From Aquabacterium sp. (GTDB lineage Bacteria; Pseudomonadota; Gammaproteobacteria; Burkholderiales; Burkholderiaceae_C), in contig JAURXM010000025.1 of assembly GCA_030654395.1 (NCBI GenBank), positions 248,001 to 312,000 on the forward strand: a stretch of DNA of 64,000 nucleotides. Direction: 5' to 3'. The translations under genes and the position numbers were made by a program. The notes beneath the pieces were generated by a model that had not been told where the DNA came from, ran no database searches, and saw only the letters and a list, made by a program, of their open reading frames with translations. This document shows positions 1-64,000 of this stretch, one piece after another (within the stretch, counting starts at the first letter, position 1; every line of letters starts with the position of its first letter).

Positions 1-20
1 CGCCACCTGCGCACGTCAGC

Positions 21-1460
21 ATGGCCCCTACCGCAACCCGCCGAGGTCGCGTCAGCGAGGGCCCGCCCAAACTGTTCGTGTTGGACACCAATGTGTTGCT
101 GCACGATCCGATGTCGCTGTTCCGTTTTCAAGAGCACGACATCTATCTGCCCATGATCACGCTCGAAGAGCTTGATGGCCACAAAAAGGGCATGACTGAG
201 GTGGCGCGTAATGCCCGTCAAGTCAGCCGGGACTTGGATGGTTTGGCTGCAGATCTGAGTTGCGGTCAACGTGTCGACCCGTCCTCAGGCATCGCACTGG
301 GCAAAACGGGGCACGTTGAAGCAGGCGGCAAGCTTTACTTCCAAACTGGCGGCATTGATGTCACGCTGCCTGCAGGCCTGCCACAAGGCAAAGCTGACAA
401 TCAAATTTTGGGTGTCGTGCACGCCTTGCGTAACCAGCACACAGGCCGTGATGTCGTTTTGGTGTCCAAAGACATCAACATGCGGATCAAGGCGCGTGCC
501 TTGGGTTTGCAGGCTGAGGATTACTTCAACGACAAGACACTTGATGACGGTGACTTGCTCTACACAGGCATGCAGCCCTTGCCTGCTGACTTCTGGGAGC
601 GCCACGCCAAGGGCATGGAAAGCTGGCAACAAATCGGTGTGACCTTCTACCGAGTGAGCGGCCCCATGGTGGCGTCCTTCATGGTCAATCAGTTCGTCTT
701 CCTTGATGGCCCAGGTGTCACACCTTGGTATGGCAAAGTCACTGAGATCACGGGCAAGACGGCCGTACTCAAGACACTGAAGGACTACACACACCAGAAA
801 CATTCAGTTTGGGGTGTGGCCGCACGCAACCGCGAGCAGAACTTCGCGCTGAACCTGCTGATGGACCCTGAATGCGACTTTGTGACACTGTCTGGCTCAG
901 CCGGTACGGGCAAAACACTGATGACCTTGGCTGCTGCATTGAGTCAGGTGCTTGATGACCGCCGCTATACGGAGATCATCGTCACCCGTGTGACCGTGCC
1001 CGTAGGCGAAGACATTGGTTTCTTGCCCGGTACGGAAGAAGAGAAAATGTCGCCGTGGATGGGTGCGCTAGACGACAACTTGGAAGTGCTGGCGCGCGGC
1101 GACAGCAGTGCGGGCGAATGGGGTCGCTCGGCAACCAACGAACTCGTGCGCAGCAAGATCAAGATCAAGAGCATGAACTTCATGCGTGGTCGCACGTTCT
1201 TGAACAAATTCGTCATCATCGACGAGGCACAGAACCTGACGCCCAAGCAAATGAAGACCTTGATCACACGCGCAGGCCCTGGCACCAAAATCATCTGCCT
1301 AGGCAACTTGGCACAGATCGACACGCCGTACCTGACTGAAGGCAGCTCTGGCCTGACATATGCCGTAGACAAGTTCAAAGGTTGGCCACACAGCGGGCAT
1401 ATCACGCTGGCTCGTGGCGAGCGTTCACGTTTGGCTGACTTCGCCTCTGAGGTACTTTGA
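21..1460 (+). CDS. PIN-PhoH family ATPase
   Basis: Predicted cytoplasmic protein that joins a PIN nuclease fold to a PhoH ATPase. The family is linked to RNA handling, but its physiological substrate is unsettled. The PIN part (residues 17-160) starts with LFVLDTNVLLHD and keeps acidic positions D22, D126 and D151. The PhoH part has Walker A GSAGTGKT at 292-299 and Walker B VIIDEAQN at 398-405. The 479 residues are full length for the PIN-PhoH architecture. Only 20 bases lie upstream, so an earlier start cannot be excluded. A strong intrinsic terminator follows, which makes this the last gene of its transcription unit. Confidence 0.93.
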   Translation: MAPTATRRGRVSEGPPKLFVLDTNVLLHDPMSLFRFQEHDIYLPMITLEELDGHKKGMTEVARNARQVSRDLDGLAADLSCGQRVDPSSGIALGKTGHVEAGGKLYFQTGGIDVTLPAGLPQGKADNQILGVVHALRNQHTGRDVVLVSKDINMRIKARALGLQAEDYFNDKTLDDGDLLYTGMQPLPADFWERHAKGMESWQQIGVTFYRVSGPMVASFMVNQFVFLDGPGVTPWYGKVTEITGKTAVLKTLKDYTHQKHSVWGVAARNREQNFALNLLMDPECDFVTLSGSAGTGKTLMTLAAALSQVLDDRRYTEIIVTRVTVPVGEDIGFLPGTEEEKMSPWMGALDDNLEVLARGDSSAGEWGRSATNELVRSKIKIKSMNFMRGRTFLNKFVIIDEAQNLTPKQMKTLITRAGPGTKIICLGNLAQIDTPYLTEGSSGLTYAVDKFKGWPHSGHITLARGERSRLADFASEVL

Positions 1461-1472
1461 AACCGTCAAATC

Positions 1473-1501
1473 ATGCGGCCTGGTTTAAACCAAAGCCGCA
1501 T
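1473..1501 (+). other. Hairpin after the PhoH gene
   Basis: Seven-base arms ATGCGGC and GCCGCAT enclose a second palindrome, TGGTTTAAACCA. It has no T-tract, so it is probably an RNA 3'-end stabiliser or part of a composite termination region with the stronger hairpin 16 bases downstream. Confidence 0.45.
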
Positions 1502-1516
1502 CAAAAATGAGATAGC

Positions 1517-1547
1517 AAATGGACTCTTGATTGAGTCCATTTTTTTT
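1517..1547 (+). terminator. Rho-independent terminator of the PhoH gene
   Basis: A perfect 10-bp stem (AAATGGACTC / GAGTCCATTT) with a 6-base loop runs into eight T residues. This is a textbook intrinsic terminator for plus-strand transcription, 57 bases after the PhoH stop codon. Confidence 0.9.
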
Positions 1548-1607
1548 GTATGACGAAAAAATAACGCGCCACATCCACCCAAATCGGGGGGATGGGGGCA
1601 ACATCCC

Positions 1608-2945
1608 TTGGCCAGCCAAGACTACATCTGGTCACAATGGTTTCAGCACCACCACAACTCAAATGCTGTGAACCACCCTGCTGCCTTTGTCTCAGTTCAG
1701 CCTGATATCAGCGCCATCCAATATGCTGTGCTGCTGACCTTGCTGCTGCCTTTGCTGCTAGCGGGCACCATGGCCTTGATGCAAGCGCGGCTGCCACGCT
1801 TATACGAGAGATTGCACCTCGACTGGTTCAGCGATCAAGTCCTGTCCACCGATGCGAACCGCAGAACAATGTGCCAACGCTTCACGGTGGCTGCGGCCAA
1901 TTGCGTTGCTGGGCTCGCTGCGTTGAACTACGGCGCAATTCGTGGCATCGTCGATTCGGACAGCACCCGCATACTGACCATCGCTGCCGTCATATCTACC
2001 GCAGTCTTCTATGGCCTCTTGCGTTCAGGCCTGAGTCAGCGGCTGAAAGACCCGACCATGACGGCGGCCCAAATGAGCACGGCCATGTCTTTTTTGGCCT
2101 GGGGCTACTTGCTTGGGGGGCCAGGCCGAAGCATTGCCCTGATGCTCGCATTTGTGATCTTGATCTTTGGCATTTTCAATGCCACCTCAGTCATCTTGAT
2201 CAAATCCTGCGTATTCGCTGCCGTAATCTTTGGTGCAGCCATACTCAAGGTAGCCAACGAACCAGGCACCACCGCAGCACAAGTTGATTTGCAACTGGTC
2301 AACTTCATCGTGCTGCTGATCGTCTTGGTCAGCGTGTGCATGCTCGTGACACAACTTAATACCTTGCGAGACAAGTCAAAAACACGAAAATCAGAACTGA
2401 CCCATGCGCTCGCAAGGATTGGTGAGTTGGCCACGCGCGATGAGCTGACTGGCTTATTCAACCGCAGGCACATGCTGGAGCAACTCAACACAGAGAGCCA
2501 GCGCAGCAACCGTTCGAACCGTGTCTTTTGCATTGGCGTGATCGATGTTGACCACTTTAAATCGGTCAATGATTTGCATGGGCACGGCGTCGGTGATCAG
2601 GTGTTGACTGGGATCACCACAGCCATCACAGCAGGTCTGCGAGAAACGGACGTGATCGCTCGATGGGGCGGTGAGGAATTTCTGGTGATGTTCACGGACA
2701 CCGACAGCGAGACGGCCGCTGCCGTGCTGTCACGCATCCAGCAAGCGCTGAGGCACACGGTGGTGAGTGCATCGACACCTAACTTGAGAGTGTCTTTTTC
2801 AGCTGGCGTGACACTATACGAAAAGGGCGAGCGCCTCTCTGAGGCCATTGACCGCGCCGACCGCGCGCTCTACCTTGCCAAGACAAACGGGCGCAACCGC
2901 ACAGTGCGCTTGCCCCCCGATCAGCCAATGGGATTGGCTGCCTGA
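1608..2945 (+). CDS. Membrane-bound diguanylate cyclase (GGDEF)
   Basis: Predicted to make cyclic di-GMP from two GTP at the inner membrane. The N-terminal half (about residues 38-260) carries several hydrophobic segments and no sensor domain I recognise. A short linker leads to a GGDEF domain with the active-site motif GGEEF at 354-358. An inhibitory-site motif RETD (RxxD) lies at 345-348, five residues upstream, which predicts product feedback inhibition. The frame opens at a TTG (1608) behind a G-rich stretch; an in-frame GTG at 1668 is an alternative. The gene is convergent with rlmD, one base apart, with no terminator seen between them. Confidence 0.9.
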   Translation: MASQDYIWSQWFQHHHNSNAVNHPAAFVSVQPDISAIQYAVLLTLLLPLLLAGTMALMQARLPRLYERLHLDWFSDQVLSTDANRRTMCQRFTVAAANCVAGLAALNYGAIRGIVDSDSTRILTIAAVISTAVFYGLLRSGLSQRLKDPTMTAAQMSTAMSFLAWGYLLGGPGRSIALMLAFVILIFGIFNATSVILIKSCVFAAVIFGAAILKVANEPGTTAAQVDLQLVNFIVLLIVLVSVCMLVTQLNTLRDKSKTRKSELTHALARIGELATRDELTGLFNRRHMLEQLNTESQRSNRSNRVFCIGVIDVDHFKSVNDLHGHGVGDQVLTGITTAITAGLRETDVIARWGGEEFLVMFTDTDSETAAAVLSRIQQALRHTVVSASTPNLRVSFSAGVTLYEKGERLSEAIDRADRALYLAKTNGRNRTVRLPPDQPMGLAA

Positions 2946-2946
2946 T

Positions 2947-4368
2947 TCAGAGCCGCTCAAACACAGCCATGCTCTCCACATGTCCTGTGTGGGGAAACAT
3001 GTTCACAGCACCAGCGGATACCATCTTGTAGCCTGCCTGCTGAACCAGCAAACCGGCATCGCGCGCCAGTGTCGATGGGCTACAACTGACATAGACGATG
3101 CGTTTGGGAGGCAACCAGCCAGGCGCCAAAGTGGGGTCTTGGTGCAACTCGACCAAGGCCTTGATCAAGGCGAAAGCGCCGTCCCTTGGGGGGTCGACCA
3201 ACCACTTGTCGGCATACCCATAGGCGGCCAGATTTTCTGGCGTGATTTCAAATAAATTACACGCAACAAAGCTGGTTTTGTCAGACAGGCCATTGATCGC
3301 AGCGTTCTCGCGTGACCGCGCAACCAGTGTTTCGCTGCCCTCAATGCCGAGCACCTCGCGCACTTGAGTAGCCAATGGCAAAGTGAAGTTGCCCAAGCCA
3401 CAAAACCAGTCAATGACCCGCTCTTGAGGTTGCAGCAGCAACATGCGCACGGCACGGCCAACCAATACCTGGTTGATCGCGTGGTTCACTTGCGTGAAGT
3501 CAGTCGGCAGAAAAGGCATGGTGATGCCGAATTCAGGCAAGGTGTAATCGAGCGTTGGCAGTGACTCATCCAGAGGGTGGACCGTCTCGGGCCCTTTGGG
3601 TTGCAACCACCACGAAATGGTGTGCTTGCCACCATCGTGGGCGCTGTGCTCTTGTGCAAACACCTTGAGCCGACGGGCATCAGCCACCGACAATGCGGCC
3701 AGGTGACGCAAAACGAGAACAGTGACGCGGGTGCCCACTGCGAGCTCAATTTGCGGCAAGCGATCACGCTGATCCATGCTGGTCAACAAGTCGCGCAAAG
3801 GCAGCAATAGGCGGCTGACATGTGGCGGCAGGATTTCACAGGTCTCCATGTTGGCCACATAGCGAGACTTACGCTCATTAAAGCCAACCAGCACCGTTTT
3901 TTTCTTGGCCACATACCGAACCGATAATCGGGCACGAAAGCGGTAGCCCCAAGCCGGGCCTTCAATGGCAGGCAACAAAATATCAGGCTTGACCTTACCG
4001 ATATGCCACAGGTTGTCCTCCAAAACGCGCTGCTTGACGGCGATCTGAGCTGAGGCATGCAAATGCTGCATTTTGCAGCCGCCACACAATCCAAAGTAGG
4101 TGCATTTGGGGACGACGCGCTGCGAACTTTCGCCTCGCATGTCGGTCATGACGCCTTGTTCCCAGTTGTTTTTGCGCTGGGATACGCTCACGCGCACCTC
4201 CTCGCCTGGCAACGCATCCTCCACAAACACAACCTTGCCATCAGCACGGTGCGCCACGCCTTGGGCTTCAAGGTCGAGCGATTCGATCTTAAGCCACTCG
4301 AGCGCAGGAGAAATAGGAGTATCTGTGACGAGCACAGCAGAAACAGAATCGGGGAATGAATCACTCAT
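2947..4368 (-). CDS. rlmD: 23S rRNA (uracil-1939-C5) methyltransferase RlmD
   Basis: Predicted SAM-dependent enzyme that makes m5U1939 in 23S rRNA. The N-terminal TRAM-like domain is followed by the four [4Fe-4S] cysteines of the RlmD family: C89, C95 and C98 in [10 protein letters not shown], and C177. The methyltransferase domain shows [14 protein letters not shown] for SAM binding, VDPPRDG, the catalytic cysteine C429 in [12 protein letters not shown], and a general base at E465 near the C-terminus. The length (473) fits the family. It starts 46 bases after nlpD and probably belongs to the surE-pcm-nlpD operon. In many beta- and gammaproteobacteria rpoS sits between nlpD and this gene; here it does not. 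Confidence 0.95.
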
Positions 4369-4414
4369 CCCCAGATTGTCTCAGGACTCTGGGCCAGTTA
4401 GAGCCGGTGGTTGA

Positions 4415-5362
4415 TCAACGTGCAGGCAGCTGCTTGGCTGGATCGATGGGTTTGCCTTGTTTGCGGATCTCAAAGTGCAACTCAACGCGGTCTGCATCTG
4501 TGGAGCCCATCTCGGCGATTTTCTGTCCTTTGCGCACCAGTTGATCTTCTTTGACCAACAAAGTTTGATTGTGCGCATAGGCGGTCAGGTAGTCCCCGGT
4601 GTGTTTGACGATGATAAGGTTGCCGTAGCCACGCAACCCAGAGCCGGCATAGACCACACGGCCATCACCTGCCGCAAAGATGGGGTCACCGGCCTTGCCT
4701 CCAATAGCCAAACCTTTGCGCTTGCCTTCTTCGAAGCTGCCGATCATGGGGCCATTTGCAGGCCAAGCCCAAGTAGGCTCATCTGCCTCTCGTGGCTCTT
4801 TGGCATCAACGGCACTGCTTGCTGCGCTGGCCGCCGCCACGGCAGATGCAGATGCAGAAGACGCCGCTGGGGTGGCTGTTGTTTTAGCCGTTCCGCCCTT
4901 TGCGTCCAAACCACGCGCCTCGATCTTGGGGCTGCTAACGGGTTTGGCCGACACGTTCGCTGTACCGGGTTCGACACCCGGTGGGGAGACGCGCAATACC
5001 TGTCCAACCTCAATCAAGTTGGGGTTTTCAAGGCTGTTCCAGCTGGCGATATCACGCCAGTTTTGGCCCGACTCTAAGCTGATTCGGATCAGCGTATCGT
5101 TGGGTTTGACTGTGTAATACCCGGGTTTACCAGCATTTTCTGCCCCAGGCATCACACGCTGCGTAACAGGAGAGGACGATGAACCGCTGCCCCCTGTGGC
5201 ACCACGCCCGCGATCTTCAACCGGCGCACGGTGCGTCGGGGATGCGCAACCAACGATGACCAGCAGCAAGGATGCTGCGGTCGTTAACCTGAATATGGAT
5301 GTCATGTGCATGTGAACGCTCGTGTCGGTTGACGCTTTCAACGCCAAGCCTTTGAACATCAT
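4415..5362 (-). CDS. nlpD: NlpD-like murein hydrolase activator (LysM + M23 lipoprotein)
   Basis: Predicted lipoprotein that activates cell-division amidases. The start at 5362 is chosen because AGGA lies just upstream and the ATG overlaps the pcm stop as ATGA; ATGs at 5359, 5311 and 5305 are alternatives. The signal sequence ends in LLVIVGC, with the lipobox cysteine at about residue 39. A LysM domain follows (YYTVKPNDTLIRIS...), then an Ala/Ser/Thr-rich linker, then a C-terminal M23 domain. The M23 domain lacks the usual zinc-binding histidines: GLAIGGKAGDPI stands where HxGxD is expected, and the second motif reads LHFEIR. That degeneracy is typical of NlpD/EnvC activators, which do not cut peptidoglycan themselves. 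Confidence 0.9.
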   Translation of the reverse strand: MMFKGLALKASTDTSVHMHMTSIFRLTTAASLLLVIVGCASPTHRAPVEDRGRGATGGSGSSSSPVTQRVMPGAENAGKPGYYTVKPNDTLIRISLESGQNWRDIASWNSLENPNLIEVGQVLRVSPPGVEPGTANVSAKPVSSPKIEARGLDAKGGTAKTTATPAASSASASAVAAASAASSAVDAKEPREADEPTWAWPANGPMIGSFEEGKRKGLAIGGKAGDPIFAAGDGRVVYAGSGLRGYGNLIIVKHTGDYLTAYAHNQTLLVKEDQLVRKGQKIAEMGSTDADRVELHFEIRKQGKPIDPAKQLPAR

Positions 5363-6234
5363 GTGGTTCCTGATTTTAGAGGGACAAACCGCACAGCCCC
5401 TGCACGGTTGTGCTGCAAGCTGCCATCGGCAAGACGGTCCAAAATGGTCAAAACTTGCCCACCTCGGCCATCCTCCATGGGGGCCACCAAACGCCCACCT
5501 GGGGCCAATTGATCGATCCAAGCTTGAGGCAACGTGGCGCCCCCTGCCGCAGCGATGATGGTGTCGTACGGCGCCGAGGGTACATGGCCGATCATGCCAT
5601 CTCCGTAGACAAGTTGAACAACGGGCGATTCCGGCAGATGTTGACGCAAGGTGGCGAGGTTGCCGCGCGCTTTGTCGTGCAGATCGCGCAAGCGCTCGAT
5701 GGAGACGACACGCCTAGCAAGGTAGCCCAACAAAGCCGCTTGGTAGCCGCAGCCCGTCCCGATCTCAAGGCATGTACCCAAGGGGCGATTGACTTGCAAG
5801 CTGCCCACGAGAAGCAAGCCTGGGCGAACGCACAGCAGTTGCATCATCGCCGCAACAACCGACGGTTTTGAGATGGTTTGGTCCAAGCCGATGGGCAGAC
5901 TGGTGTCTTCGTAGGCTTGATTGACCAGCGCCGTATCCACAAACAGATGACGAGGCACTTTAGCAAAAGCGTCAAGCACGTAGGGATGGTCAATGCCATC
6001 ACCCATCAAGCGATCAACCATGCGGCGTCGCATGTGAACAGAGTCCAAACCCACGCCCTGCGGGATAGTCTGCCGCAGACGATCTTGTTCAGCTTGTTGG
6101 AAGTGCGCCTGAGGGCGCAACAGCTCGCGACCAACAGGGGGTGCGGTCCGTGCCCCTACAGACTTGCCTGCCGATACCTGATCCAACTGCAAGGGAAACC
6201 TACGCGGCTTGCTATCTGGCTGGCTGGCGCTCAT
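5359..6234 (-). CDS. pcm: Protein-L-isoaspartate O-methyltransferase
   Basis: Predicted repair enzyme that methylates L-isoaspartyl residues in aged proteins, using SAM. The SAM-binding motif [15 protein letters not shown] lies in the middle, followed by the family pattern [17 protein letters not shown] and YGDGMIG. The C-terminal GGRLVAPM is also typical. The start is set at 6234, where ATG overlaps the surE stop as ATGA; an in-frame start at 6258 would lie inside surE. That gives 291 residues, longer than the roughly 210 of E. coli Pcm because of a basic N-terminal extension of about 60 residues, as is common in Burkholderiales. The stop overlaps nlpD as ATGA, implying translational coupling. 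Confidence 0.94.
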
Positions 6235-6980
6235 CGTGTGGCCACCCAGCCTGACCATGCTGGCAATTTCTTGTGATCGGTCATGTCTACCTGCAAGGGC
6301 GTGATAGAGACGTGACCTTGCCGAACAGCATGGAAGTCAGTGCCTTCACCGTCCTCGCGTGCCTCGCCGGCCGGGCCAATCCAGTAGAACAAATCGCCCC
6401 GCGGGTTGGTCTGCTCCACGGCAGGGAAGCTGGCATGGCGGCGACCAAGGCGTGTCACCATCCAAGCTGCTTTTTCAGCATCGGCAGACGCAGGGATATT
6501 CACATTGAGCAACCAAGGACGCTCAGCAGGTGCCTGGGCCAAGACGTGCTCTACCACCAGACGGGCCACACGAGCAGCCACGTCCAAATGCAGCCAGCCC
6601 TTGTCGGCCAAAGAAAAAGCAATCGAGGGCACCCCGAACAAGTAACCCTCTGTCGCTGCAGCCACCGTACCGGAATACAAAGTATCGTCGCCCATGTTGG
6701 CGCCGTTGTTGATACCCGACAAAACCAGATCAGGCTTGGGGATCAAACCGGATGTCAAAGCCAAGTGAACAGCATCAGAGGGTGTACCTGTCACGTATCT
6801 GTAACCATTGCTGGCTGTGTGCAGGCTCAAGGGTTGATGGAGTGACAACGCATTGGACGTGCCGCTGGCATTGCGCTCGGGCGCAAAAACATCGATATGG
6901 CCCAGCCCAGCACACGCCTGCACCAAGGCAGTGATGCCAGGGGCCAGGTAACCATCGTCGTTGGCAATCAATATTCGCAT
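6231..6980 (-). CDS. surE: 5'-nucleotidase / polyphosphatase SurE
   Basis: Predicted metal-dependent phosphatase acting on nucleoside 5'-monophosphates and short polyphosphate. The metal site is visible in the N-terminal [10 protein letters not shown] and in [19 protein letters not shown] in the middle. The ATG at 6980 is used because [10 protein letters not shown] is the canonical start; an in-frame ATG seven codons upstream adds nothing conserved. It is the first gene of the leftward surE-pcm-nlpD-rlmD unit and is divergent from a response regulator, with about 120 bases between them. Confidence 0.95.
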
Positions 6981-7038
6981 ACCCCGATTGTAGAAGCGCA
7001 ACGGATGGAAACATCAAACCGTTTAAGCAGATGGTATG

Positions 7039-7049
7039 TACGTGACGTA
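7039..7049. promoter_or_regulatory. Palindrome over the -35 region of the two-component operon
   Basis: TACGTGACGTA is a perfect inverted repeat (5-bp arms, one central base). It overlaps the -35 box of the promoter proposed at 7042-7070 and lies in the surE/response-regulator divergent region. A regulator could act here on either gene; autoregulation by the LuxR-type regulator is one possibility. Confidence 0.4.
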
Positions 7050-7070
7050 TGACCCCGCGGGCCTGATAAT
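7042..7070 (+). promoter_or_regulatory. Sigma-70-type promoter for the response regulator
   Basis: GTGACG (7042-7047) and GATAAT (7065-7070) are separated by exactly 17 bases and sit 30 bases upstream of the regulator start. The -10 box is close to consensus; the -35 box matches four of six. Confidence 0.5.
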
Positions 7071-7099
7071 CTGCATTGCGAACGATCTGGAGGATTGCC

Positions 7100-7819
7100 A
7101 TGGCGGTCAAGGTTTTGATTCTCGAAGACAACCCGGTTGCTCGGGGGTTTTTGTGCCGTGTGGCGCAGGAGAGTTTCAGTGACATCAGCAGCATCACAGA
7201 AGCAGGAGATCTAGAGGCGGCTCGTCGACTGCTCGGGCATGCCGCTGGTGGACGTGCGGCAGCCTGCCCCGACCCCTATCAGCTGATTTTGGTCGATCTG
7301 GAACTTCCGGACGGCAGTGGGTTGGAGCTGTTAGCGGAGTTAACTGACTACCCTGCCACCCGCATTGTGACCACGCTGTACTCGGACGATGACCACCTAT
7401 TCCCTGCCCTGCAATGCGGTGCGGATGGTTATTTGCTGAAGGAAGATCGCTTCGAAGTGTTGGTGGAGGAGTTGCAGAAAATCGTCCGTGGGCAACCACC
7501 GCTGTCGCCAGCTATTGCGCGCAGACTGCTGACCCACTTCCGCACAGGAGACGGCCATGGCACGAACGGCAACCACACCCAGCACGCCGCACCCATAGCC
7601 GACACGGCGCCAGCCCAGCTGGATCATGAGCGACTGACACCTCGTGAAACAGAAGTGCTGACCTACCTCAGCAAGGGTTTCACGATCAAAGAGATTGCAG
7701 CGTTGATGGGCATCAAGTGGTTCACTGTCAACGACCACATCAAATCGATCTACAAAAAATTAAACGTATCCAGCCGGGCTGAAGCCGCTGTACTAGCAAG
7801 CAAGCAGGGGCTGGTTTGA
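7100..7819 (+). CDS. NarL/LuxR-family response regulator
   Basis: Predicted cytoplasmic transcription regulator controlled by phosphorylation. The receiver (residues 1-130) starts KVLILEDNPVARGF and has the phospho-acceptor at about D66 in ILVDLELPDGSG. A glycine/histidine-rich linker leads to a LuxR helix-turn-helix (LTPRETEVLTYLSKG...GIKWFTVNDHIKSIYKKL) at about 175-232. The start at 7100 is decided by GGAGG at 7089-7093; the in-frame ATG at 7076 lies before this site. The histidine kinase gene begins three bases after the stop, so the two are a two-component pair. The signal and targets are not evident. Confidence 0.92.
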   Translation: MAVKVLILEDNPVARGFLCRVAQESFSDISSITEAGDLEAARRLLGHAAGGRAAACPDPYQLILVDLELPDGSGLELLAELTDYPATRIVTTLYSDDDHLFPALQCGADGYLLKEDRFEVLVEELQKIVRGQPPLSPAIARRLLTHFRTGDGHGTNGNHTQHAAPIADTAPAQLDHERLTPRETEVLTYLSKGFTIKEIAALMGIKWFTVNDHIKSIYKKLNVSSRAEAAVLASKQGLV

Positions 7820-7822
7820 TGC

Positions 7823-10093
7823 TTGGCTCACGTGTCTAAGCCGCCACTTCTTGATTTGGATGAGTTGCTACAAGGCGCTCACACCTTACCAAGGTGGATA
7901 GGCTGGCGCTTGAAATCCTTGACTGCCATGATCATGATCAGTGGCGTCATGGTTTTCGCGCTGGCTCACTGGCTGACCCAGCAACCCAAGCTGCCCTTTG
8001 GCGTCAAAGCCTCACCTGAGGGCTGGGTCAAAATCCAGTCTACAGAGCTGCCAAATTGGCATCATCTAGATGGTGCCGTGCTATTAGGTCTTCAACGCGA
8101 TCCGTCGTTGACTGCGCCGGTCAATGTATTGATGCTGCGTGGTTCGACCAGGTGGATAAGCGCGCCAGAGCAAAAACAGCAACACCTTGATGCGCACCGG
8201 CGCATGAACGCCCTGCTGGAGGGCTGGGACCCGGATAAGGGCTTACACCTTCAACTGGTGTTGCTCCACGAGACTATCGACTCGGCGATCATCTCAGCGA
8301 TTGGCTGGTCCGGCCTGACACCTCTGTTTTGGCTCTTGACCTTGTTGGCCCTGATGGCCATGGTCGCCGGATCGATGGCCTTGCTGACGGGCATCACGTG
8401 GGTGAACGTCGCCTTTGCTTTGCTCGCATGGTCACAAGCGGGGCAATTGATTTTCATCGGCACAGAAACACAACTCAATGTGTTCGCGCCTGACTGGTTC
8501 TTGCTGCTAGACGCGTACTGGCGTCCAGTCCTTGATTTGGTCGGAGCCAGCGCTGTGGTGCAAATTGCCGCGCTGCTCCCTGCGCCGTTACCAAAAGCAA
8601 AATGGTATGGCAGCGCGGCGGGCCTGCTGGCCATCGGCTTGTGCTTGGGCATGAACACATTGAGCACGGCATTCAATTGGTGGACGATGCAGCTTGCCTG
8701 CATGCTGCTGATCGCCTTGGCCGTGGGCTTGATGACAGCCTCTTATCGTTTGAGGCCGCACCCCTTCACCTTGGTGACTCGCCGCTTTTTGGTCCTCGCC
8801 GTGTTGACGTGGGCCTTACTCAGCGTCGCCGTTTGGGGTGGCATCACGCGCCCGGACATGCAATTCAACCTCACAAATTATGGCGGCATGGCCTGGCAAG
8901 TCTTTGCGGCCATGACCGTGCTGCTGCTGCCCTACCTGTCTCATTCAAGGCCCATCCTGCAGGAGTTCTCTCTGCTGGCGGCCTCCAGTACGGTTGCCGC
9001 TTCGTTAGATGTCTTGTTTGTGGCTGCATTTTCACTGGGGCAATTCACCTCCATGACGCTGGCCCTTTTCTGCTCGCTTGGCCTGTACCTGATTATCAGA
9101 CGGTGGTTGATGACCCACATGCCAGGCAGGGATACGCTGACCATGGAACGGCTTTTTCAACGCCTCTACCGCATCGCCAGAGAAGTCGCCAGGCGCCCGG
9201 ACACACTGGATGGCTCGGTCATGAGTTTGATGAGAGAGATGTTTGACCCACTTGCTGTGACGCTGGTGCCAGGTGAGGTTGCTCACGCCTCGCTGCGCGG
9301 CAATGGCTCCGTCTTGCTGGTGCCTCTCCCCACATGGCAAGGCCGCGTGTCTGTTGACAAGCAAGTGCTGATACTCACGCATGCCCACAAAGGGCAACGC
9401 CTGTTCACAGCCGAAGATGCTCGACTGGCCGAACGGGTGATGGATCAACTTCACCGCGCATTGAGCTTTGATCACGCTGTAGAGCAAGGTCGCAGCGAAG
9501 AGCGTTTGCGCATTGCCCAAGATCTGCATGACGACATTGGCGCACGTTTATTAACCTTGATGTACCAAGCACCCAATGCCGAAATTGAAGAGTACATCCG
9601 ACACACGATTCAAGATCTGAAAACGCTGACGCGAGGCCTTGCGGCCCAGTCGCACAGCTTGAGCGCAGCTGCCAGTGAATGGAAGCGCGACCTGAGCCAT
9701 CGCCTGTCTGCCGCACATTGCGAACTGGACTGGCAAATGAGTGCTGATGTGGATGTCACCTTGACCATGGTGCAGTGGTCTGGTCTGACACGCATCATCC
9801 GCGAGTTGGTGAGCAACGCCATCAGCCACGCCAAGGCCGGCCGTGTGCAGGTGCTCGTCAAACTGGAAAATGACCAGTTGACCTTATCGGTTCAAGACAA
9901 TGGTGCGAGCAGCCAGCCTAGTAAGTGGTCACATGGACTGGGTCTAGGGGGCATCCGCAAGCGAGCCAAACAATTGGGCGGCACGGTGCAATGGCTAGAA
10001 GTCGCGCCACACGGCATCCGTTGCGAGGTGCTCATCGAGTCTTTCTCGGGGTCAGCTAACCCGGCCAACCCAACCCATCACGCTTCCCACTGA
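7823..10093 (+). CDS. Membrane sensor histidine kinase (NarX/DesK-type, HisKA_3)
   Basis: Predicted partner of the upstream regulator. One N-terminal transmembrane segment (about residues 30-50) and a periplasmic loop of about 100 residues are followed by six or more hydrophobic segments to about residue 425, resembling a 7TM-type sensor. A cytoplasmic region leads to the HisKA_3 motif DLHDDIG, with the phospho-accepting histidine at about 569. The ATPase domain shows ELVSNAISHAK (N box), DNGA and GLGLGGIRKRAKQLGG. The frame appears to start at a TTG (7823), with GTG at 7832 as an alternative; an ATG at 7819 is in another frame and stops after six codons. The 3' end overlaps the convergent GspE-like gene by 16 bases. 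Confidence 0.9.
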   Translation: MAHVSKPPLLDLDELLQGAHTLPRWIGWRLKSLTAMIMISGVMVFALAHWLTQQPKLPFGVKASPEGWVKIQSTELPNWHHLDGAVLLGLQRDPSLTAPVNVLMLRGSTRWISAPEQKQQHLDAHRRMNALLEGWDPDKGLHLQLVLLHETIDSAIISAIGWSGLTPLFWLLTLLALMAMVAGSMALLTGITWVNVAFALLAWSQAGQLIFIGTETQLNVFAPDWFLLLDAYWRPVLDLVGASAVVQIAALLPAPLPKAKWYGSAAGLLAIGLCLGMNTLSTAFNWWTMQLACMLLIALAVGLMTASYRLRPHPFTLVTRRFLVLAVLTWALLSVAVWGGITRPDMQFNLTNYGGMAWQVFAAMTVLLLPYLSHSRPILQEFSLLAASSTVAASLDVLFVAAFSLGQFTSMTLALFCSLGLYLIIRRWLMTHMPGRDTLTMERLFQRLYRIAREVARRPDTLDGSVMSLMREMFDPLAVTLVPGEVAHASLRGNGSVLLVPLPTWQGRVSVDKQVLILTHAHKGQRLFTAEDARLAERVMDQLHRALSFDHAVEQGRSEERLRIAQDLHDDIGARLLTLMYQAPNAEIEEYIRHTIQDLKTLTRGLAAQSHSLSAAASEWKRDLSHRLSAAHCELDWQMSADVDVTLTMVQWSGLTRIIRELVSNAISHAKAGRVQVLVKLENDQLTLSVQDNGASSQPSKWSHGLGLGGIRKRAKQLGGTVQWLEVAPHGIRCEVLIESFSGSANPANPTHHASH

Positions 10094-11892
10094 GGCGTAT
10101 TGCGCAGCACTTCGTCCATGGTGGTCACGCCCTCTGCCACCTTCATGACACCGGATAAGCGCAGTGGCCTCAGGCCATCCTTGGCCGCTGTTTTGCGGAT
10201 ACGTGCCATGTCGATCACAGGGTGCATGGCCGCGCGCATGGCCTCAGACACTGGCAGCAACTCATACAAACCCACGCGACCTTTGAAGCCGGTCATGCGG
10301 CACTCGATACACCCCACAGGCTTATAGGGTTGCAGTTTGCCGTTGAGCCGCCAAGGTTTAATGGCCTGCGCCAAGGCCTCTGGGTCGAGTTCATCGTCCG
10401 GCTGCTTGCAACTTGGACACAGGGTGCGCACCAGTCGCTGCGCCAAGACGCCAATCACTGTGGCGCTGATCAGGTAAGGCGCCACGCCCAAATCTGTCAG
10501 CCGTGTGATCGCGGAAGCTGCGTCATTGGTGTGCAGCGTCGAAAAGACCAAATGCCCCGTCAAGGAGGACTGGATGGCCATTTCGGCTGTTTCCAAGTCG
10601 CGGATTTCACCCACCATGATGATGTCCGGATCTTGACGCATGAGGGCGCGCACGCCCTCCGCGAAGCCCAGATCAATCGCTGGCTGAACCTGTGTTTGAT
10701 TGAACGAGGCTTCGATCATTTCGATCGGATCCTCGATGGTGCACACATTGACCTCGTCCGTGGCCACCCGCTTGAGCGTGGAGTACAGCGTCGTGGTCTT
10801 GCCCGACCCCGTTGGCCCCGTGACCAAGATGATGCCGTGCGGGCGGGTCACCAGTTGCTCCCATATCTGGGTCTCACCGGGGGCAAAGCCCAAGGCTTCG
10901 AAGGACTTGACAGTGTTGTCGGGATCAAATATCCGCATCACCATTTTTTCACCAAATGCTGTCGGCATGGTCGACAAGCGCATTTCGACTTCGTCCCCAC
11001 TGGGGTTGCGTGTCTTGATGCGCCCATCCAATGGGCGGCGGCGCTCGACCACGTCCATGCGGCCCAACAGCTTGATGCGCGCTGTCATGGCCTGCATCAC
11101 CGACAGTGGCACTTGATAGACCGTGTGCAAGACACCATCAATACGGAAACGGATGGCGCCCATCTCACGACGTGGCTCTAGGTGAATGTCCGAGGAGCGC
11201 TGGTCGAAGGCGTATTGCCACAACCAATCGACCACTTGGATGATGCCTTGGTCATTGGCATCGAGTTGGCGATTGCTTTTACCCAGCTCAACCAGTTGCT
11301 CGAAGTTGTGGCTGACGCTGTCACCCGTCTTTTTGTTGGCATCGCGAACCGACTTGGCCAGCGTGTAAAACTCTGTGCGGTACCTTTGCAAATCCAAGGG
11401 ACTGGACACCACCAGCTTGATGGTCTTTTTGGTGTGCGCCAATATCTCATCGACCCAGCCAATGTCCAGCGGCTCACTGGTGGCGATCGTGATCTCGCTC
11501 AGGCTGACCTGCACTGGCAGCGACTTGCGACGCTCTGCATAGTTGATGGACATGACCTCTGCCACACGGGCAACATCGACCTTGAGCGGGTCAATGCGCA
11601 AGTAAGGCAGGCCTACGCGTTTGGCCAACCACTCGGTGAGCGGCTCCAATTCGAGCGCGCTGCCGTTGTCCGCGCGCTTCAGACTCAAACCCGCCAGCCG
11701 CACCAGCGGGTGCTGCGCGCTGTCACCGGCACCAAAACGCTGTGCCACGGTTTCAGCGTCTTTGCTTGTCAACAAATTGTCTTCGGTTAACCACGTCAGC
11801 AGCATGCGCCACTCCAGCGGCCCCTTGTGCTTACTGTGGTGGCGCGCGGCGACGCCTTGAGGGGCACCGGAAGACGAGGCTGAGGCGGTCAT
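10078..11892 (-). CDS. GspE/PilB-family secretion ATPase
   Basis: Predicted hexameric ATPase of the type II secretion / type IV pilus assembly family. The N-terminal region (about 30-200) resembles a GspE/MshE N-domain. The motor domain has Walker A GPTGSGKTT at 359-367, a Walker B-type stretch DPDIIMVGEIRD at 421-432 and STLHTNDA. The zinc-type tetracysteine of GspE/PilB is present at C492, C495, C528 and C531. No pilus or secretion genes are adjacent; instead it is translationally coupled (ATGA overlap) to a spermidine-synthase-like gene. Which machine it drives cannot be told from the window. Confidence 0.88.
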   Translation of the reverse strand: MTASASSSGAPQGVAARHHSKHKGPLEWRMLLTWLTEDNLLTSKDAETVAQRFGAGDSAQHPLVRLAGLSLKRADNGSALELEPLTEWLAKRVGLPYLRIDPLKVDVARVAEVMSINYAERRKSLPVQVSLSEITIATSEPLDIGWVDEILAHTKKTIKLVVSSPLDLQRYRTEFYTLAKSVRDANKKTGDSVSHNFEQLVELGKSNRQLDANDQGIIQVVDWLWQYAFDQRSSDIHLEPRREMGAIRFRIDGVLHTVYQVPLSVMQAMTARIKLLGRMDVVERRRPLDGRIKTRNPSGDEVEMRLSTMPTAFGEKMVMRIFDPDNTVKSFEALGFAPGETQIWEQLVTRPHGIILVTGPTGSGKTTTLYSTLKRVATDEVNVCTIEDPIEMIEASFNQTQVQPAIDLGFAEGVRALMRQDPDIIMVGEIRDLETAEMAIQSSLTGHLVFSTLHTNDAASAITRLTDLGVAPYLISATVIGVLAQRLVRTLCPSCKQPDDELDPEALAQAIKPWRLNGKLQPYKPVGCIECRMTGFKGRVGLYELLPVSEAMRAAMHPVIDMARIRKTAAKDGLRPLRLSGVMKVAEGVTTMDEVLRNTPQWEA

Positions 11893-12680
11893 GTCTGCTT
11901 GGACTTGGTTTGCGAGATGGGTTGTGGCTTATAGGCGGACAAAAGCTTGACCCATTTTCGCGCGGGCAGCGACCATTTGGTCTGTATATTTTCGGCACGT
12001 TGTGCCAGCACTTCCCGCTCTGGCATGTCAAAACCCTTCCAAGCCAGCACAATGGCATTGCCTTCGGTTGTCGGCTTGAGCATGGCAACACGGTTTGCGC
12101 CAAAGGCCGCGCTGATGCGCAAAGCACTGCGGTCAAAACTGGCTTCGCGGCCAAACAGGTTGACGGTCATGATGCCGCCATCATCCAACACCCGCCAACA
12201 GGCTTTGTAAAAAGCCTCATCGTCTAGTACGGGGCTGGCGGCCTCGTGGTCATAAAGGTCAACACACAGCGCATCGGCGCTCGCCACGTGCTCATCACTG
12301 GCAACGTAAGCAGCGGCATCGCCCAGGACCACCTGCAGTCGCTCATCGTCTTCTGGCAAGTGAAACCAGCTTCGGCAAATCTGGATGACCTGCGGGTTGA
12401 TCTCAACGGCGACGGTAGGCAAGCGCAACACGCTGTGGCAATACTTGGTGATGGATGCCGCACCCAAGCCCAGTTGCAGGCAGCGGGCGCCTGGCACATC
12501 AACGGGATCACGCAGCAGCAACCAAGCCATCATGCGTTGGATGTAGTCAAGCTCCAACTTTTGGGGTTGACGGATGCGCATGGCACCCTGTATCCACGGC
12601 GTCTCTAGGTGGAGGTATCGAAGGCCACCGCCCTCAGAGATGGTGGCGTCGGGCAGAAGGACGGCTTTGGTTCGTTTCAC
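11889..12680 (-). CDS. Spermidine-synthase-like methyltransferase-fold protein
   Basis: Resembles the polyamine-synthase (PABS) fold: CLQLGLGAASITKYCH as the nucleotide-binding loop, VAVEINPQVIQICR for the following strand and acidic residue, and CVDLYDHEAASP at the active-site position. The usual N-terminal speE half-domain is short, so true aminopropyltransferase activity is uncertain; many orphan members of this family have no known substrate. Translation appears to begin at a GTG (12680). Its stop overlaps the ATPase start as ATGA, so the two are co-expressed. It is divergent from the glycerol-3-phosphate cluster. Confidence 0.75.
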   Translation of the reverse strand: MKRTKAVLLPDATISEGGGLRYLHLETPWIQGAMRIRQPQKLELDYIQRMMAWLLLRDPVDVPGARCLQLGLGAASITKYCHSVLRLPTVAVEINPQVIQICRSWFHLPEDDERLQVVLGDAAAYVASDEHVASADALCVDLYDHEAASPVLDDEAFYKACWRVLDDGGIMTVNLFGREASFDRSALRISAAFGANRVAMLKPTTEGNAIVLAWKGFDMPEREVLAQRAENIQTKWSLPARKWVKLLSAYKPQPISQTKSKQT

Positions 12681-12733
12681 CTCGCCAGTGTGTCACAAGC
12701 TTTTTGAAGGGCAAGGTCGTCTTGTCGTGATTT

Positions 12734-12758
12734 GTCAATATTTGACGCGTGAGGTCAA
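12734..12758. promoter_or_regulatory. Alternating GTCAA/TTGAC repeats upstream of the glycerol-3-phosphate cluster
   Basis: GTCAA (12734-12738), TTGAC (12742-12746) and GTCAA (12754-12758) form two overlapping inverted repeats with 3- and 7-base spacers. They lie in the 135-bp divergent intergenic region, about 60 bases before the flavoprotein gene. TTGACG could also serve as a -35 box. This is a candidate operator; no regulator gene is adjacent. Confidence 0.4.
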
Positions 12759-12815
12759 GCTGTTTGTAGCCTAAAAGGCCATCATCAGCAGATCAGGCAC
12801 CAATAGGCAACAGAC

Positions 12816-14417
12816 ATGACGCGACGCTGGAACGGCTGGGGTAACGAGGGTAGCAACTTTCCTCTGCGAGAAGCAGGTTTAGCCTATATACAGAGCCAAA
12901 TAGGCCACGGCAGACTGTTGGCTGATGCCACCCTTGAAGCTGTTGCCGCCACGGTGCCCCCAAGCCGTCTACCGGCTCACCCGATGGTGTCTCAGGATAT
13001 TGACAAGCGGATCAGGCATGCACGCGGTCAAAGCTTGCCGGACTGGTACGCCATGAGATCAGGGCGATTCGACGTGTTCCCCGATGGCGTCGCCGAACCC
13101 ACACAGTCCAGTGAGGTTCAAACACTGTTGCATTGGGCCCAGCAAAACCAGATCAACGTGATCCCCTATGGCGGCGGCACGTCTGTGGCTGGCCACATCA
13201 CACCACAAGCGTGTGAGCGGCCCGTCCTGACCGTGTCAATGGCACGCATGAACAAGCTGATATCGTTGGACCCAGTCAGTCAGATTGCGCGTTTTGGCGC
13301 AGGCACCCCCGGCCCTGAGTTGGAGCGCCAGTTGTCTGAAAAGGGCTATGTTCTGGGGCACTTCCCACAGTCTTTTGAACTGTCAACCGTCGGCGGTTGG
13401 GTGGCCAGTCGATCATCCGGGCAGCAATCCATCCGCTACGGCCGCATTGAGCAGCTGTTCGCTGGTGGGCGCATCGAGACGCTGCGTGGCACCTTGTCCA
13501 TCGCAACCATTCCCGCGTCCTCAGCAGGCCCCGATCTGCGCGAAATCTTCATGGGGACGGAAGGTCGCATGGGCATCATCACCGAGGTTGATGTGCGTGT
13601 GCAGCGGCTACCAGAGCACGAGTCCTTCCATGTGGCCTTCATCCCGACGTGGGATGCCGCCATCAAAGTGGTTCGCGATCTGGCTCAGTCCAAAGTGCAG
13701 GTGTCGATGCTGCGACTGTCCAACCCTGAAGAAACCCGTACGCACTTGCTGCTGGGCGCGGGTGGCTGGCAAGCCAATTTACTGAACCGCTACGCAGCAC
13801 TGCGCGGCAGCCCTGATGGCAAATGCATGGTGACGTTTGGCACCACAGGCAGCCAACGGCAAACCCAGTTTGTGTTGAGTGAAGTCAAGCGGTTCGTGAA
13901 AATGGGTGGCGGTTTTTATGGTGGCACTTACATGGGCAAAAAATGGGCGCATGCCCGCTTCCGCTCGCCGCACTTGCGGCAAGGCTTTTGGACACACGGC
14001 TACTCGATCGATACGCTGGAGACATGCGTGAACTGGTCCAAGGTCACCGAGACCATGAGCAAACTAGAGCAAGCCATTCAGGCCCATTGTGGCGACCAGG
14101 AGCGTGCCCACGTGTTCAGCCATTTATCGCATGTGTACACGCAGGGCTCCAGCATTTACACGACCTATTTCTTTCGCAACTCCGACACCTATGACGCCAC
14201 GCTGGCCCGCTGGCGTGCCATGAAAAATGCCGCATCCAACGTCATCCAAGAGATGGGGGGCACGATCAGCCATCAGCATGGCGTAGGTCGCGACCACGCG
14301 CCATGGTTGGGTGCAGAGAAAGGCCCGTTGGGCATGGCGGCCATCGGTCAGGTATTGCAGTATTTCGACAAGGATCAGCTGCTGAACAAGGGTTGCCTTG
14401 GAGACTTCCATGTCTGA
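12816..14417 (+). CDS. FAD-binding oxidase, alkyl-DHAP-synthase-like
   Basis: Predicted flavoprotein of the VAO/PCMH family. The N-terminal RRWNGWG and the FAD-binding motif YGGGTSVAGH at 118-127 match bacterial homologues of alkyldihydroxyacetonephosphate synthase. The C-terminal HQHGVGRDHAPW at about 486-497 corresponds to the histidine-rich active-site loop of that enzyme (HHHG in eukaryotes). The substrate is not proven; D-lactate or 2-hydroxyacid dehydrogenases share the fold. The next gene overlaps by 8 bases and encodes a glycerol-3-phosphate dehydrogenase, which supports work on glycerol phosphates, possibly in lipid synthesis or catabolism. Confidence 0.8.
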   Translation: MTRRWNGWGNEGSNFPLREAGLAYIQSQIGHGRLLADATLEAVAATVPPSRLPAHPMVSQDIDKRIRHARGQSLPDWYAMRSGRFDVFPDGVAEPTQSSEVQTLLHWAQQNQINVIPYGGGTSVAGHITPQACERPVLTVSMARMNKLISLDPVSQIARFGAGTPGPELERQLSEKGYVLGHFPQSFELSTVGGWVASRSSGQQSIRYGRIEQLFAGGRIETLRGTLSIATIPASSAGPDLREIFMGTEGRMGIITEVDVRVQRLPEHESFHVAFIPTWDAAIKVVRDLAQSKVQVSMLRLSNPEETRTHLLLGAGGWQANLLNRYAALRGSPDGKCMVTFGTTGSQRQTQFVLSEVKRFVKMGGGFYGGTYMGKKWAHARFRSPHLRQGFWTHGYSIDTLETCVNWSKVTETMSKLEQAIQAHCGDQERAHVFSHLSHVYTQGSSIYTTYFFRNSDTYDATLARWRAMKNAASNVIQEMGGTISHQHGVGRDHAPWLGAEKGPLGMAAIGQVLQYFDKDQLLNKGCLGDFHV

Positions 14418-15924
14418 CGCCAGCACGCCTGCGCTACTAGGTCAGCGCCCTGCCCTGCAAACGCTGTCAACAAACTCGGCGCCTTGGGATGCCATCGTCA
14501 TTGGCGGCGGCATCACCGGGGCAGGCATCTTGCTTGAGTGCGCTCGCCGCGGGCTCAAGGTACTGCTTGTCGAGCAAAAGGACTACTCGTGGGGCACCTC
14601 AAGCCGCTCTTCCAAGATGGTTCATGGCGGCCTGCGCTACATCGCCCAAGGTGAGGTGGCACTGACTCGCCATGCTTTACAAGAGCGTGAACGGTTGCTC
14701 ACAGAGCTACCAGATTTGGTCGTGCGCATGCCCTATATATTCCCCATCCGACAGGGGCGTTTTCCGGGCCGCCTGCCGATGACCATCGTGCTCAAACTCT
14801 ACGACGCATTGGCAGGCATCCGCGATCACCGCTGGATGAGCCGTGGTGAGTTGCTGCAAGCCTACCCCGACCTCTATGCTGAAGGCCTACGGGGCGCCAT
14901 GCGCTATACCGACGCCTTGACCGACGACTGCCGACTGGTCATGCGGGTACTCCAAGAGGCTGTCCTAGAAGGGGCCAAGGCACGCAACTACACAGAGGTG
15001 ATGGGTATCCAACCATCAGCGACTGGATCGACTCTGACCTTGCGTGACACAGATACTGGCGCAGTGATCGAGCTTCAAGCCAAGCAGGTTTTCAATGCCA
15101 CAGGCTCATGGGCTGACCGCTTATCAGGTGCACCAGCTGTCGTGCGGCCTCAACGCGGCACGCATCTGTTCGTATCCAAGCTGCGCCTGCCGATGCGTGA
15201 TTGCCTGACGATCAAGCACCCCACTGATGGTCGACCAGTGTTTATTTTCCCGTGGAAGGGGCAAACCTGCATTGGCACGACCGATCTGGATCACAAAGGA
15301 GGCCTCAACCAAGAGCCTCATTGCACACAAGCCGAGATCGACTACCTGCTCACTGTGGTCAACAGTGAAATGCCAAGCATCCGACTCACCCGTCAAGACA
15401 TCCTATCGACCATGGCCGGGGTGCGTCCGATCATCTCATCAGGCAAAGGCAACGACCCATCCAAGGAGCGACGTGACCACCTTGTTTGGCAAGCGCATGG
15501 TGTGACGTCTGTCTCTGGCGGCAAGCTGACCACATTCAGGCAGATCGCGTTGGATGCACTCAAGACGGCTAGCGTGATCGGCAAGACCAGACACCGTCAT
15601 GCGCTGATGAGCCGCAAAAAACGCTGTTTCAATCACACAGTGATCTCACCACATGGGCTGAACAGCCCCGTGGAAGGCATGGCACAAGGTGCCGCCCTGA
15701 AAGATCAGATTGAATGGATTTTGCGCAACGAGATGGTTGAGCACTTGGACGACCTCATGCTGCGCAGGCTGCGTGCTGGCGTGCTGCTGGCCGATGCGGG
15801 CGAATCATTGCTGAACGAGATTGAACCGCTTTGCCAACTCCACTTGGGGTGGGACAGCGCGCGCTGGAAGGTGGAATGTTTGCGCTATCGCCACGTGATC
15901 GCCCAAAGCTACAGGCTGGGGTAG
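14410..15924 (+). CDS. glpD: FAD-dependent glycerol-3-phosphate dehydrogenase
   Basis: Predicted membrane-associated flavoenzyme oxidising sn-glycerol 3-phosphate to dihydroxyacetone phosphate. Motifs: dinucleotide-binding IVIGGGITGAG near residue 30, WGTSSRSSKMVHGGLRYI typical of GlpD/GlpA, FNATGSWAD, and a C-terminal alpha-helical cap. Start 14410 is chosen over a TTG at 14398 because GGAG at 14399-14402 is well spaced. The start overlaps the preceding gene by 8 bases, implying translational coupling. The first half of the C-terminal domain is somewhat divergent from E. coli GlpD, so it may be a specialised paralogue rather than the main catabolic enzyme. Confidence 0.88.
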   Translation: MSDASTPALLGQRPALQTLSTNSAPWDAIVIGGGITGAGILLECARRGLKVLLVEQKDYSWGTSSRSSKMVHGGLRYIAQGEVALTRHALQERERLLTELPDLVVRMPYIFPIRQGRFPGRLPMTIVLKLYDALAGIRDHRWMSRGELLQAYPDLYAEGLRGAMRYTDALTDDCRLVMRVLQEAVLEGAKARNYTEVMGIQPSATGSTLTLRDTDTGAVIELQAKQVFNATGSWADRLSGAPAVVRPQRGTHLFVSKLRLPMRDCLTIKHPTDGRPVFIFPWKGQTCIGTTDLDHKGGLNQEPHCTQAEIDYLLTVVNSEMPSIRLTRQDILSTMAGVRPIISSGKGNDPSKERRDHLVWQAHGVTSVSGGKLTTFRQIALDALKTASVIGKTRHRHALMSRKKRCFNHTVISPHGLNSPVEGMAQGAALKDQIEWILRNEMVEHLDDLMLRRLRAGVLLADAGESLLNEIEPLCQLHLGWDSARWKVECLRYRHVIAQSYRLG

Positions 15925-15927
15925 CCC

Positions 15928-17490
15928 ATGCAGCACCAAGACTTAGTCCTCGCGCTGGATCAAGGCACACAAAGTGTGCGGGCCATGCTGTTTGACCTGA
16001 CTGGTCAAGTTGTGGCCAAGGCACAGCAACACATCACCCCTTACTTTTCAACGCACCCCAATTGGGCGGAACAAAATGGCGACTATCTGTGGCACCACCT
16101 GACCTTGGCCTGCCAAGCCTTGTGGACGCAGCATCCGCATTTGCGTGACAGGGTTGCGGCGGCGGCTATCACCTGCCAACGGGCATCCATGATCTGCTTG
16201 GACGAAGACATGAAGCCCCTGCGCCCGGCCACCATCTGGCTGGACTCCCGACGCACGGACAATTACCCACGGCTGCCTTGGTGGATCAAGGCCGGCGTAG
16301 GGGTTGCTGGGCAGTCACACATGCTCTATCAGTTGCAATCCAAAGCTGAATGCAACTGGCTGGCTGTCGACCACCCAGCCATCTGGGCCCAGACGCGGCA
16401 TTTTGTACAGGTCTCAGCCTATCTCAACCTCAAACTGACCGGCCAACTGCGTGATGCAGTGTCATCGCAAGTTGGCTATGTGCCGTTTGATTACAAGCAG
16501 CAACGCTGGGCAGATGAAGGTGACCTCAAGTGGCGTGCCCTGCGCGTCAAACGCGACCAATTGCCACCACTGGTGCAAGCTGCCGAAGCGCTCGGCGTCA
16601 TCTCGGCGCAAGCATCGCTTGAGACAGGCATCCCTCAGGGTTTGACCCTGTATGCAGCAGGATCAGACAAAGCCTGCGAAGTCTTGGCCTGTGGCGGCAT
16701 CAGCCCCGATGTAGGTTGCATCAGCTATGGCACCACAGCCACGATCAACACGGGTAACGCGCGGTATGTGCCACCCATGCCCTTCCTGCCAGCTTACCCG
16801 GCCGCGATACCTCACAGCTACACATCCGAAGTCATCGTGCAGCGTGGCTACTGGATGGTGAACTGGTTCAAGCGTGAATTTGCAGCCAAAGAAGTACAGC
16901 AAGCTCAAGAGCGTGGCGTGGCGCCTGAGTTGCTTTTTGATGAGCTACTTGACGAATCCCCGCCAGGTGCGATGGGCTTGGTGCTGCAGCCATTCTGGAA
17001 CCCTGGGGTGAAGTTCCCCGGCCCCGAGGCCAAAGGCGCTGTGATCGGTTTTGGCGATGTCCACACACGCGCGCACCTGTACCGCGCCATCATTGAAGGC
17101 TTGGCCTATGCCTTGCGCAACGGTAAGGAACAACTGGAGCGGCGCAACCACGCACCCATACAGTGTCTGCGCGTCGCAGGCGGTGGCTCACAAAGCGACC
17201 GCATCATGCAGATCACCGCCAATGTATTTGGCCTGCGCGCAGAGCGCATCCACACATACGAGGCGTCTGGCCTGGGGGCTGCCATCAACGCAGCAGTAGG
17301 CGCAGGCTATTTTGCTGATCACGCTTTGGCTGTGGCAGCCATGTCGCACAAAGGGCAGGTCTTTCATCCACAAGAGGACCATGCCAACACCTACGACCGC
17401 ATCTACCGCGAGGTCTACTCACGCATGTACGACAGGTTGGCGCCACTGTACAAGTCCATCAGACACATCACACACTATCCGAAGTACTGA
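15928..17490 (+). CDS. FGGY-family carbohydrate kinase (glycerol kinase-like)
   Basis: Predicted ATP-dependent sugar/polyol kinase. The N-terminal phosphate-1 motif VLALDQGTQSVRAMLFD and the C-terminal adenosine-binding LRVAGGGSQSDRIMQI place it in the FGGY family; GASGLGAAINAAVG is paraphrased here by EASGLGAAINAAVG near residue 445. Context (three bases after glpD-like, same strand) favours glycerol or a related triol as substrate. The usual glycerol-kinase signature around the substrate site is not clear enough to name it glpK. The cluster carries no glycerol facilitator gene. Confidence 0.82.
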   Translation: MQHQDLVLALDQGTQSVRAMLFDLTGQVVAKAQQHITPYFSTHPNWAEQNGDYLWHHLTLACQALWTQHPHLRDRVAAAAITCQRASMICLDEDMKPLRPATIWLDSRRTDNYPRLPWWIKAGVGVAGQSHMLYQLQSKAECNWLAVDHPAIWAQTRHFVQVSAYLNLKLTGQLRDAVSSQVGYVPFDYKQQRWADEGDLKWRALRVKRDQLPPLVQAAEALGVISAQASLETGIPQGLTLYAAGSDKACEVLACGGISPDVGCISYGTTATINTGNARYVPPMPFLPAYPAAIPHSYTSEVIVQRGYWMVNWFKREFAAKEVQQAQERGVAPELLFDELLDESPPGAMGLVLQPFWNPGVKFPGPEAKGAVIGFGDVHTRAHLYRAIIEGLAYALRNGKEQLERRNHAPIQCLRVAGGGSQSDRIMQITANVFGLRAERIHTYEASGLGAAINAAVGAGYFADHALAVAAMSHKGQVFHPQEDHANTYDRIYREVYSRMYDRLAPLYKSIRHITHYPKY

Positions 17491-17509
17491 CCGCGTTAAG
17501 CTCACGGGT

Positions 17510-18178
17510 ATGGTTATCCGACACAACATCACACCCCGCCAGCTGCTCCCCTTTTTATGGCTCTGCCTTGCCACATGGGGATTCTTGGAAATCGCCGGAG
17601 AAGTGCAAGAAGGCAAGGTGCACGCATTTGACTTGCTGATCCTGCAAGCCTGCCGTGTAGACGGCCTTGCCACACAACTGATTGGCCCGATCTGGTTTCA
17701 CGAGGCCATGCGGGATATCACCGCGCTGGGCAGTCCGGCTGTGCTTGTGCTGACGGTGCTGGCCGTGTGGGGCTACTTGCTGATGGCCAAGCAGCGCACC
17801 ATGGCATGGCTTGCGGTGTTGTCCTCGACCACCGGTTGGGCTGCGTCTTGGGCGCTAAAGAGCTTGTTTTTACGCGCCAGACCGGATCTAGCCTATCAGG
17901 CCACTGTCGCCTCTGGCTACAGCTTCCCAAGCGGGCACGCGATGATGTCGGCCGTGGTATTTCTGACCTTGGCTGCGCTGGTGGCGCGCTTGACGCCACG
18001 CACAACGCTGCGACTCTATGCGCTTGGCGCAGCTGGTGCTTTGACGGGCTTGGTTGGCCTGTCGCGCATCTACCTGGGTGTGCACTGGGCCTCTGATGTG
18101 GCTGCGGGTTGGGCAGCCGGAGCCGCATGGGCCACCTTGTGCTGGTTGGTTGCCGACATGGCCTTTGCACGCAAATAA
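17510..18178 (+). CDS. PAP2-family membrane phosphatase
   Basis: Predicted integral-membrane phosphatase, likely acting on phosphatidic acid, undecaprenyl pyrophosphate or a similar lipid phosphate. All three PAP2 signatures are present: KSLFLRARPD, PSGHAMMSA and SRIYLGVHWASD. Six hydrophobic segments span most of the 222 residues. The start at 17510 is preferred, since upstream in-frame codons overlap the kinase gene and encode nothing conserved. Its position at the end of the glycerol-3-phosphate cluster suggests a lipid-related pathway. It is convergent with an exported protein gene, 16 bases apart. Confidence 0.87.
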   Translation: MVIRHNITPRQLLPFLWLCLATWGFLEIAGEVQEGKVHAFDLLILQACRVDGLATQLIGPIWFHEAMRDITALGSPAVLVLTVLAVWGYLLMAKQRTMAWLAVLSSTTGWAASWALKSLFLRARPDLAYQATVASGYSFPSGHAMMSAVVFLTLAALVARLTPRTTLRLYALGAAGALTGLVGLSRIYLGVHWASDVAAGWAAGAAWATLCWLVADMAFARK

Positions 18179-18194
18179 CATGTCGGCTACCCAT

Positions 18195-19160
18195 TCAGTT
18201 ATGGCGCAGCCCCCACTGCCACTTTGGATGATGGAAGTGAACTTGGTGGTCGCAGCCATCTGCAGCAGCGTCTTTCTTGACTTCAATGAAGCCTACTTTG
18301 GTCCACGTCTTTTGAAAGCCAATGAGACCGTCTGAGTTCACAAAGATGTCGAGCTTGTATGCACCGCCGTTAGACGAGACACGCAGATCATCCCGAAAGT
18401 CATCGAACTGACTGCGCACGCCACCAAGCTGCCCTTGGATCTTGATGTATTTGGGCGTGATGATGGTGGCGTATGGCGCTTCGCCCAAAGACGAAATCTC
18501 ATACAACTGACGCACAGTCAACACAGCCAAGGGTTGCTCGGCAAACCCGAACGCTTTGACCGCCGCGCCCAACAACCCCACCTTGTCGAAGTCATCGAGC
18601 TTGAAGTCGATGGCCGTGATGTCATTGGTCAGTGCCGAATCAAGGAAATTGGGCGTCAGGGTGCCGCCCAAGTTGTCGATGACAAAGAAGTTGGCAGTAT
18701 GAAGGGGCTGCGCATGCCCTTCATTGGTCGTCGGGAAAATCTTACCCGCGATGCCAAAAGCGCGCTTCTCACCGCGGTGGATGGCGGTCAAAGCGGATGA
18801 GGCACGCATGATGATCAGGCCACGTGAGTTCTGTTTGAAATAGCCTGTGTAGGGTGTCGACTCGGTGATGTTCCATGTGCCACTCAGGCAAATGCCATTG
18901 CGGTGCAGCAACTTTTGGAACCGTGGCAACACGTCAGACCGATCGGATAGGGTCCGCGATGAGGCTTGCTGCAACAGATCAGTCGCGCCGCTGTAGAAGC
19001 TGCCGACAGTGACTTGCTCTTCGGGCAACTGCGCATAGCGACCGCTTTGAGCCGCGCCCCAAACCTGCTGAAAGGTTGAGCCTTGGTAAGTTTGTGCCTG
19101 AACAGGCGCATGAAACAGCGAAGCGGCTAACGCCAAGCTTGCAAAGGAACGAATAGGCAT
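18195..19160 (-). CDS. Exported protein, possibly catalase-fold related
   Basis: A clear Sec signal peptide (MPIRSFASLALAASLFHAPVQA, cleaved after AQA) makes this a periplasmic or secreted protein of about 300 residues. The middle part, with PYTGYFKQ, MRASSA and RGEKRAFGIAGKIFP, and then HTANFFVIDNLGG, recalls the organisation of the catalase superfamily. I cannot see a secure haem-ligand tyrosine or catalytic histidine, so this remains a guess. The start at 19160 is supported by GGAGA eight bases upstream; the longer frame from 19181 lacks such a site. It stands alone and is divergent from the NYN gene. Confidence 0.6.
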   Translation of the reverse strand: MPIRSFASLALAASLFHAPVQAQTYQGSTFQQVWGAAQSGRYAQLPEEQVTVGSFYSGATDLLQQASSRTLSDRSDVLPRFQKLLHRNGICLSGTWNITESTPYTGYFKQNSRGLIIMRASSALTAIHRGEKRAFGIAGKIFPTTNEGHAQPLHTANFFVIDNLGGTLTPNFLDSALTNDITAIDFKLDDFDKVGLLGAAVKAFGFAEQPLAVLTVRQLYEISSLGEAPYATIITPKYIKIQGQLGGVRSQFDDFRDDLRVSSNGGAYKLDIFVNSDGLIGFQKTWTKVGFIEVKKDAAADGCDHQVHFHHPKWQWGLRHN

Positions 19161-19312
19161 GATTTCTCCGGGTATGGCCATACAGCGCCAACTGAACGCT
19201 TGGCGGGATTTTGCTTAAATCAAATCCAACATGCTTGCCCCAAAGGTGGCCCTAACTTGACCGAACGTGGTGCTCTGGGTTGGTCCTCGGCAGATGCGTT
19301 TACGATCCGAGC

Positions 19313-20806
19313 ATGAAATCAGCCCTTTTCGTCGACTTCGACAACGTGTACTCAGGCCTGCGCCGCTTGGATTTTGCTTACGCCGATGCTTTTGCCAGCG
19401 ACCCCATGCGCTGGATGAACTGGATCACCACCCAGTTGCCGATGCCGCTGGAGCCTGACGCAGCCGTCAAGCGCCGCATCTTGGTTCGAAGGTGTTACCT
19501 CAACCCTGTGATGTACCAGCGGTTTCGCTTCGGCTTCAGCAAGGCCGGTTTTGAGATCGTGGACTGCCCGCCGATGACCACCGCAGGCAAAACCAGCACC
19601 GACATCCACATGGTGCTCGACATCGTTGATGTCCTTCAAAGTGAGACCCGCTACGACGAGTTCATCGTGTTTTCGGCTGATGCAGACTTCACACCTGTGT
19701 TGCGCAAACTGCGTCGTGACGACCGCAGAACAACCATCTTCGCAGCGGGCGCGACATCGGCTTCGTACGATGCATCGTCAGACCTGATCATCGATCCAGA
19801 GGCCTTCATCACCCAAGCACTCGGCTTCAAAGACCAAGATCAACTCAGTGAGACTGCACCGGACCACGATGGCCTGATGGCCCAAGCCGAAGCACTCACT
19901 TGGGAAGTAGTCGAAAAGGCCCCCGGCCCCCTGCTGCTGACCTCGCTGACCAAAATCTTGGCGACCCAGGTTCACGGCCTGACCGACAGCAATTGGGCTG
20001 GACGCGGCTCCTTCACGGCTTTGCTGAGAGAGCTGCCCCTTGGCTCACTTCGTATCGACCGTGAGACGAACTGCATCCTTGACCCGCGTCGCATGAAAGC
20101 CGAGCTGCAAGAGCCCGCACCCACACCAGCACAGATCAAAAACCCCGTGGACGTGCGGCAGCAAATAGAGACCATTTTGGCGCAAGAGGTGGCCGCATCG
20201 GCCCGGCCTGTTGCTGTCGCCCGCTTGGCGCACCTGGTACGACAACGCTGCCCCGGCATCGACATCGACTGGAATGGGTGTGGCACATTCAAGCGCTTGT
20301 TAGAGACACTGAACCCAGCCAACGTGGAGATCTCCTGGGCGCACATATGCGGTTACGCGTTCGACCCAAGCCGCCATTCGCTGGACTTCATTGCCCAAGC
20401 GGACAGCACGGAAGATACCGATCTATCTCAAGACGATCGGTGGGGCACGGTGGCCCCGCTTCTGCAGGTTGCCAACTTCCCGGCAATGTCTGCAAGCCAA
20501 TACGGCATGTTTTTGACAGGCTTGTCCGGCGCCTTACAAGCCCGACAGCCCTCACTGGTTGCCGCCACCAAATTCATCCGGGACACAAGCCTTGACCGCA
20601 AGGTGCCTATTCCGCGCGCACATGTCAACACATTGCTGCGCGCCATGCTGTTCAATGGCTTCGATTTAGGCTCGTCGCAAGCGGCCAGAGAGGATCTGGT
20701 TGCGATGATTTGCGGGATCGCTTTGGCCGCGTGTGAACGCGAGGGCATGAAAGTCAGCGAGCCTGATCGACAAGTTTTGATCAACTGGATGACGGCATCC
20801 ACGTAA
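19313..20806 (+). CDS. NYN-domain protein with two OST-HTH/LOTUS-like domains
   Basis: Predicted RNA-associated protein. The N-terminal NYN/PIN-like nuclease domain (residues 1-165) starts SALFVDFDNVYSG, and contains TDIHMVLDIVD and FSADADFTPVLRKLR, giving the conserved aspartates of the fold. Two repeats resembling OST-HTH/LOTUS winged helices follow, one around 200-260 (VHGL...NWAGRGSFTALL) and one around 290-360 (CPGIDIDWNGCGTFKRLL). A C-terminal region of about 130 residues is unassigned. The MarF1-like layout is found in many bacterial NYN proteins of unknown role. Start 19313 is the natural beginning of the domain. The 3' end overlaps tatD by 26 bases. Confidence 0.82.
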   Translation: MKSALFVDFDNVYSGLRRLDFAYADAFASDPMRWMNWITTQLPMPLEPDAAVKRRILVRRCYLNPVMYQRFRFGFSKAGFEIVDCPPMTTAGKTSTDIHMVLDIVDVLQSETRYDEFIVFSADADFTPVLRKLRRDDRRTTIFAAGATSASYDASSDLIIDPEAFITQALGFKDQDQLSETAPDHDGLMAQAEALTWEVVEKAPGPLLLTSLTKILATQVHGLTDSNWAGRGSFTALLRELPLGSLRIDRETNCILDPRRMKAELQEPAPTPAQIKNPVDVRQQIETILAQEVAASARPVAVARLAHLVRQRCPGIDIDWNGCGTFKRLLETLNPANVEISWAHICGYAFDPSRHSLDFIAQADSTEDTDLSQDDRWGTVAPLLQVANFPAMSASQYGMFLTGLSGALQARQPSLVAATKFIRDTSLDRKVPIPRAHVNTLLRAMLFNGFDLGSSQAAREDLVAMICGIALAACEREGMKVSEPDRQVLINWMTAST

Positions 20807-21644
20807 GCAAGCCTGCCAAGCGCGGCAATGCGGCCATTGCATTGGCCGTGGTTTTCGCCTGCGTTTGCTCCAATGTCCACCCCCGCAGCGCAGCCAAGGT
20901 TTCAGCGATGCGGGGTAGCTCACATGGCTCATTGCGGCTGCTTGCCCCTTGAGCACGTGCTTCGGCTGTGTGATACAGCCAGTGCGGCGGGATGTCAGGG
21001 GCATCGGTCTCCAGCACGATGGCGTCGTCGGGCAGCTCTGAGGCCAATCGGCGTATCTGCAAGGCGCGCGCAAAGGTCATGGCACCACCAAAACCGAGCT
21101 TGAAACCCAAGTCGACAAAGGCCTGCGCCTGCTGAGCACTGCCATTGAAGGCGTGCGCGATGCCGCCTGCCACAGGTCGCCCGGCATCACGCAGGCGCCG
21201 CAGGTGCTTGAGCAGCCTGTCTGCACTGCGGCGCACGTGCAAAATCACGGGCAAGCCGTGGGCCACGGCCAAATCCAACTGGGCTGCGTAAAGGCGATCT
21301 TGCAAGGCAAGGCTGACGTCATCCTGCAAATGAGGCACGAAGTAGTCCAAGCCAATCTCGCCGACAGCAACCAAGCGAGAATCATCTTGAAAAGCAACGA
21401 GCGCCTTGGCCAAATCGCCCAGCGCCTGCTGCTCGGGTACAGCATGCACATACAGCGGGTGGATACCCAGCGCATAGGCCCCATGACATTGCTCTGCGGC
21501 CTGTTTCGCTGTAGCGAAGGTGGCGGGCGTGACAGAGGGAACCACCATCAAACCCACACCGGCCTGGATGGCCCGTTGGATCACATCTGAGCGATCGGCG
21601 TCAAACTCTGGTGCATCAAGATGGCAGTGCGTGTCCAACCACAT
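20781..21644 (-). CDS. tatD: TatD-family metal-dependent hydrolase
   Basis: Predicted cytoplasmic deoxyribonuclease/hydrolase with a TIM-barrel amidohydrolase fold. It starts with the metal motif DTHCHLD, continues with GEIGLDYF, PVILHVRR and AHAFNGSAQQA, and has the closing ETDAPDIPPHWL. The length (287) is slightly above the usual 260. It lies 21 bases after lolD and is probably the last gene of the lol operon. Its end overlaps the convergent NYN gene. Confidence 0.92.
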   Translation of the reverse strand: MWLDTHCHLDAPEFDADRSDVIQRAIQAGVGLMVVPSVTPATFATAKQAAEQCHGAYALGIHPLYVHAVPEQQALGDLAKALVAFQDDSRLVAVGEIGLDYFVPHLQDDVSLALQDRLYAAQLDLAVAHGLPVILHVRRSADRLLKHLRRLRDAGRPVAGGIAHAFNGSAQQAQAFVDLGFKLGFGGAMTFARALQIRRLASELPDDAIVLETDAPDIPPHWLYHTAEARAQGASSRNEPCELPRIAETLAALRGWTLEQTQAKTTANAMAALPRLAGLLTWMPSSS

Positions 21645-21665
21645 GGTGCGCCGCCTGAGCCTGCG

Positions 21666-22346
21666 TCAATCCGTGAACAGACCATTAACCAGGTTGTGCC
21701 GCTGGCTACAACGTGCGGCGAGACTGGCGTCATGGGTCACCATGATCACGGCAGTGCCCTGATCGGCCGCCAATTGCAGCATCAACTCGAACACGGTATC
21801 GGCCGTGGTGCGGTCGAGGTTGCCCGTTGGCTCATCAGCCAGCACACATGCGGGTTGCGTGACCAAGGCACGTGCCACGGCCACACGTTGGCGCTCACCG
21901 CCGGACAACTCGGACGGCCGGTGCTCAACTCGGTTAAGCAAACCCACGCGGTCAAGCCACAGGCGCGCTTGCTCACGCGCTTGCGTCTGCGGCATGCGCC
22001 TGATCATCAGCGGCATCGCCACGTTGTCCAGCGCCGTGAATTCAGGCAGCAGGTGATGGAACTGGTAGATAAAGCCTAGGTGCTTGTTTCGCCAAACGCC
22101 CTGCTCTGTGGGGGTCATCGCGGCCATATCGCGGCCCATCAATTTAACTTGACCCCGAGTGGGGGCATCCAAGCCGCCCAGCAAATGCAGCAAGGTGCTT
22201 TTGCCTGAGCCCGATGCACCGACCACGGCCACCGTTTCGCCACGCGCCACGCTGACATCGACGCCTTGCAATATGGTGACGTCAATCGGCCCCTCATGGA
22301 ATCGTTTGACCAGCCCACGGGCTTCGAGAATGAAAGAGTCAATCAT
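21666..22346 (-). CDS. lolD: Lipoprotein-releasing ABC transporter ATPase LolD
   Basis: Predicted ATPase of the LolCDE complex, which extracts outer-membrane lipoproteins from the inner membrane and passes them to LolA. Walker A is GASGSGKST, the ABC signature is [15 protein letters not shown], and Walker B is [12 protein letters not shown]. The 226 residues match LolD. The MacB ATPase domain is the closest alternative, but the permease two genes upstream is LolC/E-like. Two small membrane-protein genes separate it from that permease. Confidence 0.92.
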
Positions 22347-22352
22347 GCGGAA

Positions 22353-22562
22353 TCAGATGTTGAGCAACCAGACGAGCACGTTCTTGGCAATGAAACCCAG
22401 CATGCCAAAGCCCAACACCACGAACAACATGAAGGTGCCGAACTTACCCGCTTTGGACTCGCGGGCCAGCTGGAAGATGATGAAAAACATATAGAGAATG
22501 AAGCCGCCAACACCGAAGGTCAGCCCCAGTTGAGCAATCTGCTCCTCAGTCAAACCAAACAT
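22353..22562 (-). CDS. DUF2788-type small membrane protein
   Basis: A 69-residue protein starting MFGLTEEQ, with two hydrophobic segments (about 12-32 and 43-62) separated by a short basic loop (RESKAGKFG). It resembles the DUF2788 family of small beta- and gammaproteobacterial membrane proteins; no function is known. The start at 22562 is one base from the previous stop; longer readings run back into that gene. It sits between the BPSS1780-type gene and lolD, so it is transcribed with the lol genes. Confidence 0.75.
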   Translation of the reverse strand: MFGLTEEQIAQLGLTFGVGGFILYMFFIIFQLARESKAGKFGTFMLFVVLGFGMLGFIAKNVLVWLLNI

Positions 22563-22563
22563 A

Positions 22564-23337
22564 TCAAACCGTTTCCCGAACCACCAAGTCGCGGTACGCA
22601 TGCCACGTGGCATGACCCAGCACAGGAATGACCAAGATCAAACCAAACATCAACGTGCCCAGCCCCAACAAGCTCAGCGACATCACAATGGCACCCCACA
22701 GGCTGAGGCAAACAGGGTTGGCCATGACCGCGCGCCAACTGGTCAACACGGCGCGCTGAACACTGACCTGACGGTCAACCAACAAGGGAATGGCCACCAC
22801 ACTGGAGGCGAAAACAGGCGCAGCCATCAAGCCACCGATCAGCAACCAGATTTCAAAAAAACCAGGGTTCGGCGCCAGCACCACACGCTGCAAGAAGTCA
22901 GCGGGCGTGGTGATCATGGGCTTGACACCCAAAGTGATCAAGGCAGCCGAGGTCATGACCCACCCCGTACCCAAGGCAGTGAGCAACAGGCCAAACTTGA
23001 TCAACCGTCGGTCCAGCGACGACCACACCGCCCACACAGCCGAAAAGCCAGCGGGCTCGCCGCGCAACAGGGCTCGGCTGACCGCATACAGACCGGTCGA
23101 CAACACAGGGGCCACCATCAAAAAGCCCGACATGGCACCGGCCAGAACCCAAAACCGATCCCAAGCGACCATGAGCAGCATCCCACCGAATGCGCCCATC
23201 AACAGGCCATGCAGCAGGCCGATCACAGGCTCTTCCATGAAGTCGGCCCACCCACGTGCAAGCCAAATGAAGGTGCGCAAAGAATGCACCTTGCGCACGC
23301 GCAGCGGGCGGTTGATATCAGATAGTGCGTCACTCAT
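22564..23337 (-). CDS. BPSS1780-type multispanning membrane protein
   Basis: Predicted inner-membrane protein with about six hydrophobic segments, resembling the BPSS1780 family found in Burkholderiales. The conserved N-terminal part RPLRVRKVHSLRTFIWLARGW is followed by repeated glycine-rich membrane segments. The start at 23337 overlaps the permease stop by 8 bases, which is the most economical choice; an upstream in-frame ATG lies inside lolC. Function unknown. Its place inside the lol operon suggests a link to envelope or lipoprotein traffic, but this is inference. Confidence 0.75.
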   Translation of the reverse strand: MSDALSDINRPLRVRKVHSLRTFIWLARGWADFMEEPVIGLLHGLLMGAFGGMLLMVAWDRFWVLAGAMSGFLMVAPVLSTGLYAVSRALLRGEPAGFSAVWAVWSSLDRRLIKFGLLLTALGTGWVMTSAALITLGVKPMITTPADFLQRVVLAPNPGFFEIWLLIGGLMAAPVFASSVVAIPLLVDRQVSVQRAVLTSWRAVMANPVCLSLWGAIVMSLSLLGLGTLMFGLILVIPVLGHATWHAYRDLVVRETV

Positions 23338-24583
23338 ACCGCAGCGCCTCAGCAGGTTGAACACGGCTGGCACGCCACGAAGGGTACAGCGTCGCCGCGA
23401 GCGACAGCACCAGAGAAATCACCGCAATGGGCACGATGTCTGACGCGCGGGGGTCCGACGGCATCTGGCTGATCAGGTACATGCTGGCGGGCAAAAAGTG
23501 CACGCCCAACAAGCGCTCGATACCGGGCACGATGACATCGATGTTGAAGGCCACAAGCAAGCCCAAGCCAACCCCGCTCAAGGTGCCCATGACGCCAGAC
23601 AGTGAACCCTGCACCATGAAAATCGCCATGATGGACCTGGGGCTGGCGCCCAAGGTGCGCAAAATGGCAATGTCAGCTCGTTTATCGGTCACGGTCATCA
23701 CCAAGGTCGACACCAAATTGAATGCAGCCACCGCCACGATCATCGTCAGGATGATGAACATCATGCGCTTTTCAACCTGAACGGCGTCAAACCAATTGCG
23801 GTTGGTGTGCGTCCAGTCTCGCACGACCACATCAGGCCCCAAGGTTTCAGACAACTCATAGCCCACACGGCGGGCTGATTGGGCATCTTTCAACTTGAGC
23901 TGGATACCCGTGACACCATCTGTGCGGAACAACTTGGCCGCGTCATCTGCGTGCATCAGCACCAAGCCGCTGTCGTACTCGTAGTGGCCGGCATTGAAGA
24001 TACCCACGACGGTGACCTGCTTGAGTCGGGGCACGATGCCCGCTGGCGTCATCTGACCGCTGGGCGCGACAACGGTCAACATGTCGCCTTCGCGCACGTT
24101 CAAACTGTGTGCCAATTCGATGCCGATCACCACGCCCCAGCCCCCACCGTGCAGCTTGGCAAAGGTACTTTGCATGCTGGCGGCCAAGGGGGTGACATTC
24201 ACTTCTTCCTCGGGGACGATGCCGCGGATCAAGGTGCCCCGCATGTCTTCACCCCGTGCGATCAAGGCTTGGGCAGGCAAAAATGGCGCTGCAGCGATGA
24301 CCTCGGGGTTGCGACGCGCTTGGGCGGCCAGCGCCCGCCAATCGGGCAAGGCACCGCCACGCGAGTCAAAAACCTCAACGTGGGCCACAACAGACAACAT
24401 CCGGTCACGCACTTCTTTCTGAAAACCGTTCATCACCGACAACACGATGATCAAGGTCGCCACACCCAGCGCAATGCCCAAAACGGACACGCCGGATATG
24501 AAAGAAATGAAACCGTTGCGACTCGCAGAGCGGCCTGCACGGGTGTAGCGCCAACCGACGCGCCATTCAAAAGGTAGATTCAT
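23330..24583 (-). CDS. lolC: Lipoprotein-releasing system permease LolC/E
   Basis: Predicted transmembrane subunit of the lipoprotein-releasing ABC transporter. The N-terminal PFEWRVGWRYTRAG and FISFISGVSVLGIALGVA are typical of the LolC/E family, followed by a large periplasmic domain (about 50-270). Three C-terminal membrane segments then begin with MMFIILTMIVAVAAFNLVSTLVM. The length (417) fits. Only one such permease is present here, as in species that use a hybrid LolF-type homodimer. It is the first gene of a leftward unit lolC - BPSS1780-type - DUF2788-type - lolD - tatD. Confidence 0.92.
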   Translation of the reverse strand: MNLPFEWRVGWRYTRAGRSASRNGFISFISGVSVLGIALGVATLIIVLSVMNGFQKEVRDRMLSVVAHVEVFDSRGGALPDWRALAAQARRNPEVIAAAPFLPAQALIARGEDMRGTLIRGIVPEEEVNVTPLAASMQSTFAKLHGGGWGVVIGIELAHSLNVREGDMLTVVAPSGQMTPAGIVPRLKQVTVVGIFNAGHYEYDSGLVLMHADDAAKLFRTDGVTGIQLKLKDAQSARRVGYELSETLGPDVVVRDWTHTNRNWFDAVQVEKRMMFIILTMIVAVAAFNLVSTLVMTVTDKRADIAILRTLGASPRSIMAIFMVQGSLSGVMGTLSGVGLGLLVAFNIDVIVPGIERLLGVHFLPASMYLISQMPSDPRASDIVPIAVISLVLSLAATLYPSWRASRVQPAEALRYE

Positions 24584-24618
24584 GGTGCGGGGAGTGTACC
24601 CACTAGATAATCCCCCCC

Positions 24619-25638
24619 ATGCCCCAAGCCGTCATTTCACCAATCACCTCGCACTGGATCATTCCTTTTGCCGCCAGCCTCTCTGCGCCTTGCCTGCACG
24701 CTTTACCCCAACTGGATGCTCTGGGCGCTTTGCCCAACTTACGCGCCCTGCTCAGCGCCTTGAGCGTATCGGCCCGCACAGAGGGCGACGAATTTGACCT
24801 GTCCATGCCGCATGAACAGGTTTTGGCCGCTCAAATGGGCTGGCCCACCACCGACGGCTTGCTGCCATGGGCCACTTATTGGGCCGACCAAGATGGCGTC
24901 GTGCTAAGCAAGGAGATGAGCGTTGATCGCACTTGGGGCCTGCTGAGCCCAGGCCACTGGCTGATGGGCCGCGACCACCTGACTTTGCTTGACCCGCAAG
25001 CGCTCAACCTGAGCGAGGCCCAATCACGCAGCCTGTTTGATGCCGTCAAACCTTTGTTCGAAACAGATGGATGGGACTTGATATGGGGCGGTTGCAACCG
25101 TTGGTACGCCTCACATGCATCCTTGCAGGACTTGCCCACGGCATCCCTTGACCGTGTCATTGGGCGCAACCCAGACGTGTGGCTGACAGGGCATCCACAA
25201 GCACGACTGGTACGTCGCCTGCAAAGTGAGGTGCAGATGCTGCTGTACCAGCACCCCATCAACGACGAACGAGAGGCCGCCGGTTTGCCCAGCGTGAACT
25301 CGTTTTGGCTGAGTGGCTGTGGACCAACGCCCCACAACATGACGCTGCCGACGACCACACAACTGGTCACAGATCTGCGATCCCCTTTGTTAGCCGATGA
25401 CATGGCCGCGTGGCTGCAAGCGTGGCATCACCTCGACAGCACCGTTTTTAAGCAGGCATGCGACGCGTTGGATGCGGGGCAAGACATCCACATCACCCTG
25501 TGCGGCGAATGCCATGCCGTCACCTTGTCCCGGCCATCGAACAGCAGCCTCAGCGGCAAGCTGTGGCAATCTGTCAAGCGGCTAGCAGGGGCAAGCAAAG
25601 TCCCCCAACCGTCCGTCTTTCTTGCCAGCCTGAGTTAA
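24619..25638 (+). CDS. Conserved protein, phosphoglycerate-mutase-like family of Burkholderiales
   Basis: Conserved cytoplasmic protein of 339 residues, often annotated in Burkholderiales as a phosphoglycerate-mutase-like or regulatory protein and found next to recJ. Recognisable stretches are LSPGHWLMGRDHLTLLDP, DGWDLIWGGCNRWYASH and VNSFWLSGCG. I do not see the metal-binding set of a classical cofactor-independent phosphoglycerate mutase, so no catalytic function is claimed. It is divergent from lolC (35 bases) and 13 bases before recJ, so both are probably co-transcribed. Confidence 0.65.
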   Translation: MPQAVISPITSHWIIPFAASLSAPCLHALPQLDALGALPNLRALLSALSVSARTEGDEFDLSMPHEQVLAAQMGWPTTDGLLPWATYWADQDGVVLSKEMSVDRTWGLLSPGHWLMGRDHLTLLDPQALNLSEAQSRSLFDAVKPLFETDGWDLIWGGCNRWYASHASLQDLPTASLDRVIGRNPDVWLTGHPQARLVRRLQSEVQMLLYQHPINDEREAAGLPSVNSFWLSGCGPTPHNMTLPTTTQLVTDLRSPLLADDMAAWLQAWHHLDSTVFKQACDALDAGQDIHITLCGECHAVTLSRPSNSSLSGKLWQSVKRLAGASKVPQPSVFLASLS

Positions 25639-25651
25639 CACGCACACCGCC

Positions 25652-27382
25652 ATGAACATCATCGCCAGAGACGTACCGCCCCGCACAGCATGGGCTTTAG
25701 AGCAAGCAGGCGTGCACCCCTTGCTGTCCAAACTGTTTGCGGCCCGAGGCGTGCGCCACGTTGACGAACTCGATGACAGCCCTGCCCGCCTGCTGTCGCC
25801 AAGCACCCTCCTTGGCGCCACCCAAGCGGCCACCTTGCTGGCCGACGCCATTCAAGCTGGCAAGACGATTTGCATCGTGGCCGACTACGACTGCGACGGT
25901 GCCACCGCCTGCGCCGTGGGCATGCGGGGCCTGAGGATGCTGGGTGCACGGGCAGACCAAGTCACCTATGTGGTGCCAGACCGCGCCATTCATGGCTATG
26001 GCTTGACCCCGCCCATCGTGGACATGGTGCGAGCCAAGCAGGCCCAGGTTCTGATGACCGTTGACAACGGCATGGCCAGCCATGAGGCCGTCAAGCATGC
26101 CCGTGCGCTGGGCATGACGGTGATCATCACAGACCACCACTTGCCCGTCGTCGACAGCGAGGGCGCCGTGAGCCTGCCTGAGGCTGACGTGATCGTGAAC
26201 CCAAACCAGCCGGCCTGCGCCTTTACCAGCAAGGCCTTGGTGGGTGTCGGTGTGATGTTTTACGTGCTGCTGGCCTTGCGTGCCGAGCTGCGTCAACGTG
26301 GCATGTTTGATGCCGCCAGCCAACCCCGGATAGACAACTTGCTCGACTTGGTGGCCTTGGGCACCATTGCCGACGTCGGGCGACTAGACGACAACAACCG
26401 CCGACTGGTCTCGCTTGGACTCAAACGCATCCGCGCAGGACGGATGCAGCCCGGCATCGCCTCGCTGTTTATCGCAGCCGGACGCGATCCCAACAAAGCC
26501 AGCAGCCAGGATTTTGGCTTCGCCTTGGGCCCCCGTGTCAACGCCGCGGGGCGCCTGGCTGAAATGGGCTTGGGCATCGAATGCCTGAGCACAGATGACC
26601 CAAGCCGTGCAGATGAGCTAGCGCGCCAGCTCGACACCATCAACCGAGAGCGCCGCGTGGTCGAATCCGGCATGCGTGAGCAGGCCGAACAGTTACTCGA
26701 ATCGCTCATGCCCGAAGGAGAAGCGCCGCCCGCCGTGGCCATCTTCGACCCCGACTTTCATGAAGGTGTGGTGGGTATCGTCGCCTCACGCCTCAAAGAC
26801 CGTCTGCACAGGCCGGCTTTTGTGTTCGCACTGGGGCAAGATGGCTTGCTCAAAGGCTCAGGCAGGTCGATCCCTGGCTTTCACTTGCGCGATGCGCTGG
26901 ACCTCATCAGCAAGCGACACCCCGGCATCCTCAAACGTTTTGGGGGGCACGCCATGGCCGCAGGCTGCACCATGGCCGAGGACGATTTCGACACCTTCGA
27001 GGCCGCGCTCACATGCGTCGCACAGGAGGGGCTAGACCCCAGCCTGCTGTTGCGCCAGATCAGCACGGACGGCTCACTGGACGCGCAATGGTTCACGGTC
27101 GAGACGGTGGCGAAGCTTGACGGCGAAGTCTGGGGGCCGGGCTTTGAAGCACCCATATTCAGCGACACGGCTGAGGTGATAGGGCAAAGGCTGGTGGGAG
27201 AACGCCACCTCAAGCTCACCCTGCGTGTGCAAGGTCAAGTCAGGGATGGCATCTGGTTTGGCAGGACAGAACCGTTACCTGCGCAAACGACATTGGCCTA
27301 CCGGGTCGGTTTAAACGAGTACCAAGGCCGTCAGAGCGTGCAAATTGTGGTCGAAGGCGCAGACACAGACATTGCCGCCTGA
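25652..27382 (+). CDS. recJ: Single-stranded-DNA exonuclease RecJ
   Basis: Predicted 5'-3' single-strand DNA exonuclease of recombination and mismatch repair. DHH-phosphoesterase motifs are all present: VADYDCDGATAC, VDNGMASHEA, TDHHLP and ALGTIADVGRL. The DHHA1 part has GVVGIVASRLKDRLHRPAFVF and the typical SGRSIPGFHLRDAL with GGHAMAAG. The C-terminal OB-fold region is present, and the 576 residues match RecJ. It is convergent with flgN, five bases apart. Confidence 0.96.
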   Translation: MNIIARDVPPRTAWALEQAGVHPLLSKLFAARGVRHVDELDDSPARLLSPSTLLGATQAATLLADAIQAGKTICIVADYDCDGATACAVGMRGLRMLGARADQVTYVVPDRAIHGYGLTPPIVDMVRAKQAQVLMTVDNGMASHEAVKHARALGMTVIITDHHLPVVDSEGAVSLPEADVIVNPNQPACAFTSKALVGVGVMFYVLLALRAELRQRGMFDAASQPRIDNLLDLVALGTIADVGRLDDNNRRLVSLGLKRIRAGRMQPGIASLFIAAGRDPNKASSQDFGFALGPRVNAAGRLAEMGLGIECLSTDDPSRADELARQLDTINRERRVVESGMREQAEQLLESLMPEGEAPPAVAIFDPDFHEGVVGIVASRLKDRLHRPAFVFALGQDGLLKGSGRSIPGFHLRDALDLISKRHPGILKRFGGHAMAAGCTMAEDDFDTFEAALTCVAQEGLDPSLLLRQISTDGSLDAQWFTVETVAKLDGEVWGPGFEAPIFSDTAEVIGQRLVGERHLKLTLRVQGQVRDGIWFGRTEPLPAQTTLAYRVGLNEYQGRQSVQIVVEGADTDIAA

Positions 27383-27387
27383 TCCCA

Positions 27388-27783
27388 TCAACGATAAGCG
27401 TTGACTGCTTTGGCTGCCGGAGACAGCCCCAAGTTGCCATAGGTGGCGCTGCCCTCACGAGGCAACAGCGCACCCAAGGTTCGGTCAACGCACGCATGAG
27501 CGCGGTGCACCGCACCTTGTTGAGCCAAAACACGGGCTTGAGCCCAAGTCAGGCGCAGTTTCAAATCGTCGGACAGCGGGTGCTGCCCAGCTTGCCCGGC
27601 GCGGCGAAAAACCACAACAGAGTCGGCCAAACTGCTTTGCAGCTGCTGACATTGCCGCTCAACCAGTTGCGGATCACCAGAGGCGAAAGCTGCATCCAGC
27701 TCAGACAGGCAGGCCTCAATGCCAGCCACATGGGCTGACATCAAAGCTGGCCCATCCAAGCCATGTGGTGCTATGTACGCCAT
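27388..27783 (-). CDS. flgN: FlgN-like flagellar chaperone
   Basis: A 131-residue, mainly helical protein directly downstream of flgM. Position and size fit FlgN, the export chaperone of the hook-junction proteins FlgK and FlgL. The sequence itself is weakly conserved: the helices around LSELDAAFASGDPQLVERQ and LKLRLTWAQARVLAQQGAVH are compatible with the family. The C-terminal PAAKAVNAYR is reminiscent of FlgN-type proteins in Burkholderiales. It lies 7 bases after flgM and is in the same transcript. Confidence 0.7.
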   Translation of the reverse strand: MAYIAPHGLDGPALMSAHVAGIEACLSELDAAFASGDPQLVERQCQQLQSSLADSVVVFRRAGQAGQHPLSDDLKLRLTWAQARVLAQQGAVHRAHACVDRTLGALLPREGSATYGNLGLSPAAKAVNAYR

Positions 27784-27790
27784 GGCTCAG

Positions 27791-28096
27791 TCAACCTTGC
27801 TTGCCTTGCAGCAAATCTTTGGCATTACTGATCAATTTGTCAGCAATGGCCTCAGGATTGATCTTGTAAGTGCCGTTATCAATGGCTTGTTTGACGCTGC
27901 TTACTTTCGCCACGTCAAAATCGCCATCGTTGCTGGTCAATAGGCCTGCAGCAGCGGACGACAGTGTTACTTTTGAGCTGTCGCTGGCGCTGCCTTTGGT
28001 CGAGGATGTTTTGCCCGACTTATCAGCCGAGCTGGCACCCTCGGTGCGTGCATTAACGCCGCCTACCGCTTTGTCTAGGGGGTTGCCGATCTTCAT
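27791..28096 (-). CDS. flgM: Anti-sigma-28 factor FlgM
   Basis: Predicted inhibitor of the flagellar sigma factor FliA, exported through the hook-basal body when that structure is complete. The N-terminal MKIGNPLDK and the C-terminal sigma-binding region (VSSVKQAIDNGTYKINPEAIADKLI) are characteristic. The 101 residues fit. A sigma-28-type promoter lies about 40 bases upstream, giving the known autoregulatory circuit in which FliA drives its own antagonist. A Ser/Thr/Lys-rich disordered part covers residues 17-45. Confidence 0.92.
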   Translation of the reverse strand: MKIGNPLDKAVGGVNARTEGASSADKSGKTSSTKGSASDSSKVTLSSAAAGLLTSNDGDFDVAKVSSVKQAIDNGTYKINPEAIADKLISNAKDLLQGKQG

Positions 28097-28141
28097 GATG
28101 TACTCCTTATTCCCGGCACAAACCGAGTGGTCACATCCGCG

Positions 28142-28168
28142 ATATCGACGCGGGGCCGACCGACTTTA
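28142..28168 (-). promoter_or_regulatory. Sigma-28 (FliA) type promoter for flgM-flgN
   Basis: On the minus strand TAAA (28168-28165) is followed, after exactly 15 bases, by GTCGATAT (28149-28142), six of eight matches to the FliA -10 consensus GCCGATAA. The spacing and the perfect -35 core make this a convincing class III flagellar promoter, with the predicted transcript start about 40 bases before the flgM ATG. Confidence 0.75.
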
Positions 28169-28171
28169 ATA

Positions 28172-28211
28172 CCAAACCCCCTAAACCCCCTATGCAGGGG
28201 GGAGGATTTGG
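28172..28211 (-). other. G/C-tract hairpin between flgA and flgM
   Basis: Arms CCAAA/TTTGG and C5/G5 pair around a short loop; two G5 tracts lie on the minus strand. It follows flgA and precedes the flgM promoter. No U-tract is present, so it is not a standard terminator, but it could slow read-through from flgA. Confidence 0.4.
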
Positions 28212-28223
28212 CATAAATCTGTT

Positions 28224-29069
28224 TCATAGAGACAACTCCACCAGTCTGTCGCCTATGGGCTGACCACAAACCACACGGCCATTGTCAGTCCTGATTTTGG
28301 CGCAACGCCCCTCGTCACCGGGGGTCAGGGCCGTGCCATCAGATGCCACTTGGAAGCCATCACCCCGGACCGTTAAGCGCACAGGGTCACCTGCTGCAAA
28401 CCACCGACGGGCTTTGACATCGTCATGCCTGAGGCTTTGTCCTGCCTCCATGTTTTTCACCACAGAGCGCCCGATGACATCGGCCATGCGTGTCACTGCG
28501 GGTGATGCTTGACTGGCCAAATCGACTTCGCCAAGTATCAAATCTGCCGAATTGATCACAATACCAGGGCGCAAAGGTGAAGCTGTCACCAAAGCCATCC
28601 CCCACACCTTGACGGTGACGGGCCAAAATACGTTCCAGTGCACAGCGCCTTGTTCGCAGCGCAAGCCCACACGTGTGCGGCCCCACATTTGCATGCCGAC
28701 AGGCATGTATGTGCGCACTTTGTCGCACGGCGCGAGCTTGAGCCGGGGGTCCAGCTGCCCCAGCACCACCTCCACGCGCCAAGGCTTTTGCTTGGCACCG
28801 GCGTCTGAGTCCATCGCTTTGGGCATGCCTTGTTGTTTGATCAAACCTTCGACCTGCCCTTGCAATGCGCTGTTGGCACCCGCACCCGCAGCCACAACCT
28901 GAGCTTGCGCAGCAGGGGCAAACAAGGCGGCCAGCGTACACAGACCAATCCAAAAAGCGGCACTACCAAAGGCCAGCAAAAACTGAACCAACGCATAGCC
29001 GAGATCCTGCCCTGCAGGTTTGCGGTGCGCAGCCAGTGCCTTGAATTTGGAGTGGGTGTACGTTTTCAT
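28224..29069 (-). CDS. flgA: Flagellar P-ring assembly chaperone FlgA
   Basis: Predicted periplasmic chaperone needed for the P-ring (FlgI). The N-terminal hydrophobic segment (about 26-58, ending APAAQAQ) is a signal sequence with an unusually long basic leader. The SAF/antifreeze-like domain of FlgA is seen in RPGIVINSADL, VIGRSVVKNMEAGQSL and RWFAAGDPVRLTVRGDGFQVASDG in the C-terminal half. The start 29069 (ATG) is preferred to a GTG at 29096; neither has a strong ribosome site. The gene is divergent from flgB, with the flagellar class II promoters expected between them. Confidence 0.9.
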   Translation of the reverse strand: MKTYTHSKFKALAAHRKPAGQDLGYALVQFLLAFGSAAFWIGLCTLAALFAPAAQAQVVAAGAGANSALQGQVEGLIKQQGMPKAMDSDAGAKQKPWRVEVVLGQLDPRLKLAPCDKVRTYMPVGMQMWGRTRVGLRCEQGAVHWNVFWPVTVKVWGMALVTASPLRPGIVINSADLILGEVDLASQASPAVTRMADVIGRSVVKNMEAGQSLRHDDVKARRWFAAGDPVRLTVRGDGFQVASDGTALTPGDEGRCAKIRTDNGRVVCGQPIGDRLVELSL

Positions 29070-29219
29070 CTGACTTGACTGTACGGATCTGGCCACGTAG
29101 TCAAGGCCACGATATGCGGGCCAAAACCCGTTCTATTTCGGCTCATGTTTGACGCCCAACGGATTCATATTTCCAACAAGCTGCCACAAGTGGTGATCCC
29201 GATCCGGAGGGCCCAGACC

Positions 29220-29657
29220 ATGTTGAACCGATTGACTGACTCTTTGAATTTCCACGCTCAAGCCTTGTCGCTTAGGTCTGAGCGCCAGCGGCTGATCGCC
29301 AGCAACATCGCCAACGCAGACACACCGGGCTATGTCTCGCGGGATTTCGATTTCGCAACAGCCTTACGGCAAGCAACTGGCCAGTCGTCAATGGGTCAAT
29401 CCACCGTGCAGATGCCCAAAATGACACTCCATACAGCCAACAGTGGCCACATGAATAAGCAAGGACTGCCAGCTGGCAGCCGAGCACAACCCGACATGAA
29501 CTACGCCACCCCGTCGCAAACCAACTTGGACCGCAACACGGTGGACATGGACAGAGAGCGTGCGAACTTCGCCGACAACACCATCCATTACGAGGCCACG
29601 CTGCGCTTTATCAACGGCCAAGTGCGAACGCTGAACACAGCGATCACCGGACAGTAG
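29220..29657 (+). CDS. flgB: Flagellar proximal rod protein FlgB
   Basis: Predicted proximal rod subunit exported by the flagellar type III apparatus. The family signature RLIASNIANADTPGYVSRDFDF lies at about 25-46. The start at 29220 is fixed by GGAGG at 29206-29210, nine bases upstream; earlier in-frame starts lack conserved sequence. The 145 residues are a typical size. First gene of the flgBCDEFGHIJKL run. Confidence 0.95.
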   Translation: MLNRLTDSLNFHAQALSLRSERQRLIASNIANADTPGYVSRDFDFATALRQATGQSSMGQSTVQMPKMTLHTANSGHMNKQGLPAGSRAQPDMNYATPSQTNLDRNTVDMDRERANFADNTIHYEATLRFINGQVRTLNTAITGQ

Positions 29658-29692
29658 GCTGAAACAAGCCGAGGCGATCACAGGAGACCATC

Positions 29693-30103
29693 ATGTCGAT
29701 GTTCAAGATTTTCAATGTAGCCGGTAGCGCAGTCAGCGCGCAGTCTCAACGCCTTAATGTGGTGGCATCCAACTTGGCCAATGCCGACACGGTTGCCGGG
29801 CCAGATCGCGCAGCCTACAAGGCACGCCAAGTGGTCTTCACCACCACACCCATGGGCGAAGTGGGCACAGCAGGCGTCACCGTGAGCCAGGTCACAGAAG
29901 ACGCCACACCAGGGCGTCGGGTTCACGACCCCAAACACCCACAGGCCGACACCGAGGGCTACGTGACCTACAGCAACGTCAACACAGTCGAAGAGATGGT
30001 CAACATGATCTCGGCCTCGCGCTCGTACCAGAACAACATCGAAGTCATGAACACGGCCAAAACCTTGTTGATGAAAACACTGCAAATGGGCCAAGGCGGC
30101 TAA
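29693..30103 (+). CDS. flgC: Flagellar proximal rod protein FlgC
   Basis: Predicted rod subunit. The N-terminal signature VSAQSQRLNVVASNLANADTV and the C-terminal rod motif VEEMVNMISASRSYQNNIEVMNTAK identify FlgC, and 136 residues is the usual length. A good ribosome site (AGGAGA) precedes the ATG. It lies 35 bases after flgB. Confidence 0.96.
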   Translation: MSMFKIFNVAGSAVSAQSQRLNVVASNLANADTVAGPDRAAYKARQVVFTTTPMGEVGTAGVTVSQVTEDATPGRRVHDPKHPQADTEGYVTYSNVNTVEEMVNMISASRSYQNNIEVMNTAKTLLMKTLQMGQGG

Positions 30104-30130
30104 GCGCAGCCTATCTGACAAGGACACACC

Positions 30131-30796
30131 ATGACAACGACATCCGGAACCAGCGCGACCAGCGCCGCAAACCCAGTTGCTGCAGCCGCGAACAAGAAGA
30201 ACAGCAACAGCACAACCGAAGCGTCTGACCGCTTTTTGAAGCTGCTGGTCACGCAGATGAAAAACCAAGACCCGCTCAATCCGATGGACAACGCGCAGGT
30301 CACCAGTCAAATGGCGCAGATCAACACGGTCACGGGCATCGACAAGCTCAACACCACGATCACAACCATGAGCAACAACATGTCGCAGATGCAGATGATG
30401 CAAGGCGCCGTCTTGGTAGGCCATGCGGTGATGATCGAAGGCAATAAGCTGGCCGTCGATGCAAGCACAGGCAAGGCCAGCGGCGGCTATGAGCTTGCCG
30501 CCAACGCAGCCAGCGTCAACATTGACATCTTGGATGCAGCAGGCAACAAGGTCGGCAATGTGACCGCAGCAGGCAAAGGCGCAGGCCGCCAAGATTTTGA
30601 GTGGACTGCGCCCAAAGGCACATCAACAAGCGGCTTGACATTCAAAGTCACAGCCACCAGCAAGGGCAAGTCGAGCGAAGCCACGCCGCTGATGACCGAC
30701 ATGGTTGATGCCGTCAGCACGGCCAACGGCTCGTTGACGCTGGAGCTCAGAAACAGCGGCAGCACGGCTTACAGCAAGGTCTTGGCAGTTTCTTAA
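30131..30796 (+). CDS. flgD: Hook-capping protein FlgD
   Basis: Predicted scaffold for hook assembly. The N-terminal stretch DRFLKLLVTQMKNQDPLNPMDNAQVTSQMAQI is the FlgD hallmark (here cited in part: KNQDPLNPMDN). The C-terminal half is a FlgD tudor/Ig-like region. A low-complexity Ala/Thr/Asn leader covers the first 30 residues. The 221 residues match the family. Confidence 0.95.
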   Translation: MTTTSGTSATSAANPVAAAANKKNSNSTTEASDRFLKLLVTQMKNQDPLNPMDNAQVTSQMAQINTVTGIDKLNTTITTMSNNMSQMQMMQGAVLVGHAVMIEGNKLAVDASTGKASGGYELAANAASVNIDILDAAGNKVGNVTAAGKGAGRQDFEWTAPKGTSTSGLTFKVTATSKGKSSEATPLMTDMVDAVSTANGSLTLELRNSGSTAYSKVLAVS

Positions 30797-30850
30797 AGCA
30801 GAAGTCAAAAGCAAAAACGTCACAAGCAATAACGTCATAAGGACATCATC

Positions 30851-32149
30851 ATGGGCTTCCAACAAGGTTTATCCGGTTTGAACATTTCCAGCAAAAATCT
30901 GGAAGTGATCGGCAACAACGTGGCCAACGCCAACACCTTTGGTGCCAAAGCATCTCGGGCTGAGTTTGCAGACATGTATGCAGCCTCACTGGGCGGGGGC
31001 GGCAGCAATGGCATTGGCATTGGCGCACGCTTGGCTTCGGTGGCTCAGCAATTCACACAAGGCAACATCACGGCCACGTCCAATGCCATGGACTTGGCGA
31101 TCAATGGCCGAGGCTTTTTCGCGCTGCAGACGCCGCAAGGTGAAACGGTATATTCACGCAACGGCCAATTCAAGCGCGACGAAAAAGGCTACGTGATCAA
31201 CAACGATAAACATCAACTGTTGGGTCAGGCACTCGATGAGACAGGGGTCGCTTCAGGCCCCGGCGGCACGCCCATTATATTGAGCAATGATGGCTCGGCG
31301 CCATTGAAGGCATCGGAGGTCAAGATGACCGCCAACTTGGACGTGCGTGGGGCGCCCAAAACCCTTGCACTGGACATCAGTGACTCCAAGACATACAACT
31401 TCGTGACATCGCAAACGGCCTATGGTGACAATGGTGCCCCCATCGCCTTGAACTACTACTTTCGCAAAACAACCGAGGCCACACCGGGTGACCCCAGCGC
31501 TGCCCCACCTGTTGCAGGAACAGGTGGTGTCTGGGACGTCTACATGACGGCTGACGGCAATAGCAATGCAGCTTCTGTCAACAAAGACGGCGCAGGCAAC
31601 CCGGCACCCATTGGCACGCTCAGCTTCAACCCGGATGGCTCGCTACCGGTCGGCACGGTGCTCACCGTGCCGTCTATCCCCGGCGGCAAGAATGGACAGC
31701 CCTTAACCGGTGTGACGGTGGACCTCAGCACAACAACCGAGTACTCGGGCGCCTACTCCGTCACTGACCTCAGCGGCGGCGGCTATGCACAGGGCAATTT
31801 GTCAGACTTTTTGATCGAAAACGACGGCACGATCAAGGCGCGCTACACCAATGGCCAATCCAAATCGATTGCGCGGGTGCAGTTGTCCGACTTCAAAAAC
31901 CTCAACGGCATGCAACCTGTGGGCTCCAACGAATGGAAGGCCACCAGCGCATCTGGTGACCCACTGCCATTAGGCACACCTGGCACAGGTATCTATGGTT
32001 TGCTGCAAGCGGGCGCACTCGAAGAGTCCAACGTCGACATGACGGCTGAACTGGTCAACATGATCGTGGCGCAGCGCTCATACCAAGCCAATGCGCAGAC
32101 CATCAAAGCAGAAGACCAAGTTCTGCAAACGCTGGTTAATCTGCGTTGA
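30851..32149 (+). CDS. flgE: Flagellar hook protein FlgE
   Basis: Predicted hook subunit. It starts with GFQQGLSGLNISSKNLEVIGNN, has the rod/hook signature ANTFGAKASRAEFAD, and ends with VNMIVAQRSYQANAQTIKAEDQVLQTL. The central region (about 150-370) is the variable D1/D2 hook surface. The 432 residues fit betaproteobacterial FlgE. AAGGA precedes the ATG. Confidence 0.96.
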   Translation: MGFQQGLSGLNISSKNLEVIGNNVANANTFGAKASRAEFADMYAASLGGGGSNGIGIGARLASVAQQFTQGNITATSNAMDLAINGRGFFALQTPQGETVYSRNGQFKRDEKGYVINNDKHQLLGQALDETGVASGPGGTPIILSNDGSAPLKASEVKMTANLDVRGAPKTLALDISDSKTYNFVTSQTAYGDNGAPIALNYYFRKTTEATPGDPSAAPPVAGTGGVWDVYMTADGNSNAASVNKDGAGNPAPIGTLSFNPDGSLPVGTVLTVPSIPGGKNGQPLTGVTVDLSTTTEYSGAYSVTDLSGGGYAQGNLSDFLIENDGTIKARYTNGQSKSIARVQLSDFKNLNGMQPVGSNEWKATSASGDPLPLGTPGTGIYGLLQAGALEESNVDMTAELVNMIVAQRSYQANAQTIKAEDQVLQTLVNLR

Positions 32150-32186
32150 TGCCACCGGTATCTGCAACCTGCACTAGGAGTACCGC

Positions 32187-32912
32187 ATGGACCGCATGAT
32201 TTACCTCAGCATGGCTGGCGCCAAAATGAACATGCAGCGCCAAGACGTGTTGTCAAACAACTTGGCCAACGTCAGCACAACAGGCTTTCGGGCCGAAATG
32301 GAGGCCACGCGGGCCGTGCCTGTGCTTGGCGATGGTGCCTCAACACGTGTGTACGCACTGGAAACAACGGTGGGCTACAACGACAGCACAGGGCCGATCA
32401 ACTTCACAGGTCGATCACTGGACGTGGCTGCGCAGGGCAAAACATGGATGACGGTACAAGGCTTGGATGGCACGGAAGCCTATACGCGCTTTGGGTCATT
32501 CACGGTCAACACCGAGGGCAATTTGGTCACGCAAAGTGGGCTGCCCGTGATGGGTGATGGTGGCCCGATTGCCATCCCCGCCAACTCAGAACCCAGCATC
32601 GCAGCCGACGGCACGGTGAGCGCGCGCCTGCCCAATGGCAAATCCACTGATGTGGGCAAGCTCAAACTGGTCACCGCGCAAGACAAGCTGATCCGAGGTG
32701 AGGATGGCTTGTTTCGTGGCGCCGACGGCGAACTGCCAGCAGACCCCAACGCACGTGTCCAAGACGGCGCATTGGAGGGGTCGAACGTGAACCCTATCGA
32801 AACCATGGTGGCGATGATCGCGGCCGCACGGCAGTTCGAGACACAGATAAAGATGATGCAGACCGCGGAGGCTAACGAGAAAGCTGCCGCACAGTTGCTG
32901 TCCGGCAGCTGA
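32187..32912 (+). CDS. flgF: Flagellar proximal rod protein FlgF
   Basis: Predicted proximal rod subunit. The N-terminal AGAKMNMQRQDVLSNNLANVSTTGF and the C-terminal SNVNPIETMVAMIAAARQFETQIKMMQTAE identify FlgF; the rod-signature variant LSNNLANVSTTGF separates it from FlgG. The 241 residues match. It is preceded by GGAG and spaced 37 bases from flgE. Confidence 0.95.
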   Translation: MDRMIYLSMAGAKMNMQRQDVLSNNLANVSTTGFRAEMEATRAVPVLGDGASTRVYALETTVGYNDSTGPINFTGRSLDVAAQGKTWMTVQGLDGTEAYTRFGSFTVNTEGNLVTQSGLPVMGDGGPIAIPANSEPSIAADGTVSARLPNGKSTDVGKLKLVTAQDKLIRGEDGLFRGADGELPADPNARVQDGALEGSNVNPIETMVAMIAAARQFETQIKMMQTAEANEKAAAQLLSGS

Positions 32913-32952
32913 TCACTTGATTGACAGGCCACAAGCCTAAAGGAGTCCGACC

Positions 32953-33735
32953 ATGATGCGTTCTTTGTGGGTCTCAAAATCCGGCATGGAAGCCCAGCAA
33001 ACTCAGCTGGACCACATCGCCAATAATCTGGCCAACAGCGGCACCAATGGCTACAAGCAGTCACACGCCGTTTTTGAAGATTTGATGTACCAAAACCTGC
33101 GCCAAAGTGGCGCGAACAGCTCGGAGCAAACCGTGCTGCCTACAGGCCTGCAAGTGGGCTTGGGTGTGCGCGCAGTGGCGACCTCGCGGCAGTTCTCGCA
33201 GGGCAACTTGGCCCAGACATCGAACAACATGGATGTGGCCATTCAAGGCAAAGGTTTCTTCCAAATCGCCATGCCCGATGGCACAACAGGTTACACGCGA
33301 GATGGCTCTTTTCAGATCGACTCGCAAGGCCAGATCGTCACCAACAACGGTTATTTGGTTCAGCCTGGCATCACTTTGCCGCCCACGGCCTCGGGCGTGA
33401 CCATCGGCAATGACGGCACGATCACGGCCATGCTGCCAGGACAGGTGGCACCGCAAAATCTCGGGCAGATACAGTTGGCGAACTTCATTAATCCGGCCGG
33501 CATGGAGCCTAAAGGACAAAACATCTTCACGGAAACCGCCTCGTCTGGGGCGCCTCAAACCGGGGCACCAGCCTCCGCCGGCATGGGCTCCTTGTCACAG
33601 GGTTTTGTTGAAACGTCGAATGTGAACGTGGTGCAAGAGCTTGTCACCATGATCCAAACGCAGCGGGCTTATGAGTTGAACTCCAAGGCCATCCAGACCT
33701 CCGATCAGATGCTGCAAAAGTTGGGGCAGATGTGA
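32953..33735 (+). CDS. flgG: Flagellar distal rod protein FlgG
   Basis: Predicted distal rod subunit, the main component of the drive shaft. [34 protein letters not shown] opens the protein (key part: [16 protein letters not shown]), and the C-terminal [26 protein letters not shown] is diagnostic. The 260 residues match exactly the usual size. AAAGGAG lies just before the start. The stop overlaps flgH as TGATG. Confidence 0.97.
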
Positions 33736-34412
33736 TGCGTGTGTGGCGTAAGTTGAAGACATTGGCGTGGTTGCCCGCAGCCCTGCTCACTGGGTGTGTG
33801 TCAATGGCGCCCAAAGTGGACGTGGCCGAGCCGACCCAAGCCCGGCCATCGGCGGCCGTCTATGCCCCAGTCAATAGCGGCGCTATTTTTCAGGCCGGGG
33901 GCTACCGTCCGCTTTATGAAACCCACCGTGCACGCATGGTGGGCGACATCATCACGGTCAACATCAGCGAGGCCATCTCAGCCAAACAAGAAAGCACCAG
34001 CACCTTGGCCAAAACTGGCACGGTGAGCAGCGGCATATCCGCCGTGCCACTGCTACGGGTTGACCAGCTGGCCAAGCTCAGTGCAGCGGGCACCTCATCG
34101 AATACGTTCAACGGCAAGGGCAGCACGGAGAGCACCAACGATTTCACGGGCACGATCACGGCGACAGTCATTGAGGTTTTGCCCAATGGGCATCTGATCA
34201 TCTCAGGTGAAAAACAGATCGGCGTGGCGCACAACGTGGATGTGCTTCGGTTCTCGGGGCAAATTGATCCGGCCACCATTCTGCCGGGCAACAGCGTGGC
34301 CTCCAGCCAGATTGCGAACGTGCGCATCGCGCAAATAGGACGAGGCGCGCAACAAGAAGCCCAAGGAATAGGCTGGCTTGCCCGCTTCTTTTTGAGCATT
34401 TCACCGTTCTAA
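33735..34412 (+). CDS. flgH: Flagellar L-ring lipoprotein FlgH
   Basis: Predicted outer-membrane L-ring subunit. A lipoprotein signal is visible (WLPAALLTGCVSMAPK), with the acylated cysteine at about 21. The conserved GDIITVNISEAISAKQ and the C-terminal ISGEKQIGVAHNVDVLRFSG... and VASSQIANVRIAQIGRGAQ are typical. The start at 33735 gives a one-base TGATG overlap with flgG; a GTG three bases earlier is an alternative. Confidence 0.95.
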   Translation: MRVWRKLKTLAWLPAALLTGCVSMAPKVDVAEPTQARPSAAVYAPVNSGAIFQAGGYRPLYETHRARMVGDIITVNISEAISAKQESTSTLAKTGTVSSGISAVPLLRVDQLAKLSAAGTSSNTFNGKGSTESTNDFTGTITATVIEVLPNGHLIISGEKQIGVAHNVDVLRFSGQIDPATILPGNSVASSQIANVRIAQIGRGAQQEAQGIGWLARFFLSISPF

Positions 34413-34455
34413 AGTTCACCACAATGAAGCCGAACCCCCTCAGGAATTCGGCCAA

Positions 34456-35586
34456 ATGGACACCTCAGAGCGCTTTATCAAACTGTTGATCGGTCTGGCC
34501 TTTTTGGCGGCCTCAGCAGCACTTTGGTGGCCCATCGAAGCCAAGGCTGTGCGACTCAAAGAGATCGCCACAGTGCAAGGCGTGCGCAGCAACCAATTGA
34601 TGGGCTATGGTTTGGTGGTCGGCCTAGATGGCACGGGCGACCAAACGACCCAAACACCCTTCACGGCACAAAGTCTGAACGCGATGCTGCAGCAAATGGG
34701 CATCACGGTGCCCGCTGGCGTGTCCATGCAGGTCAAGAACGTCGCTGCGGTGATTGTGACCACCACATTGCCCGCTTTCGCACAACCCGGTCAGTCGCTT
34801 GATGTGAACGTGTCCTCGCTGGGCAACTCCAAGTCACTGCGTGGCGGCACCTTGATTGCCACCCCACTCAAGGGTGCCGATGGGCAAATCTATGCGATGG
34901 CACAAGGCAACTTGGTGATCAGCGGTGCGGGTGCTTCAGCCGGTGGCGCCAAGGTACAAGTCAACCAACTCAGCGCAGGACGCATCCCCTCTGGCGCCAT
35001 GGTCGAGCGTGCAGTACCCACGCCTTGGCTGCAAGGCAGCTCGATGCAGTACGACTTGCAGTCTGATGATTTCAACACAGCACGGGATGTTGCCAACGCC
35101 ATTAATAATGCCAAAGGGCCTGGCACAGCTGAAGCCATCAATGGCCGCATGGTTAACGTCAAACTGCCAGCCCAAGCCGGAGAACGCGTGGCCTTTGTGG
35201 CTGATCTGGAGAATATCTCTGTTGAGCGCGCCATCCCTGCTGCCCGCATCGTGATCAACGCACGCACAGGCTCCATCGTCGTGAACCAAGCCGTCACGAT
35301 TGGCCCTTGCGCCGTGGCACATGGCAATTTATCGGTCACGATCAGCGCCACACCGGTGATCAGCCAACCCAACGCCTTATCGCAAGGTCAAACCGTATCG
35401 ACAGAGAAAAATGACATCCGCATCAACCAAGAACCTGGCGCGCTGATACAGCTGCCTTCAGGCACGAGGTTGACGGATGTCGTCAAGGCACTGAACTCCC
35501 TTGGTGCCAATCCGCAGGACCTGTTGGCCATCCTGCAAGCCATGAAGGCGGCCGGCGCGCTCCAAGCGGAGCTGGAGGTTATCTGA
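34456..35586 (+). CDS. flgI: Flagellar P-ring protein FlgI
   Basis: Predicted periplasmic P-ring subunit. A signal peptide (residues 1-30, hydrophobic core LIGLAFLAASAALWW) precedes the mature protein with VRLKEIATVQGVRSNQL, GYGLVVGLDGTGDQT and QSLDVNVSSLGNSKSLRGG. The C-terminal VVKALNSLGANPQDLLAILQAMKAAGALQAEL is also canonical. The 376 residues match. The stop overlaps flgJ by one base. Confidence 0.97.
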   Translation: MDTSERFIKLLIGLAFLAASAALWWPIEAKAVRLKEIATVQGVRSNQLMGYGLVVGLDGTGDQTTQTPFTAQSLNAMLQQMGITVPAGVSMQVKNVAAVIVTTTLPAFAQPGQSLDVNVSSLGNSKSLRGGTLIATPLKGADGQIYAMAQGNLVISGAGASAGGAKVQVNQLSAGRIPSGAMVERAVPTPWLQGSSMQYDLQSDDFNTARDVANAINNAKGPGTAEAINGRMVNVKLPAQAGERVAFVADLENISVERAIPAARIVINARTGSIVVNQAVTIGPCAVAHGNLSVTISATPVISQPNALSQGQTVSTEKNDIRINQEPGALIQLPSGTRLTDVVKALNSLGANPQDLLAILQAMKAAGALQAELEVI

Positions 35587-36521
35587 TGAGCCTGAATCCC
35601 CCCTCAAACCGGCCCAATGGGTTGACGATGGACTTGCGGTCTTTGGACCGCTTGAAATCTGCCGCTGGGCAAGGCGCCAAATCAAGTGTGCATGACGCAG
35701 CCAAGCAGCTTGAAGGCCTGTTCATGCAAGAGCTGGTCAAAAGCATGCGCTCGACCACCATGAACAGCGGCATGCTGGACAATTCAGCCACGGAGATGGG
35801 CACCAACATGCTTGATACCCAATTGGCTGGCCAGATGACGGGCCTACCTGGCGGGCTTGGCGAGCTGATCGCCCGCCAGCTGGAACGCCAGATGGGCATC
35901 GCGGCCAGCAAGGATGGCGCCAAAGGTGGCGCAAGCAACCCGTTCGCAGGTTTGGGTGACATGTCCTTGAGCCGATCGCCTGAGAGCGGCATGACGCTGC
36001 CGCTCAACGCCAAACTGAACACACCGAGCGTAGATGCGAAACGTCTGAGCGCGTCTGAGCGCTTCGTCAACAAGCACAAAGAGGCAGCCAAAGCGGCAGA
36101 AACAGCGACCGGCATCCCCGCATCCAACATCCTCGGGCAAGCGGCGCTGGAGTCAGGCTGGGGCAAGCACGAAATCCGTTTAAAGGACGGCACGCCGAGT
36201 CACAACCTGTTTGGCATCAAGGCCAACGCCAGCTGGAAGGGCAAGGTGGCTGAGGTCACCACCACAGAGTACATGGGCGGCGTGGCGCACAAAGTCACAG
36301 CCAAGTTCCGTGCGTATGACTCGTATGAAGACGCCTTCAAAGATCACGCCAAGTTGCTGACCCAAAGCCCCCGCTACAGTCAAACCGTTGCGAAAGCGGA
36401 CACGGCGAAGGACTTTGCCCGTGGCTTGCAAAACGCAGGCTACGCCACGGACCCTGCCTACGCAGACAAGCTCACCAAGGTGATCAACACCACCTTGCGT
36501 TTGCAAAGAACCGTCACTTGA
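35586..36521 (+). CDS. flgJ: Flagellar rod cap / muramidase FlgJ
   Basis: Two-domain protein: the N-terminal part (about 30-100, AAKQLEGLFMQELVKSMR) caps the growing rod, and the C-terminal part (about 155-305) is a glucosaminidase-type peptidoglycan hydrolase that opens the sacculus. The catalytic glutamate is E189 in AALESGWG. Both halves are present, as usual in beta- and gammaproteobacteria. Start 35586 overlaps the flgI stop (TGATG). Confidence 0.95.
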   Translation: MSLNPPSNRPNGLTMDLRSLDRLKSAAGQGAKSSVHDAAKQLEGLFMQELVKSMRSTTMNSGMLDNSATEMGTNMLDTQLAGQMTGLPGGLGELIARQLERQMGIAASKDGAKGGASNPFAGLGDMSLSRSPESGMTLPLNAKLNTPSVDAKRLSASERFVNKHKEAAKAAETATGIPASNILGQAALESGWGKHEIRLKDGTPSHNLFGIKANASWKGKVAEVTTTEYMGGVAHKVTAKFRAYDSYEDAFKDHAKLLTQSPRYSQTVAKADTAKDFARGLQNAGYATDPAYADKLTKVINTTLRLQRTVT

Positions 36522-36541
36522 CGGTTTGACAGGAGTACGCC

Positions 36542-38317
36542 ATGGGTTCAGGTATCTTCTCAGTCGGGGCTTCGGCGATGTTCGCTGCTCAGGCCAAGCT
36601 TGACACAATCTCGCACAACATCAGCAACGCCAACACACCGGGGTACTCACGCCAAGATGTCGTCCTCGTCACAGAAGGTGGGCTCTATACCGGCGCGGGC
36701 TTTTTTGGGCGAGGCGTCAAGGTATCCTCGGTCTCACGCACCACCAACGAGTTCTTAGTCAAAGAGAGCAACGTCAACACCGCATCGGCGGCTCAGGATC
36801 AGACCCGGCTTGAAAAGCTCAAACAGCTCGAAACCGTCCTACCCACGGGCGAGGCTGGCCTCGGTTATGCCGCAGGACTGGTGCTGAACTCTTTTGTTGA
36901 CGTGGCCAACCAGCCTCAAGACATGTCTGCCAGACAAGTCACGCTGGCCCGAGCACAGGATTGGGTTAGCCGCATGAATACGGCGGGCAGGCAGATCAAT
37001 TCGCTGCAGTCTGGTGTGGTGTCAGACATGAAAACCACCGTGCAGCAAATCAATTCACTCACCGCTCAGGTTGCAGAGGTCAACCAGAGCATCGCCAAAT
37101 TCACGGGTTCAGGCCACTCACCAAACGACCTGCTTGATAAGCGTGACAACCTCATCAAACAGTTGAGCCAGAAGGTATCCATCACCACCGTGCCTGCTGA
37201 TGACGGCACACTGAGCGTGTTCATGGGCGGCGGGCAGATGCTCGTATTGAGTAACCGCGCGGAGACCTTATCCGTCACGCGTGATCCGCTTGACGCCAGC
37301 CAAGGCCGTGTCGCACTGCTCATCAACGGTACCGAACGCATCATTGATGGCGAGCAAATCACCGGGGGTGCGTTAAATGGGCTGCTGCAGTTTCAAGACC
37401 AGGACATCACATCGACACGCGACCAACTGAACCGATTCAGCGCCAATTTCGCAGATGCGGTCAATGCGCAGCAGGCCTTAGGTGTCGACGCCGATGGCAA
37501 CTTGCAAACCAGTTTTGACAGCGCAGGGGCGCCAGTCAGCAACCCCTTGTTCATCAACACCGCAGACGCCACCAACTTAAAGCTATCGCTGACCGCCCCC
37601 AAAGGCTTGGCGGCTGCATCACCTTTGGTGGCTGTGCCCAGTTCCAAAAACAAGGGCACAGCCACCATCGACAATATAGCCATGGCGCGTGCCTTGCCCA
37701 CCACCAATGCCTTGGATGCGGCGACATCCAAACCCGCCACAGGCTCGCCTCTGACGGTGGTTTTTGAAGTCGATGCCGCAGACGCCACCAAGCTGACCTA
37801 TCGTTTCACGGACAGCACGGGGGCGCCCTATAAAGACACCGTACCGCCGCGCAGCTGGTCAGCCAGCACCCCCATCAATGACCAAGACCCCGCCAGCACA
37901 CCCACAGGCGCCTTGTTCAACTTGACCATCAGCGGCGTCCCCAAAGCGGGCGACACCATCCAGATCGCCCGAACGACCTACCCCACCAGCAACAATGGCA
38001 ATGCCTTGTCGATGCTGAATTTGCGTGACAAAACCATGGTGTCTATCGATGGTGTCTCACAGGCCACCGTCACGGACGCTTACTCACAAATGATCGGCAG
38101 CCTAGGCGTGATCGTGCAAGGTGGCGCCACGGCTGCGGACATATCCAAAGCGCTGCAAACCAGCTCAGAGCAGACCCTCAGCAGCATCAGCGGCGTCAAC
38201 TTAGATGAAGAGGCCGCCAGGCTGATTCAATTTCAGCAAAGCTACCAAGCAGCAGCCAAGGTATTGCAGATCGCTCAGTCGCTGTTTACCACGCTGCTTC
38301 AAACCGCCGGCGGCTAA
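36542..38317 (+). CDS. flgK: Flagellar hook-filament junction protein FlgK (HAP1)
   Basis: Predicted first junction protein between hook and filament. The N-terminal AQAKLDTISHNISNANTPGYSRQ and the C-terminal VNLDEEAARLIQFQQSYQAAAKVLQIAQSLFTTLL are diagnostic (quoted in part). The central region of about 400 residues is variable and includes the LSNRAETLSV and LLQFQDQDITS stretches common to the family. The length (591) is normal. AGGAG precedes the ATG. Confidence 0.96.
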   Translation: MGSGIFSVGASAMFAAQAKLDTISHNISNANTPGYSRQDVVLVTEGGLYTGAGFFGRGVKVSSVSRTTNEFLVKESNVNTASAAQDQTRLEKLKQLETVLPTGEAGLGYAAGLVLNSFVDVANQPQDMSARQVTLARAQDWVSRMNTAGRQINSLQSGVVSDMKTTVQQINSLTAQVAEVNQSIAKFTGSGHSPNDLLDKRDNLIKQLSQKVSITTVPADDGTLSVFMGGGQMLVLSNRAETLSVTRDPLDASQGRVALLINGTERIIDGEQITGGALNGLLQFQDQDITSTRDQLNRFSANFADAVNAQQALGVDADGNLQTSFDSAGAPVSNPLFINTADATNLKLSLTAPKGLAAASPLVAVPSSKNKGTATIDNIAMARALPTTNALDAATSKPATGSPLTVVFEVDAADATKLTYRFTDSTGAPYKDTVPPRSWSASTPINDQDPASTPTGALFNLTISGVPKAGDTIQIARTTYPTSNNGNALSMLNLRDKTMVSIDGVSQATVTDAYSQMIGSLGVIVQGGATAADISKALQTSSEQTLSSISGVNLDEEAARLIQFQQSYQAAAKVLQIAQSLFTTLLQTAGG

Positions 38318-38328
38318 GGAGCCTGATC

Positions 38329-39570
38329 ATGCGCATTGCCACAGCCCATACCTACGACCAGACCATCACCAACTTGCAAGATCGGCAGCAAAAACTCAGC
38401 TTCACGCAACAGCAGCTGACATCGGGCAAGCGTGTCAATTACGCGAGCGACGATCCCACGGCAGCAGCCAGAGCCGAGCGAGCACTGTCCGGCATAGCCC
38501 GAAGCGATGCCAACAAGCGCACCTTGGACGCCAGCCGCAACGTGATGAACATCGCCGAATCGGCCTTAGGCGGCGCAACCGATTTGCTGCAAACGGCACG
38601 AGAAACGCTGGTCGCAGCAGGCAACGGCAGCTACACCGACAGCGAACGCAAGAGCTTGGCCATCAAGCTGCGTGACATCCGCACCCAATTGCTGTCCGTG
38701 GCCAACCGCCCAGATGGCGGTGGCGGCTACGTTTTTGGCGGCCAAGGGTCGTCATCCCCCCCATTTATCGACACCACCACAGGCGTCACCTTCCAAGGCC
38801 AAGGCGGTGAATCACTGGCATCGACTGGTGAGCGCTTGAGTTTGACCGTAGACGGCGAGCAGGCTTGGCTCAAAGGCAAATCGGGCAACGGCATGTTCAA
38901 CACGGCGCCGGGCGTCAATGCCAACACCACACTAGCCAACACAGGCACTGCGTGGATCAGCAGCGGTGCAGTGAACACTCCCAGTGAGTTGCCCTACCCT
39001 GCAGCCACATCGCCCTCACCTGTTTACTCGATCACGTTCCACGTGTCGGCAGGCGCCAACACCTATGACGTGCTAGAGGACGGCGTCCCACTGGCATCAG
39101 GTGTTGCCTACACCAGCACCAAAAACATCGCCATACCAGGTCGTGGCATGTCCGTGGCGATCTCAGGCAAACCAGCAGACGGCGACAGCTTCAGCGTGAC
39201 AGAGGCCCAAAACAACCTCAATATATTCAGCAGTTTGGACCGCACCATAGCCGGACTAGAGACCATCAACCAATCAGGTGGTGTCATTCAACAGACGGTC
39301 AATACCGGCATGACCCAAATTGATGCAGCCATGATCAGCCTACAAAACGCACGGTCAGCGGTGGGTGAGCAACTCAACCGCATGGACGGCATTGAGACGC
39401 GCAACAGCGACCTCAAGCTGGCCGCGCAAACAGAGAAGTCCAACGCAGAAGATCTGGACATGGTCTCGGCGATATCCAACTTCCAGAATATACAAACAGG
39501 CTATCAGGCCGCACTTCAAACGTATGCGGCAGTGCAAAAGCTGTCACTGTTCCAATACATCAACGGCTAA
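38329..39570 (+). CDS. flgL: Flagellar hook-filament junction protein FlgL (HAP3)
   Basis: Predicted second junction protein. The flagellin-like N-terminal part (MRIATAHTYDQTITNL, with LSFTQQQLTSGKRVNYASDDP) and the C-terminal EDLDMVSAISNFQNIQTGYQAALQTYAAVQKLSLFQYI identify it. At 413 residues it has the larger central domain typical of many Burkholderiales. It starts 11 bases after flgK and ends the flg run. Confidence 0.95.
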   Translation: MRIATAHTYDQTITNLQDRQQKLSFTQQQLTSGKRVNYASDDPTAAARAERALSGIARSDANKRTLDASRNVMNIAESALGGATDLLQTARETLVAAGNGSYTDSERKSLAIKLRDIRTQLLSVANRPDGGGGYVFGGQGSSSPPFIDTTTGVTFQGQGGESLASTGERLSLTVDGEQAWLKGKSGNGMFNTAPGVNANTTLANTGTAWISSGAVNTPSELPYPAATSPSPVYSITFHVSAGANTYDVLEDGVPLASGVAYTSTKNIAIPGRGMSVAISGKPADGDSFSVTEAQNNLNIFSSLDRTIAGLETINQSGGVIQQTVNTGMTQIDAAMISLQNARSAVGEQLNRMDGIETRNSDLKLAAQTEKSNAEDLDMVSAISNFQNIQTGYQAALQTYAAVQKLSLFQYING

Positions 39571-39595
39571 GCCGACAAAGTCGGACAATAAAAAC

Positions 39596-40801
39596 ATGGA
39601 CCACCCCATCCTCAGTCAAATCGCGTTGTCTTACTGCCCGGTCATTGACCGCAGCAGAAGCGTCATTGCCACACGATTGACGGTTTTCCCGCTCAACCCC
39701 AGCGCGAGCCTTGATCCCCAAGCGTTGCTGGAGGCCTTGGCGCAAGCGTGGCCCATCGATGGCCCCAAGCTCTGGCTCAACGTGGCCAATGAAGGCCTGT
39801 TGCGCGACCTGATCAATGCCCAACCAGGCACGCACATCGCCATCGAAGTGCCCGCCTTCATGGCGACCGATCCGGAGAGCATGGCCGCCATCGACACCCT
39901 GCATGAGAATGGCAACGTCTTGCTGCTCAAAGGCCGTCCTTTGCAGGATCTGACCAAGCTGATCTTGCCGTGCTTCAACTACGCCATTGTCGACTTTGAA
40001 GACGATCGCCGCATCGACCAAGCCACAGGCGGCGTCGGCATCGCGCCTGAAGGCGTGACGCGCCACATAGAACATGTCCAAGCCGGCATTTGCAACGTGC
40101 CGGACATGGAGACCAGCTTCCGCAGGGGTGCGGCTGCGGTGCTCGGCTGGCCTATTGACGACGTCATCAAGGCCAACAGCAAACCGGCTGATCAGCCTGC
40201 CTTGCAAGTGATCGTGCTGCTGATTGACCAACTGCACCGGCAAGCCGATATTGAGGATCTTGAAAACACCCTCAAGCGCGACCCGCCCTTGGCCTATAAA
40301 TTGATGCGCTACATCAACTCACCGGCTTTTGGGCTATCGGTTGAGATCAGCTCATTCAGGCACGCCATCATGATTTTGGGCTACCAGCGGCTCAAGCGCT
40401 GGCTGGCCCTGCTGCTGGCCACCGCCAGCAAAGACCCCAATATGCGACCGGTGATGTATGCCGCCGTGCGCCGTGGCCTGTTGATGGAAGAGATCGCCCG
40501 CATCAGCGGTGACGAGGAAATGCGCAACGAGCTGTTCATCTGCGGCGTGTTCTCGCTGCTGGACCGCATGTTCCAACAACCCTTCAGCGAGTTGCTCAAA
40601 ACCATCCCCGTGCCCGAGCGCGTGTACCAAGCCTTGGCCGAGAACACGGGGCCCTATGAGCCGTATTTCGCGCTGATCAAGGCCATTGAAGGCGGCAGCC
40701 TCTACGACATCAAAGAATCAGCTGAGACCATGATGACCAGCTTGGGCGATGTCAACACGGCCTTGATCAAGGCTTTGGCATCGGCCACGCAATTGGAGTG
40801 A
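39596..40801 (+). CDS. HDOD-domain protein with degenerate EAL-like N-terminus (YuxH type)
   Basis: Predicted signalling protein of the c-di-GMP-related YuxH class. The N-terminal 190 residues have the layout of an EAL barrel (TRLTVFPLNP..., GPKLWLNVANEGLL, AIVDFEDDRR), but the E-x-L and other metal-binding motifs are missing. It is therefore probably catalytically inactive. The C-terminal HDOD domain (about 205-390) shows LKRDPPLAYKLMRYINSPAFGLSVEISSFRHAIMILG (key part: INSPAFGL). The start at 39596 is the first plausible one after flgL, 25 bases away, so it could be co-expressed with flagellar genes. Confidence 0.85.
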   Translation: MDHPILSQIALSYCPVIDRSRSVIATRLTVFPLNPSASLDPQALLEALAQAWPIDGPKLWLNVANEGLLRDLINAQPGTHIAIEVPAFMATDPESMAAIDTLHENGNVLLLKGRPLQDLTKLILPCFNYAIVDFEDDRRIDQATGGVGIAPEGVTRHIEHVQAGICNVPDMETSFRRGAAAVLGWPIDDVIKANSKPADQPALQVIVLLIDQLHRQADIEDLENTLKRDPPLAYKLMRYINSPAFGLSVEISSFRHAIMILGYQRLKRWLALLLATASKDPNMRPVMYAAVRRGLLMEEIARISGDEEMRNELFICGVFSLLDRMFQQPFSELLKTIPVPERVYQALAENTGPYEPYFALIKAIEGGSLYDIKESAETMMTSLGDVNTALIKALASATQLE

Positions 40802-40816
40802 AGCGTAAAATGGCGC

Positions 40817-41848
40817 ATGCATGCCGACACCCCCTACGACGACCTCACGCCTGATCTTGTTCTTGATGCGCTAGAGGCCGTCGGCCAAGAGGTCGATGGG
40901 CGGCTGCTGCAGCTCAATTCTTACGAAAACCGCGTTTTCCAAGTTGGTTTAGAAGACGGCCAATTTGTGGTCGCCAAGTTCTACCGTCCGGGCCGCTGGA
41001 GCGATGCCCAAATCTTAGAAGAACACGCCTTTGCCAACGAGCTGGTCGCCGCCGAGGTGCCCGCCGTGCCCCCATTGACGCTGCAATTGGCGCAGGGGCG
41101 CGAAGCCAGCTTACAGGGCACGCCGCCCACGCTCGGTTTTTTCAAAGGCCACCGCGTGGCCGTCAGCCCCCGACGTGGAGGCCGATCCCCCGAATTAGAA
41201 GACCCCGAAGTGCTGACATGGTTGGGCCGCTTTTTGGCACGCATGCACGCAGTCGGCGCGCAACGGCCTTTTGCGCACCGGCTGACGCTGGATGTGGACC
41301 ACACCGGACGCAGCGCCCGCCAATGGCTGAGCGACAGCGACAGCCTGCCCATGGAGACACGCAACAGCTGGCTGGCCGTCACCGACCAAGCTTTGGATTT
41401 GTGCCAGCAAGCATTCGATCGGGTGAGTGGCCTGCAAATGCGCCGCTTGCATGGTGACTGCCATCCCGGCAACATCTTATGGACACCACAAGGCCCCCAC
41501 TTTGTTGACTTGGACGACGCCTGCATGGGCCCTGCCGTGCAAGATTTTTGGATGATGCTGAGCGGTGACCCGCGCGACAGGCAGATCCAACTCAATGCCT
41601 TGCTTGATGGCTATGAGTCGATTGGTGAGTTCGATTGGCGAGAGCTCAAGCTGATTGAGCCGCTGCGCACACTGCGCATCATCCACCACAGCGCTTGGTT
41701 GGCCCGACGCTGGGATGACCCCGCCTTCCCGGCTGCCTTCCCTTGGTTCGGCAGCGGCAACTACTGGCAGCAACAAATCGACCTGCTGCGCCAGCAAATC
41801 GAGATCATGCAAACACCGGATGATCAACCGGCTTGGATGCAGGGCTGA
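40817..41848 (+). CDS. srkA: SrkA/RdoA-like stress response kinase
   Basis: Predicted cytoplasmic protein kinase of the SrkA (YihE/RdoA) family, with a choline/aminoglycoside-kinase fold. The ATP-side lysine is in FVVAKFYRPGRW, the conserved glutamate in EEHAFANEL, the catalytic loop is LHGDCHPGNIL and the metal-binding motif is FVDLDDA. The length (343) fits the family, which protects cells under envelope and oxidative stress in E. coli. It starts 15 bases after the HDOD gene. It is the last chromosomal-backbone gene before the degraded island. Confidence 0.92.
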   Translation: MHADTPYDDLTPDLVLDALEAVGQEVDGRLLQLNSYENRVFQVGLEDGQFVVAKFYRPGRWSDAQILEEHAFANELVAAEVPAVPPLTLQLAQGREASLQGTPPTLGFFKGHRVAVSPRRGGRSPELEDPEVLTWLGRFLARMHAVGAQRPFAHRLTLDVDHTGRSARQWLSDSDSLPMETRNSWLAVTDQALDLCQQAFDRVSGLQMRRLHGDCHPGNILWTPQGPHFVDLDDACMGPAVQDFWMMLSGDPRDRQIQLNALLDGYESIGEFDWRELKLIEPLRTLRIIHHSAWLARRWDDPAFPAAFPWFGSGNYWQQQIDLLRQQIEIMQTPDDQPAWMQG

Positions 41849-41870
41849 CAGCCCCGCCATCTTGGCTGCA

Positions 41871-42032
41871 CGACATGCCTTGTACGTGCGGACTCGCGAG
41901 GTCAATCCGGCTCGCTGGTCGAGTTCCACTCGTGATTGGTCACCGATAGTGACCGTCACGCTGAACCCCGAACGGGATTGCGTTGTCACCAACCACTCGC
42001 CTGAAATGAACAGACCACTTCTGGCTGCGTGA
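41871..42032 (+). pseudogene. IS3-type transposase C-terminal remnant
   Basis: About 53 codons ending at a TGA resemble the tail of IS3-family OrfB transposases: REVNPARWSSSTRDWSPI and VTVTLNPERDCVV. There is no catalytic core and the upstream frame is in other sequence. Immediately after the stop, TTGACACGCGCCG could be a worn terminal inverted repeat. It marks the left side of the island. Identification is by pattern memory, so moderate confidence. Within 41849-42101 I see no other gene; a GGTCAC/GTGACC hairpin lies inside this remnant. Confidence 0.5.
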
Positions 42033-42074
42033 ATGACGCGACAACTACATTGACACGCGCCGGATAGGCATTGA

Positions 42075-42950
42075 GGCTACGGGGATCATGCCGGCTCGGG
42101 CTTGCCCAAGATTTATCACAACTGGGCCGGACAGCATTGGCGCAGGCCCGTTCTATACGAACTGCGCGAACCTGAACAAACACTGATGGAGCTGCGCATG
42201 AGCAGCTTGGTTCCCGAAGATGTCCTGGTCGATTTGCAAGCGCGCTTGGGTGAGCGCTTCATGGTTTTGCCTGAACTGGCGCGGTTGGCGCTGATTACAG
42301 CGAGCGCGGAAGGCATGCTGAACCATGCCCGCTTGCGCGAAATTTCAACCGAGCACCCGGCCGATATCACTAAGATGCTGGCAAGCCTTGTCCGAGATCA
42401 CTTATTGACAACGCAAGGTACTGGCCGGGGCATGGTGTACTTTCTGCCATGGCAAGGCCAGATAGCAGCCATGTCGTTCGAGTCGGGAGACGAACCAGGC
42501 TCGTCGCCCAATGTTGGCTTAACACCGGAGCTAAGCGCCTTAACACCTGAGCTCGGCGGCTTAACACCGGAGCTAAGCACTTTAACTTCCGGGCAGCCAA
42601 GCCAAAGCGATACCGAGCCAGATGAGCCCGAGGTGATCTCCGATCTGGGTCAGATCGCGCCGGATGAGCTGGCTCGTCTGCAATCTCTGGCCGCGCCAGT
42701 GGCGGATCGGGAGCGAGCAAGCCCTGAATTAGTGCGGCAAACGGTACTGGCCCTTTGCAGTGGCCGCTATCTGGGTTTGCGCGCATTGGCCCAATTGCTG
42801 GGCCGGAATTCAGACGGCGTTGATTTGCGTAAACGGATTCTCAATCCTCTGGTCGCCAACAAAACCTTGCTGCGTGCGTATCCAAACCCGAACGATCCAC
42901 GCCAAGCCTATACCGCCAGTACGACCACCACGACACGAATTTCGAACTGA
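42075..42950 (+). pseudogene. 5'-truncated ATP-binding (RecG-like/AlbA_2) protein
   Basis: The open frame begins right after a TGA at 42072 and has no convincing start (TTG 42102, ATG 42186). What remains matches the C-terminal half of large ATP-binding 'RecG-related' proteins carrying an AlbA/schlafen-type N-domain: RRPVLYELREPE, MSSLVPEDVLVDL, LITASAEGMLNHARLREIS and ITKMLASLVRDHLL, a winged-helix-like segment. A spacer with three LTPEL repeats follows and then a C-terminal helical part (LRALAQLLGRNSDGV). The conserved N-terminal domain is absent. Such genes are often embedded in type I restriction loci. The stop overlaps the next frame as TGATG. Confidence 0.7.
42519..42581 (+). repeat. 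Three tandem 21-bp repeats (LTPEL heptads)
   Basis: Three imperfect copies of a 21-bp unit (TTAACACCGGAGCTAAGCGC-type), in frame, encode LTPELSA, LTPELGG and LTPELST, with a partial fourth (LTSGQ). They form a hinge between the winged-helix-like part and the C-terminal part of the truncated ATP-binding protein. Similar heptad hinges vary in copy number among related proteins. Confidence 0.85.
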
Positions 42951-43453
42951 TGAATACATCCTCTTTAGTCCAAAAAGTCTGGAACTTCTGCCACACCCTG
43001 CGAGATGACGGTGTGGGCTATGGCGATTACCTTGAACAGCTGCCAGCCGTCAGCCAACATTTGAAGCGCATCTATGCCGACAACGAGCTGGAGCGCGAGG
43101 CAACTGTTAAGCAGTACTTAATGGTTCAGCGCAAGGTGGATCACTACAGCTTGCAGGCCATCATTGCCGTCGGCTTCAAGATCGAAAACGAGCGCGCGGT
43201 GCAGTTCCGTAAATGGGCCAACCAGATCGTCAAGGATTACACGATTCAGGGCTGGGTCATGGATGCGGATCGCCTGAAGAGTGGAGGCAGCGTGCTGACC
43301 GAAGACTTCTTCGAGCGGCAGTTGGAGAAGATCCGGGAAATCCGGCACCCTGAGCGCAAGTTCTACCAAAAGATCACCGACATCTACGCAACGGCGCTGG
43401 ATTACGACACGTCGGCAACGGCGACCAAGGGTGGAGTGCCTCACGGGGTATGA
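42950..43453 (+). pseudogene. Chimeric frame: HsdM N-terminus fused to a RhuM-like middle part
   Basis: Residues 1-31 (SSLVQKVWNFCHTLRDDG, YGDYLEQL) are the start of a type I restriction methyltransferase subunit HsdM. From about residue 32 (AVSQHLKRIYADNELE, AIIAVGFKIENERAVQFRKWA, REIRHPERKFYQKITDIYATALDYD) the sequence is that of RhuM/Fic-associated family proteins. Both are cut: HsdM loses its catalytic part, RhuM loses its start and its conserved C-terminal continuation, and a foreign GGVPHGV ends the frame. The junction implies an in-frame deletion in a former hsdM-rhuM locus. A functional product is unlikely but cannot be excluded. Confidence 0.75.
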
Positions 43454-43482
43454 GCGCGCCCCTCTTTCATTGCTGCGATTCA

Positions 43483-43520
43483 AATTAAAGAATGGTTTAA
43501 TACTATCCCTGCAATTAAAG
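43483..43520 (+). promoter_or_regulatory. AT-rich promoter region of the Fic gene with direct repeats
   Basis: AATTAAAG occurs at 43483-43490 and 43513-43520, 30 bases apart (about three helical turns), flanking TTTAATACTAT. TAATAC or TACTAT could be a -10 box. The composition is far more AT-rich than the surroundings, suggesting a real regulatory segment. Confidence 0.4.
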
Positions 43521-43530
43521 TGTGCTTTCA

Positions 43531-44679
43531 ATGAACCGTGCGACTGGTACCTACGCGATTTCGACGACTCTGGGCGAGTCGGTGCGTGCGTTTGTGCCTC
43601 ATCCTTTGCCGCCGACCGACCCAACTTTGGAGCCCGCTGTTTTCACCGACCTCAATCGCCAGGCCGAACTTGCGCTCGCGCGTCTGGCCGGGGTGTCGGG
43701 GTTGGTGCCGTCAGTGGACTGGCTGCTATACAGCGCCATCCGCAAGGAAGCCCTGCTCACCTCACAGATTGAGGGCACTCAGGCTACGCTGACCGACTTG
43801 TTTGATGAAGAAGCCGGTTTCAAGGTCAGCAACACCGACGACGTAGAGGAGGTAACCAACTACCTCCGCGCCTTCCGCTGGGTTCAAGAACAATTACGTG
43901 ATCCCACTGGGCTTCCCCTCAGCGTGCGGCTGCTGTGCGATGCCCATCGCTTGCTGCTTGACGGTGCCAGGGGCGCTGGCAAACAGCCCGGAGAACTGCG
44001 TCGATCGCAAAATTGGATTGGCGGCACACGGCCCGGCAATGCCGTATTTGTGCCACCACCGCCAGAGCGCGTAGCCGAATTGCTGGCCGATATGGAGCAG
44101 TTCATTCACGACACCGCGACGGATTTGCCACCCATGGTCAAGGTGGCGCTGATCCACGCACAGTTTGAAACCATCCATCCTTTCCTTGATGGCAATGGAC
44201 GAATCGGCCGCTTGCTGATCGCGGCTCTGTTCGAGCACTGGGGCTTGCTGGCAGAGCCGTTGATGTACCTGAGCGGCTACCTGAAACAGTACCAATCGGA
44301 GTACTACCGCCGCCTGTCGGCCATTCGCACCGACGGCGACTGGGAGTCTTGGGTGACTTTCTTTCTGGAGGGGGTGGCGACCGCCGCGAGTGATGCGGAG
44401 AAGAACATCATTGAAGTTGCCAGCCTTGTTACCGGTGACCGCAAACGCTTATTGCAATCATCCAAGGCAGGCCCGGCAAGCTACCGCCTTTTCGAGATGC
44501 TGCCAATGATGCCGCGCTTCACCATCGAACGCGTCCGCCAGCAACTCGATACCAGCTTCCCGACCGCGGCGGCTGCCGTGAAAGTGCTGGAAGATTTGGG
44601 CATCGTGACGGAGATGACCGGGCAAAAAAAGAACCGCAGCTACAGTTATCAGGCGTATATCGAACTGCTGAGTCGCTGA
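43531..44679 (+). CDS. Fic-family protein (predicted AMP transferase) with inhibitory helix
   Basis: Predicted enzyme that transfers a nucleotide, usually AMP, to a target protein hydroxyl. The catalytic Fic motif HPFLDGNGRIGR is complete at about 214-225. The N-terminal Fic_N part contains TSQIEGT at about residues 77-83, an S/T-xxx-E-G inhibitory motif, so this is a class II protein that holds itself inactive. The C-terminal winged-helix region (VRQQLDTSFPTAAAAVKVLEDLGIV) is typical of the longer Fic/DUF4172-like group. The frame is intact at 382 residues. Start 43531 is preferred to a GTG three codons upstream. It is the only whole gene of the island. Confidence 0.88.
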   Translation: MNRATGTYAISTTLGESVRAFVPHPLPPTDPTLEPAVFTDLNRQAELALARLAGVSGLVPSVDWLLYSAIRKEALLTSQIEGTQATLTDLFDEEAGFKVSNTDDVEEVTNYLRAFRWVQEQLRDPTGLPLSVRLLCDAHRLLLDGARGAGKQPGELRRSQNWIGGTRPGNAVFVPPPPERVAELLADMEQFIHDTATDLPPMVKVALIHAQFETIHPFLDGNGRIGRLLIAALFEHWGLLAEPLMYLSGYLKQYQSEYYRRLSAIRTDGDWESWVTFFLEGVATAASDAEKNIIEVASLVTGDRKRLLQSSKAGPASYRLFEMLPMMPRFTIERVRQQLDTSFPTAAAAVKVLEDLGIVTEMTGQKKNRSYSYQAYIELLSR

Positions 44680-44744
44680 TCTGTGCCCGCAAACCCGCAG
44701 CAAACCGCAGCTGTTCAAGGTCGAAAACGTCCGCATCGTGATAG

Positions 44745-44992
44745 CGGACGTGATGAAAAGTGCGCTGACAACCGCAGGGGCGCTGTTCGGCATGTGGGCT
44801 GCGAGTCTGATAGGCGTGTCTATGCCCAGTCAGCGCCTGAGCCGCTTCGATTCGGCGATCAGGCGCGGAGAAATCCTGCTCATCGCGGATATCCCATGGC
44901 GTCGGGTTGCTGAACTCGAAGCCCAGCTGCACACCAGCAACCCGGATGCCCAATGGAGAGGCGAAGAACACCATGTGCCAGCCTTTCCGTGA
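44745..44992 (+). pseudogene. C-terminal remnant of a DUF1269-type membrane protein
   Basis: About 80 codons match the C-terminal part of DUF1269 proteins (about 170 residues when complete): the glycine-rich membrane segment GALFGMWAASLIG, then SMPSQRLSRFDSAIRRGEILLIADIPWRRV, and the characteristic end HHVPAFP. The N-terminal half is missing; upstream in-frame sequence is unrelated and runs into the Fic gene. No start codon with a ribosome site precedes it. It is the right-hand debris of the island. Confidence 0.65.
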
Positions 44993-45032
44993 CCACACAT
45001 GATTGCATATGACATAAAAATACATATTTAGC

Positions 45033-45078
45033 TTTACATGGAAACATGTCATCGTTTATCATTTCTTATCAAACGATG
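45033..45078 (+). promoter_or_regulatory. Promoter and inverted repeat upstream of the PaaX-type regulator
   Basis: TTTACA (45033-45038) and, 18 bases on, TATCAT (45057-45062) form a sigma-70-type promoter in a strongly AT-rich stretch. An inverted repeat CATCGTTT (45050-45057) / AAACGATG (45071-45078) with a 13-base spacer overlaps the -10 box and ends 9 bases before the start codon. The arrangement suits repression, probably by the regulator itself. Confidence 0.5.
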
Positions 45079-45086
45079 TAATACCC

Positions 45087-45896
45087 ATGTCACCCACGCC
45101 CAAAAATCTCATACTCAACTTGCTGCTGGCTGCCGATCGTGCGCCGCTTATCGCCGCCGATGCCGTTAATTCATGTGCCCTGTTCGGCATCCGCGAAAAC
45201 AGTGTGCGAGTGGCCTTGGTTCGTCTGACCACGTCCGGCCTGATTGAATCGGCTGGCAGGGGCGCTTACCGACTCGGCCCACAAGCGGCCGGTTTGGCTG
45301 AAGAACTTGCGCACTGGCGAAGCAGCGAAGCCCGTGTCTGTGAATGGACGGGCGCGTGGGTCATGGTCAGCACAGGCAACCTAGGCCGAAGCGACCGCAG
45401 CGCCCTGCGCGAACGCCAGCGTGCTTTGTCCTTGCTGGGCTTCAAAGAGCTCAATGCGACCTTGTACGTGCGCCCCGACAACCTACAAGGTCATGCCGAT
45501 GGCGTCCGAGAGCGGCTGTACAAACTGGGTTTAGAGGCCGACGCGCCTGTATTTATCGCCACAGCGCTCCCCCCTGCCCTTGAGGCCCGCGCGCAAACAC
45601 TGTGGCAGGGTGCGGACTTGACCAAGGCTTACGTGCAGACACGTCACAAGCTAGAAGCTTGGCTGGCACACGCCCACGATTTAGAGCCCGAGGTAGCCGC
45701 CCGCGAATGCTACTTATTAGGCAATGAAGCCATCCGGCAGCTGGTGTTTGACCCCCTGCTGCCCGAGCCACTGGTTGACGTTGCCGAGCGCCGCGCCTTC
45801 ACCAACGCGGTCATCGCCTTTGATGAAGCCGGCCACCAGATCTGGCGCAACTTATGGCCAACAACATCCACACCAACACCGGCCACACCAACATGA
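45087..45896 (+). CDS. PaaX-family transcriptional regulator
   Basis: Predicted DNA-binding repressor. The N-terminal winged helix (about 5-75: FGIRENSVRVALVRLTTSGLIES) and the following GRGAYRLG match PaaX-like regulators, the C-terminal part (PaaX_C-like, NEAIRQLVFDPLLPEPL) completes the fold. PaaX itself senses phenylacetyl-CoA; this protein has no phenylacetate genes nearby but is translationally coupled (ATGA) to a fatty acid desaturase, so an acyl-CoA type ligand is plausible. A Thr/Pro-rich tail (TSTPTPATPT) comes from short ACACC repeats. Its own promoter carries an inverted repeat. Confidence 0.85.
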   Translation: MSPTPKNLILNLLLAADRAPLIAADAVNSCALFGIRENSVRVALVRLTTSGLIESAGRGAYRLGPQAAGLAEELAHWRSSEARVCEWTGAWVMVSTGNLGRSDRSALRERQRALSLLGFKELNATLYVRPDNLQGHADGVRERLYKLGLEADAPVFIATALPPALEARAQTLWQGADLTKAYVQTRHKLEAWLAHAHDLEPEVAARECYLLGNEAIRQLVFDPLLPEPLVDVAERRAFTNAVIAFDEAGHQIWRNLWPTTSTPTPATPT

Positions 45897-46903
45897 ACCA
45901 CATCTTGAGCGCCACCCCCACCGACTTGCCCGCCGTCACCAAGCGTCGGCTTAAAGACCTGTTTACCCGTGAGCAACTCAATTCACTCACCGCACGCTCT
46001 GACCTATGGGGTGCATGGGCCGTGGCCTCCACTTGGGGCGTGATCGCCCTGTGCTTTGCCGCTTTGGCAATGTGGCCGAATCCCCTGACCTTTGTGGTGG
46101 TGACACTCGTTCTGGGTGGGCGCCAACTGGCATTGGCCATCTTGCAGCATGAGGGGTCGCATGGCACTTTGTTCAAAACACGCTGGCTCAATGACGTGTT
46201 GACCGACTGGCTCTGCGCACGCCCGATTTGGCAAAATCTGGGCAAGTACAAAGTGCACCATCTGGGCCACCACACCAAGACGGGCACGAACTTGGACCCA
46301 GACATCTCGCTCCATGAGGACTACCCCATCACGCGCTTGTCATTGATGCGCAAAATGCTGCGCGACGCCGTGGGCTTAACCGGGCTGAAACTGGTGTTTG
46401 GTCTGCTGATGATGGATGCAGGCGTCTTCAAGTGGACGGTGGCCAACCACATTGAACGCTTACCCCAAGAGGGCCGCACAACAGGCGAGCGCATCACCAC
46501 CTTGGTCCGCAACATCACGCCCATGCTGGTCACCAATGGTTTGCTGTGGGGCATCTTGGCCGCAACCGGTCATGCCTGGCTTTACAGCGCTTGGGTGCTG
46601 GCTTTTTTGACGGCCTTGCCTCTGTTCGTCCGCATCAGATCGATTGCTGAACATGGCTGCTTGGATCGCTCGCCAGACATGTTCCGCAACACACGCACCA
46701 CCCGTGCTGGCTGGCTGGCCCGCATGACGGTGGCCCCCGTGAATGTGAACTTCCACATGGAGCACCACCTGATGGCCTCGGTGCCCTACCACCGCTTGCC
46801 GCAGATGCACGCTTGGCTGAAAGCGCGCACCGAGGTGCCTGAGCCACCCGGCTATCTGGCCGTGCTGAAACTGGCCAGCAGTGGGCAGATCAGGAGGCCA
46901 TGA
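45893..46903 (+). CDS. Membrane fatty acid desaturase
   Basis: Predicted di-iron membrane desaturase. The three histidine boxes are HEGSH, HHLGHH and HMEHH at about 92-96, 127-132 and 288-292, with hydrophobic segments between them. The start at 45893 overlaps the regulator stop as ATGA; an in-frame ATG 13 codons earlier lies in the regulator. Double-bond position and substrate (acyl lipid or other, for example a hydroxylase-like activity) cannot be read from sequence. The last 13 codons are repeated, with synonymous changes, at 50044-50085. Confidence 0.9.
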   Translation: MNHILSATPTDLPAVTKRRLKDLFTREQLNSLTARSDLWGAWAVASTWGVIALCFAALAMWPNPLTFVVVTLVLGGRQLALAILQHEGSHGTLFKTRWLNDVLTDWLCARPIWQNLGKYKVHHLGHHTKTGTNLDPDISLHEDYPITRLSLMRKMLRDAVGLTGLKLVFGLLMMDAGVFKWTVANHIERLPQEGRTTGERITTLVRNITPMLVTNGLLWGILAATGHAWLYSAWVLAFLTALPLFVRIRSIAEHGCLDRSPDMFRNTRTTRAGWLARMTVAPVNVNFHMEHHLMASVPYHRLPQMHAWLKARTEVPEPPGYLAVLKLASSGQIRRP

Positions 46904-47033
46904 TCACGGGACCGCCCTTGGCCAGCGCACGCTGGTAGGCAGGCCACGATCGTGAGCTGATCACCTGCAAACCAAGTGTGTTGACCCAAATGCGCCTCCA
47001 TGAAGGCTGTCGAGCCAGCCAAATCGAGGCCGT
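46861..47033. repeat. Direct repeat A: desaturase end plus GST 3' part
   Basis: This segment matches 50043-50308 at high identity in the same orientation. It contains the last 13 desaturase codons and the 3' part of the GST gene, but lacks about 101 bases present in copy B (after 46945). The break in copy B lies between two CGCGA-like tracts, suggesting a deletion at microhomology. Differences include synonymous changes in the desaturase tail. Confidence 0.85.
46890..47033 (-). pseudogene. Truncated, frameshifted GST copy
   Basis: A remnant of the glutathione S-transferase gene at 50072-50761. The C-terminal end YQRALAKGGPVIMAS and WRRIW/QPSWR-type frame-shifted sequence are visible, corresponding to the last ~79 codons of the complete gene minus a 101-base deletion that breaks the frame. 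The N-terminal two thirds are absent, replaced by an unrelated fragment. Not functional. Confidence 0.8.
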
Positions 47034-47193
47034 TAAGAACCACGATGCGAGGGGTTTAACGGCGACAGCGCACCACATCAGTGGGTCGACGGGCAGCTTG
47101 TCTGCCAAGGCTTTGCACCACATCAGTCGACAACTGGATGAAGCGGGCAAGGCCGGGCAGTTTGACGAGGCGGCCTTGCACTTGCCGCCCTGA
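47026..47193 (+). pseudogene. Hpt-domain-like fragment
   Basis: About 50 codons ending at TGA (47191-47193) resemble the C-terminal half of a histidine phosphotransfer domain: a histidine-containing helix (LTATAHHISGSTGSLSAKAL) and a following amphipathic helix (ISRQLDEAGKAGQFDEAAL). It starts abruptly at the end of the GST remnant, so it is the cut-off tail of a larger signalling protein such as a hybrid kinase. The remaining bases to 47301 carry a CTGACAG/CTGTCAG inverted repeat (47213-47246) and no gene. Confidence 0.5.
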
Positions 47194-47301
47194 TGTCCGA
47201 ACTGACCATAAGCTGACAGGACCACGACGCGCACCGTTACTGTCAGAGGGCATCTCTAGATTGCCGGGTTTGACACACCCATAAGCCATCAGGAGACCAC
47301 C

Positions 47302-49479
47302 ATGAGTTCGACCGACCGTCGCCGCTTCCTGCGCAGCGTGCTACAGACCGCAGGCGCTGCCACCGCGTTGAACGCCCTGCCTCCTGCCATCCAGCGTGCT
47401 TTGGCCATCCCGGCCAACAGGCGCACGGGCACCATTGAAGACGTGGAGCACATCGTCGTGCTGACGCAAGAGAACCGGTCTTTCGACCACTACTTTGGCG
47501 CGCTCAACGGCGTGCGTGGCTTCGCAGACCCCTTCCCCATTCCTGTGCCGTCGACACCGGTGGTGTGGAACAAGTCGGTGTGGACACAGCCGAACCAATG
47601 GGTGGTCACACAGCCCGCGAGCGTGATGCCTTTTCACCTCAACACCGAACAGAACTTCGAGTACATGCGCGTGGAAGGCACGCCGCATTCCTGGGCTGAT
47701 GCGCAACTGGCCTGGGATCACGGCCGCATGAACAACTGGACCTTCGTCAAGGGCAACCATGCGATGGGCTACTTCAAGGAAGAGGACATTCCTTTCCAGT
47801 ACGCACTGGCCAACGCCTTCACGATCTGCGATGCCTACCACTGCGCCACGCAAACGGGCACCAACACCAACCGCCTGTTTATCTTCACGGGCACCAATGA
47901 CCCCAAAGGCATGGGCAATGGGCCAGCCACGTACAACGACTACGACTCGTTTGACGCCAACCCCGGCAACGATGGCGGCTACACCTGGCCCACCTACCCG
48001 GAAAGCCTGCAAGCCGCCGGCATCAGCTGGCAAGTCTATGAAAACATGGACGACAACTTCACCGACAACCCGCTGGCGGGCTTCCATGCCTTCCGCGATG
48101 CGTGGTTCGAACGCCCAGGCTATTCGCAGGCCCTGCGTGATCGTGGCGTGACCACGCGTGACCTGGACAAGCTCAAGGAAGATGTCCTGTCCAACAAGCT
48201 GCCGCAGGTGTCCTGGGTCGTGGCCACGGCTGAAGGCTCCGAGCACCCTGGCCCATCCAGCCCCGCTCAAGGCGCGGACTATATCGCCAAGGTGCTGGAC
48301 GCGCTCACGGCCAACCCCGAGGTCTGGAGCAAGACCGTCCTCATCATCAACTTCGATGAGAACGATGGCTTCTTCGATCACATGCCGCCGCCTGCGCCAC
48401 CGTCCTACACCTGGTGGGATGCAGACAGCAGCAAGGCCCGTCTGGCCGGCGCCAGCACAGTTGATGCCCGTGATGAATACCACCACATCATCAAGCCGTA
48501 TCACAACCAGTTGACCGAATCCCTGTTCAAGCATCGGCCTTACGGCCTGGGCCCTCGCGTGCCTTTGTATGTGGTGTCGCCATGGAGCAAGGGCGGTTGG
48601 GTCAACTCGCAGGTCTTTGACCACACCTCGGTCATCCGCTTCATTGAAAAGCGCTTTGGTGTGCCCTCGCCCAACGTGTCGGCCTGGCGTCGTGCCGTGA
48701 GCGGCGATCTGAGCACGGCGTTCAACTTTGCCGACCCCGATGACACGGCCTTCTTCGGTAACCTGCCGCAAACGGAAGCCTTGGCTGAACGCACTCGTGC
48801 ACTGGGTGGCCGGACCACGCCAACGGTGCCGGTCAACACGGCCTTGCCTTCGCAGCCCAGGGGTGCGCGGCCATCACGTGCCCTGCCCTATCTCCTCACG
48901 GTGCAGGCCGAGGTGCTGCCGCTGACCACGCAAGTGCAGCTGAGCTTCGGAAATGTGGGGCAGGCCGCTGCCGTGTTCCATGTTTACGACCGCAACAACC
49001 TGCTGGCCATGCCACGGCGCTACACCGTCGAGCCCGGCAAGTCACTACAAGACAAGTGGGGTCCAACCGTCATCGGTATCTACGACGTGTGGGTGCTGGG
49101 TCCCAACGGCTTCCACCGCCATGTCAAGGGCAACTCCTGGACGGTGGCGACCACGCAAACCATGCCTGAGGTGCGCGTGAGTGAAGACCCGGCTCGTGGC
49201 GAGCTGGTGCTCACCTTGAAAAACGGCGGCTTGCTGCCCTGCACATTCCAGGTGCGCCGCAATCGCTATGACGAGGCCACGGTGGGCGAGTTCAAGGTGG
49301 GCGGTCGCAGCCAGAAGGTCTTGCGCTTTGACCTGCAAGCCTGGGGCAACTGGTATGACTACAGCGTGCGTGTGAGGGGGCAGGCTGATTACTTGCGGCG
49401 CTTTGCGGGCCGCATGGAAGACGGTCAACCGTCGATCACCGACCCCGCCATGCACGGCGAGGCCCGTATCGAGCGCTAA
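47302..49479 (+). CDS. plc: Phosphocholine-specific phospholipase C
   Basis: Predicted exported enzyme that splits phosphatidylcholine and sphingomyelin. The N-terminus DRRRFLRSVLQTAGAA is a twin-arginine (Tat) signal. The phosphoesterase domain has VLTQENRSFDHYFG at about 52-65, ATQTGTNTNRLFIFTG, INFDENDGFFDH and DHTSVIRFIEKRFG. Two C-terminal beta-domains (DUF756-type, about 530-610 and 630-710) complete the usual layout; 725 residues is full length. AGGAG lies just upstream of the ATG. It sits between the two copies of the desaturase/GST junction together with transposase debris, so it was probably acquired. Possible roles are phosphate or choline scavenging. Confidence 0.92.
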   Translation: MSSTDRRRFLRSVLQTAGAATALNALPPAIQRALAIPANRRTGTIEDVEHIVVLTQENRSFDHYFGALNGVRGFADPFPIPVPSTPVVWNKSVWTQPNQWVVTQPASVMPFHLNTEQNFEYMRVEGTPHSWADAQLAWDHGRMNNWTFVKGNHAMGYFKEEDIPFQYALANAFTICDAYHCATQTGTNTNRLFIFTGTNDPKGMGNGPATYNDYDSFDANPGNDGGYTWPTYPESLQAAGISWQVYENMDDNFTDNPLAGFHAFRDAWFERPGYSQALRDRGVTTRDLDKLKEDVLSNKLPQVSWVVATAEGSEHPGPSSPAQGADYIAKVLDALTANPEVWSKTVLIINFDENDGFFDHMPPPAPPSYTWWDADSSKARLAGASTVDARDEYHHIIKPYHNQLTESLFKHRPYGLGPRVPLYVVSPWSKGGWVNSQVFDHTSVIRFIEKRFGVPSPNVSAWRRAVSGDLSTAFNFADPDDTAFFGNLPQTEALAERTRALGGRTTPTVPVNTALPSQPRGARPSRALPYLLTVQAEVLPLTTQVQLSFGNVGQAAAVFHVYDRNNLLAMPRRYTVEPGKSLQDKWGPTVIGIYDVWVLGPNGFHRHVKGNSWTVATTQTMPEVRVSEDPARGELVLTLKNGGLLPCTFQVRRNRYDEATVGEFKVGGRSQKVLRFDLQAWGNWYDYSVRVRGQADYLRRFAGRMEDGQPSITDPAMHGEARIER

Positions 49480-49500
49480 CGCCCTCGTCAGGGCATGGCG

Positions 49501-49692
49501 TTAGAGAGCTTCCTGGTGGCGCCCTGCCATCAGGATGTTGGCGTGCAATTGGCCGATGCCGTCTGGTGCTTTGCCCTTGCCGTGATTGGTCAACAAAGTC
49601 CAGATCAGGTCGTCGTCCACACGCATGCGGCACACTAGGGTGTTGCTGGAGGCGATCGCCAGTTGGCTCACCAATTCACGCGCTGATCGACC
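49501..49692 (-). other. Unrecognised 63-codon open frame, probably a truncated gene
   Basis: Between plc and the IS91 fragment the minus strand is open from just after a TGA (49693-49695) to a TAA at 49501-49503, with DDDLIWTLLTNHGKGKAPD and ANILMAGRHQEAL. It has no clear start and I do not recognise it. The rest of 49480-49667 shows nothing else. Confidence 0.3.
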
Positions 49693-49940
49693 TCAAAGTC
49701 CGGGACCGCCTGCGCCGTATCGTCCCAGCCTGCAGTCCAATCTGGCTCGACTTGGTCTGACTCGATTTGCGGCTCCATCTGCACGGCGTCATCGATCTGT
49801 GCATCACACGCATCCCACAGCGGTGGCTCTGCCTCCACCCCTATGTGGTCCAGAATTTTCCGGATATCAGCGCTATGGGTGATGCACGCAATGATGCGCA
49901 TCTGCCCACCACAGATCGGGCACACGAGCGGGAACACCTC
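49668..49940 (-). mobile_element. IS91-family transposase C-terminal fragment
   Basis: About 90 codons match the C-terminal end of IS91-type (Y2) transposases: EVFPLVCPICGGQMRIIA with a zinc-type CxxC, then IRKILDHIGVEAEPPLWDA, and the usual terminal PDFEVDQRVNW before the stop. A TAA lies directly upstream, and the catalytic part with its two tyrosines is gone. IS91-type elements move by rolling-circle replication and can carry neighbouring DNA, which suits the acquired plc gene nearby. The 100 bases to copy B of the repeat hold nothing I recognise. Confidence 0.8.
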
Positions 49941-50042
49941 TTAGATGCGGGCGATCAGCACTGCCCACAGGTAGTGCCCTGCACGCTTGGGGGGCTCTGT
50001 CTCTGGCTTTGGCTCTGGCCCAGCAGCAATTGCGTTACCCTG

Positions 50043-50308
50043 CGTGCTGAAATTAGCCAGCAGCGGGCAGATCAGGAGGCCATGATCACGGGGCCGCCCT
50101 TGGCCAGCGCACGCTGGTAGGCAGGCCGCGACTCAATGCGCTTGGCATAAGCGGCCAACTTAGGGCAGCGTTTGGCATCATCGGCACGTGACATCAGCGC
50201 CGACACGGCAAAGCTCATCTGGAAGTCCGCGATCGTGAGTTGATCACCCGCAAACCACGTGTGCTGACCCAAATGCGCCTCCATGAAGGCTGTCGAGCCA
50301 GCCAAATT
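50043..50308. repeat. Direct repeat B: desaturase tail plus GST 3' part
   Basis: Counterpart of 46861-47033. Bases 50044-50085 encode the last 13 desaturase codons and its stop with the same protein sequence but different codons (TTA for CTG, AGC for AGT), although no desaturase gene precedes them here. The rest is the 3' part of the intact GST gene, including the 101 bases missing from copy A. Confidence 0.85.
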
Positions 50309-50761
50309 CGGGTCAATCAGCTTTTGCTGCACTTGCGCGCACAACTGGCGCGCAATGGGCCTGACAAAAAAGGGCATGGGCTGTGTGGGGATGGTCATGA
50401 ACACCAGCTTCATGACCAGCCAGTTCATCAGTGAGCCTTCAGCAAAGTGCATCCAAAAGCGCACTTGCATGTGCTCAGGTGTGCCGGGCTGCGCCAACAA
50501 ATGCGCGGCATCACCGTGGGCCTGTGCGCCATAACGGTCTACCAAATACTCGATGATCGCACCTGATTCGGCCACGACCAAGTCACCATCGGTGATCACC
50601 GGAGACTTCCCCAAAGGGTGAACTTTTTTCAACTCTGGCGGTGCCAAACGTGTCCGTGGATCACGCTTGTAATGCTTGATTTCGTAGGGCACGCCCAGTT
50701 CTTCAAGCAACCACAGCACGCGCTGCGAACGGGATGTCTCAAGGTGGTGTACTGTAATCAT
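50072..50761 (-). CDS. Glutathione S-transferase
   Basis: Predicted cytoplasmic glutathione transferase of 229 residues. The thioredoxin-like N-domain contains HLETSRSQRVLWLLEEL, with the catalytic serine region SRS, KVHPLGKSP (cis-proline loop) and VVAESGAIIEYL (glutathione-binding ES). The C-terminal helical domain includes GDQLTIADFQMSFA, the conserved N-capping box. The start at 50761 is used because upstream codons are not conserved. Its 3' end overlaps the orphan desaturase tail. A truncated copy lies at 46890-47033. Confidence 0.93.
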   Translation of the reverse strand: MITVHHLETSRSQRVLWLLEELGVPYEIKHYKRDPRTRLAPPELKKVHPLGKSPVITDGDLVVAESGAIIEYLVDRYGAQAHGDAAHLLAQPGTPEHMQVRFWMHFAEGSLMNWLVMKLVFMTIPTQPMPFFVRPIARQLCAQVQQKLIDPNLAGSTAFMEAHLGQHTWFAGDQLTIADFQMSFAVSALMSRADDAKRCPKLAAYAKRIESRPAYQRALAKGGPVIMAS

Positions 50762-50765
50762 GGGC

Positions 50766-50784
50766 GCAGCATACAACGTGCTGC
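50766..50784. promoter_or_regulatory. Inverted repeat in the GST/methyltransferase divergent region
   Basis: GCAGCA and TGCTGC, with a 7-base spacer, lie in the 47-base gap between the divergent starts. It could be a shared operator; no regulator is indicated. Confidence 0.3.
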
Positions 50785-50808
50785 GTTTCAACGCATAGAG
50801 GACACAAA

Positions 50809-51654
50809 ATGGCCCGATCATCTGCTGCGATTAGCCCGACAGCCCATTACACCGGCTATACATGGTACGAACACGGCCTGTCACACCCCGCCTTGGTGAC
50901 GCCTCAGGGGCGCTTGATGCATGGTGCGCTCAAGCCCCTGCACATGCTGGCCAATATGGCAGGTGCGCCCACGCTTCAGGCGTTTTTGCTAGCGCGACAC
51001 CGGATGATCGACATGGCCCTGACGCATGCCATCGAAGAGGGCCGTGTCAGCCAAGTGATCGAGGTCGCGGCAGGCTTATCCCCCCGTGGCTGGCGCTTCA
51101 AACAGCGCCACGGCGACCGCCTGCGCTATATCGAGGCTGACTTGCCCGATATGGCCCAACGCAAAAGCCAGTTGCTGAGGCAGGCCGGGTTGCTGACACC
51201 GGGGCATGAGGTCGTGCCGCTTGACGCGCTGGCCGATGAGGGCCCGCTATCCCTGTCCGCCTTGGCTGGCACATTAGACCCCGCGCAAGGCACGGCCATC
51301 ATCACCGAGGGCCTGGTGAACTACTTTGACACGCCCACCGTCATGGGGATGTGGGGGCGCTTTGCCAAGGTGCTTGGCGGCTTCCCGCATGGTCTTTATT
51401 TGTCTGACATCCACCTGATTCAGGGCAACCAGCATGCAGGCATCACGGGCTTCAAAGCCTTATTGTCGACCTTTGTCAAAGGGCGTGTGCACCTGCACTT
51501 TGACACTGAAGATCAAGCCATACAAGCCTTGCGTCAAGCCGGGTTGGAGCACGCGGTGTTGCGTGCGCCCAAGGCAGTCGCCAACGAGTTGGGGCTGGCA
51601 CTGCAACCCGGCGCCAATGCGGTTCGGGTGATTGAAGCGCGCACCCCAAACTGA
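50809..51654 (+). CDS. SAM-dependent methyltransferase, leucine carboxyl methyltransferase (PPM1/Tcmp) family
   Basis: Predicted class I methyltransferase. VIEVAAGLSPRGWRF corresponds to the SAM-binding loop, YIEADLPDMAQRKSQLL to the acidic strand motif, and IITEGLVNYFD to the family signature in LCM-type enzymes. The 281 residues fit. Substrate unknown; the family methylates carboxylates or hydroxyls of natural products in many bacteria. GAGG precedes the ATG. It is convergent with the efflux operon, three bases apart. Confidence 0.8.
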   Translation: MARSSAAISPTAHYTGYTWYEHGLSHPALVTPQGRLMHGALKPLHMLANMAGAPTLQAFLLARHRMIDMALTHAIEEGRVSQVIEVAAGLSPRGWRFKQRHGDRLRYIEADLPDMAQRKSQLLRQAGLLTPGHEVVPLDALADEGPLSLSALAGTLDPAQGTAIITEGLVNYFDTPTVMGMWGRFAKVLGGFPHGLYLSDIHLIQGNQHAGITGFKALLSTFVKGRVHLHFDTEDQAIQALRQAGLEHAVLRAPKAVANELGLALQPGANAVRVIEARTPN

Positions 51655-51657
51655 TCC

Positions 51658-53046
51658 TCAAGGCTCAGCCGCGTTGCCGCCCAAAGCTTGGTACAAAACC
51701 ACCAGCGCATTGAGCCTGCTCAGGCGGTTCTGGGCCAAGCTGTTTTCAACTTGGCGCCGCGCCTCCTGCGCATCCAGCCAAATCTTCAAAGTCACCGAGC
51801 CCGCTCGATAGCGGGCTTCGCTCAATCGCTCAGCCGTCTGCGCGGCTGACAAGGCCTGCGCCAAGCGCACGCCCTGCGCTTCGTATTGCATGCGCGCAGA
51901 CAAGGCGATTTCGACCTCGCTGAGGGCCTGATACCAGCTCTGACGAAAGCCCAATACCGCCACCTCGTCATCGGCTTGGGCGATCGCCACGCTGCGTTGC
52001 ATGTCACGCCATTGCACAAAAGGCAGCACCAAGCCCGCACCCAATGTGCCGACCGGGTCACTCAGCACATGAGACAAAGCGGTGCTGCTGCCACCTATGC
52101 TGCTGGTGAGGGTCAAGGCGGGGTAATAGCTGCTGCGCGAGGCGTCCACCGTGGCTGCACTTTGGCGCAAGCGCAACTCAGCGGCACGCAGATCTGGCCG
52201 ACGGGTCAACAAAGAAGCAGGCAAACCTGCAGGCACGTCAGGTAAAACACCATCTGGCAAGCGCAAAGCTTCATTGACCGCCAAGCTAGGGGGCGCATCA
52301 AACAAGATCGCCAAGGCGCTGCGGGCCTGTACCCGCTGGTGCAGCCACTGCGTGTGGTTGGCCTCTTGGCTGGCCAGCGATTGCGTTGCCTGCGCCACTT
52401 CCAAGCCTGACAAACCGCCCGCACGGTATTGCGCCTCAACCAGCTTGAGGGTTTGACGTGCAAAATCAATGCTCTGCGCGCTGGCCTCCACGCGCTGATT
52501 AAGGTACGCCACCTGCCAATATAGATTGGCCACCGTGCCAGACAGAGACAAGGCCGCGGCTTGCTGATCAGCTTGGCTGGCCTGCGCCCCCAAATCGGCG
52601 GCGTTGTGCAAGGCAGCTAAACGCCCCCACAGGTCAAGCTCCCACGTCACAGCACCACTGACCGCGCTTTGCCGTGTGGTGCCATCACCATCAAGCTGGC
52701 GTGACGCACTGCTGCTGCCCGTGACGCGCACAGAGGGCAGCTGCTCGCTGGCGGCCTGCCCCGCCACCAGCTGCGCGCGCCGCACCCTGACGGCCGCCTG
52801 CGCCAAGTTGTTGTTGCGAGCCAAGGCGTCAGCAATCAATTGCTGGAGCACCTTGTCATCCAAAACCAACCACCACGGCGGTGACGACGACAAAGCGGCC
52901 TCGCCCTGCGCTGCACCCTGCTGCCATTGTGCAGGCACCTGTACATCAGGCCGCTGATAGCCGGTCGGCGAAGCACAGCCAACCAATGCGGCCACGCCCA
53001 GCAATACAGCCGTTTTACTGAAAGTCCAATGGGTCAAGCTGATCAC
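51658..53046 (-). CDS. Outer-membrane efflux lipoprotein (NodT/OprM type)
   Basis: Predicted trimeric outer-membrane channel of a MacAB-type exporter. The signal sequence ends AVLLGVAALVGC, a lipobox, so the protein is acylated. It is followed by the two TolC-type repeats: LARNNNLAQAAVRVRRAQ with DLGAQASQADQQAAALSLSGTVANLYWQV, and RPDLRAAELRLRQSAATVDASRSSYYPALTLT. GTG 53046 is proposed because it gives a compact lipoprotein leader with GAGAAAG upstream; an ATG at 53091, overlapping macB, would add an acidic extension. It is the third gene of the leftward macA-macB-OMP unit. Confidence 0.88.
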   Translation of the reverse strand: MISLTHWTFSKTAVLLGVAALVGCASPTGYQRPDVQVPAQWQQGAAQGEAALSSSPPWWLVLDDKVLQQLIADALARNNNLAQAAVRVRRAQLVAGQAASEQLPSVRVTGSSSASRQLDGDGTTRQSAVSGAVTWELDLWGRLAALHNAADLGAQASQADQQAAALSLSGTVANLYWQVAYLNQRVEASAQSIDFARQTLKLVEAQYRAGGLSGLEVAQATQSLASQEANHTQWLHQRVQARSALAILFDAPPSLAVNEALRLPDGVLPDVPAGLPASLLTRRPDLRAAELRLRQSAATVDASRSSYYPALTLTSSIGGSSTALSHVLSDPVGTLGAGLVLPFVQWRDMQRSVAIAQADDEVAVLGFRQSWYQALSEVEIALSARMQYEAQGVRLAQALSAAQTAERLSEARYRAGSVTLKIWLDAQEARRQVENSLAQNRLSRLNALVVLYQALGGNAAEP

Positions 53047-53071
53047 GCTGCGTTCTTTCTCAACTGCTGCT

Positions 53072-55051
53072 TCATTGTCTGGACAAGGCATCAACCGGAT
53101 CAAGCCGAGCGGCACTGCGCGCTGGCAAAAACCCAAACACCACGCCGATCAGGGACGACACACCAAACGCGGCCACGATGGATGACATCGAATAAATCAT
53201 GCTAAAGCTGCCACCGATTTTGTCAAAAATGACCCCTACCCCTAATGCCAGGCCGATGCCCAACACGCCACCGATCAAGCAAACCAGAACGGCCTCGATC
53301 AAGAACTGTCTGAGGATGTCGCCCTGACGCGCCCCGACCGCCATGCGTACACCGATCTCCTGCGTGCGCTCGGTCACCGATACCAGCATGATGTTCATCA
53401 CGCCGATGCCGCCCACGATCAGCGAAATCACCGCAATCGATGAGATCAACAAGGTCATCGTCTGCGTGGTGCTTTCAATCGTCTGGCGGATGCTGTCACT
53501 GTTGCGCACAAAGAAATCCTGCACACCATGGCGCTGGGTCAACAGCTTGACGATGCCCTGCTCCGCCGCTGCGGAAGACACGTCGTCGCTGATGCGCACG
53601 GTGATGCTGCGCAAAAACGGCTGTCCCAATATTCTGCGCATCACCGTGGTGTAGGGCACCCACACATTGAGCGTCTCTGAGAAGCTGAAGCTGCTCTCTT
53701 GCGGTGCGGTCACGCCCACGACGCGCACAGGTACGCGACCCAAAAAAATCACCTGACCGATCGGGTTTTCGTCGGGCAGGAACAAGGCCTTGCGGGTGGC
53801 CGGGTCAATCACCGCCTCTTGACTCTGGCGGCGCACGCTCTCGGCATCAAAGACGATGCCCTGATCCAGCTTGTAACCCTTGACCCTGAAAAACTGCTCA
53901 CCGACGCCATTGATGTTGGCCGTCACCTCGGTGTTACCGCGCCGCAAAGTCACACTGGTGCTCACACCCGGCGAGACCGTGTCCACGTAGTTCAGTTGCG
54001 CCAGCGTGTCGGCATCACGGGGCACGAGCGAGCGGATGCGCCCGGCCTGCCTGTCGCCAAAACTCTTACCCGGGAAGATGTCGATGGTGTTGGTGCCCAT
54101 CGCCGAGATGTCTTTGAGGACGCGCTGGCGTGAGCCCTCGCCCAAGGCCACCATGGACACCACAGAGGCAATGCCGATGATGATGCCCAGCATGGTCAAC
54201 AGGGTGCGCAAACGGTGCCCTGCCATCGCCCGCAACGCCATGGTGAAGGCCTCGGTGAAGCGATCCCAGGCGGCGCGCCAAGGGTGTGGTTCGGGTGTGG
54301 CATCCTCGTGTTTGATGGCGCGTTGATCACTGCCACCCTCGCGGCGCTTGTCTGACACGATCAAGCCATCAGCCACCTCGATGATGCGCTGCGCATGCTG
54401 CGCCACCTTGGGGTCGTGCGTCACGATGATCACGGTGTGGCCTTCGGCATGCAGCTCTTTGAGGATGCGCATGACCTCCTCGCCGCTGACGCTGTCCAAG
54501 GCCCCCGTGGGCTCGTCGGCCAGAATCACATCGCCGCCATTCATCAAAGCCCGCGCAATGCTGACGCGCTGCTGCTGCCCACCCGAGAGCTGCCCAGGCC
54601 GGTGCCCCATGCGGTCACCCAAACCCAAACGACCCAAAATGGCCGCCGCCCTGATCCGCCTATCGTGCTGACCATAACCGGCGTAGATCGCTGGGATCTC
54701 GACATTGCCCATTGCTGTCAAATCACCCAGCAAGTGGTAGCGCTGGAAAATAAAACCGAAGTGCTCGCGGCGCAGACGGGCCAGCTCATCGGGCGCGAGT
54801 TGCGCTGTAGCTTGACCAGCCACCTGATAAACGCCACGCGTGGGCCTATCCAAGCAACCCAAAATATTCATCAAGGTGGATTTACCCGAGCCTGATGCCC
54901 CTATGACGGCCACCATCTCACCGGCGTGGATGGCCAAGCTGATGCCTTTGAGCACCGCCACCGTCCCTTCGCCCGATGGGAACTCGCGCCAAAGATCGCG
55001 TACCTCTAACAATGCTGGCGTGGGCGCCAAGGATGACTGCACGGTGCTCAT
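53072..55051 (-). CDS. macB: MacB-type ABC transporter (fused ATPase-permease)
   Basis: Predicted inner-membrane exporter of macrolides, peptides or other periplasmic substrates. The ATPase part has Walker [10 protein letters not shown], signature [15 protein letters not shown] and Walker [13 protein letters not shown]. The MacB permease part has one membrane segment after the ATPase ([21 protein letters not shown]), a large periplasmic domain, and three C-terminal segments ([25 protein letters not shown]). Start 55051 replaces a longer frame that runs into macA. The 659 residues match MacB. Confidence 0.94.
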
Positions 55052-55055
55052 GACC

Positions 55056-56273
55056 TTAGAACATCCCCGGCGGGCGACGGCTACCACCACCAGCACCACC
55101 GGCGCCACCAGCGGTAGCCTCACCCAGCACCACGAGTTCGCCCTCTTTCAACCCATCCAGAACCTGAGCTTGGACACGGTTGTTGAGGCCGATTTTCACC
55201 TGCTTGGTCACCACCTTTTGGTCGGGCTTGCTGCCCTCTAACACCCGCACCTCATAGGTCTGGGTTTTGCGATCACGCTGACCCAAAGCGGCGGATGGGA
55301 TCATCAGCGCCCGCTCAACCTTATTGAGCACAACAAACACCTGTGTGGTCATCGCCACGCGCAGTTTGCCTTCGGGGTTGGGTACATCAAACAGGCCGTT
55401 GTAGTAGATCGCTGCCGTGGTGGATGTGGTGGTGCGCGCATCCGTTTGACTGGACTCAGGCACAGGCTCAATCGCCCTCAGGCGCGCTTCAAAGCGGTGT
55501 GATGGCTCGCCCAAAATGGTGAAATAGACCGGCAAACCGGGTTTGACCCGGACCACATCAGCCTCAGATATCTGCGCCTTAATCAGCACCTGATCCAACT
55601 TGGCCAGCTTGATGATGGACGGCGCTGACTGGATCGCGTTGACCGTGCGGCCCTCTTCAGCCAGCACGGCAATCACCACGCCGTCTATCGGTGCGACGAT
55701 CCGCGTGTAACCCAGGTTCACGCGGGCTGTATCGGCCGATGTGGTGGCCTGGCGAATTTGGGCATCAACCGCCCCGATATCAGCGGTGATGGTGGCCTGA
55801 CTGGCCTCAGCGTCTTCCAAATCGGCACGCGAGGCGGCATCCTGCGCAAGCAAAGCCTGTTTGCGTTTGAGCGTCAAATCAGCCTGCTTGAGCAAGGCCA
55901 GCTTGGCACGCCGCTGCGCATTGAGCAAAGCCACTTGCGCCTCTGCGTTGTGCAAGGTATTGGTCTGCGTGGTGGAGTCGATCTCAGCCACCAATTGGCC
56001 TTTGCTGACCTTCTGACCCAGCTCGACATACAAACGCTTGATTTGCCCGGAGACCTGCGCACCGACACTGACTTCTTTTTGAGCCTGAATGGCACCGCTG
56101 GCCAGCACGGTGTCCTCAATGTCATCAACGGTGACCTTGGCTGTGATCACCTGAGGCGCGGGTGGTGTCGCAAAGTAAACATACTTGATCGCCACCCCAA
56201 CACCAGCCAACGCCACCAAAACGGCCATCAAACGCCAACCGGACAACCATCTTTTTTGCTTAATTGTGTTCAT
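55056..56273 (-). CDS. macA: MacA-type periplasmic adaptor (HlyD family)
   Basis: Predicted membrane-fusion protein connecting MacB to the outer-membrane channel. One N-terminal membrane anchor ([20 protein letters not shown]) is followed by the lipoyl/barrel-sandwich half-motif [32 protein letters not shown], a coiled coil ([19 protein letters not shown]...) and the second half-motif [26 protein letters not shown]. The C-terminal tail is Gly-rich (GGAGGAGG). The start at 56273 fits the anchor. macB begins 4 bases after its stop. Confidence 0.93.
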
Positions 56274-56341
56274 CTCACCAGTGTCGTAGGCTGCGGCGTA
56301 CAAAAAACGTTGCGCAGGTTAAGGGAATGTAAAGTCGCATC

Positions 56342-57091
56342 ATGAATCATGTCACGCTCATCACAGGCGCCAGCCAAGGCATCGGTGCGGCCACCGCCCG
56401 ACTGCTGGCCACCCAAGGCCATGCCCTGCTCATCACCTACGCCCATCAAAGCGACGCCGCACAAGCTGTTGCAAACGAATGCCTGCGCCTAGGCGCGCCA
56501 CAGGCGATCATCGCCCATGCCGACATCGCCTTTGAAGAAGACGTGCTCAGGCTGTTTGATTTGGCCGACAAAGCCTTGCCCCCTTTGACCGGATTAGTGA
56601 ACAACGCGGGCATCGTGGACACCACGGCCCGTTTGGACGAGATGAGCGCAGAACGACTGCAACGCATGCTCAGCGTCAACGTGCTGGGCTCGATGCTGTG
56701 CGCGCGTGAAGCGATCAAACGCATGTCAACGCGCCATGCAGGCCATGGCGGCGTGATTGTCAATGTATCGAGCAGTGCGGTGCGCACAGGCTCACCCAGC
56801 ATGTACGTGGACTATGCAACCAGCAAGGGCGCCATCGACGTGTTCACCAGCGGCTTGGCCAAAGAGGTGGCAGCCGAAGGCGTGCGGGTGGTGGCCGTGC
56901 GACCGGGCATCACCGACACGGGCATCCATGCCACAGGAGGCGAGCCCGATCGTGTCGCCCGACTAGGGCCCACCCTGCCGATGGGGCGCGCGGCGAATCC
57001 AGATGAGGTGGCACAGGCCATCGTCTGGCTGCTGTCCGATAAAGCAAGCTACACCGCTGGCGCCATCGTGGATGTGACTGGCGGGCGTTGA
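56342..57091 (+). CDS. Short-chain dehydrogenase/reductase
   Basis: Predicted NAD(P)-dependent oxidoreductase with a Rossmann fold: TGASQGIGAA at 9-18 for the cofactor, NNAGI at about 84-88, catalytic serine in VNVSSSAV, and Y/K in YATSK at about 156-160. The C-terminal GRAANPDEVAQAIVWLLSDKASYTAGAIVDVTGG is typical of the 3-oxoacyl-ACP-reductase-like subgroup. The substrate is unknown. It is divergent from macA and convergent with a response regulator. Confidence 0.9.
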   Translation: MNHVTLITGASQGIGAATARLLATQGHALLITYAHQSDAAQAVANECLRLGAPQAIIAHADIAFEEDVLRLFDLADKALPPLTGLVNNAGIVDTTARLDEMSAERLQRMLSVNVLGSMLCAREAIKRMSTRHAGHGGVIVNVSSSAVRTGSPSMYVDYATSKGAIDVFTSGLAKEVAAEGVRVVAVRPGITDTGIHATGGEPDRVARLGPTLPMGRAANPDEVAQAIVWLLSDKASYTAGAIVDVTGGR

Positions 57092-57116
57092 AATAAGTGG
57101 CGCACTTGCACGGGTT

Positions 57117-58058
57117 TCATGCCGTGGCTGATCGGCTGGCCAACGCCGCTGCGGCCGTTCGGGTTTCAACACCGAGCTTTTCAAATATGTGCTCAAGGTG
57201 TTTGTTAACCGTACGGTGGCTCATGCCCAAGATCTCTGCAATATCACGGTTGGTTTTCCCCTTGGCCAACCATGAAAGCACCTCAGTTTCACGCGGCGTC
57301 AGTGCAGCAACGTCCAATCGTGTCGGTGTGGGTGTGGGCGTGGGCCTGTGCGTCACCTCGTTCCCTGCACTGAGCAACACCATGGTTTCACCCAATCCCG
57401 CTGGCCCCAGACTCTTGGCCATCAAGGCCCAGCCATCGGGCCTCAATGGCAGATCCCCTCTTCGTGGCGTGCAAAGCTCGTGCCCTATGGGGCTCTGTGC
57501 CAGTTGATGGAGCCAATCCAAAGGCGCATCGCCATGGAGATCCGGAAAGCACGCTCGCAACCACCGTTCTGCTTGAGGCGAGCGCCAAGCGATGCGCTGG
57601 CGTGCATCCAGCAGCAACACACCGTGACCACCCACATCCACGGCTTCACGCGCCAACCGCGCAACCCGTGCATTGCGAACATGGGTTGCCAAACGCGCCA
57701 ACACTTCTTCAACCCTCACGGGCTTGACCACGTAGTCCACACCACCGGATTCAAATCCCGTCACAATGTCCGCCGTCTCGGACAAGCCCGTCATGAACAC
57801 CACCGGCACATGAGACCAACTTGCGTGAGCTTTGATGCGTTGGCAGGTTTCAAAGCCTGACAGACCAGGCATCACAGCATCAAGCAAGATGGCATCGGGC
57901 ACAACCAACTCTAGGCGCTCCAGCGCTTGCTGCCCACTGCGTGCCACCAACACGGTATAGCGTTCCGCCGCTAGGGCATCGCACAGCATGCGAAGGGTGT
58001 CAGGTGCATCATCCACCACCAAGATAGTGCCCCGATGCGGATCATGATTCGGGCTCAT
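57117..58058 (-). CDS. Response regulator: receiver, PAS-like middle domain, LuxR output
   Basis: Predicted transcription regulator paired with the permease-kinase upstream, whose 3' end it overlaps by 17 bases. The receiver (about 8-125) shows ILVVDDAPDT, LLDAVMPGLSG with the phospho-acceptor at about D58, and a K at YVVKPV. A PAS-like region follows (about 135-235, GVLLLDARQRIAWRSPQAERWLR). A hinge of repeated PT (THRPTPTPTPTR) leads to a LuxR helix-turn-helix (LTPRETEVLSWLAKGKTNRDIAEILGMSHRTVNKHL). Likely target: the divergent urt operon (inference from location). Confidence 0.9.
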   Translation of the reverse strand: MSPNHDPHRGTILVVDDAPDTLRMLCDALAAERYTVLVARSGQQALERLELVVPDAILLDAVMPGLSGFETCQRIKAHASWSHVPVVFMTGLSETADIVTGFESGGVDYVVKPVRVEEVLARLATHVRNARVARLAREAVDVGGHGVLLLDARQRIAWRSPQAERWLRACFPDLHGDAPLDWLHQLAQSPIGHELCTPRRGDLPLRPDGWALMAKSLGPAGLGETMVLLSAGNEVTHRPTPTPTPTRLDVAALTPRETEVLSWLAKGKTNRDIAEILGMSHRTVNKHLEHIFEKLGVETRTAAAALASRSATA

Positions 58059-61000
58059 CTGCCATCTCCTTGTTCAGTGCAGGCGCAAGGTACTCGACCA
58101 TGCGATCAAAATCAAAGGCCTCGGCCAGGGCCAACAAAACCACCCAATCGGCTTGACAATCAGGGCGCAGTAAGGCCCATCGGCCCAATGTCTCACTGAT
58201 GCCTTGCACATGTCCTAATCGAGCCAAGCGGATCAGTTCAGCAGCGCAATCGGCTGGCAGCAAAGCCTTGGGCAAGGATTCGTGAGGCAAGGCAACGTTG
58301 GCTGGGATACAGGGTGCATTGGGCTGCTCTGTCAACCACACCAGACTCAAGTGTCGGCCCAACATATCGAGCAGTTCGGACTCGATCACCGGCTTGGCCA
58401 CAAAGCCTTGACATTGAGCTGCATCGATGTTGTCAGGCCGATTTTCAAAGACATTGGCCGAAACCATGATGATGGGCACCTGACTCAAGCCCATGCGCCT
58501 GATCGCCAACGAGGTCTCCCAGCCATCCATGTCGTCCATGCTGACATCCAACAACACAGCATCAGGACAGGCATCGCGGACGCTCTCCAAGCACTCGCTC
58601 CCGCTGGCCGCCTCACGAATCAAGAAGCCCAATGGCATCAACATGCCTGCCAACATTTGACGCTGGATGGGTTGATCGTCGACCACCAGCAGGGTCTTGG
58701 GCAGGCCAGCGTAGCCCACCACAGGGCGGTAGCTGATGCCCACAACAGGGTCACCAAACGGCACCACGGGTGCGGTGATCTCCCGCAGGTAGAGTCGTGT
58801 GGTGAAGGTACTGCCCTCTCCCTCGACGCTCTTGACACTCAAATGCCCCCCCATCAACTCCGTGAGCAGGTGGGTGATTGTCAAGCCTAGACCTGTGCCC
58901 GGCTCACTGATGCGGCGCCCACCGCTGCCGCGCTCGAAGGGCAGAAAGATGCGCTCCAGATCCTGCGGGGCAATGCCAATACCCGTGTCGACCACTTCAA
59001 AACGCAACACTTGGCGACGTGCATCAATGACCAGTATCACCACGCCTTTTTCAGTAAAGCGAACCGCATTGCTCAACAAGTTCAAGAGAATTTGCCTCAA
59101 CCTTTTGGCGTCGGCATGCACCCATTGAGGCACGCGGCCACGTGTCTCCAAACGAAAGCTCAATCCTTTGAAGTGAGCTTGGGGTTCAACCATGCGCACC
59201 ACGTCGTCCAAGAACTCGTGCAAGGGGATCGGGCTAAGGTCAAGACGCAAACGCCCCGCTTCGATGCGCGCCAAATCCAACAAACCATCGATCAGACCAA
59301 TGAGGTGCTCGCCACTGCGATGAATCGTGGTGAGGGCGCCGCGCTTGGTGCCGCTTAGGGGCTCGTCTTTGAGCAATATCTGGGCATAGCCCATGATGCT
59401 GTTAAGTGGTGTGCGCAACTCGTGCGTCATGCCGGCCACATAGCGCGTCTTGGCCTGATTGGCCGCCTCGGCCAGCTCCTTGGCTTGCTGCAACGCCACA
59501 TCGGTGCGGCGATGCGCGTCAATCTCTCGTTGCAACAACTGGTTTTGGTGGTTGGAGTCATCCTGCGCCATTCGCCTGCTCTCGGATGCCAGCACCACCC
59601 ACCAAGAACACACGGCAGCAGCCAAGAGCAGCAGGGCATAGACCTTCACGAACGGCCCATCAAGCAGGCCGTGTGGTGCGCTGTCATGCTCACCCAGCAT
59701 GGGGTCAACCACGCCCTCTTGGTAGTAAACAACGCCCAACACAAAGGCCAGCATCACCGCCAATGACAAAAATATCACCAAGTAGTGCCCTACCCTGAAG
59801 TTGATGCGGCTGGACCACCTCAGCGGCAACACGGCCGTCAGCGTGTCAGAGACTTGCTCAGCCGCGCGCGAGCGGGTCTTGCAACGGTCATGACAGCGTG
59901 ACTCCAGCGTGCAACACAGGGAACAAATGGGCGCGTCATAGGCCGGGCATGTGGCCATGTCTTCGGATTCAAAATGGTTGTCACACACGGTGCACTGCAC
60001 CACTTGTCCGGGCGACCAAACCGCTTTGGGTTGGCGAGCTAGGTAATAGCGCCCCTGTGTGGCCCATGCCATCAAGGGCGACACCACTACCGCAATACCC
60101 AGCGCAATAAAGGGCGACCATGCAGCAGCCATGGGCCCCATGAAACCTGCATGTGCCACGATCGCCATAACGGCCGCCAGCAAGGTCGCGACCAAGCCCA
60201 CAGGGTTGAGATCGAACAAGTATGCCCGCTTGAACTCAATGCCCTTTGGCGACCAACCCAGCGGCTTGTTGATGACCAGATCAGCCACCAATGCACCCAC
60301 CCAAGCAATGGCCACATTGCTGTAGAGCCCCAGCACATGCTCCAGCGCACCGAACACGCCCAGCGTCATCAGCAGCACGGCAATCAGCACATTAAAAACC
60401 AGCCAGACCACCCGCCCCGGATGGCTGTGCGTCAAGCGCGCAAAGAAGTTGGACCACGCCAGCGAGCCTGCATAGGCATTGGTCACGTTGATCTTGACTT
60501 GGGAGACGACGACAAACAACACGGTCGCGCCCAGGGCCCACTGCGGCGATGAGAACACCTCGCTGAACCCCGCCAAGTACATCTGCGTGGGCTCAACCGC
60601 TTTGTCGACAGGCACTTCGTGCTGCAATGCCAAAAAGGCGAGGAAGGCGCCCGCCAACATTTTGAGCATCCCGGGGACGATCCAACCTGGGCCGGCCACC
60701 AATACGGCACCCCACCAACGCCAGCGATTTTCTGCTGTTTTTTCAGGCATGAAGCGCAAAAAATCCACCTGCTCGCCTACCTGCACAATCAACGAAAACG
60801 CCACCGTAGCCGCCATACCAAAAGCCATTGGATCGAACTCAGACTGCCCCGAGCTGCGCCCCGTCAAAGAAGTGAAAGCCACATAGGCGTGCGGATCTTT
60901 GATGGCCACGGCAATGAAAGGGCAGACCCACAGCGCCAACCACAAAGGCTGCGTCCACAGCTGTAATCGTGAAATCAGGGTGATGCCGTGTGTGACCAAG

Positions 61001-61488
61001 GGAATGATGGCCAGAGAAGCCACAACATAACAAACGGGTAGCGGCCAGCCCAGCAGCATCTGCAAGGCCAAACCCATGATGGCAGCCTCCAGTGCAAAGA
61101 AAATGAAAGTGAAGCTGGCATAAATCAGCGAGGTCACCGTGGAGCCTAAGTAGCCAAAACCCGCACCGCGCGTGAGCAGGTCCATGTCCACCCCGTATTT
61201 GGCGGCGTAGTAGCTGATAGGCAGGCCCGTCATGAAGGTGATCAATCCCACCACCAAGATCGCCCACATCGCATTGGCAAAACCGTAGTTCAGCGCAATG
61301 GCACCACCAATGGCCTCCAGAGCCAAAAAAGACACCGCACCGAACGCCGTGTTGGCCACGCGGAACTCGCTCCACTTGCGGAAGGTACGCGGTGTGTAGC
61401 GAAGCGCGTAGTCCTCCATGGTCTCGTTGGCGACCCAGGAGTTGTACTCACGTCTGATGCGAAAAATCTTCTGCCGGGCAACGGACAC
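58042..61488 (-). CDS. NCS1-type permease fused to hybrid histidine kinase with receiver
   Basis: A transporter-sensor fusion of 1148 residues. Residues 30-490 form an NCS1-like permease (FANAMWAILVVGLITFMTG, KYGVDMDLLTRGAGFG, and about 11-12 hydrophobic segments). Residues 499-536 hold eight cysteines (C499, C502, C514, C522, C525, C526, C532, C536), probably a zinc- or metal-binding fold. Two membrane segments follow (about 565-640), then a HisKA domain with H689 in GMTHELRTPLNS, an ATPase (NLLSNAVRFTEKG, DTGIG, GTGLGLTI), and a receiver with D981 in LLDVSM. The start is set at GTG 61488, with GGAG well placed upstream; 61524 is an alternative. Divergent from urtA, so urea or a related compound may be sensed. 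Confidence 0.88.
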   Translation of the reverse strand: MSVARQKIFRIRREYNSWVANETMEDYALRYTPRTFRKWSEFRVANTAFGAVSFLALEAIGGAIALNYGFANAMWAILVVGLITFMTGLPISYYAAKYGVDMDLLTRGAGFGYLGSTVTSLIYASFTFIFFALEAAIMGLALQMLLGWPLPVCYVVASLAIIPLVTHGITLISRLQLWTQPLWLALWVCPFIAVAIKDPHAYVAFTSLTGRSSGQSEFDPMAFGMAATVAFSLIVQVGEQVDFLRFMPEKTAENRWRWWGAVLVAGPGWIVPGMLKMLAGAFLAFLALQHEVPVDKAVEPTQMYLAGFSEVFSSPQWALGATVLFVVVSQVKINVTNAYAGSLAWSNFFARLTHSHPGRVVWLVFNVLIAVLLMTLGVFGALEHVLGLYSNVAIAWVGALVADLVINKPLGWSPKGIEFKRAYLFDLNPVGLVATLLAAVMAIVAHAGFMGPMAAAWSPFIALGIAVVVSPLMAWATQGRYYLARQPKAVWSPGQVVQCTVCDNHFESEDMATCPAYDAPICSLCCTLESRCHDRCKTRSRAAEQVSDTLTAVLPLRWSSRINFRVGHYLVIFLSLAVMLAFVLGVVYYQEGVVDPMLGEHDSAPHGLLDGPFVKVYALLLLAAAVCSWWVVLASESRRMAQDDSNHQNQLLQREIDAHRRTDVALQQAKELAEAANQAKTRYVAGMTHELRTPLNSIMGYAQILLKDEPLSGTKRGALTTIHRSGEHLIGLIDGLLDLARIEAGRLRLDLSPIPLHEFLDDVVRMVEPQAHFKGLSFRLETRGRVPQWVHADAKRLRQILLNLLSNAVRFTEKGVVILVIDARRQVLRFEVVDTGIGIAPQDLERIFLPFERGSGGRRISEPGTGLGLTITHLLTELMGGHLSVKSVEGEGSTFTTRLYLREITAPVVPFGDPVVGISYRPVVGYAGLPKTLLVVDDQPIQRQMLAGMLMPLGFLIREAASGSECLESVRDACPDAVLLDVSMDDMDGWETSLAIRRMGLSQVPIIMVSANVFENRPDNIDAAQCQGFVAKPVIESELLDMLGRHLSLVWLTEQPNAPCIPANVALPHESLPKALLPADCAAELIRLARLGHVQGISETLGRWALLRPDCQADWVVLLALAEAFDFDRMVEYLAPALNKEMADEPES

Positions 61489-61690
61489 GAAACGAGCTCC
61501 GCAAGTGACAACACCAACAAGCACGCAAGAAGCGATCCATTCATTTAAGGGGGCCTGCGCACGAAGCCTCTACGTTGAATGACGTATTCAAGGAAAACCC
61601 TGAGCTCCTTAAGGTAGCGACAAGCCTGCAAAACAAACCGCACCACTTTGCAGCGTTGGTTTATCCCTTTTTTGTGCAAGGAGCCCTTTC

Positions 61691-62962
61691 ATGTCGCATG
61701 AGCAAAATGATCCTACCCACATTCCAACCGAAATGGCCCTCAAACGCCGTCGCATGTTGCAAGGCTTGGGCGCCCTGCCCCTGATCGGCCTACCCAGTTT
61801 GGGGAACGCGGCTGCACCAGCTACCGCGGTCGTCAACACCACCAAGCTGGCGGTGACCGACACCGAAGTGACTGTGGGTCAATTGCACTCGGCCACCGGC
61901 ACGATGGCCATCTCCGAAACCGGCTCGATCCAAGCAGAGCAACTGGCCATCGACCAAATCAATGCCATGGGCGGCATCCTCGGCCGCAAGATCAAAGTCA
62001 TCAAGGAAGACGGCGCCTCGGACTGGCCGACGTTTGCGGAAAAAGCCAAAAAGCTACTGGTCAACGACAAGGTCGCCACCGTGTTTGGTTGCTGGACTTC
62101 AGCATCGCGCAAGGCCGTTTTGCCCGTGTTTGAGAAAGAAAACGGCCTGCTCTACTACCCCACCTTCTACGAAGGCTTGGAGCAATCCAAGAACGTGATC
62201 TACACCGGCCAAGAGGCCACGCAACAGATCATCTGGAGCCTCGATTGGGGCAAGAAAGAGAAAAAGGCCAAAACCTTCTTCTTGGTCGGTTCAGACTACA
62301 TCTGGCCACGAACCTCGATGAAGATTGCGCGCAAACACATAGAGAACTTTCAAAAGGGCTCCGTGGTAGGCGAGGAGTACTACCCGCTGGGCAACACGAA
62401 CTTCAACTCCCTGATCAACAAGATCAAGGTGGCCAAGCCCGATTGCATCTTCGCCGCCGTGGTCGGTGGCTCCAACGTGGCCTTCTACAAGCAACTCAAA
62501 GCCGCAGGCATCACGGGCGCCAAGCAGTTCCTGCTGACCCTGGCCGTGACCGAGGATGAAATGCTGGGCGTGGGTGGTGAAAACTTCGCGGGCTTTTACT
62601 CGTCCATGAAGTACTTCCAATCACTGACCAACGACAACAATAAGAAGTTTGTCGCGGCGTTCAAAGCGGCCTATGGTCCCAAATCTGTGATCGGCGATGT
62701 GACCCAGGCAGGCTACCTCGGCCCATGGCTTTGGAAGGCTGCGGTCGAGAAGGCTGGCAGCTTCGATGTCGACAAAGTGGTGGCCGCATCACCGGGTATC
62801 GAACTGAAGACAGCACCCGAAGGGTACGTCAAAGTGCACGCCAACCACCACTTGTGGAGCAAGGCACGCATCGGACAGGGACAAGCCGATGGCACCTTCA
62901 AACTGGTCGCTGAGTCAACCGATCTGATCGAGCCCAACCCCTTCCCCAAGGGCTATCAATAG
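61691..62962 (+). CDS. urtA: Urea ABC transporter substrate-binding protein UrtA
   Basis: Predicted periplasmic receptor for urea (or short amides) of the FmdD/UrtA group. A Tat-like signal (KRRRMLQGLGALPLIG) precedes the mature part, with VTVGQLHSATGTMAISETGS, WPTFAEKAKKLLVNDKVATVFGCWTSASRKAVLP and GLLYYPTFYEGLEQSKNVIYTG, all characteristic of urea-specific receptors. The 423 residues match. AAGGAG precedes the ATG. The urt genes run to the end of the window; the sensor genes diverge 202 bases away. Confidence 0.94.
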   Translation: MSHEQNDPTHIPTEMALKRRRMLQGLGALPLIGLPSLGNAAAPATAVVNTTKLAVTDTEVTVGQLHSATGTMAISETGSIQAEQLAIDQINAMGGILGRKIKVIKEDGASDWPTFAEKAKKLLVNDKVATVFGCWTSASRKAVLPVFEKENGLLYYPTFYEGLEQSKNVIYTGQEATQQIIWSLDWGKKEKKAKTFFLVGSDYIWPRTSMKIARKHIENFQKGSVVGEEYYPLGNTNFNSLINKIKVAKPDCIFAAVVGGSNVAFYKQLKAAGITGAKQFLLTLAVTEDEMLGVGGENFAGFYSSMKYFQSLTNDNNKKFVAAFKAAYGPKSVIGDVTQAGYLGPWLWKAAVEKAGSFDVDKVVAASPGIELKTAPEGYVKVHANHHLWSKARIGQGQADGTFKLVAESTDLIEPNPFPKGYQ

Positions 62963-63004
62963 CCCCCGGCTTGATTGGCCCGTGTACCGCAAGCAGGAGC
63001 AACG

Positions 63005-63919
63005 ATGACGATTTCTGAAATGATGAACATTGGCCTGATGCAAGGCTTTGCTGGCCTAAGCCTGTTTTCTGTGCTCTTGCTCATGGGCCTAGGCTTAGCC
63101 GTGATTTTTGGACAAATGGGTGTGATCAACATGGCCCATGGCGAGTTCATGACCATTGGTGCCTACACGACCTTTCTAGGCTCGACGATGGCCGAGAAAT
63201 ACGCGCCCAACCTCATTGCCTACTACTTCCCCGTGGCGATCTTGCTGGCCTTTTGCTTGGCGTTCATCGTGGGCTGGATCACGGAGTGGGCACTCATTCG
63301 TCACCTCTACAAGCGGCCCCTAGACACCTTGCTCGCCACGTGGGGACTGAGCCTGGGCATGCAACAGTTTTTCCGAACCGCGATTGGCCCCAAGGAGGTC
63401 AGCCCCACTCTGCCCGATTGGCTGATGGGCTCTTGGTCACCACATGAAGGTCTGGACATCCCCATTAACGGCATGTTCGTGATGGGGCTAACCACCATCG
63501 TCACAGCCTTGTTGCTCTTGGCCTTGTACCGCGCTCGATGGGGTCTGCGTGTGCGGGCCACCGTGAGCAACCGCGTGATGGCCAACGCCATCGGCATCAA
63601 TACCCAAAAAACAGACCGTCTGACCTTCGCCATTGGCTGCGGCATCGCAGGCATTGCTGGCGCAGCCTTTACCACCATCGGCTCGACTGGCCCTACCAGC
63701 GGCTCGCTCTACATCGTAGATTCATTCTTGGTGGTGACCTTCGGTGGTGCAGCCAGCCTACTCGGCACCGTAGCTTCGGCCTTTGGCATCGCTCAGACGC
63801 AGTCGATTGCCGAGTTTTTCCTGTCGGGCTCGAACGCGAAGGTGCTCACATTGATGCTCGTCATCACCATTTTGATGATCCGTCCTCAAGGCCTGTTCGC
63901 CGCCAAAGTGCGCCGCTGA
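63005..63919 (+). CDS. urtB: Urea ABC transporter permease UrtB
   Basis: Predicted permease of the branched-chain-amide ABC transporter. MNIGLMQGFAGLSLFSVLLLMGLGLAVIFGQMGVINMAHGEF (quoted in part) opens the protein, LLATWGLSLGMQQFFRTAIGP and the C-terminal GSTGPTSGSLYIVDSFLVVTFGGAASL are typical of UrtB. Eight hydrophobic segments. The start at 63005 is chosen for GCAGGAG just upstream. It lies 42 bases after urtA. Confidence 0.95.
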   Translation: MTISEMMNIGLMQGFAGLSLFSVLLLMGLGLAVIFGQMGVINMAHGEFMTIGAYTTFLGSTMAEKYAPNLIAYYFPVAILLAFCLAFIVGWITEWALIRHLYKRPLDTLLATWGLSLGMQQFFRTAIGPKEVSPTLPDWLMGSWSPHEGLDIPINGMFVMGLTTIVTALLLLALYRARWGLRVRATVSNRVMANAIGINTQKTDRLTFAIGCGIAGIAGAAFTTIGSTGPTSGSLYIVDSFLVVTFGGAASLLGTVASAFGIAQTQSIAEFFLSGSNAKVLTLMLVITILMIRPQGLFAAKVRR

Positions 63920-63958
63920 ACAACGCGCTGATCCACCAGTTTCCAAAGGAATTTTTCG

Positions 63959-64000
63959 ATGCATCAAATCACAGACTGGATCACGCAGCGCAAGCTAGGC
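63959..64000 (+). CDS. urtC: Urea ABC transporter permease UrtC (start only)
   Basis: Only the first 14 codons (MHQITDWITQRKLG) lie in the window, after AAGGA nine bases upstream. Position after urtB and the usual urtABCDE order make urtC the expectation; the sequence here is too short to confirm it. Confidence 0.7.
   Translation, partial: MHQITDWITQRKLG

Follow-up and report, generated by a model that had tools for sequence, protein, structure and literature searches.

Few fusions between a transporter and a histidine kinase have been characterised; in the portions of the literature searched, these are CbrA, CrbS, RpuS, and Ks-Amt5. In CbrA and CrbS, the SLC5-STAC histidine kinases, a LeuT-fold transporter domain of the SLC5 type lies N-terminal to the kinase. 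CbrA also contains STAC and PAS, these proteins serve histidine or acetate use, and K196 of CbrA points into the Na2 site, according to the available part of a preprint. Ks-Amt5 is an uptake protein that has been repurposed as a sensor by a fused kinase; it has the Amt fold, is a trimer, and is described as comprising Amt, DHp, and CA only, with no cysteine module mentioned in the sections available (PMC5764959). CodB, an NCS1 transporter, binds cytosine through Trp108, Phe204, Gln105, the TM6 break, and Asn280, and sodium through Thr278/Thr279 among others (sections of PMC9379551). E. coli CodB has these residues at identical numbers. As for small amides, excerpts of three reports bear on operons of the kind considered here. 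The second "urea" cluster of Bradyrhizobium japonicum, which lies beside formamidase/amidase genes, was inferred to handle possibly acetamide/formamide, not urea (PMC3098086), and formamide uptake has been suggested for such a cluster in Pseudomonas veronii (PMC13209695). LuxR-family two-component genes adjoin a second urtABCDE operon, and a hybrid kinase appears in a figure legend of that report, whose available passages leave a permease unmentioned (PMC13296017). No dedicated sensor kinase for formamide use was found in the literature passages searched. Likewise, we found no description of a permease-cysteine-kinase-receiver architecture in the literature searched, which included few subscription journals, so that it may be noted elsewhere; nor did this literature yield binding, transport, or expression data on such a family.

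The gene considered here lies in a 64,000-nucleotide stretch of Aquabacterium sp. DNA (the window), where it stands between a regulator gene and a divergent urt operon:

57117..58058, minus strand: LuxR/NarL-type response regulator, 313 aa (Response_reg and GerE), overlapping the stop of the fusion gene by 17 bp
58042..61488, minus strand: permease-cysteine-histidine kinase-receiver fusion gene, GTG start at 61488, 1148 aa
58360..58689, minus strand: receiver domain (Pfam PF00072, Response_reg, E 9e-19), phospho-Asp codon 58546-58548
58786..59112, minus strand: HATPase_c catalytic domain (Pfam PF02518, E 1.6e-26)
59254..59454, minus strand: HisKA (Pfam PF00512, E 7e-19), phospho-His codon 59422-59424
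59572..59799, minus strand: two further helices, TM13 and TM14, from the secondary structure of the model, the second extending towards the kinase
59881..59994, minus strand: eight-cysteine cluster (residues 499, 502, 514, 522, 525, 526, 532, and 536)
60055..61422, minus strand: NCS1-like permease domain, helices fitting 12 TM with TM1 and TM6 broken
61571..61586, plus strand: candidate operator TACGTTGAATGACGTA between fusion and urtA, with two mismatches to the family palindrome TACGTCANNTGACGTA
61691..62962, plus strand: urtA-like binding protein of the formamidase-linked type (TIGR03407, 518 bits, cut-off 492.75)
62975..63919, plus strand: urtB (TIGR03409, above cut-off)

As the original prediction held, Pfam, sequence alignment, and a structural model together place the permease, the eight cysteines, two further membrane segments, a histidine kinase, and a receiver in one chain. 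The ORF extends over 58042-61524 (minus strand) with alternative starts available in the ORF list, and the GTG at 61488 coincides with the ORF beginning of a relative (L070). Conservation was read from a 177-row alignment in which the window is included, close relatives are over-represented, at least two genomes (L069/L071 and L050/L136) appear twice, and ORFs of 850 aa or less are left out; from a further alignment (A2), two of 61 selected sequences (L114 and L047) were left out. The kinase His and the N-box Asn are each found in 177/177 rows; for the receiver Asp and Lys the count is 175, the other two rows having gaps. Thus, with HisKA, HATPase, and receiver all carrying their catalytic residues, the protein is a hybrid histidine kinase. 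Behind the receiver, positions 58042-58360 encode a conserved tail of ~85 aa (consensus G-Y-v-R-G-i..k-L-D-e-i....P) that has no Pfam name. No HPt domain was recognised in the protein, and an HPt in the C-terminal 85 residues was rejected: the candidate His is Tyr in 105/177 rows and His in 50/177. A chance ORF or a misassembly is likewise rejected, because a sample of 397 genomes spread evenly over the phylum contains fusions in 57. Relatives mostly have the full length; in one genome (L055, at G012:C1:897301, and L008) the ORF ends at 687 aa, behind the permease-cysteine part, and a Hylemonella MAG (L082) carries two same-strand fusion genes in one 18-kb locus. At two other loci (L237 and L238), the fusion lacks its receiver; a distinct protein combining a receiver with a kinase-type HATPase comes next, and fmdA lies alongside. 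L237 additionally encodes an OmpR-type regulator. A Paracoccus locus (L303) resembles this layout, with AmiS/UreI in place of the urt genes.

The fusion is divergent from urtABC and adjoins a LuxR-type regulator, as had been noted from the window itself: the regulator overlaps it, and beyond urtA and urtB, urtC starts at 63959 and continues past the window end. The genome region that follows (L241) contains urtC, urtD, an unlabelled ORF at the urtE position, fmdA, and fmdB, with FmdA at G000:C56:314547-315758. A second urt locus ~39 kb away (L242; G000:C56, about 345-355 kb) has canonical urtA-D together with ureA, ureC, and ureG; it contains no fusion, and its UrtA is 43% identical to a formamidase-linked UrtA. 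The original assignment to a urea module therefore needs amending. The linkage to urea/amide genes is very strong, but the module of the window copy is urtABCDE-fmdA-fmdB and thus includes a formamidase; a strict urea module is rejected for this copy, whose operon carries fmdA/fmdB and whose UrtA is of the formamidase-linked type. Beyond the regulator, at 51658-56303, lies an ORF set that, judged by eye, resembles a MacAB-TolC-type efflux operon.

Relatives are widespread. Among the own genome and genomes of the same genus and order, 34 of 61 match, many at two or three places, and a scan of one genome per species gave at least 564 confirmed relatives, of which the best 80 comprise 59 from Betaproteobacteria, 11 from Alphaproteobacteria, 8 from Gammaproteobacteria, and 2 unassigned. 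In the 397-genome phylum sample, 60 genomes match and 57 contain a fusion, three weak partial matches having been dropped; there are 62 fusion places, and regions of up to 20 kb were taken for 59 of them (the window and two others aside), plus one weak match. Genes for urt, fmd, or ure are present in 56/59 of these loci, so the proposed check, whether homologues adjoin urt or urease genes, bears out the linkage. Two of the loci without amide genes (L209 and L239) are at contig ends or on short contigs, and the third (L222) is a true exception as far as labels reach. The best-match set (75/80) and the regions from relatives (39/40) give a similar picture, with six loci lacking such genes. FmdA (NF045496) occurs in 41 of the 397 genomes, 40 of which have a fusion and one of which does not, while 17/57 fusion genomes have no FmdA (Fisher p 4e-40, ignoring relatedness), and 39/44 FmdA genes (over cut-off, two weaker rows dropped) lie at most 15 kb from a fusion. 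Since UrtA (TIGR03407 over cut-off) is found in 151/397 genomes, most genomes with a urt operon lack the fusion sensor. As a separate observation, 532 plasmid records match the permease part, 342 of them from Klebsiella; in one of these (L300), an intact fusion and urtABCDE-formamidase are divergently oriented on an IncFIB plasmid classed as non-mobilizable.

The fusions fall into two subtypes. UrtA typing took the window UrtA as its F-type reference. A neighbouring UrtA could be typed in 86 of 97 fmd-linked rows, always with the window type as result; the 22 UrtA proteins typed among 40 ure-linked rows are all canonical; and urt-only rows are mixed (12 window-type, 12 canonical, 4 untyped). 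When the contexts are mapped on a FastTree tree with 109 rows, 9 changes suffice for the ure label, compared with 23.4 in shuffles; L082, with its two fusions, adds some label noise. The contexts therefore cluster, but have switched more than once. In four of the five phylum-sample genomes with two fusions, one copy adjoins fmd and the other ure, while in the fifth (G151) both are beside fmd. Each of twelve same-genus genomes listed has one fmd-linked and one ure-linked copy; in G021 the fmd-type copy is linked only to urt of the same UrtA type, and G025 carries one further copy, near which no such genes lie.

The permease domain is predicted by the model to have the NCS1/LeuT fold, its nearest solved structures being NCS1 transporters. 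The fold and a profile-profile comparison thus uphold the original label "NCS1-type", but Pfam does not: PF02133 has no match in the own genome and none to E 1 in 24 aligned members, and the window protein matches no Pfam transporter family up to E 10. When PDB sequences were searched using the permease or its profile as query, nothing matched up to E 10 either. Residues were mapped onto CodB by hhalign, a sequence alignment that is uncertain by one position in TM6 (numbers refer to the 1148-aa protein). Gln105 of CodB corresponds to Thr127, Asn280 to Asn334, and the Na2 sodium-site residues Thr278/Thr279 to Lys332/Ile333, which are present in 177/177 and 175/177 rows, respectively. The Trp108 position (Phe130) is Phe in 161/177 rows and Leu in 16/177, and Phe204 becomes Leu or Ile/Val, depending on the alignment shift, so that the TM6 aromatic is lost. 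By this alignment, the protein has neither the Na2 threonines nor the aromatic sandwich of CodB, and it differs from CodB and Mhp1 in these positions as well as in its fused kinase. Eleven residues are invariant in all 177 rows (T127, E134, Q236, E239, Q240, D242, R245, Q330, K332, N337, and Y339). Conservation of the substrate site, which the original prediction had made a test, therefore has two sides: several CodB substrate and sodium residues are replaced, yet the replacements are themselves invariant. The loss of the aromatic and the additional polar side chains would fit a ligand that is small and polar. Residues specific to a subtype were sought and rejected. Many columns differ between fmd-type and ure-type rows, but few of these differences recur in a second group of seven rows, mostly linked to urease, one common change being Glu to Asp at model position 300; consequently, no specificity residue is claimed.

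The same permease subfamily also exists without a kinase. Although no kinase-free permease was seen in the 397-genome sample (at most three candidates scored per genome, and a weak partial match in a 489-aa frame of G239 set aside), the notion that the permease is restricted to fusions is false in general, since stand-alone relatives occur on plasmids. A tblastn search with an Arthrobacter plasmid homologue as query gave matches in 530 plasmid records, of which 18 reach at least 60% identity; 11 of these 18 loci were examined, and one without annotation leaves 10. Seven of the 10 adjoin urease, formamidase, or aliphatic amidase genes. On four Acinetobacter plasmids, which are close copies from one lineage, the permease directly precedes the urease genes; this permease, labelled allantoin permease or hypothetical protein at the head of the urease operon (L304, L309, L312, L313), may be an unrecognised urea permease. 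In Moraxella the permease is divergent from fmdA-fmdB, in Tsukamurella a zinc-ribbon gene and fmdA are the second and third genes downstream, and in Arthrobacter U41 it precedes an aliphatic amidase gene with acs nearby. The remaining 3/10, from Streptomyces angustmyceticus and two other Arthrobacter loci, show no amide genes among their neighbours. The permease of Arthrobacter StoSoilB13 (L301; 45% identity) is divergent from bioB-bioA-bioF, with no amide gene in ten ORFs scanned. The stand-alone neighbours thus point to small amides as the permease ligand independently of the kinase. Seven stand-alone rows, from Acinetobacter, Moraxella, Tsukamurella, Arthrobacter, and Streptomyces plasmids, have the same pocket residues as the fusions, Lys/Ile included, so the change at the CodB sodium site belongs to the subfamily and not to the sensor. 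These rows differ from the fusions in lacking a kinase, in having one to five of the eight cysteines, and in TM1, where they contain Asp-Phe instead of Leu-Glu. In trees of the seven stand-alone and 59 fused rows, the fused rows lie on one side of a branch, with support of 100 without NCS1 rows and 88 with them.

The eight cysteines at residues 499-536 are, as supposed, conserved: six are present in 177/177 rows and two in 176, with one gap each. The idea that the cluster is foreign to the permease fails, because a four-cysteine version forms the tail of stand-alone relatives. Three such rows (two identical Acinetobacter and one Moraxella) keep equivalents of C499, C502, C522, and C525 only and are without C514, C526, C532, and C536, the last two positions lying beyond the tail end. 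The Streptomyces row has five cysteines, and three Arthrobacter/Tsukamurella rows have one each. The simplest reading of these sequences is that there are probably two metal sites of four cysteines each, the second having arrived together with the kinase. An occurrence of the cysteine domain outside the fusions is rejected for the 397 genomes: the 62 strong matches (E up to 6.6e-23) are found in long frames at fusion places, and the next best match has an E of only 0.0017. Prok-RING_1 is weakly matched in 5/59 rows (best E 0.09), and a treble-clef model by one row (E 0.0004). A Foldseek search with the isolated domain, whose model is weak (pLDDT 76), found no significant PDB fold (best E 0.2, with RING/PHD/FYVE among the weak matches). 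PDB sequence matches, mainly C2H2 fingers on the first CxxC, were rejected.

On the output side, of 138 same-strand pairs of fusion and response regulator genes less than 2 kb apart, 116 are separated by -60 to +100 bp. Among 115 non-redundant fusions, the 330 bp that precede approximately codon 4 contain TACG-N8-CGTA in 61 cases, versus 0.6 on average in five shuffled sets, the regions and genomes compared being related, not independent. By context (window excluded), the palindrome occurs in 48/63 fmd, 6/21 urt-only, 3/22 ure, 2/2 mixed, and 1/6 other upstream regions without such genes, versus 26/2238 control windows from the same loci; it is absent from 15/63 of the fmd type. A Klebsiella pneumoniae plasmid copy likewise carries the dyad in the interval separating urtA from the fusion. 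The own genome shows no enrichment of the palindrome (66 matches versus 151 for the reversed pattern, at most three mismatches), and about one match is expected in the window by chance; the case for the candidate operator therefore comes from the comparison among loci. No clear distinct operator emerged for ure-type loci from a k-mer analysis, whose signal is taken to be mostly coding sequence, and a sigma-70 promoter scan of 61400-61760 gave no match.

Taken together, these results suggest that the fusion acts as a transceptor for small amides, sensing formamide, urea, or both, and perhaps acetamide, and that it activates the adjacent genes, a reading to which we assign a probability of about 0.68. 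The NCS1-like permease would then be the probable receptor of an amide-responsive two-component system. A ligand would occupy the central site of the permease, and the resulting change would travel through the cytoplasmic cysteine module, which probably holds zinc, and the TM13/TM14 pair, long helices at model residues 565-595 and 608-673, to the kinase dimer. Phosphate would pass to the overlapping LuxR-type regulator, directly or via the receiver, and the regulator would bind the palindrome in the divergent promoter and raise transcription of the adjacent uptake and hydrolysis genes, urtABCDE-fmdAB at the window locus and urease in the second subtype. Comparison with CbrA and Ks-Amt5 supports a transceptor kinase of this kind. 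Like CbrA and CrbS, the fusion has a LeuT-fold transporter domain N-terminal to its kinase, and its lysine aligns with a CodB Na2 residue, where K196 of CbrA points into the Na2 site. Unlike them, it has an NCS1-like domain in place of SLC5, which puts it outside the SLC5-STAC family; the cysteine module and two extra TM helices at the place of STAC and PAS; and amide genes as neighbours. STAC itself gave no Pfam match and was not among the best 25 of 142 NCBIfam matches, libraries that may lack a STAC model.

Other readings assign the input differently. The permease might still transport the amide, with the kinase reading flux or internal substrate, as proposed for CbrA, rather than occupancy. 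We regard this as the less probable course, though one to be taken seriously: the stand-alone relatives, whose pocket residues are identical, resemble uptake proteins encoded next to urease or formamidase genes, and the SLC5 domain of CbrA transports histidine, according to the part of a preprint available, but many fusions already have genes for a dedicated ABC transporter next to them, and Ks-Amt5 has lost transport (PMC5764959, in part). The replacement of the CodB sodium-site threonines by Lys-Ile also speaks against transport; it is not decisive, because the stand-alone relatives share it. Docking of the adjacent UrtA-like binding protein on the permease, in place of direct ligand binding, would fit the urtA-like gene, divergent and no more than 1 kb away in 89 of the 136 loci where both genes were identified, and the single UrtA type at fmd-linked loci. 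We consider it unlikely, since the Paracoccus sensor stands beside fmdA and the AmiS/UreI transporter gene with no urt among 12 annotated features, and 4/59 phylum-sample loci have ure and 2/59 have fmd without urt.

It is similarly doubtful that the cysteine module is the true input, responding to zinc, redox, or nitric oxide, and the permease mainly an anchor. The eight conserved cysteines do adjoin the membrane, but the pocket residues are just as invariant, and stand-alone permeases with only four or one of the eight cysteines retain the link to amide genes. The nucleobase or hydantoin ligand suggested originally from NCS1 substrates is very improbable. Apart from the NCS1 fold and the database label "allantoin permease" on several stand-alone relatives, little speaks for it: no such genes were seen among the neighbour families annotated, a partial survey, and the CodB TM6 aromatic and Gln105 are not kept.

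If amide sensing by the permease is correct, the fusions may form a widespread new class of transceptor kinase for the smallest amides, formamide and urea. Somewhat more tentatively, at slightly less than even odds, the class would have a single origin in a stand-alone NCS1-like urea/amide permease with one four-cysteine metal site in its tail, to which another four-cysteine site, a pair of TM helices, and a kinase were added; coupling would fall to the double zinc module, as proposed for STAC in CbrA, and the class would later have split into formamidase- and urease-controlling forms with different operators. Since kinase-free relatives still exist in the same metabolic context, the way in which a transporter became a receptor is directly testable. 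The family adds another transporter fold, a predicted ligand class, and a predicted operator to the few transporter-kinase fusions characterised. It would also supply a regulator for formamide use, and would give a reason for the second "urea" transporter operon beside formamidase genes.
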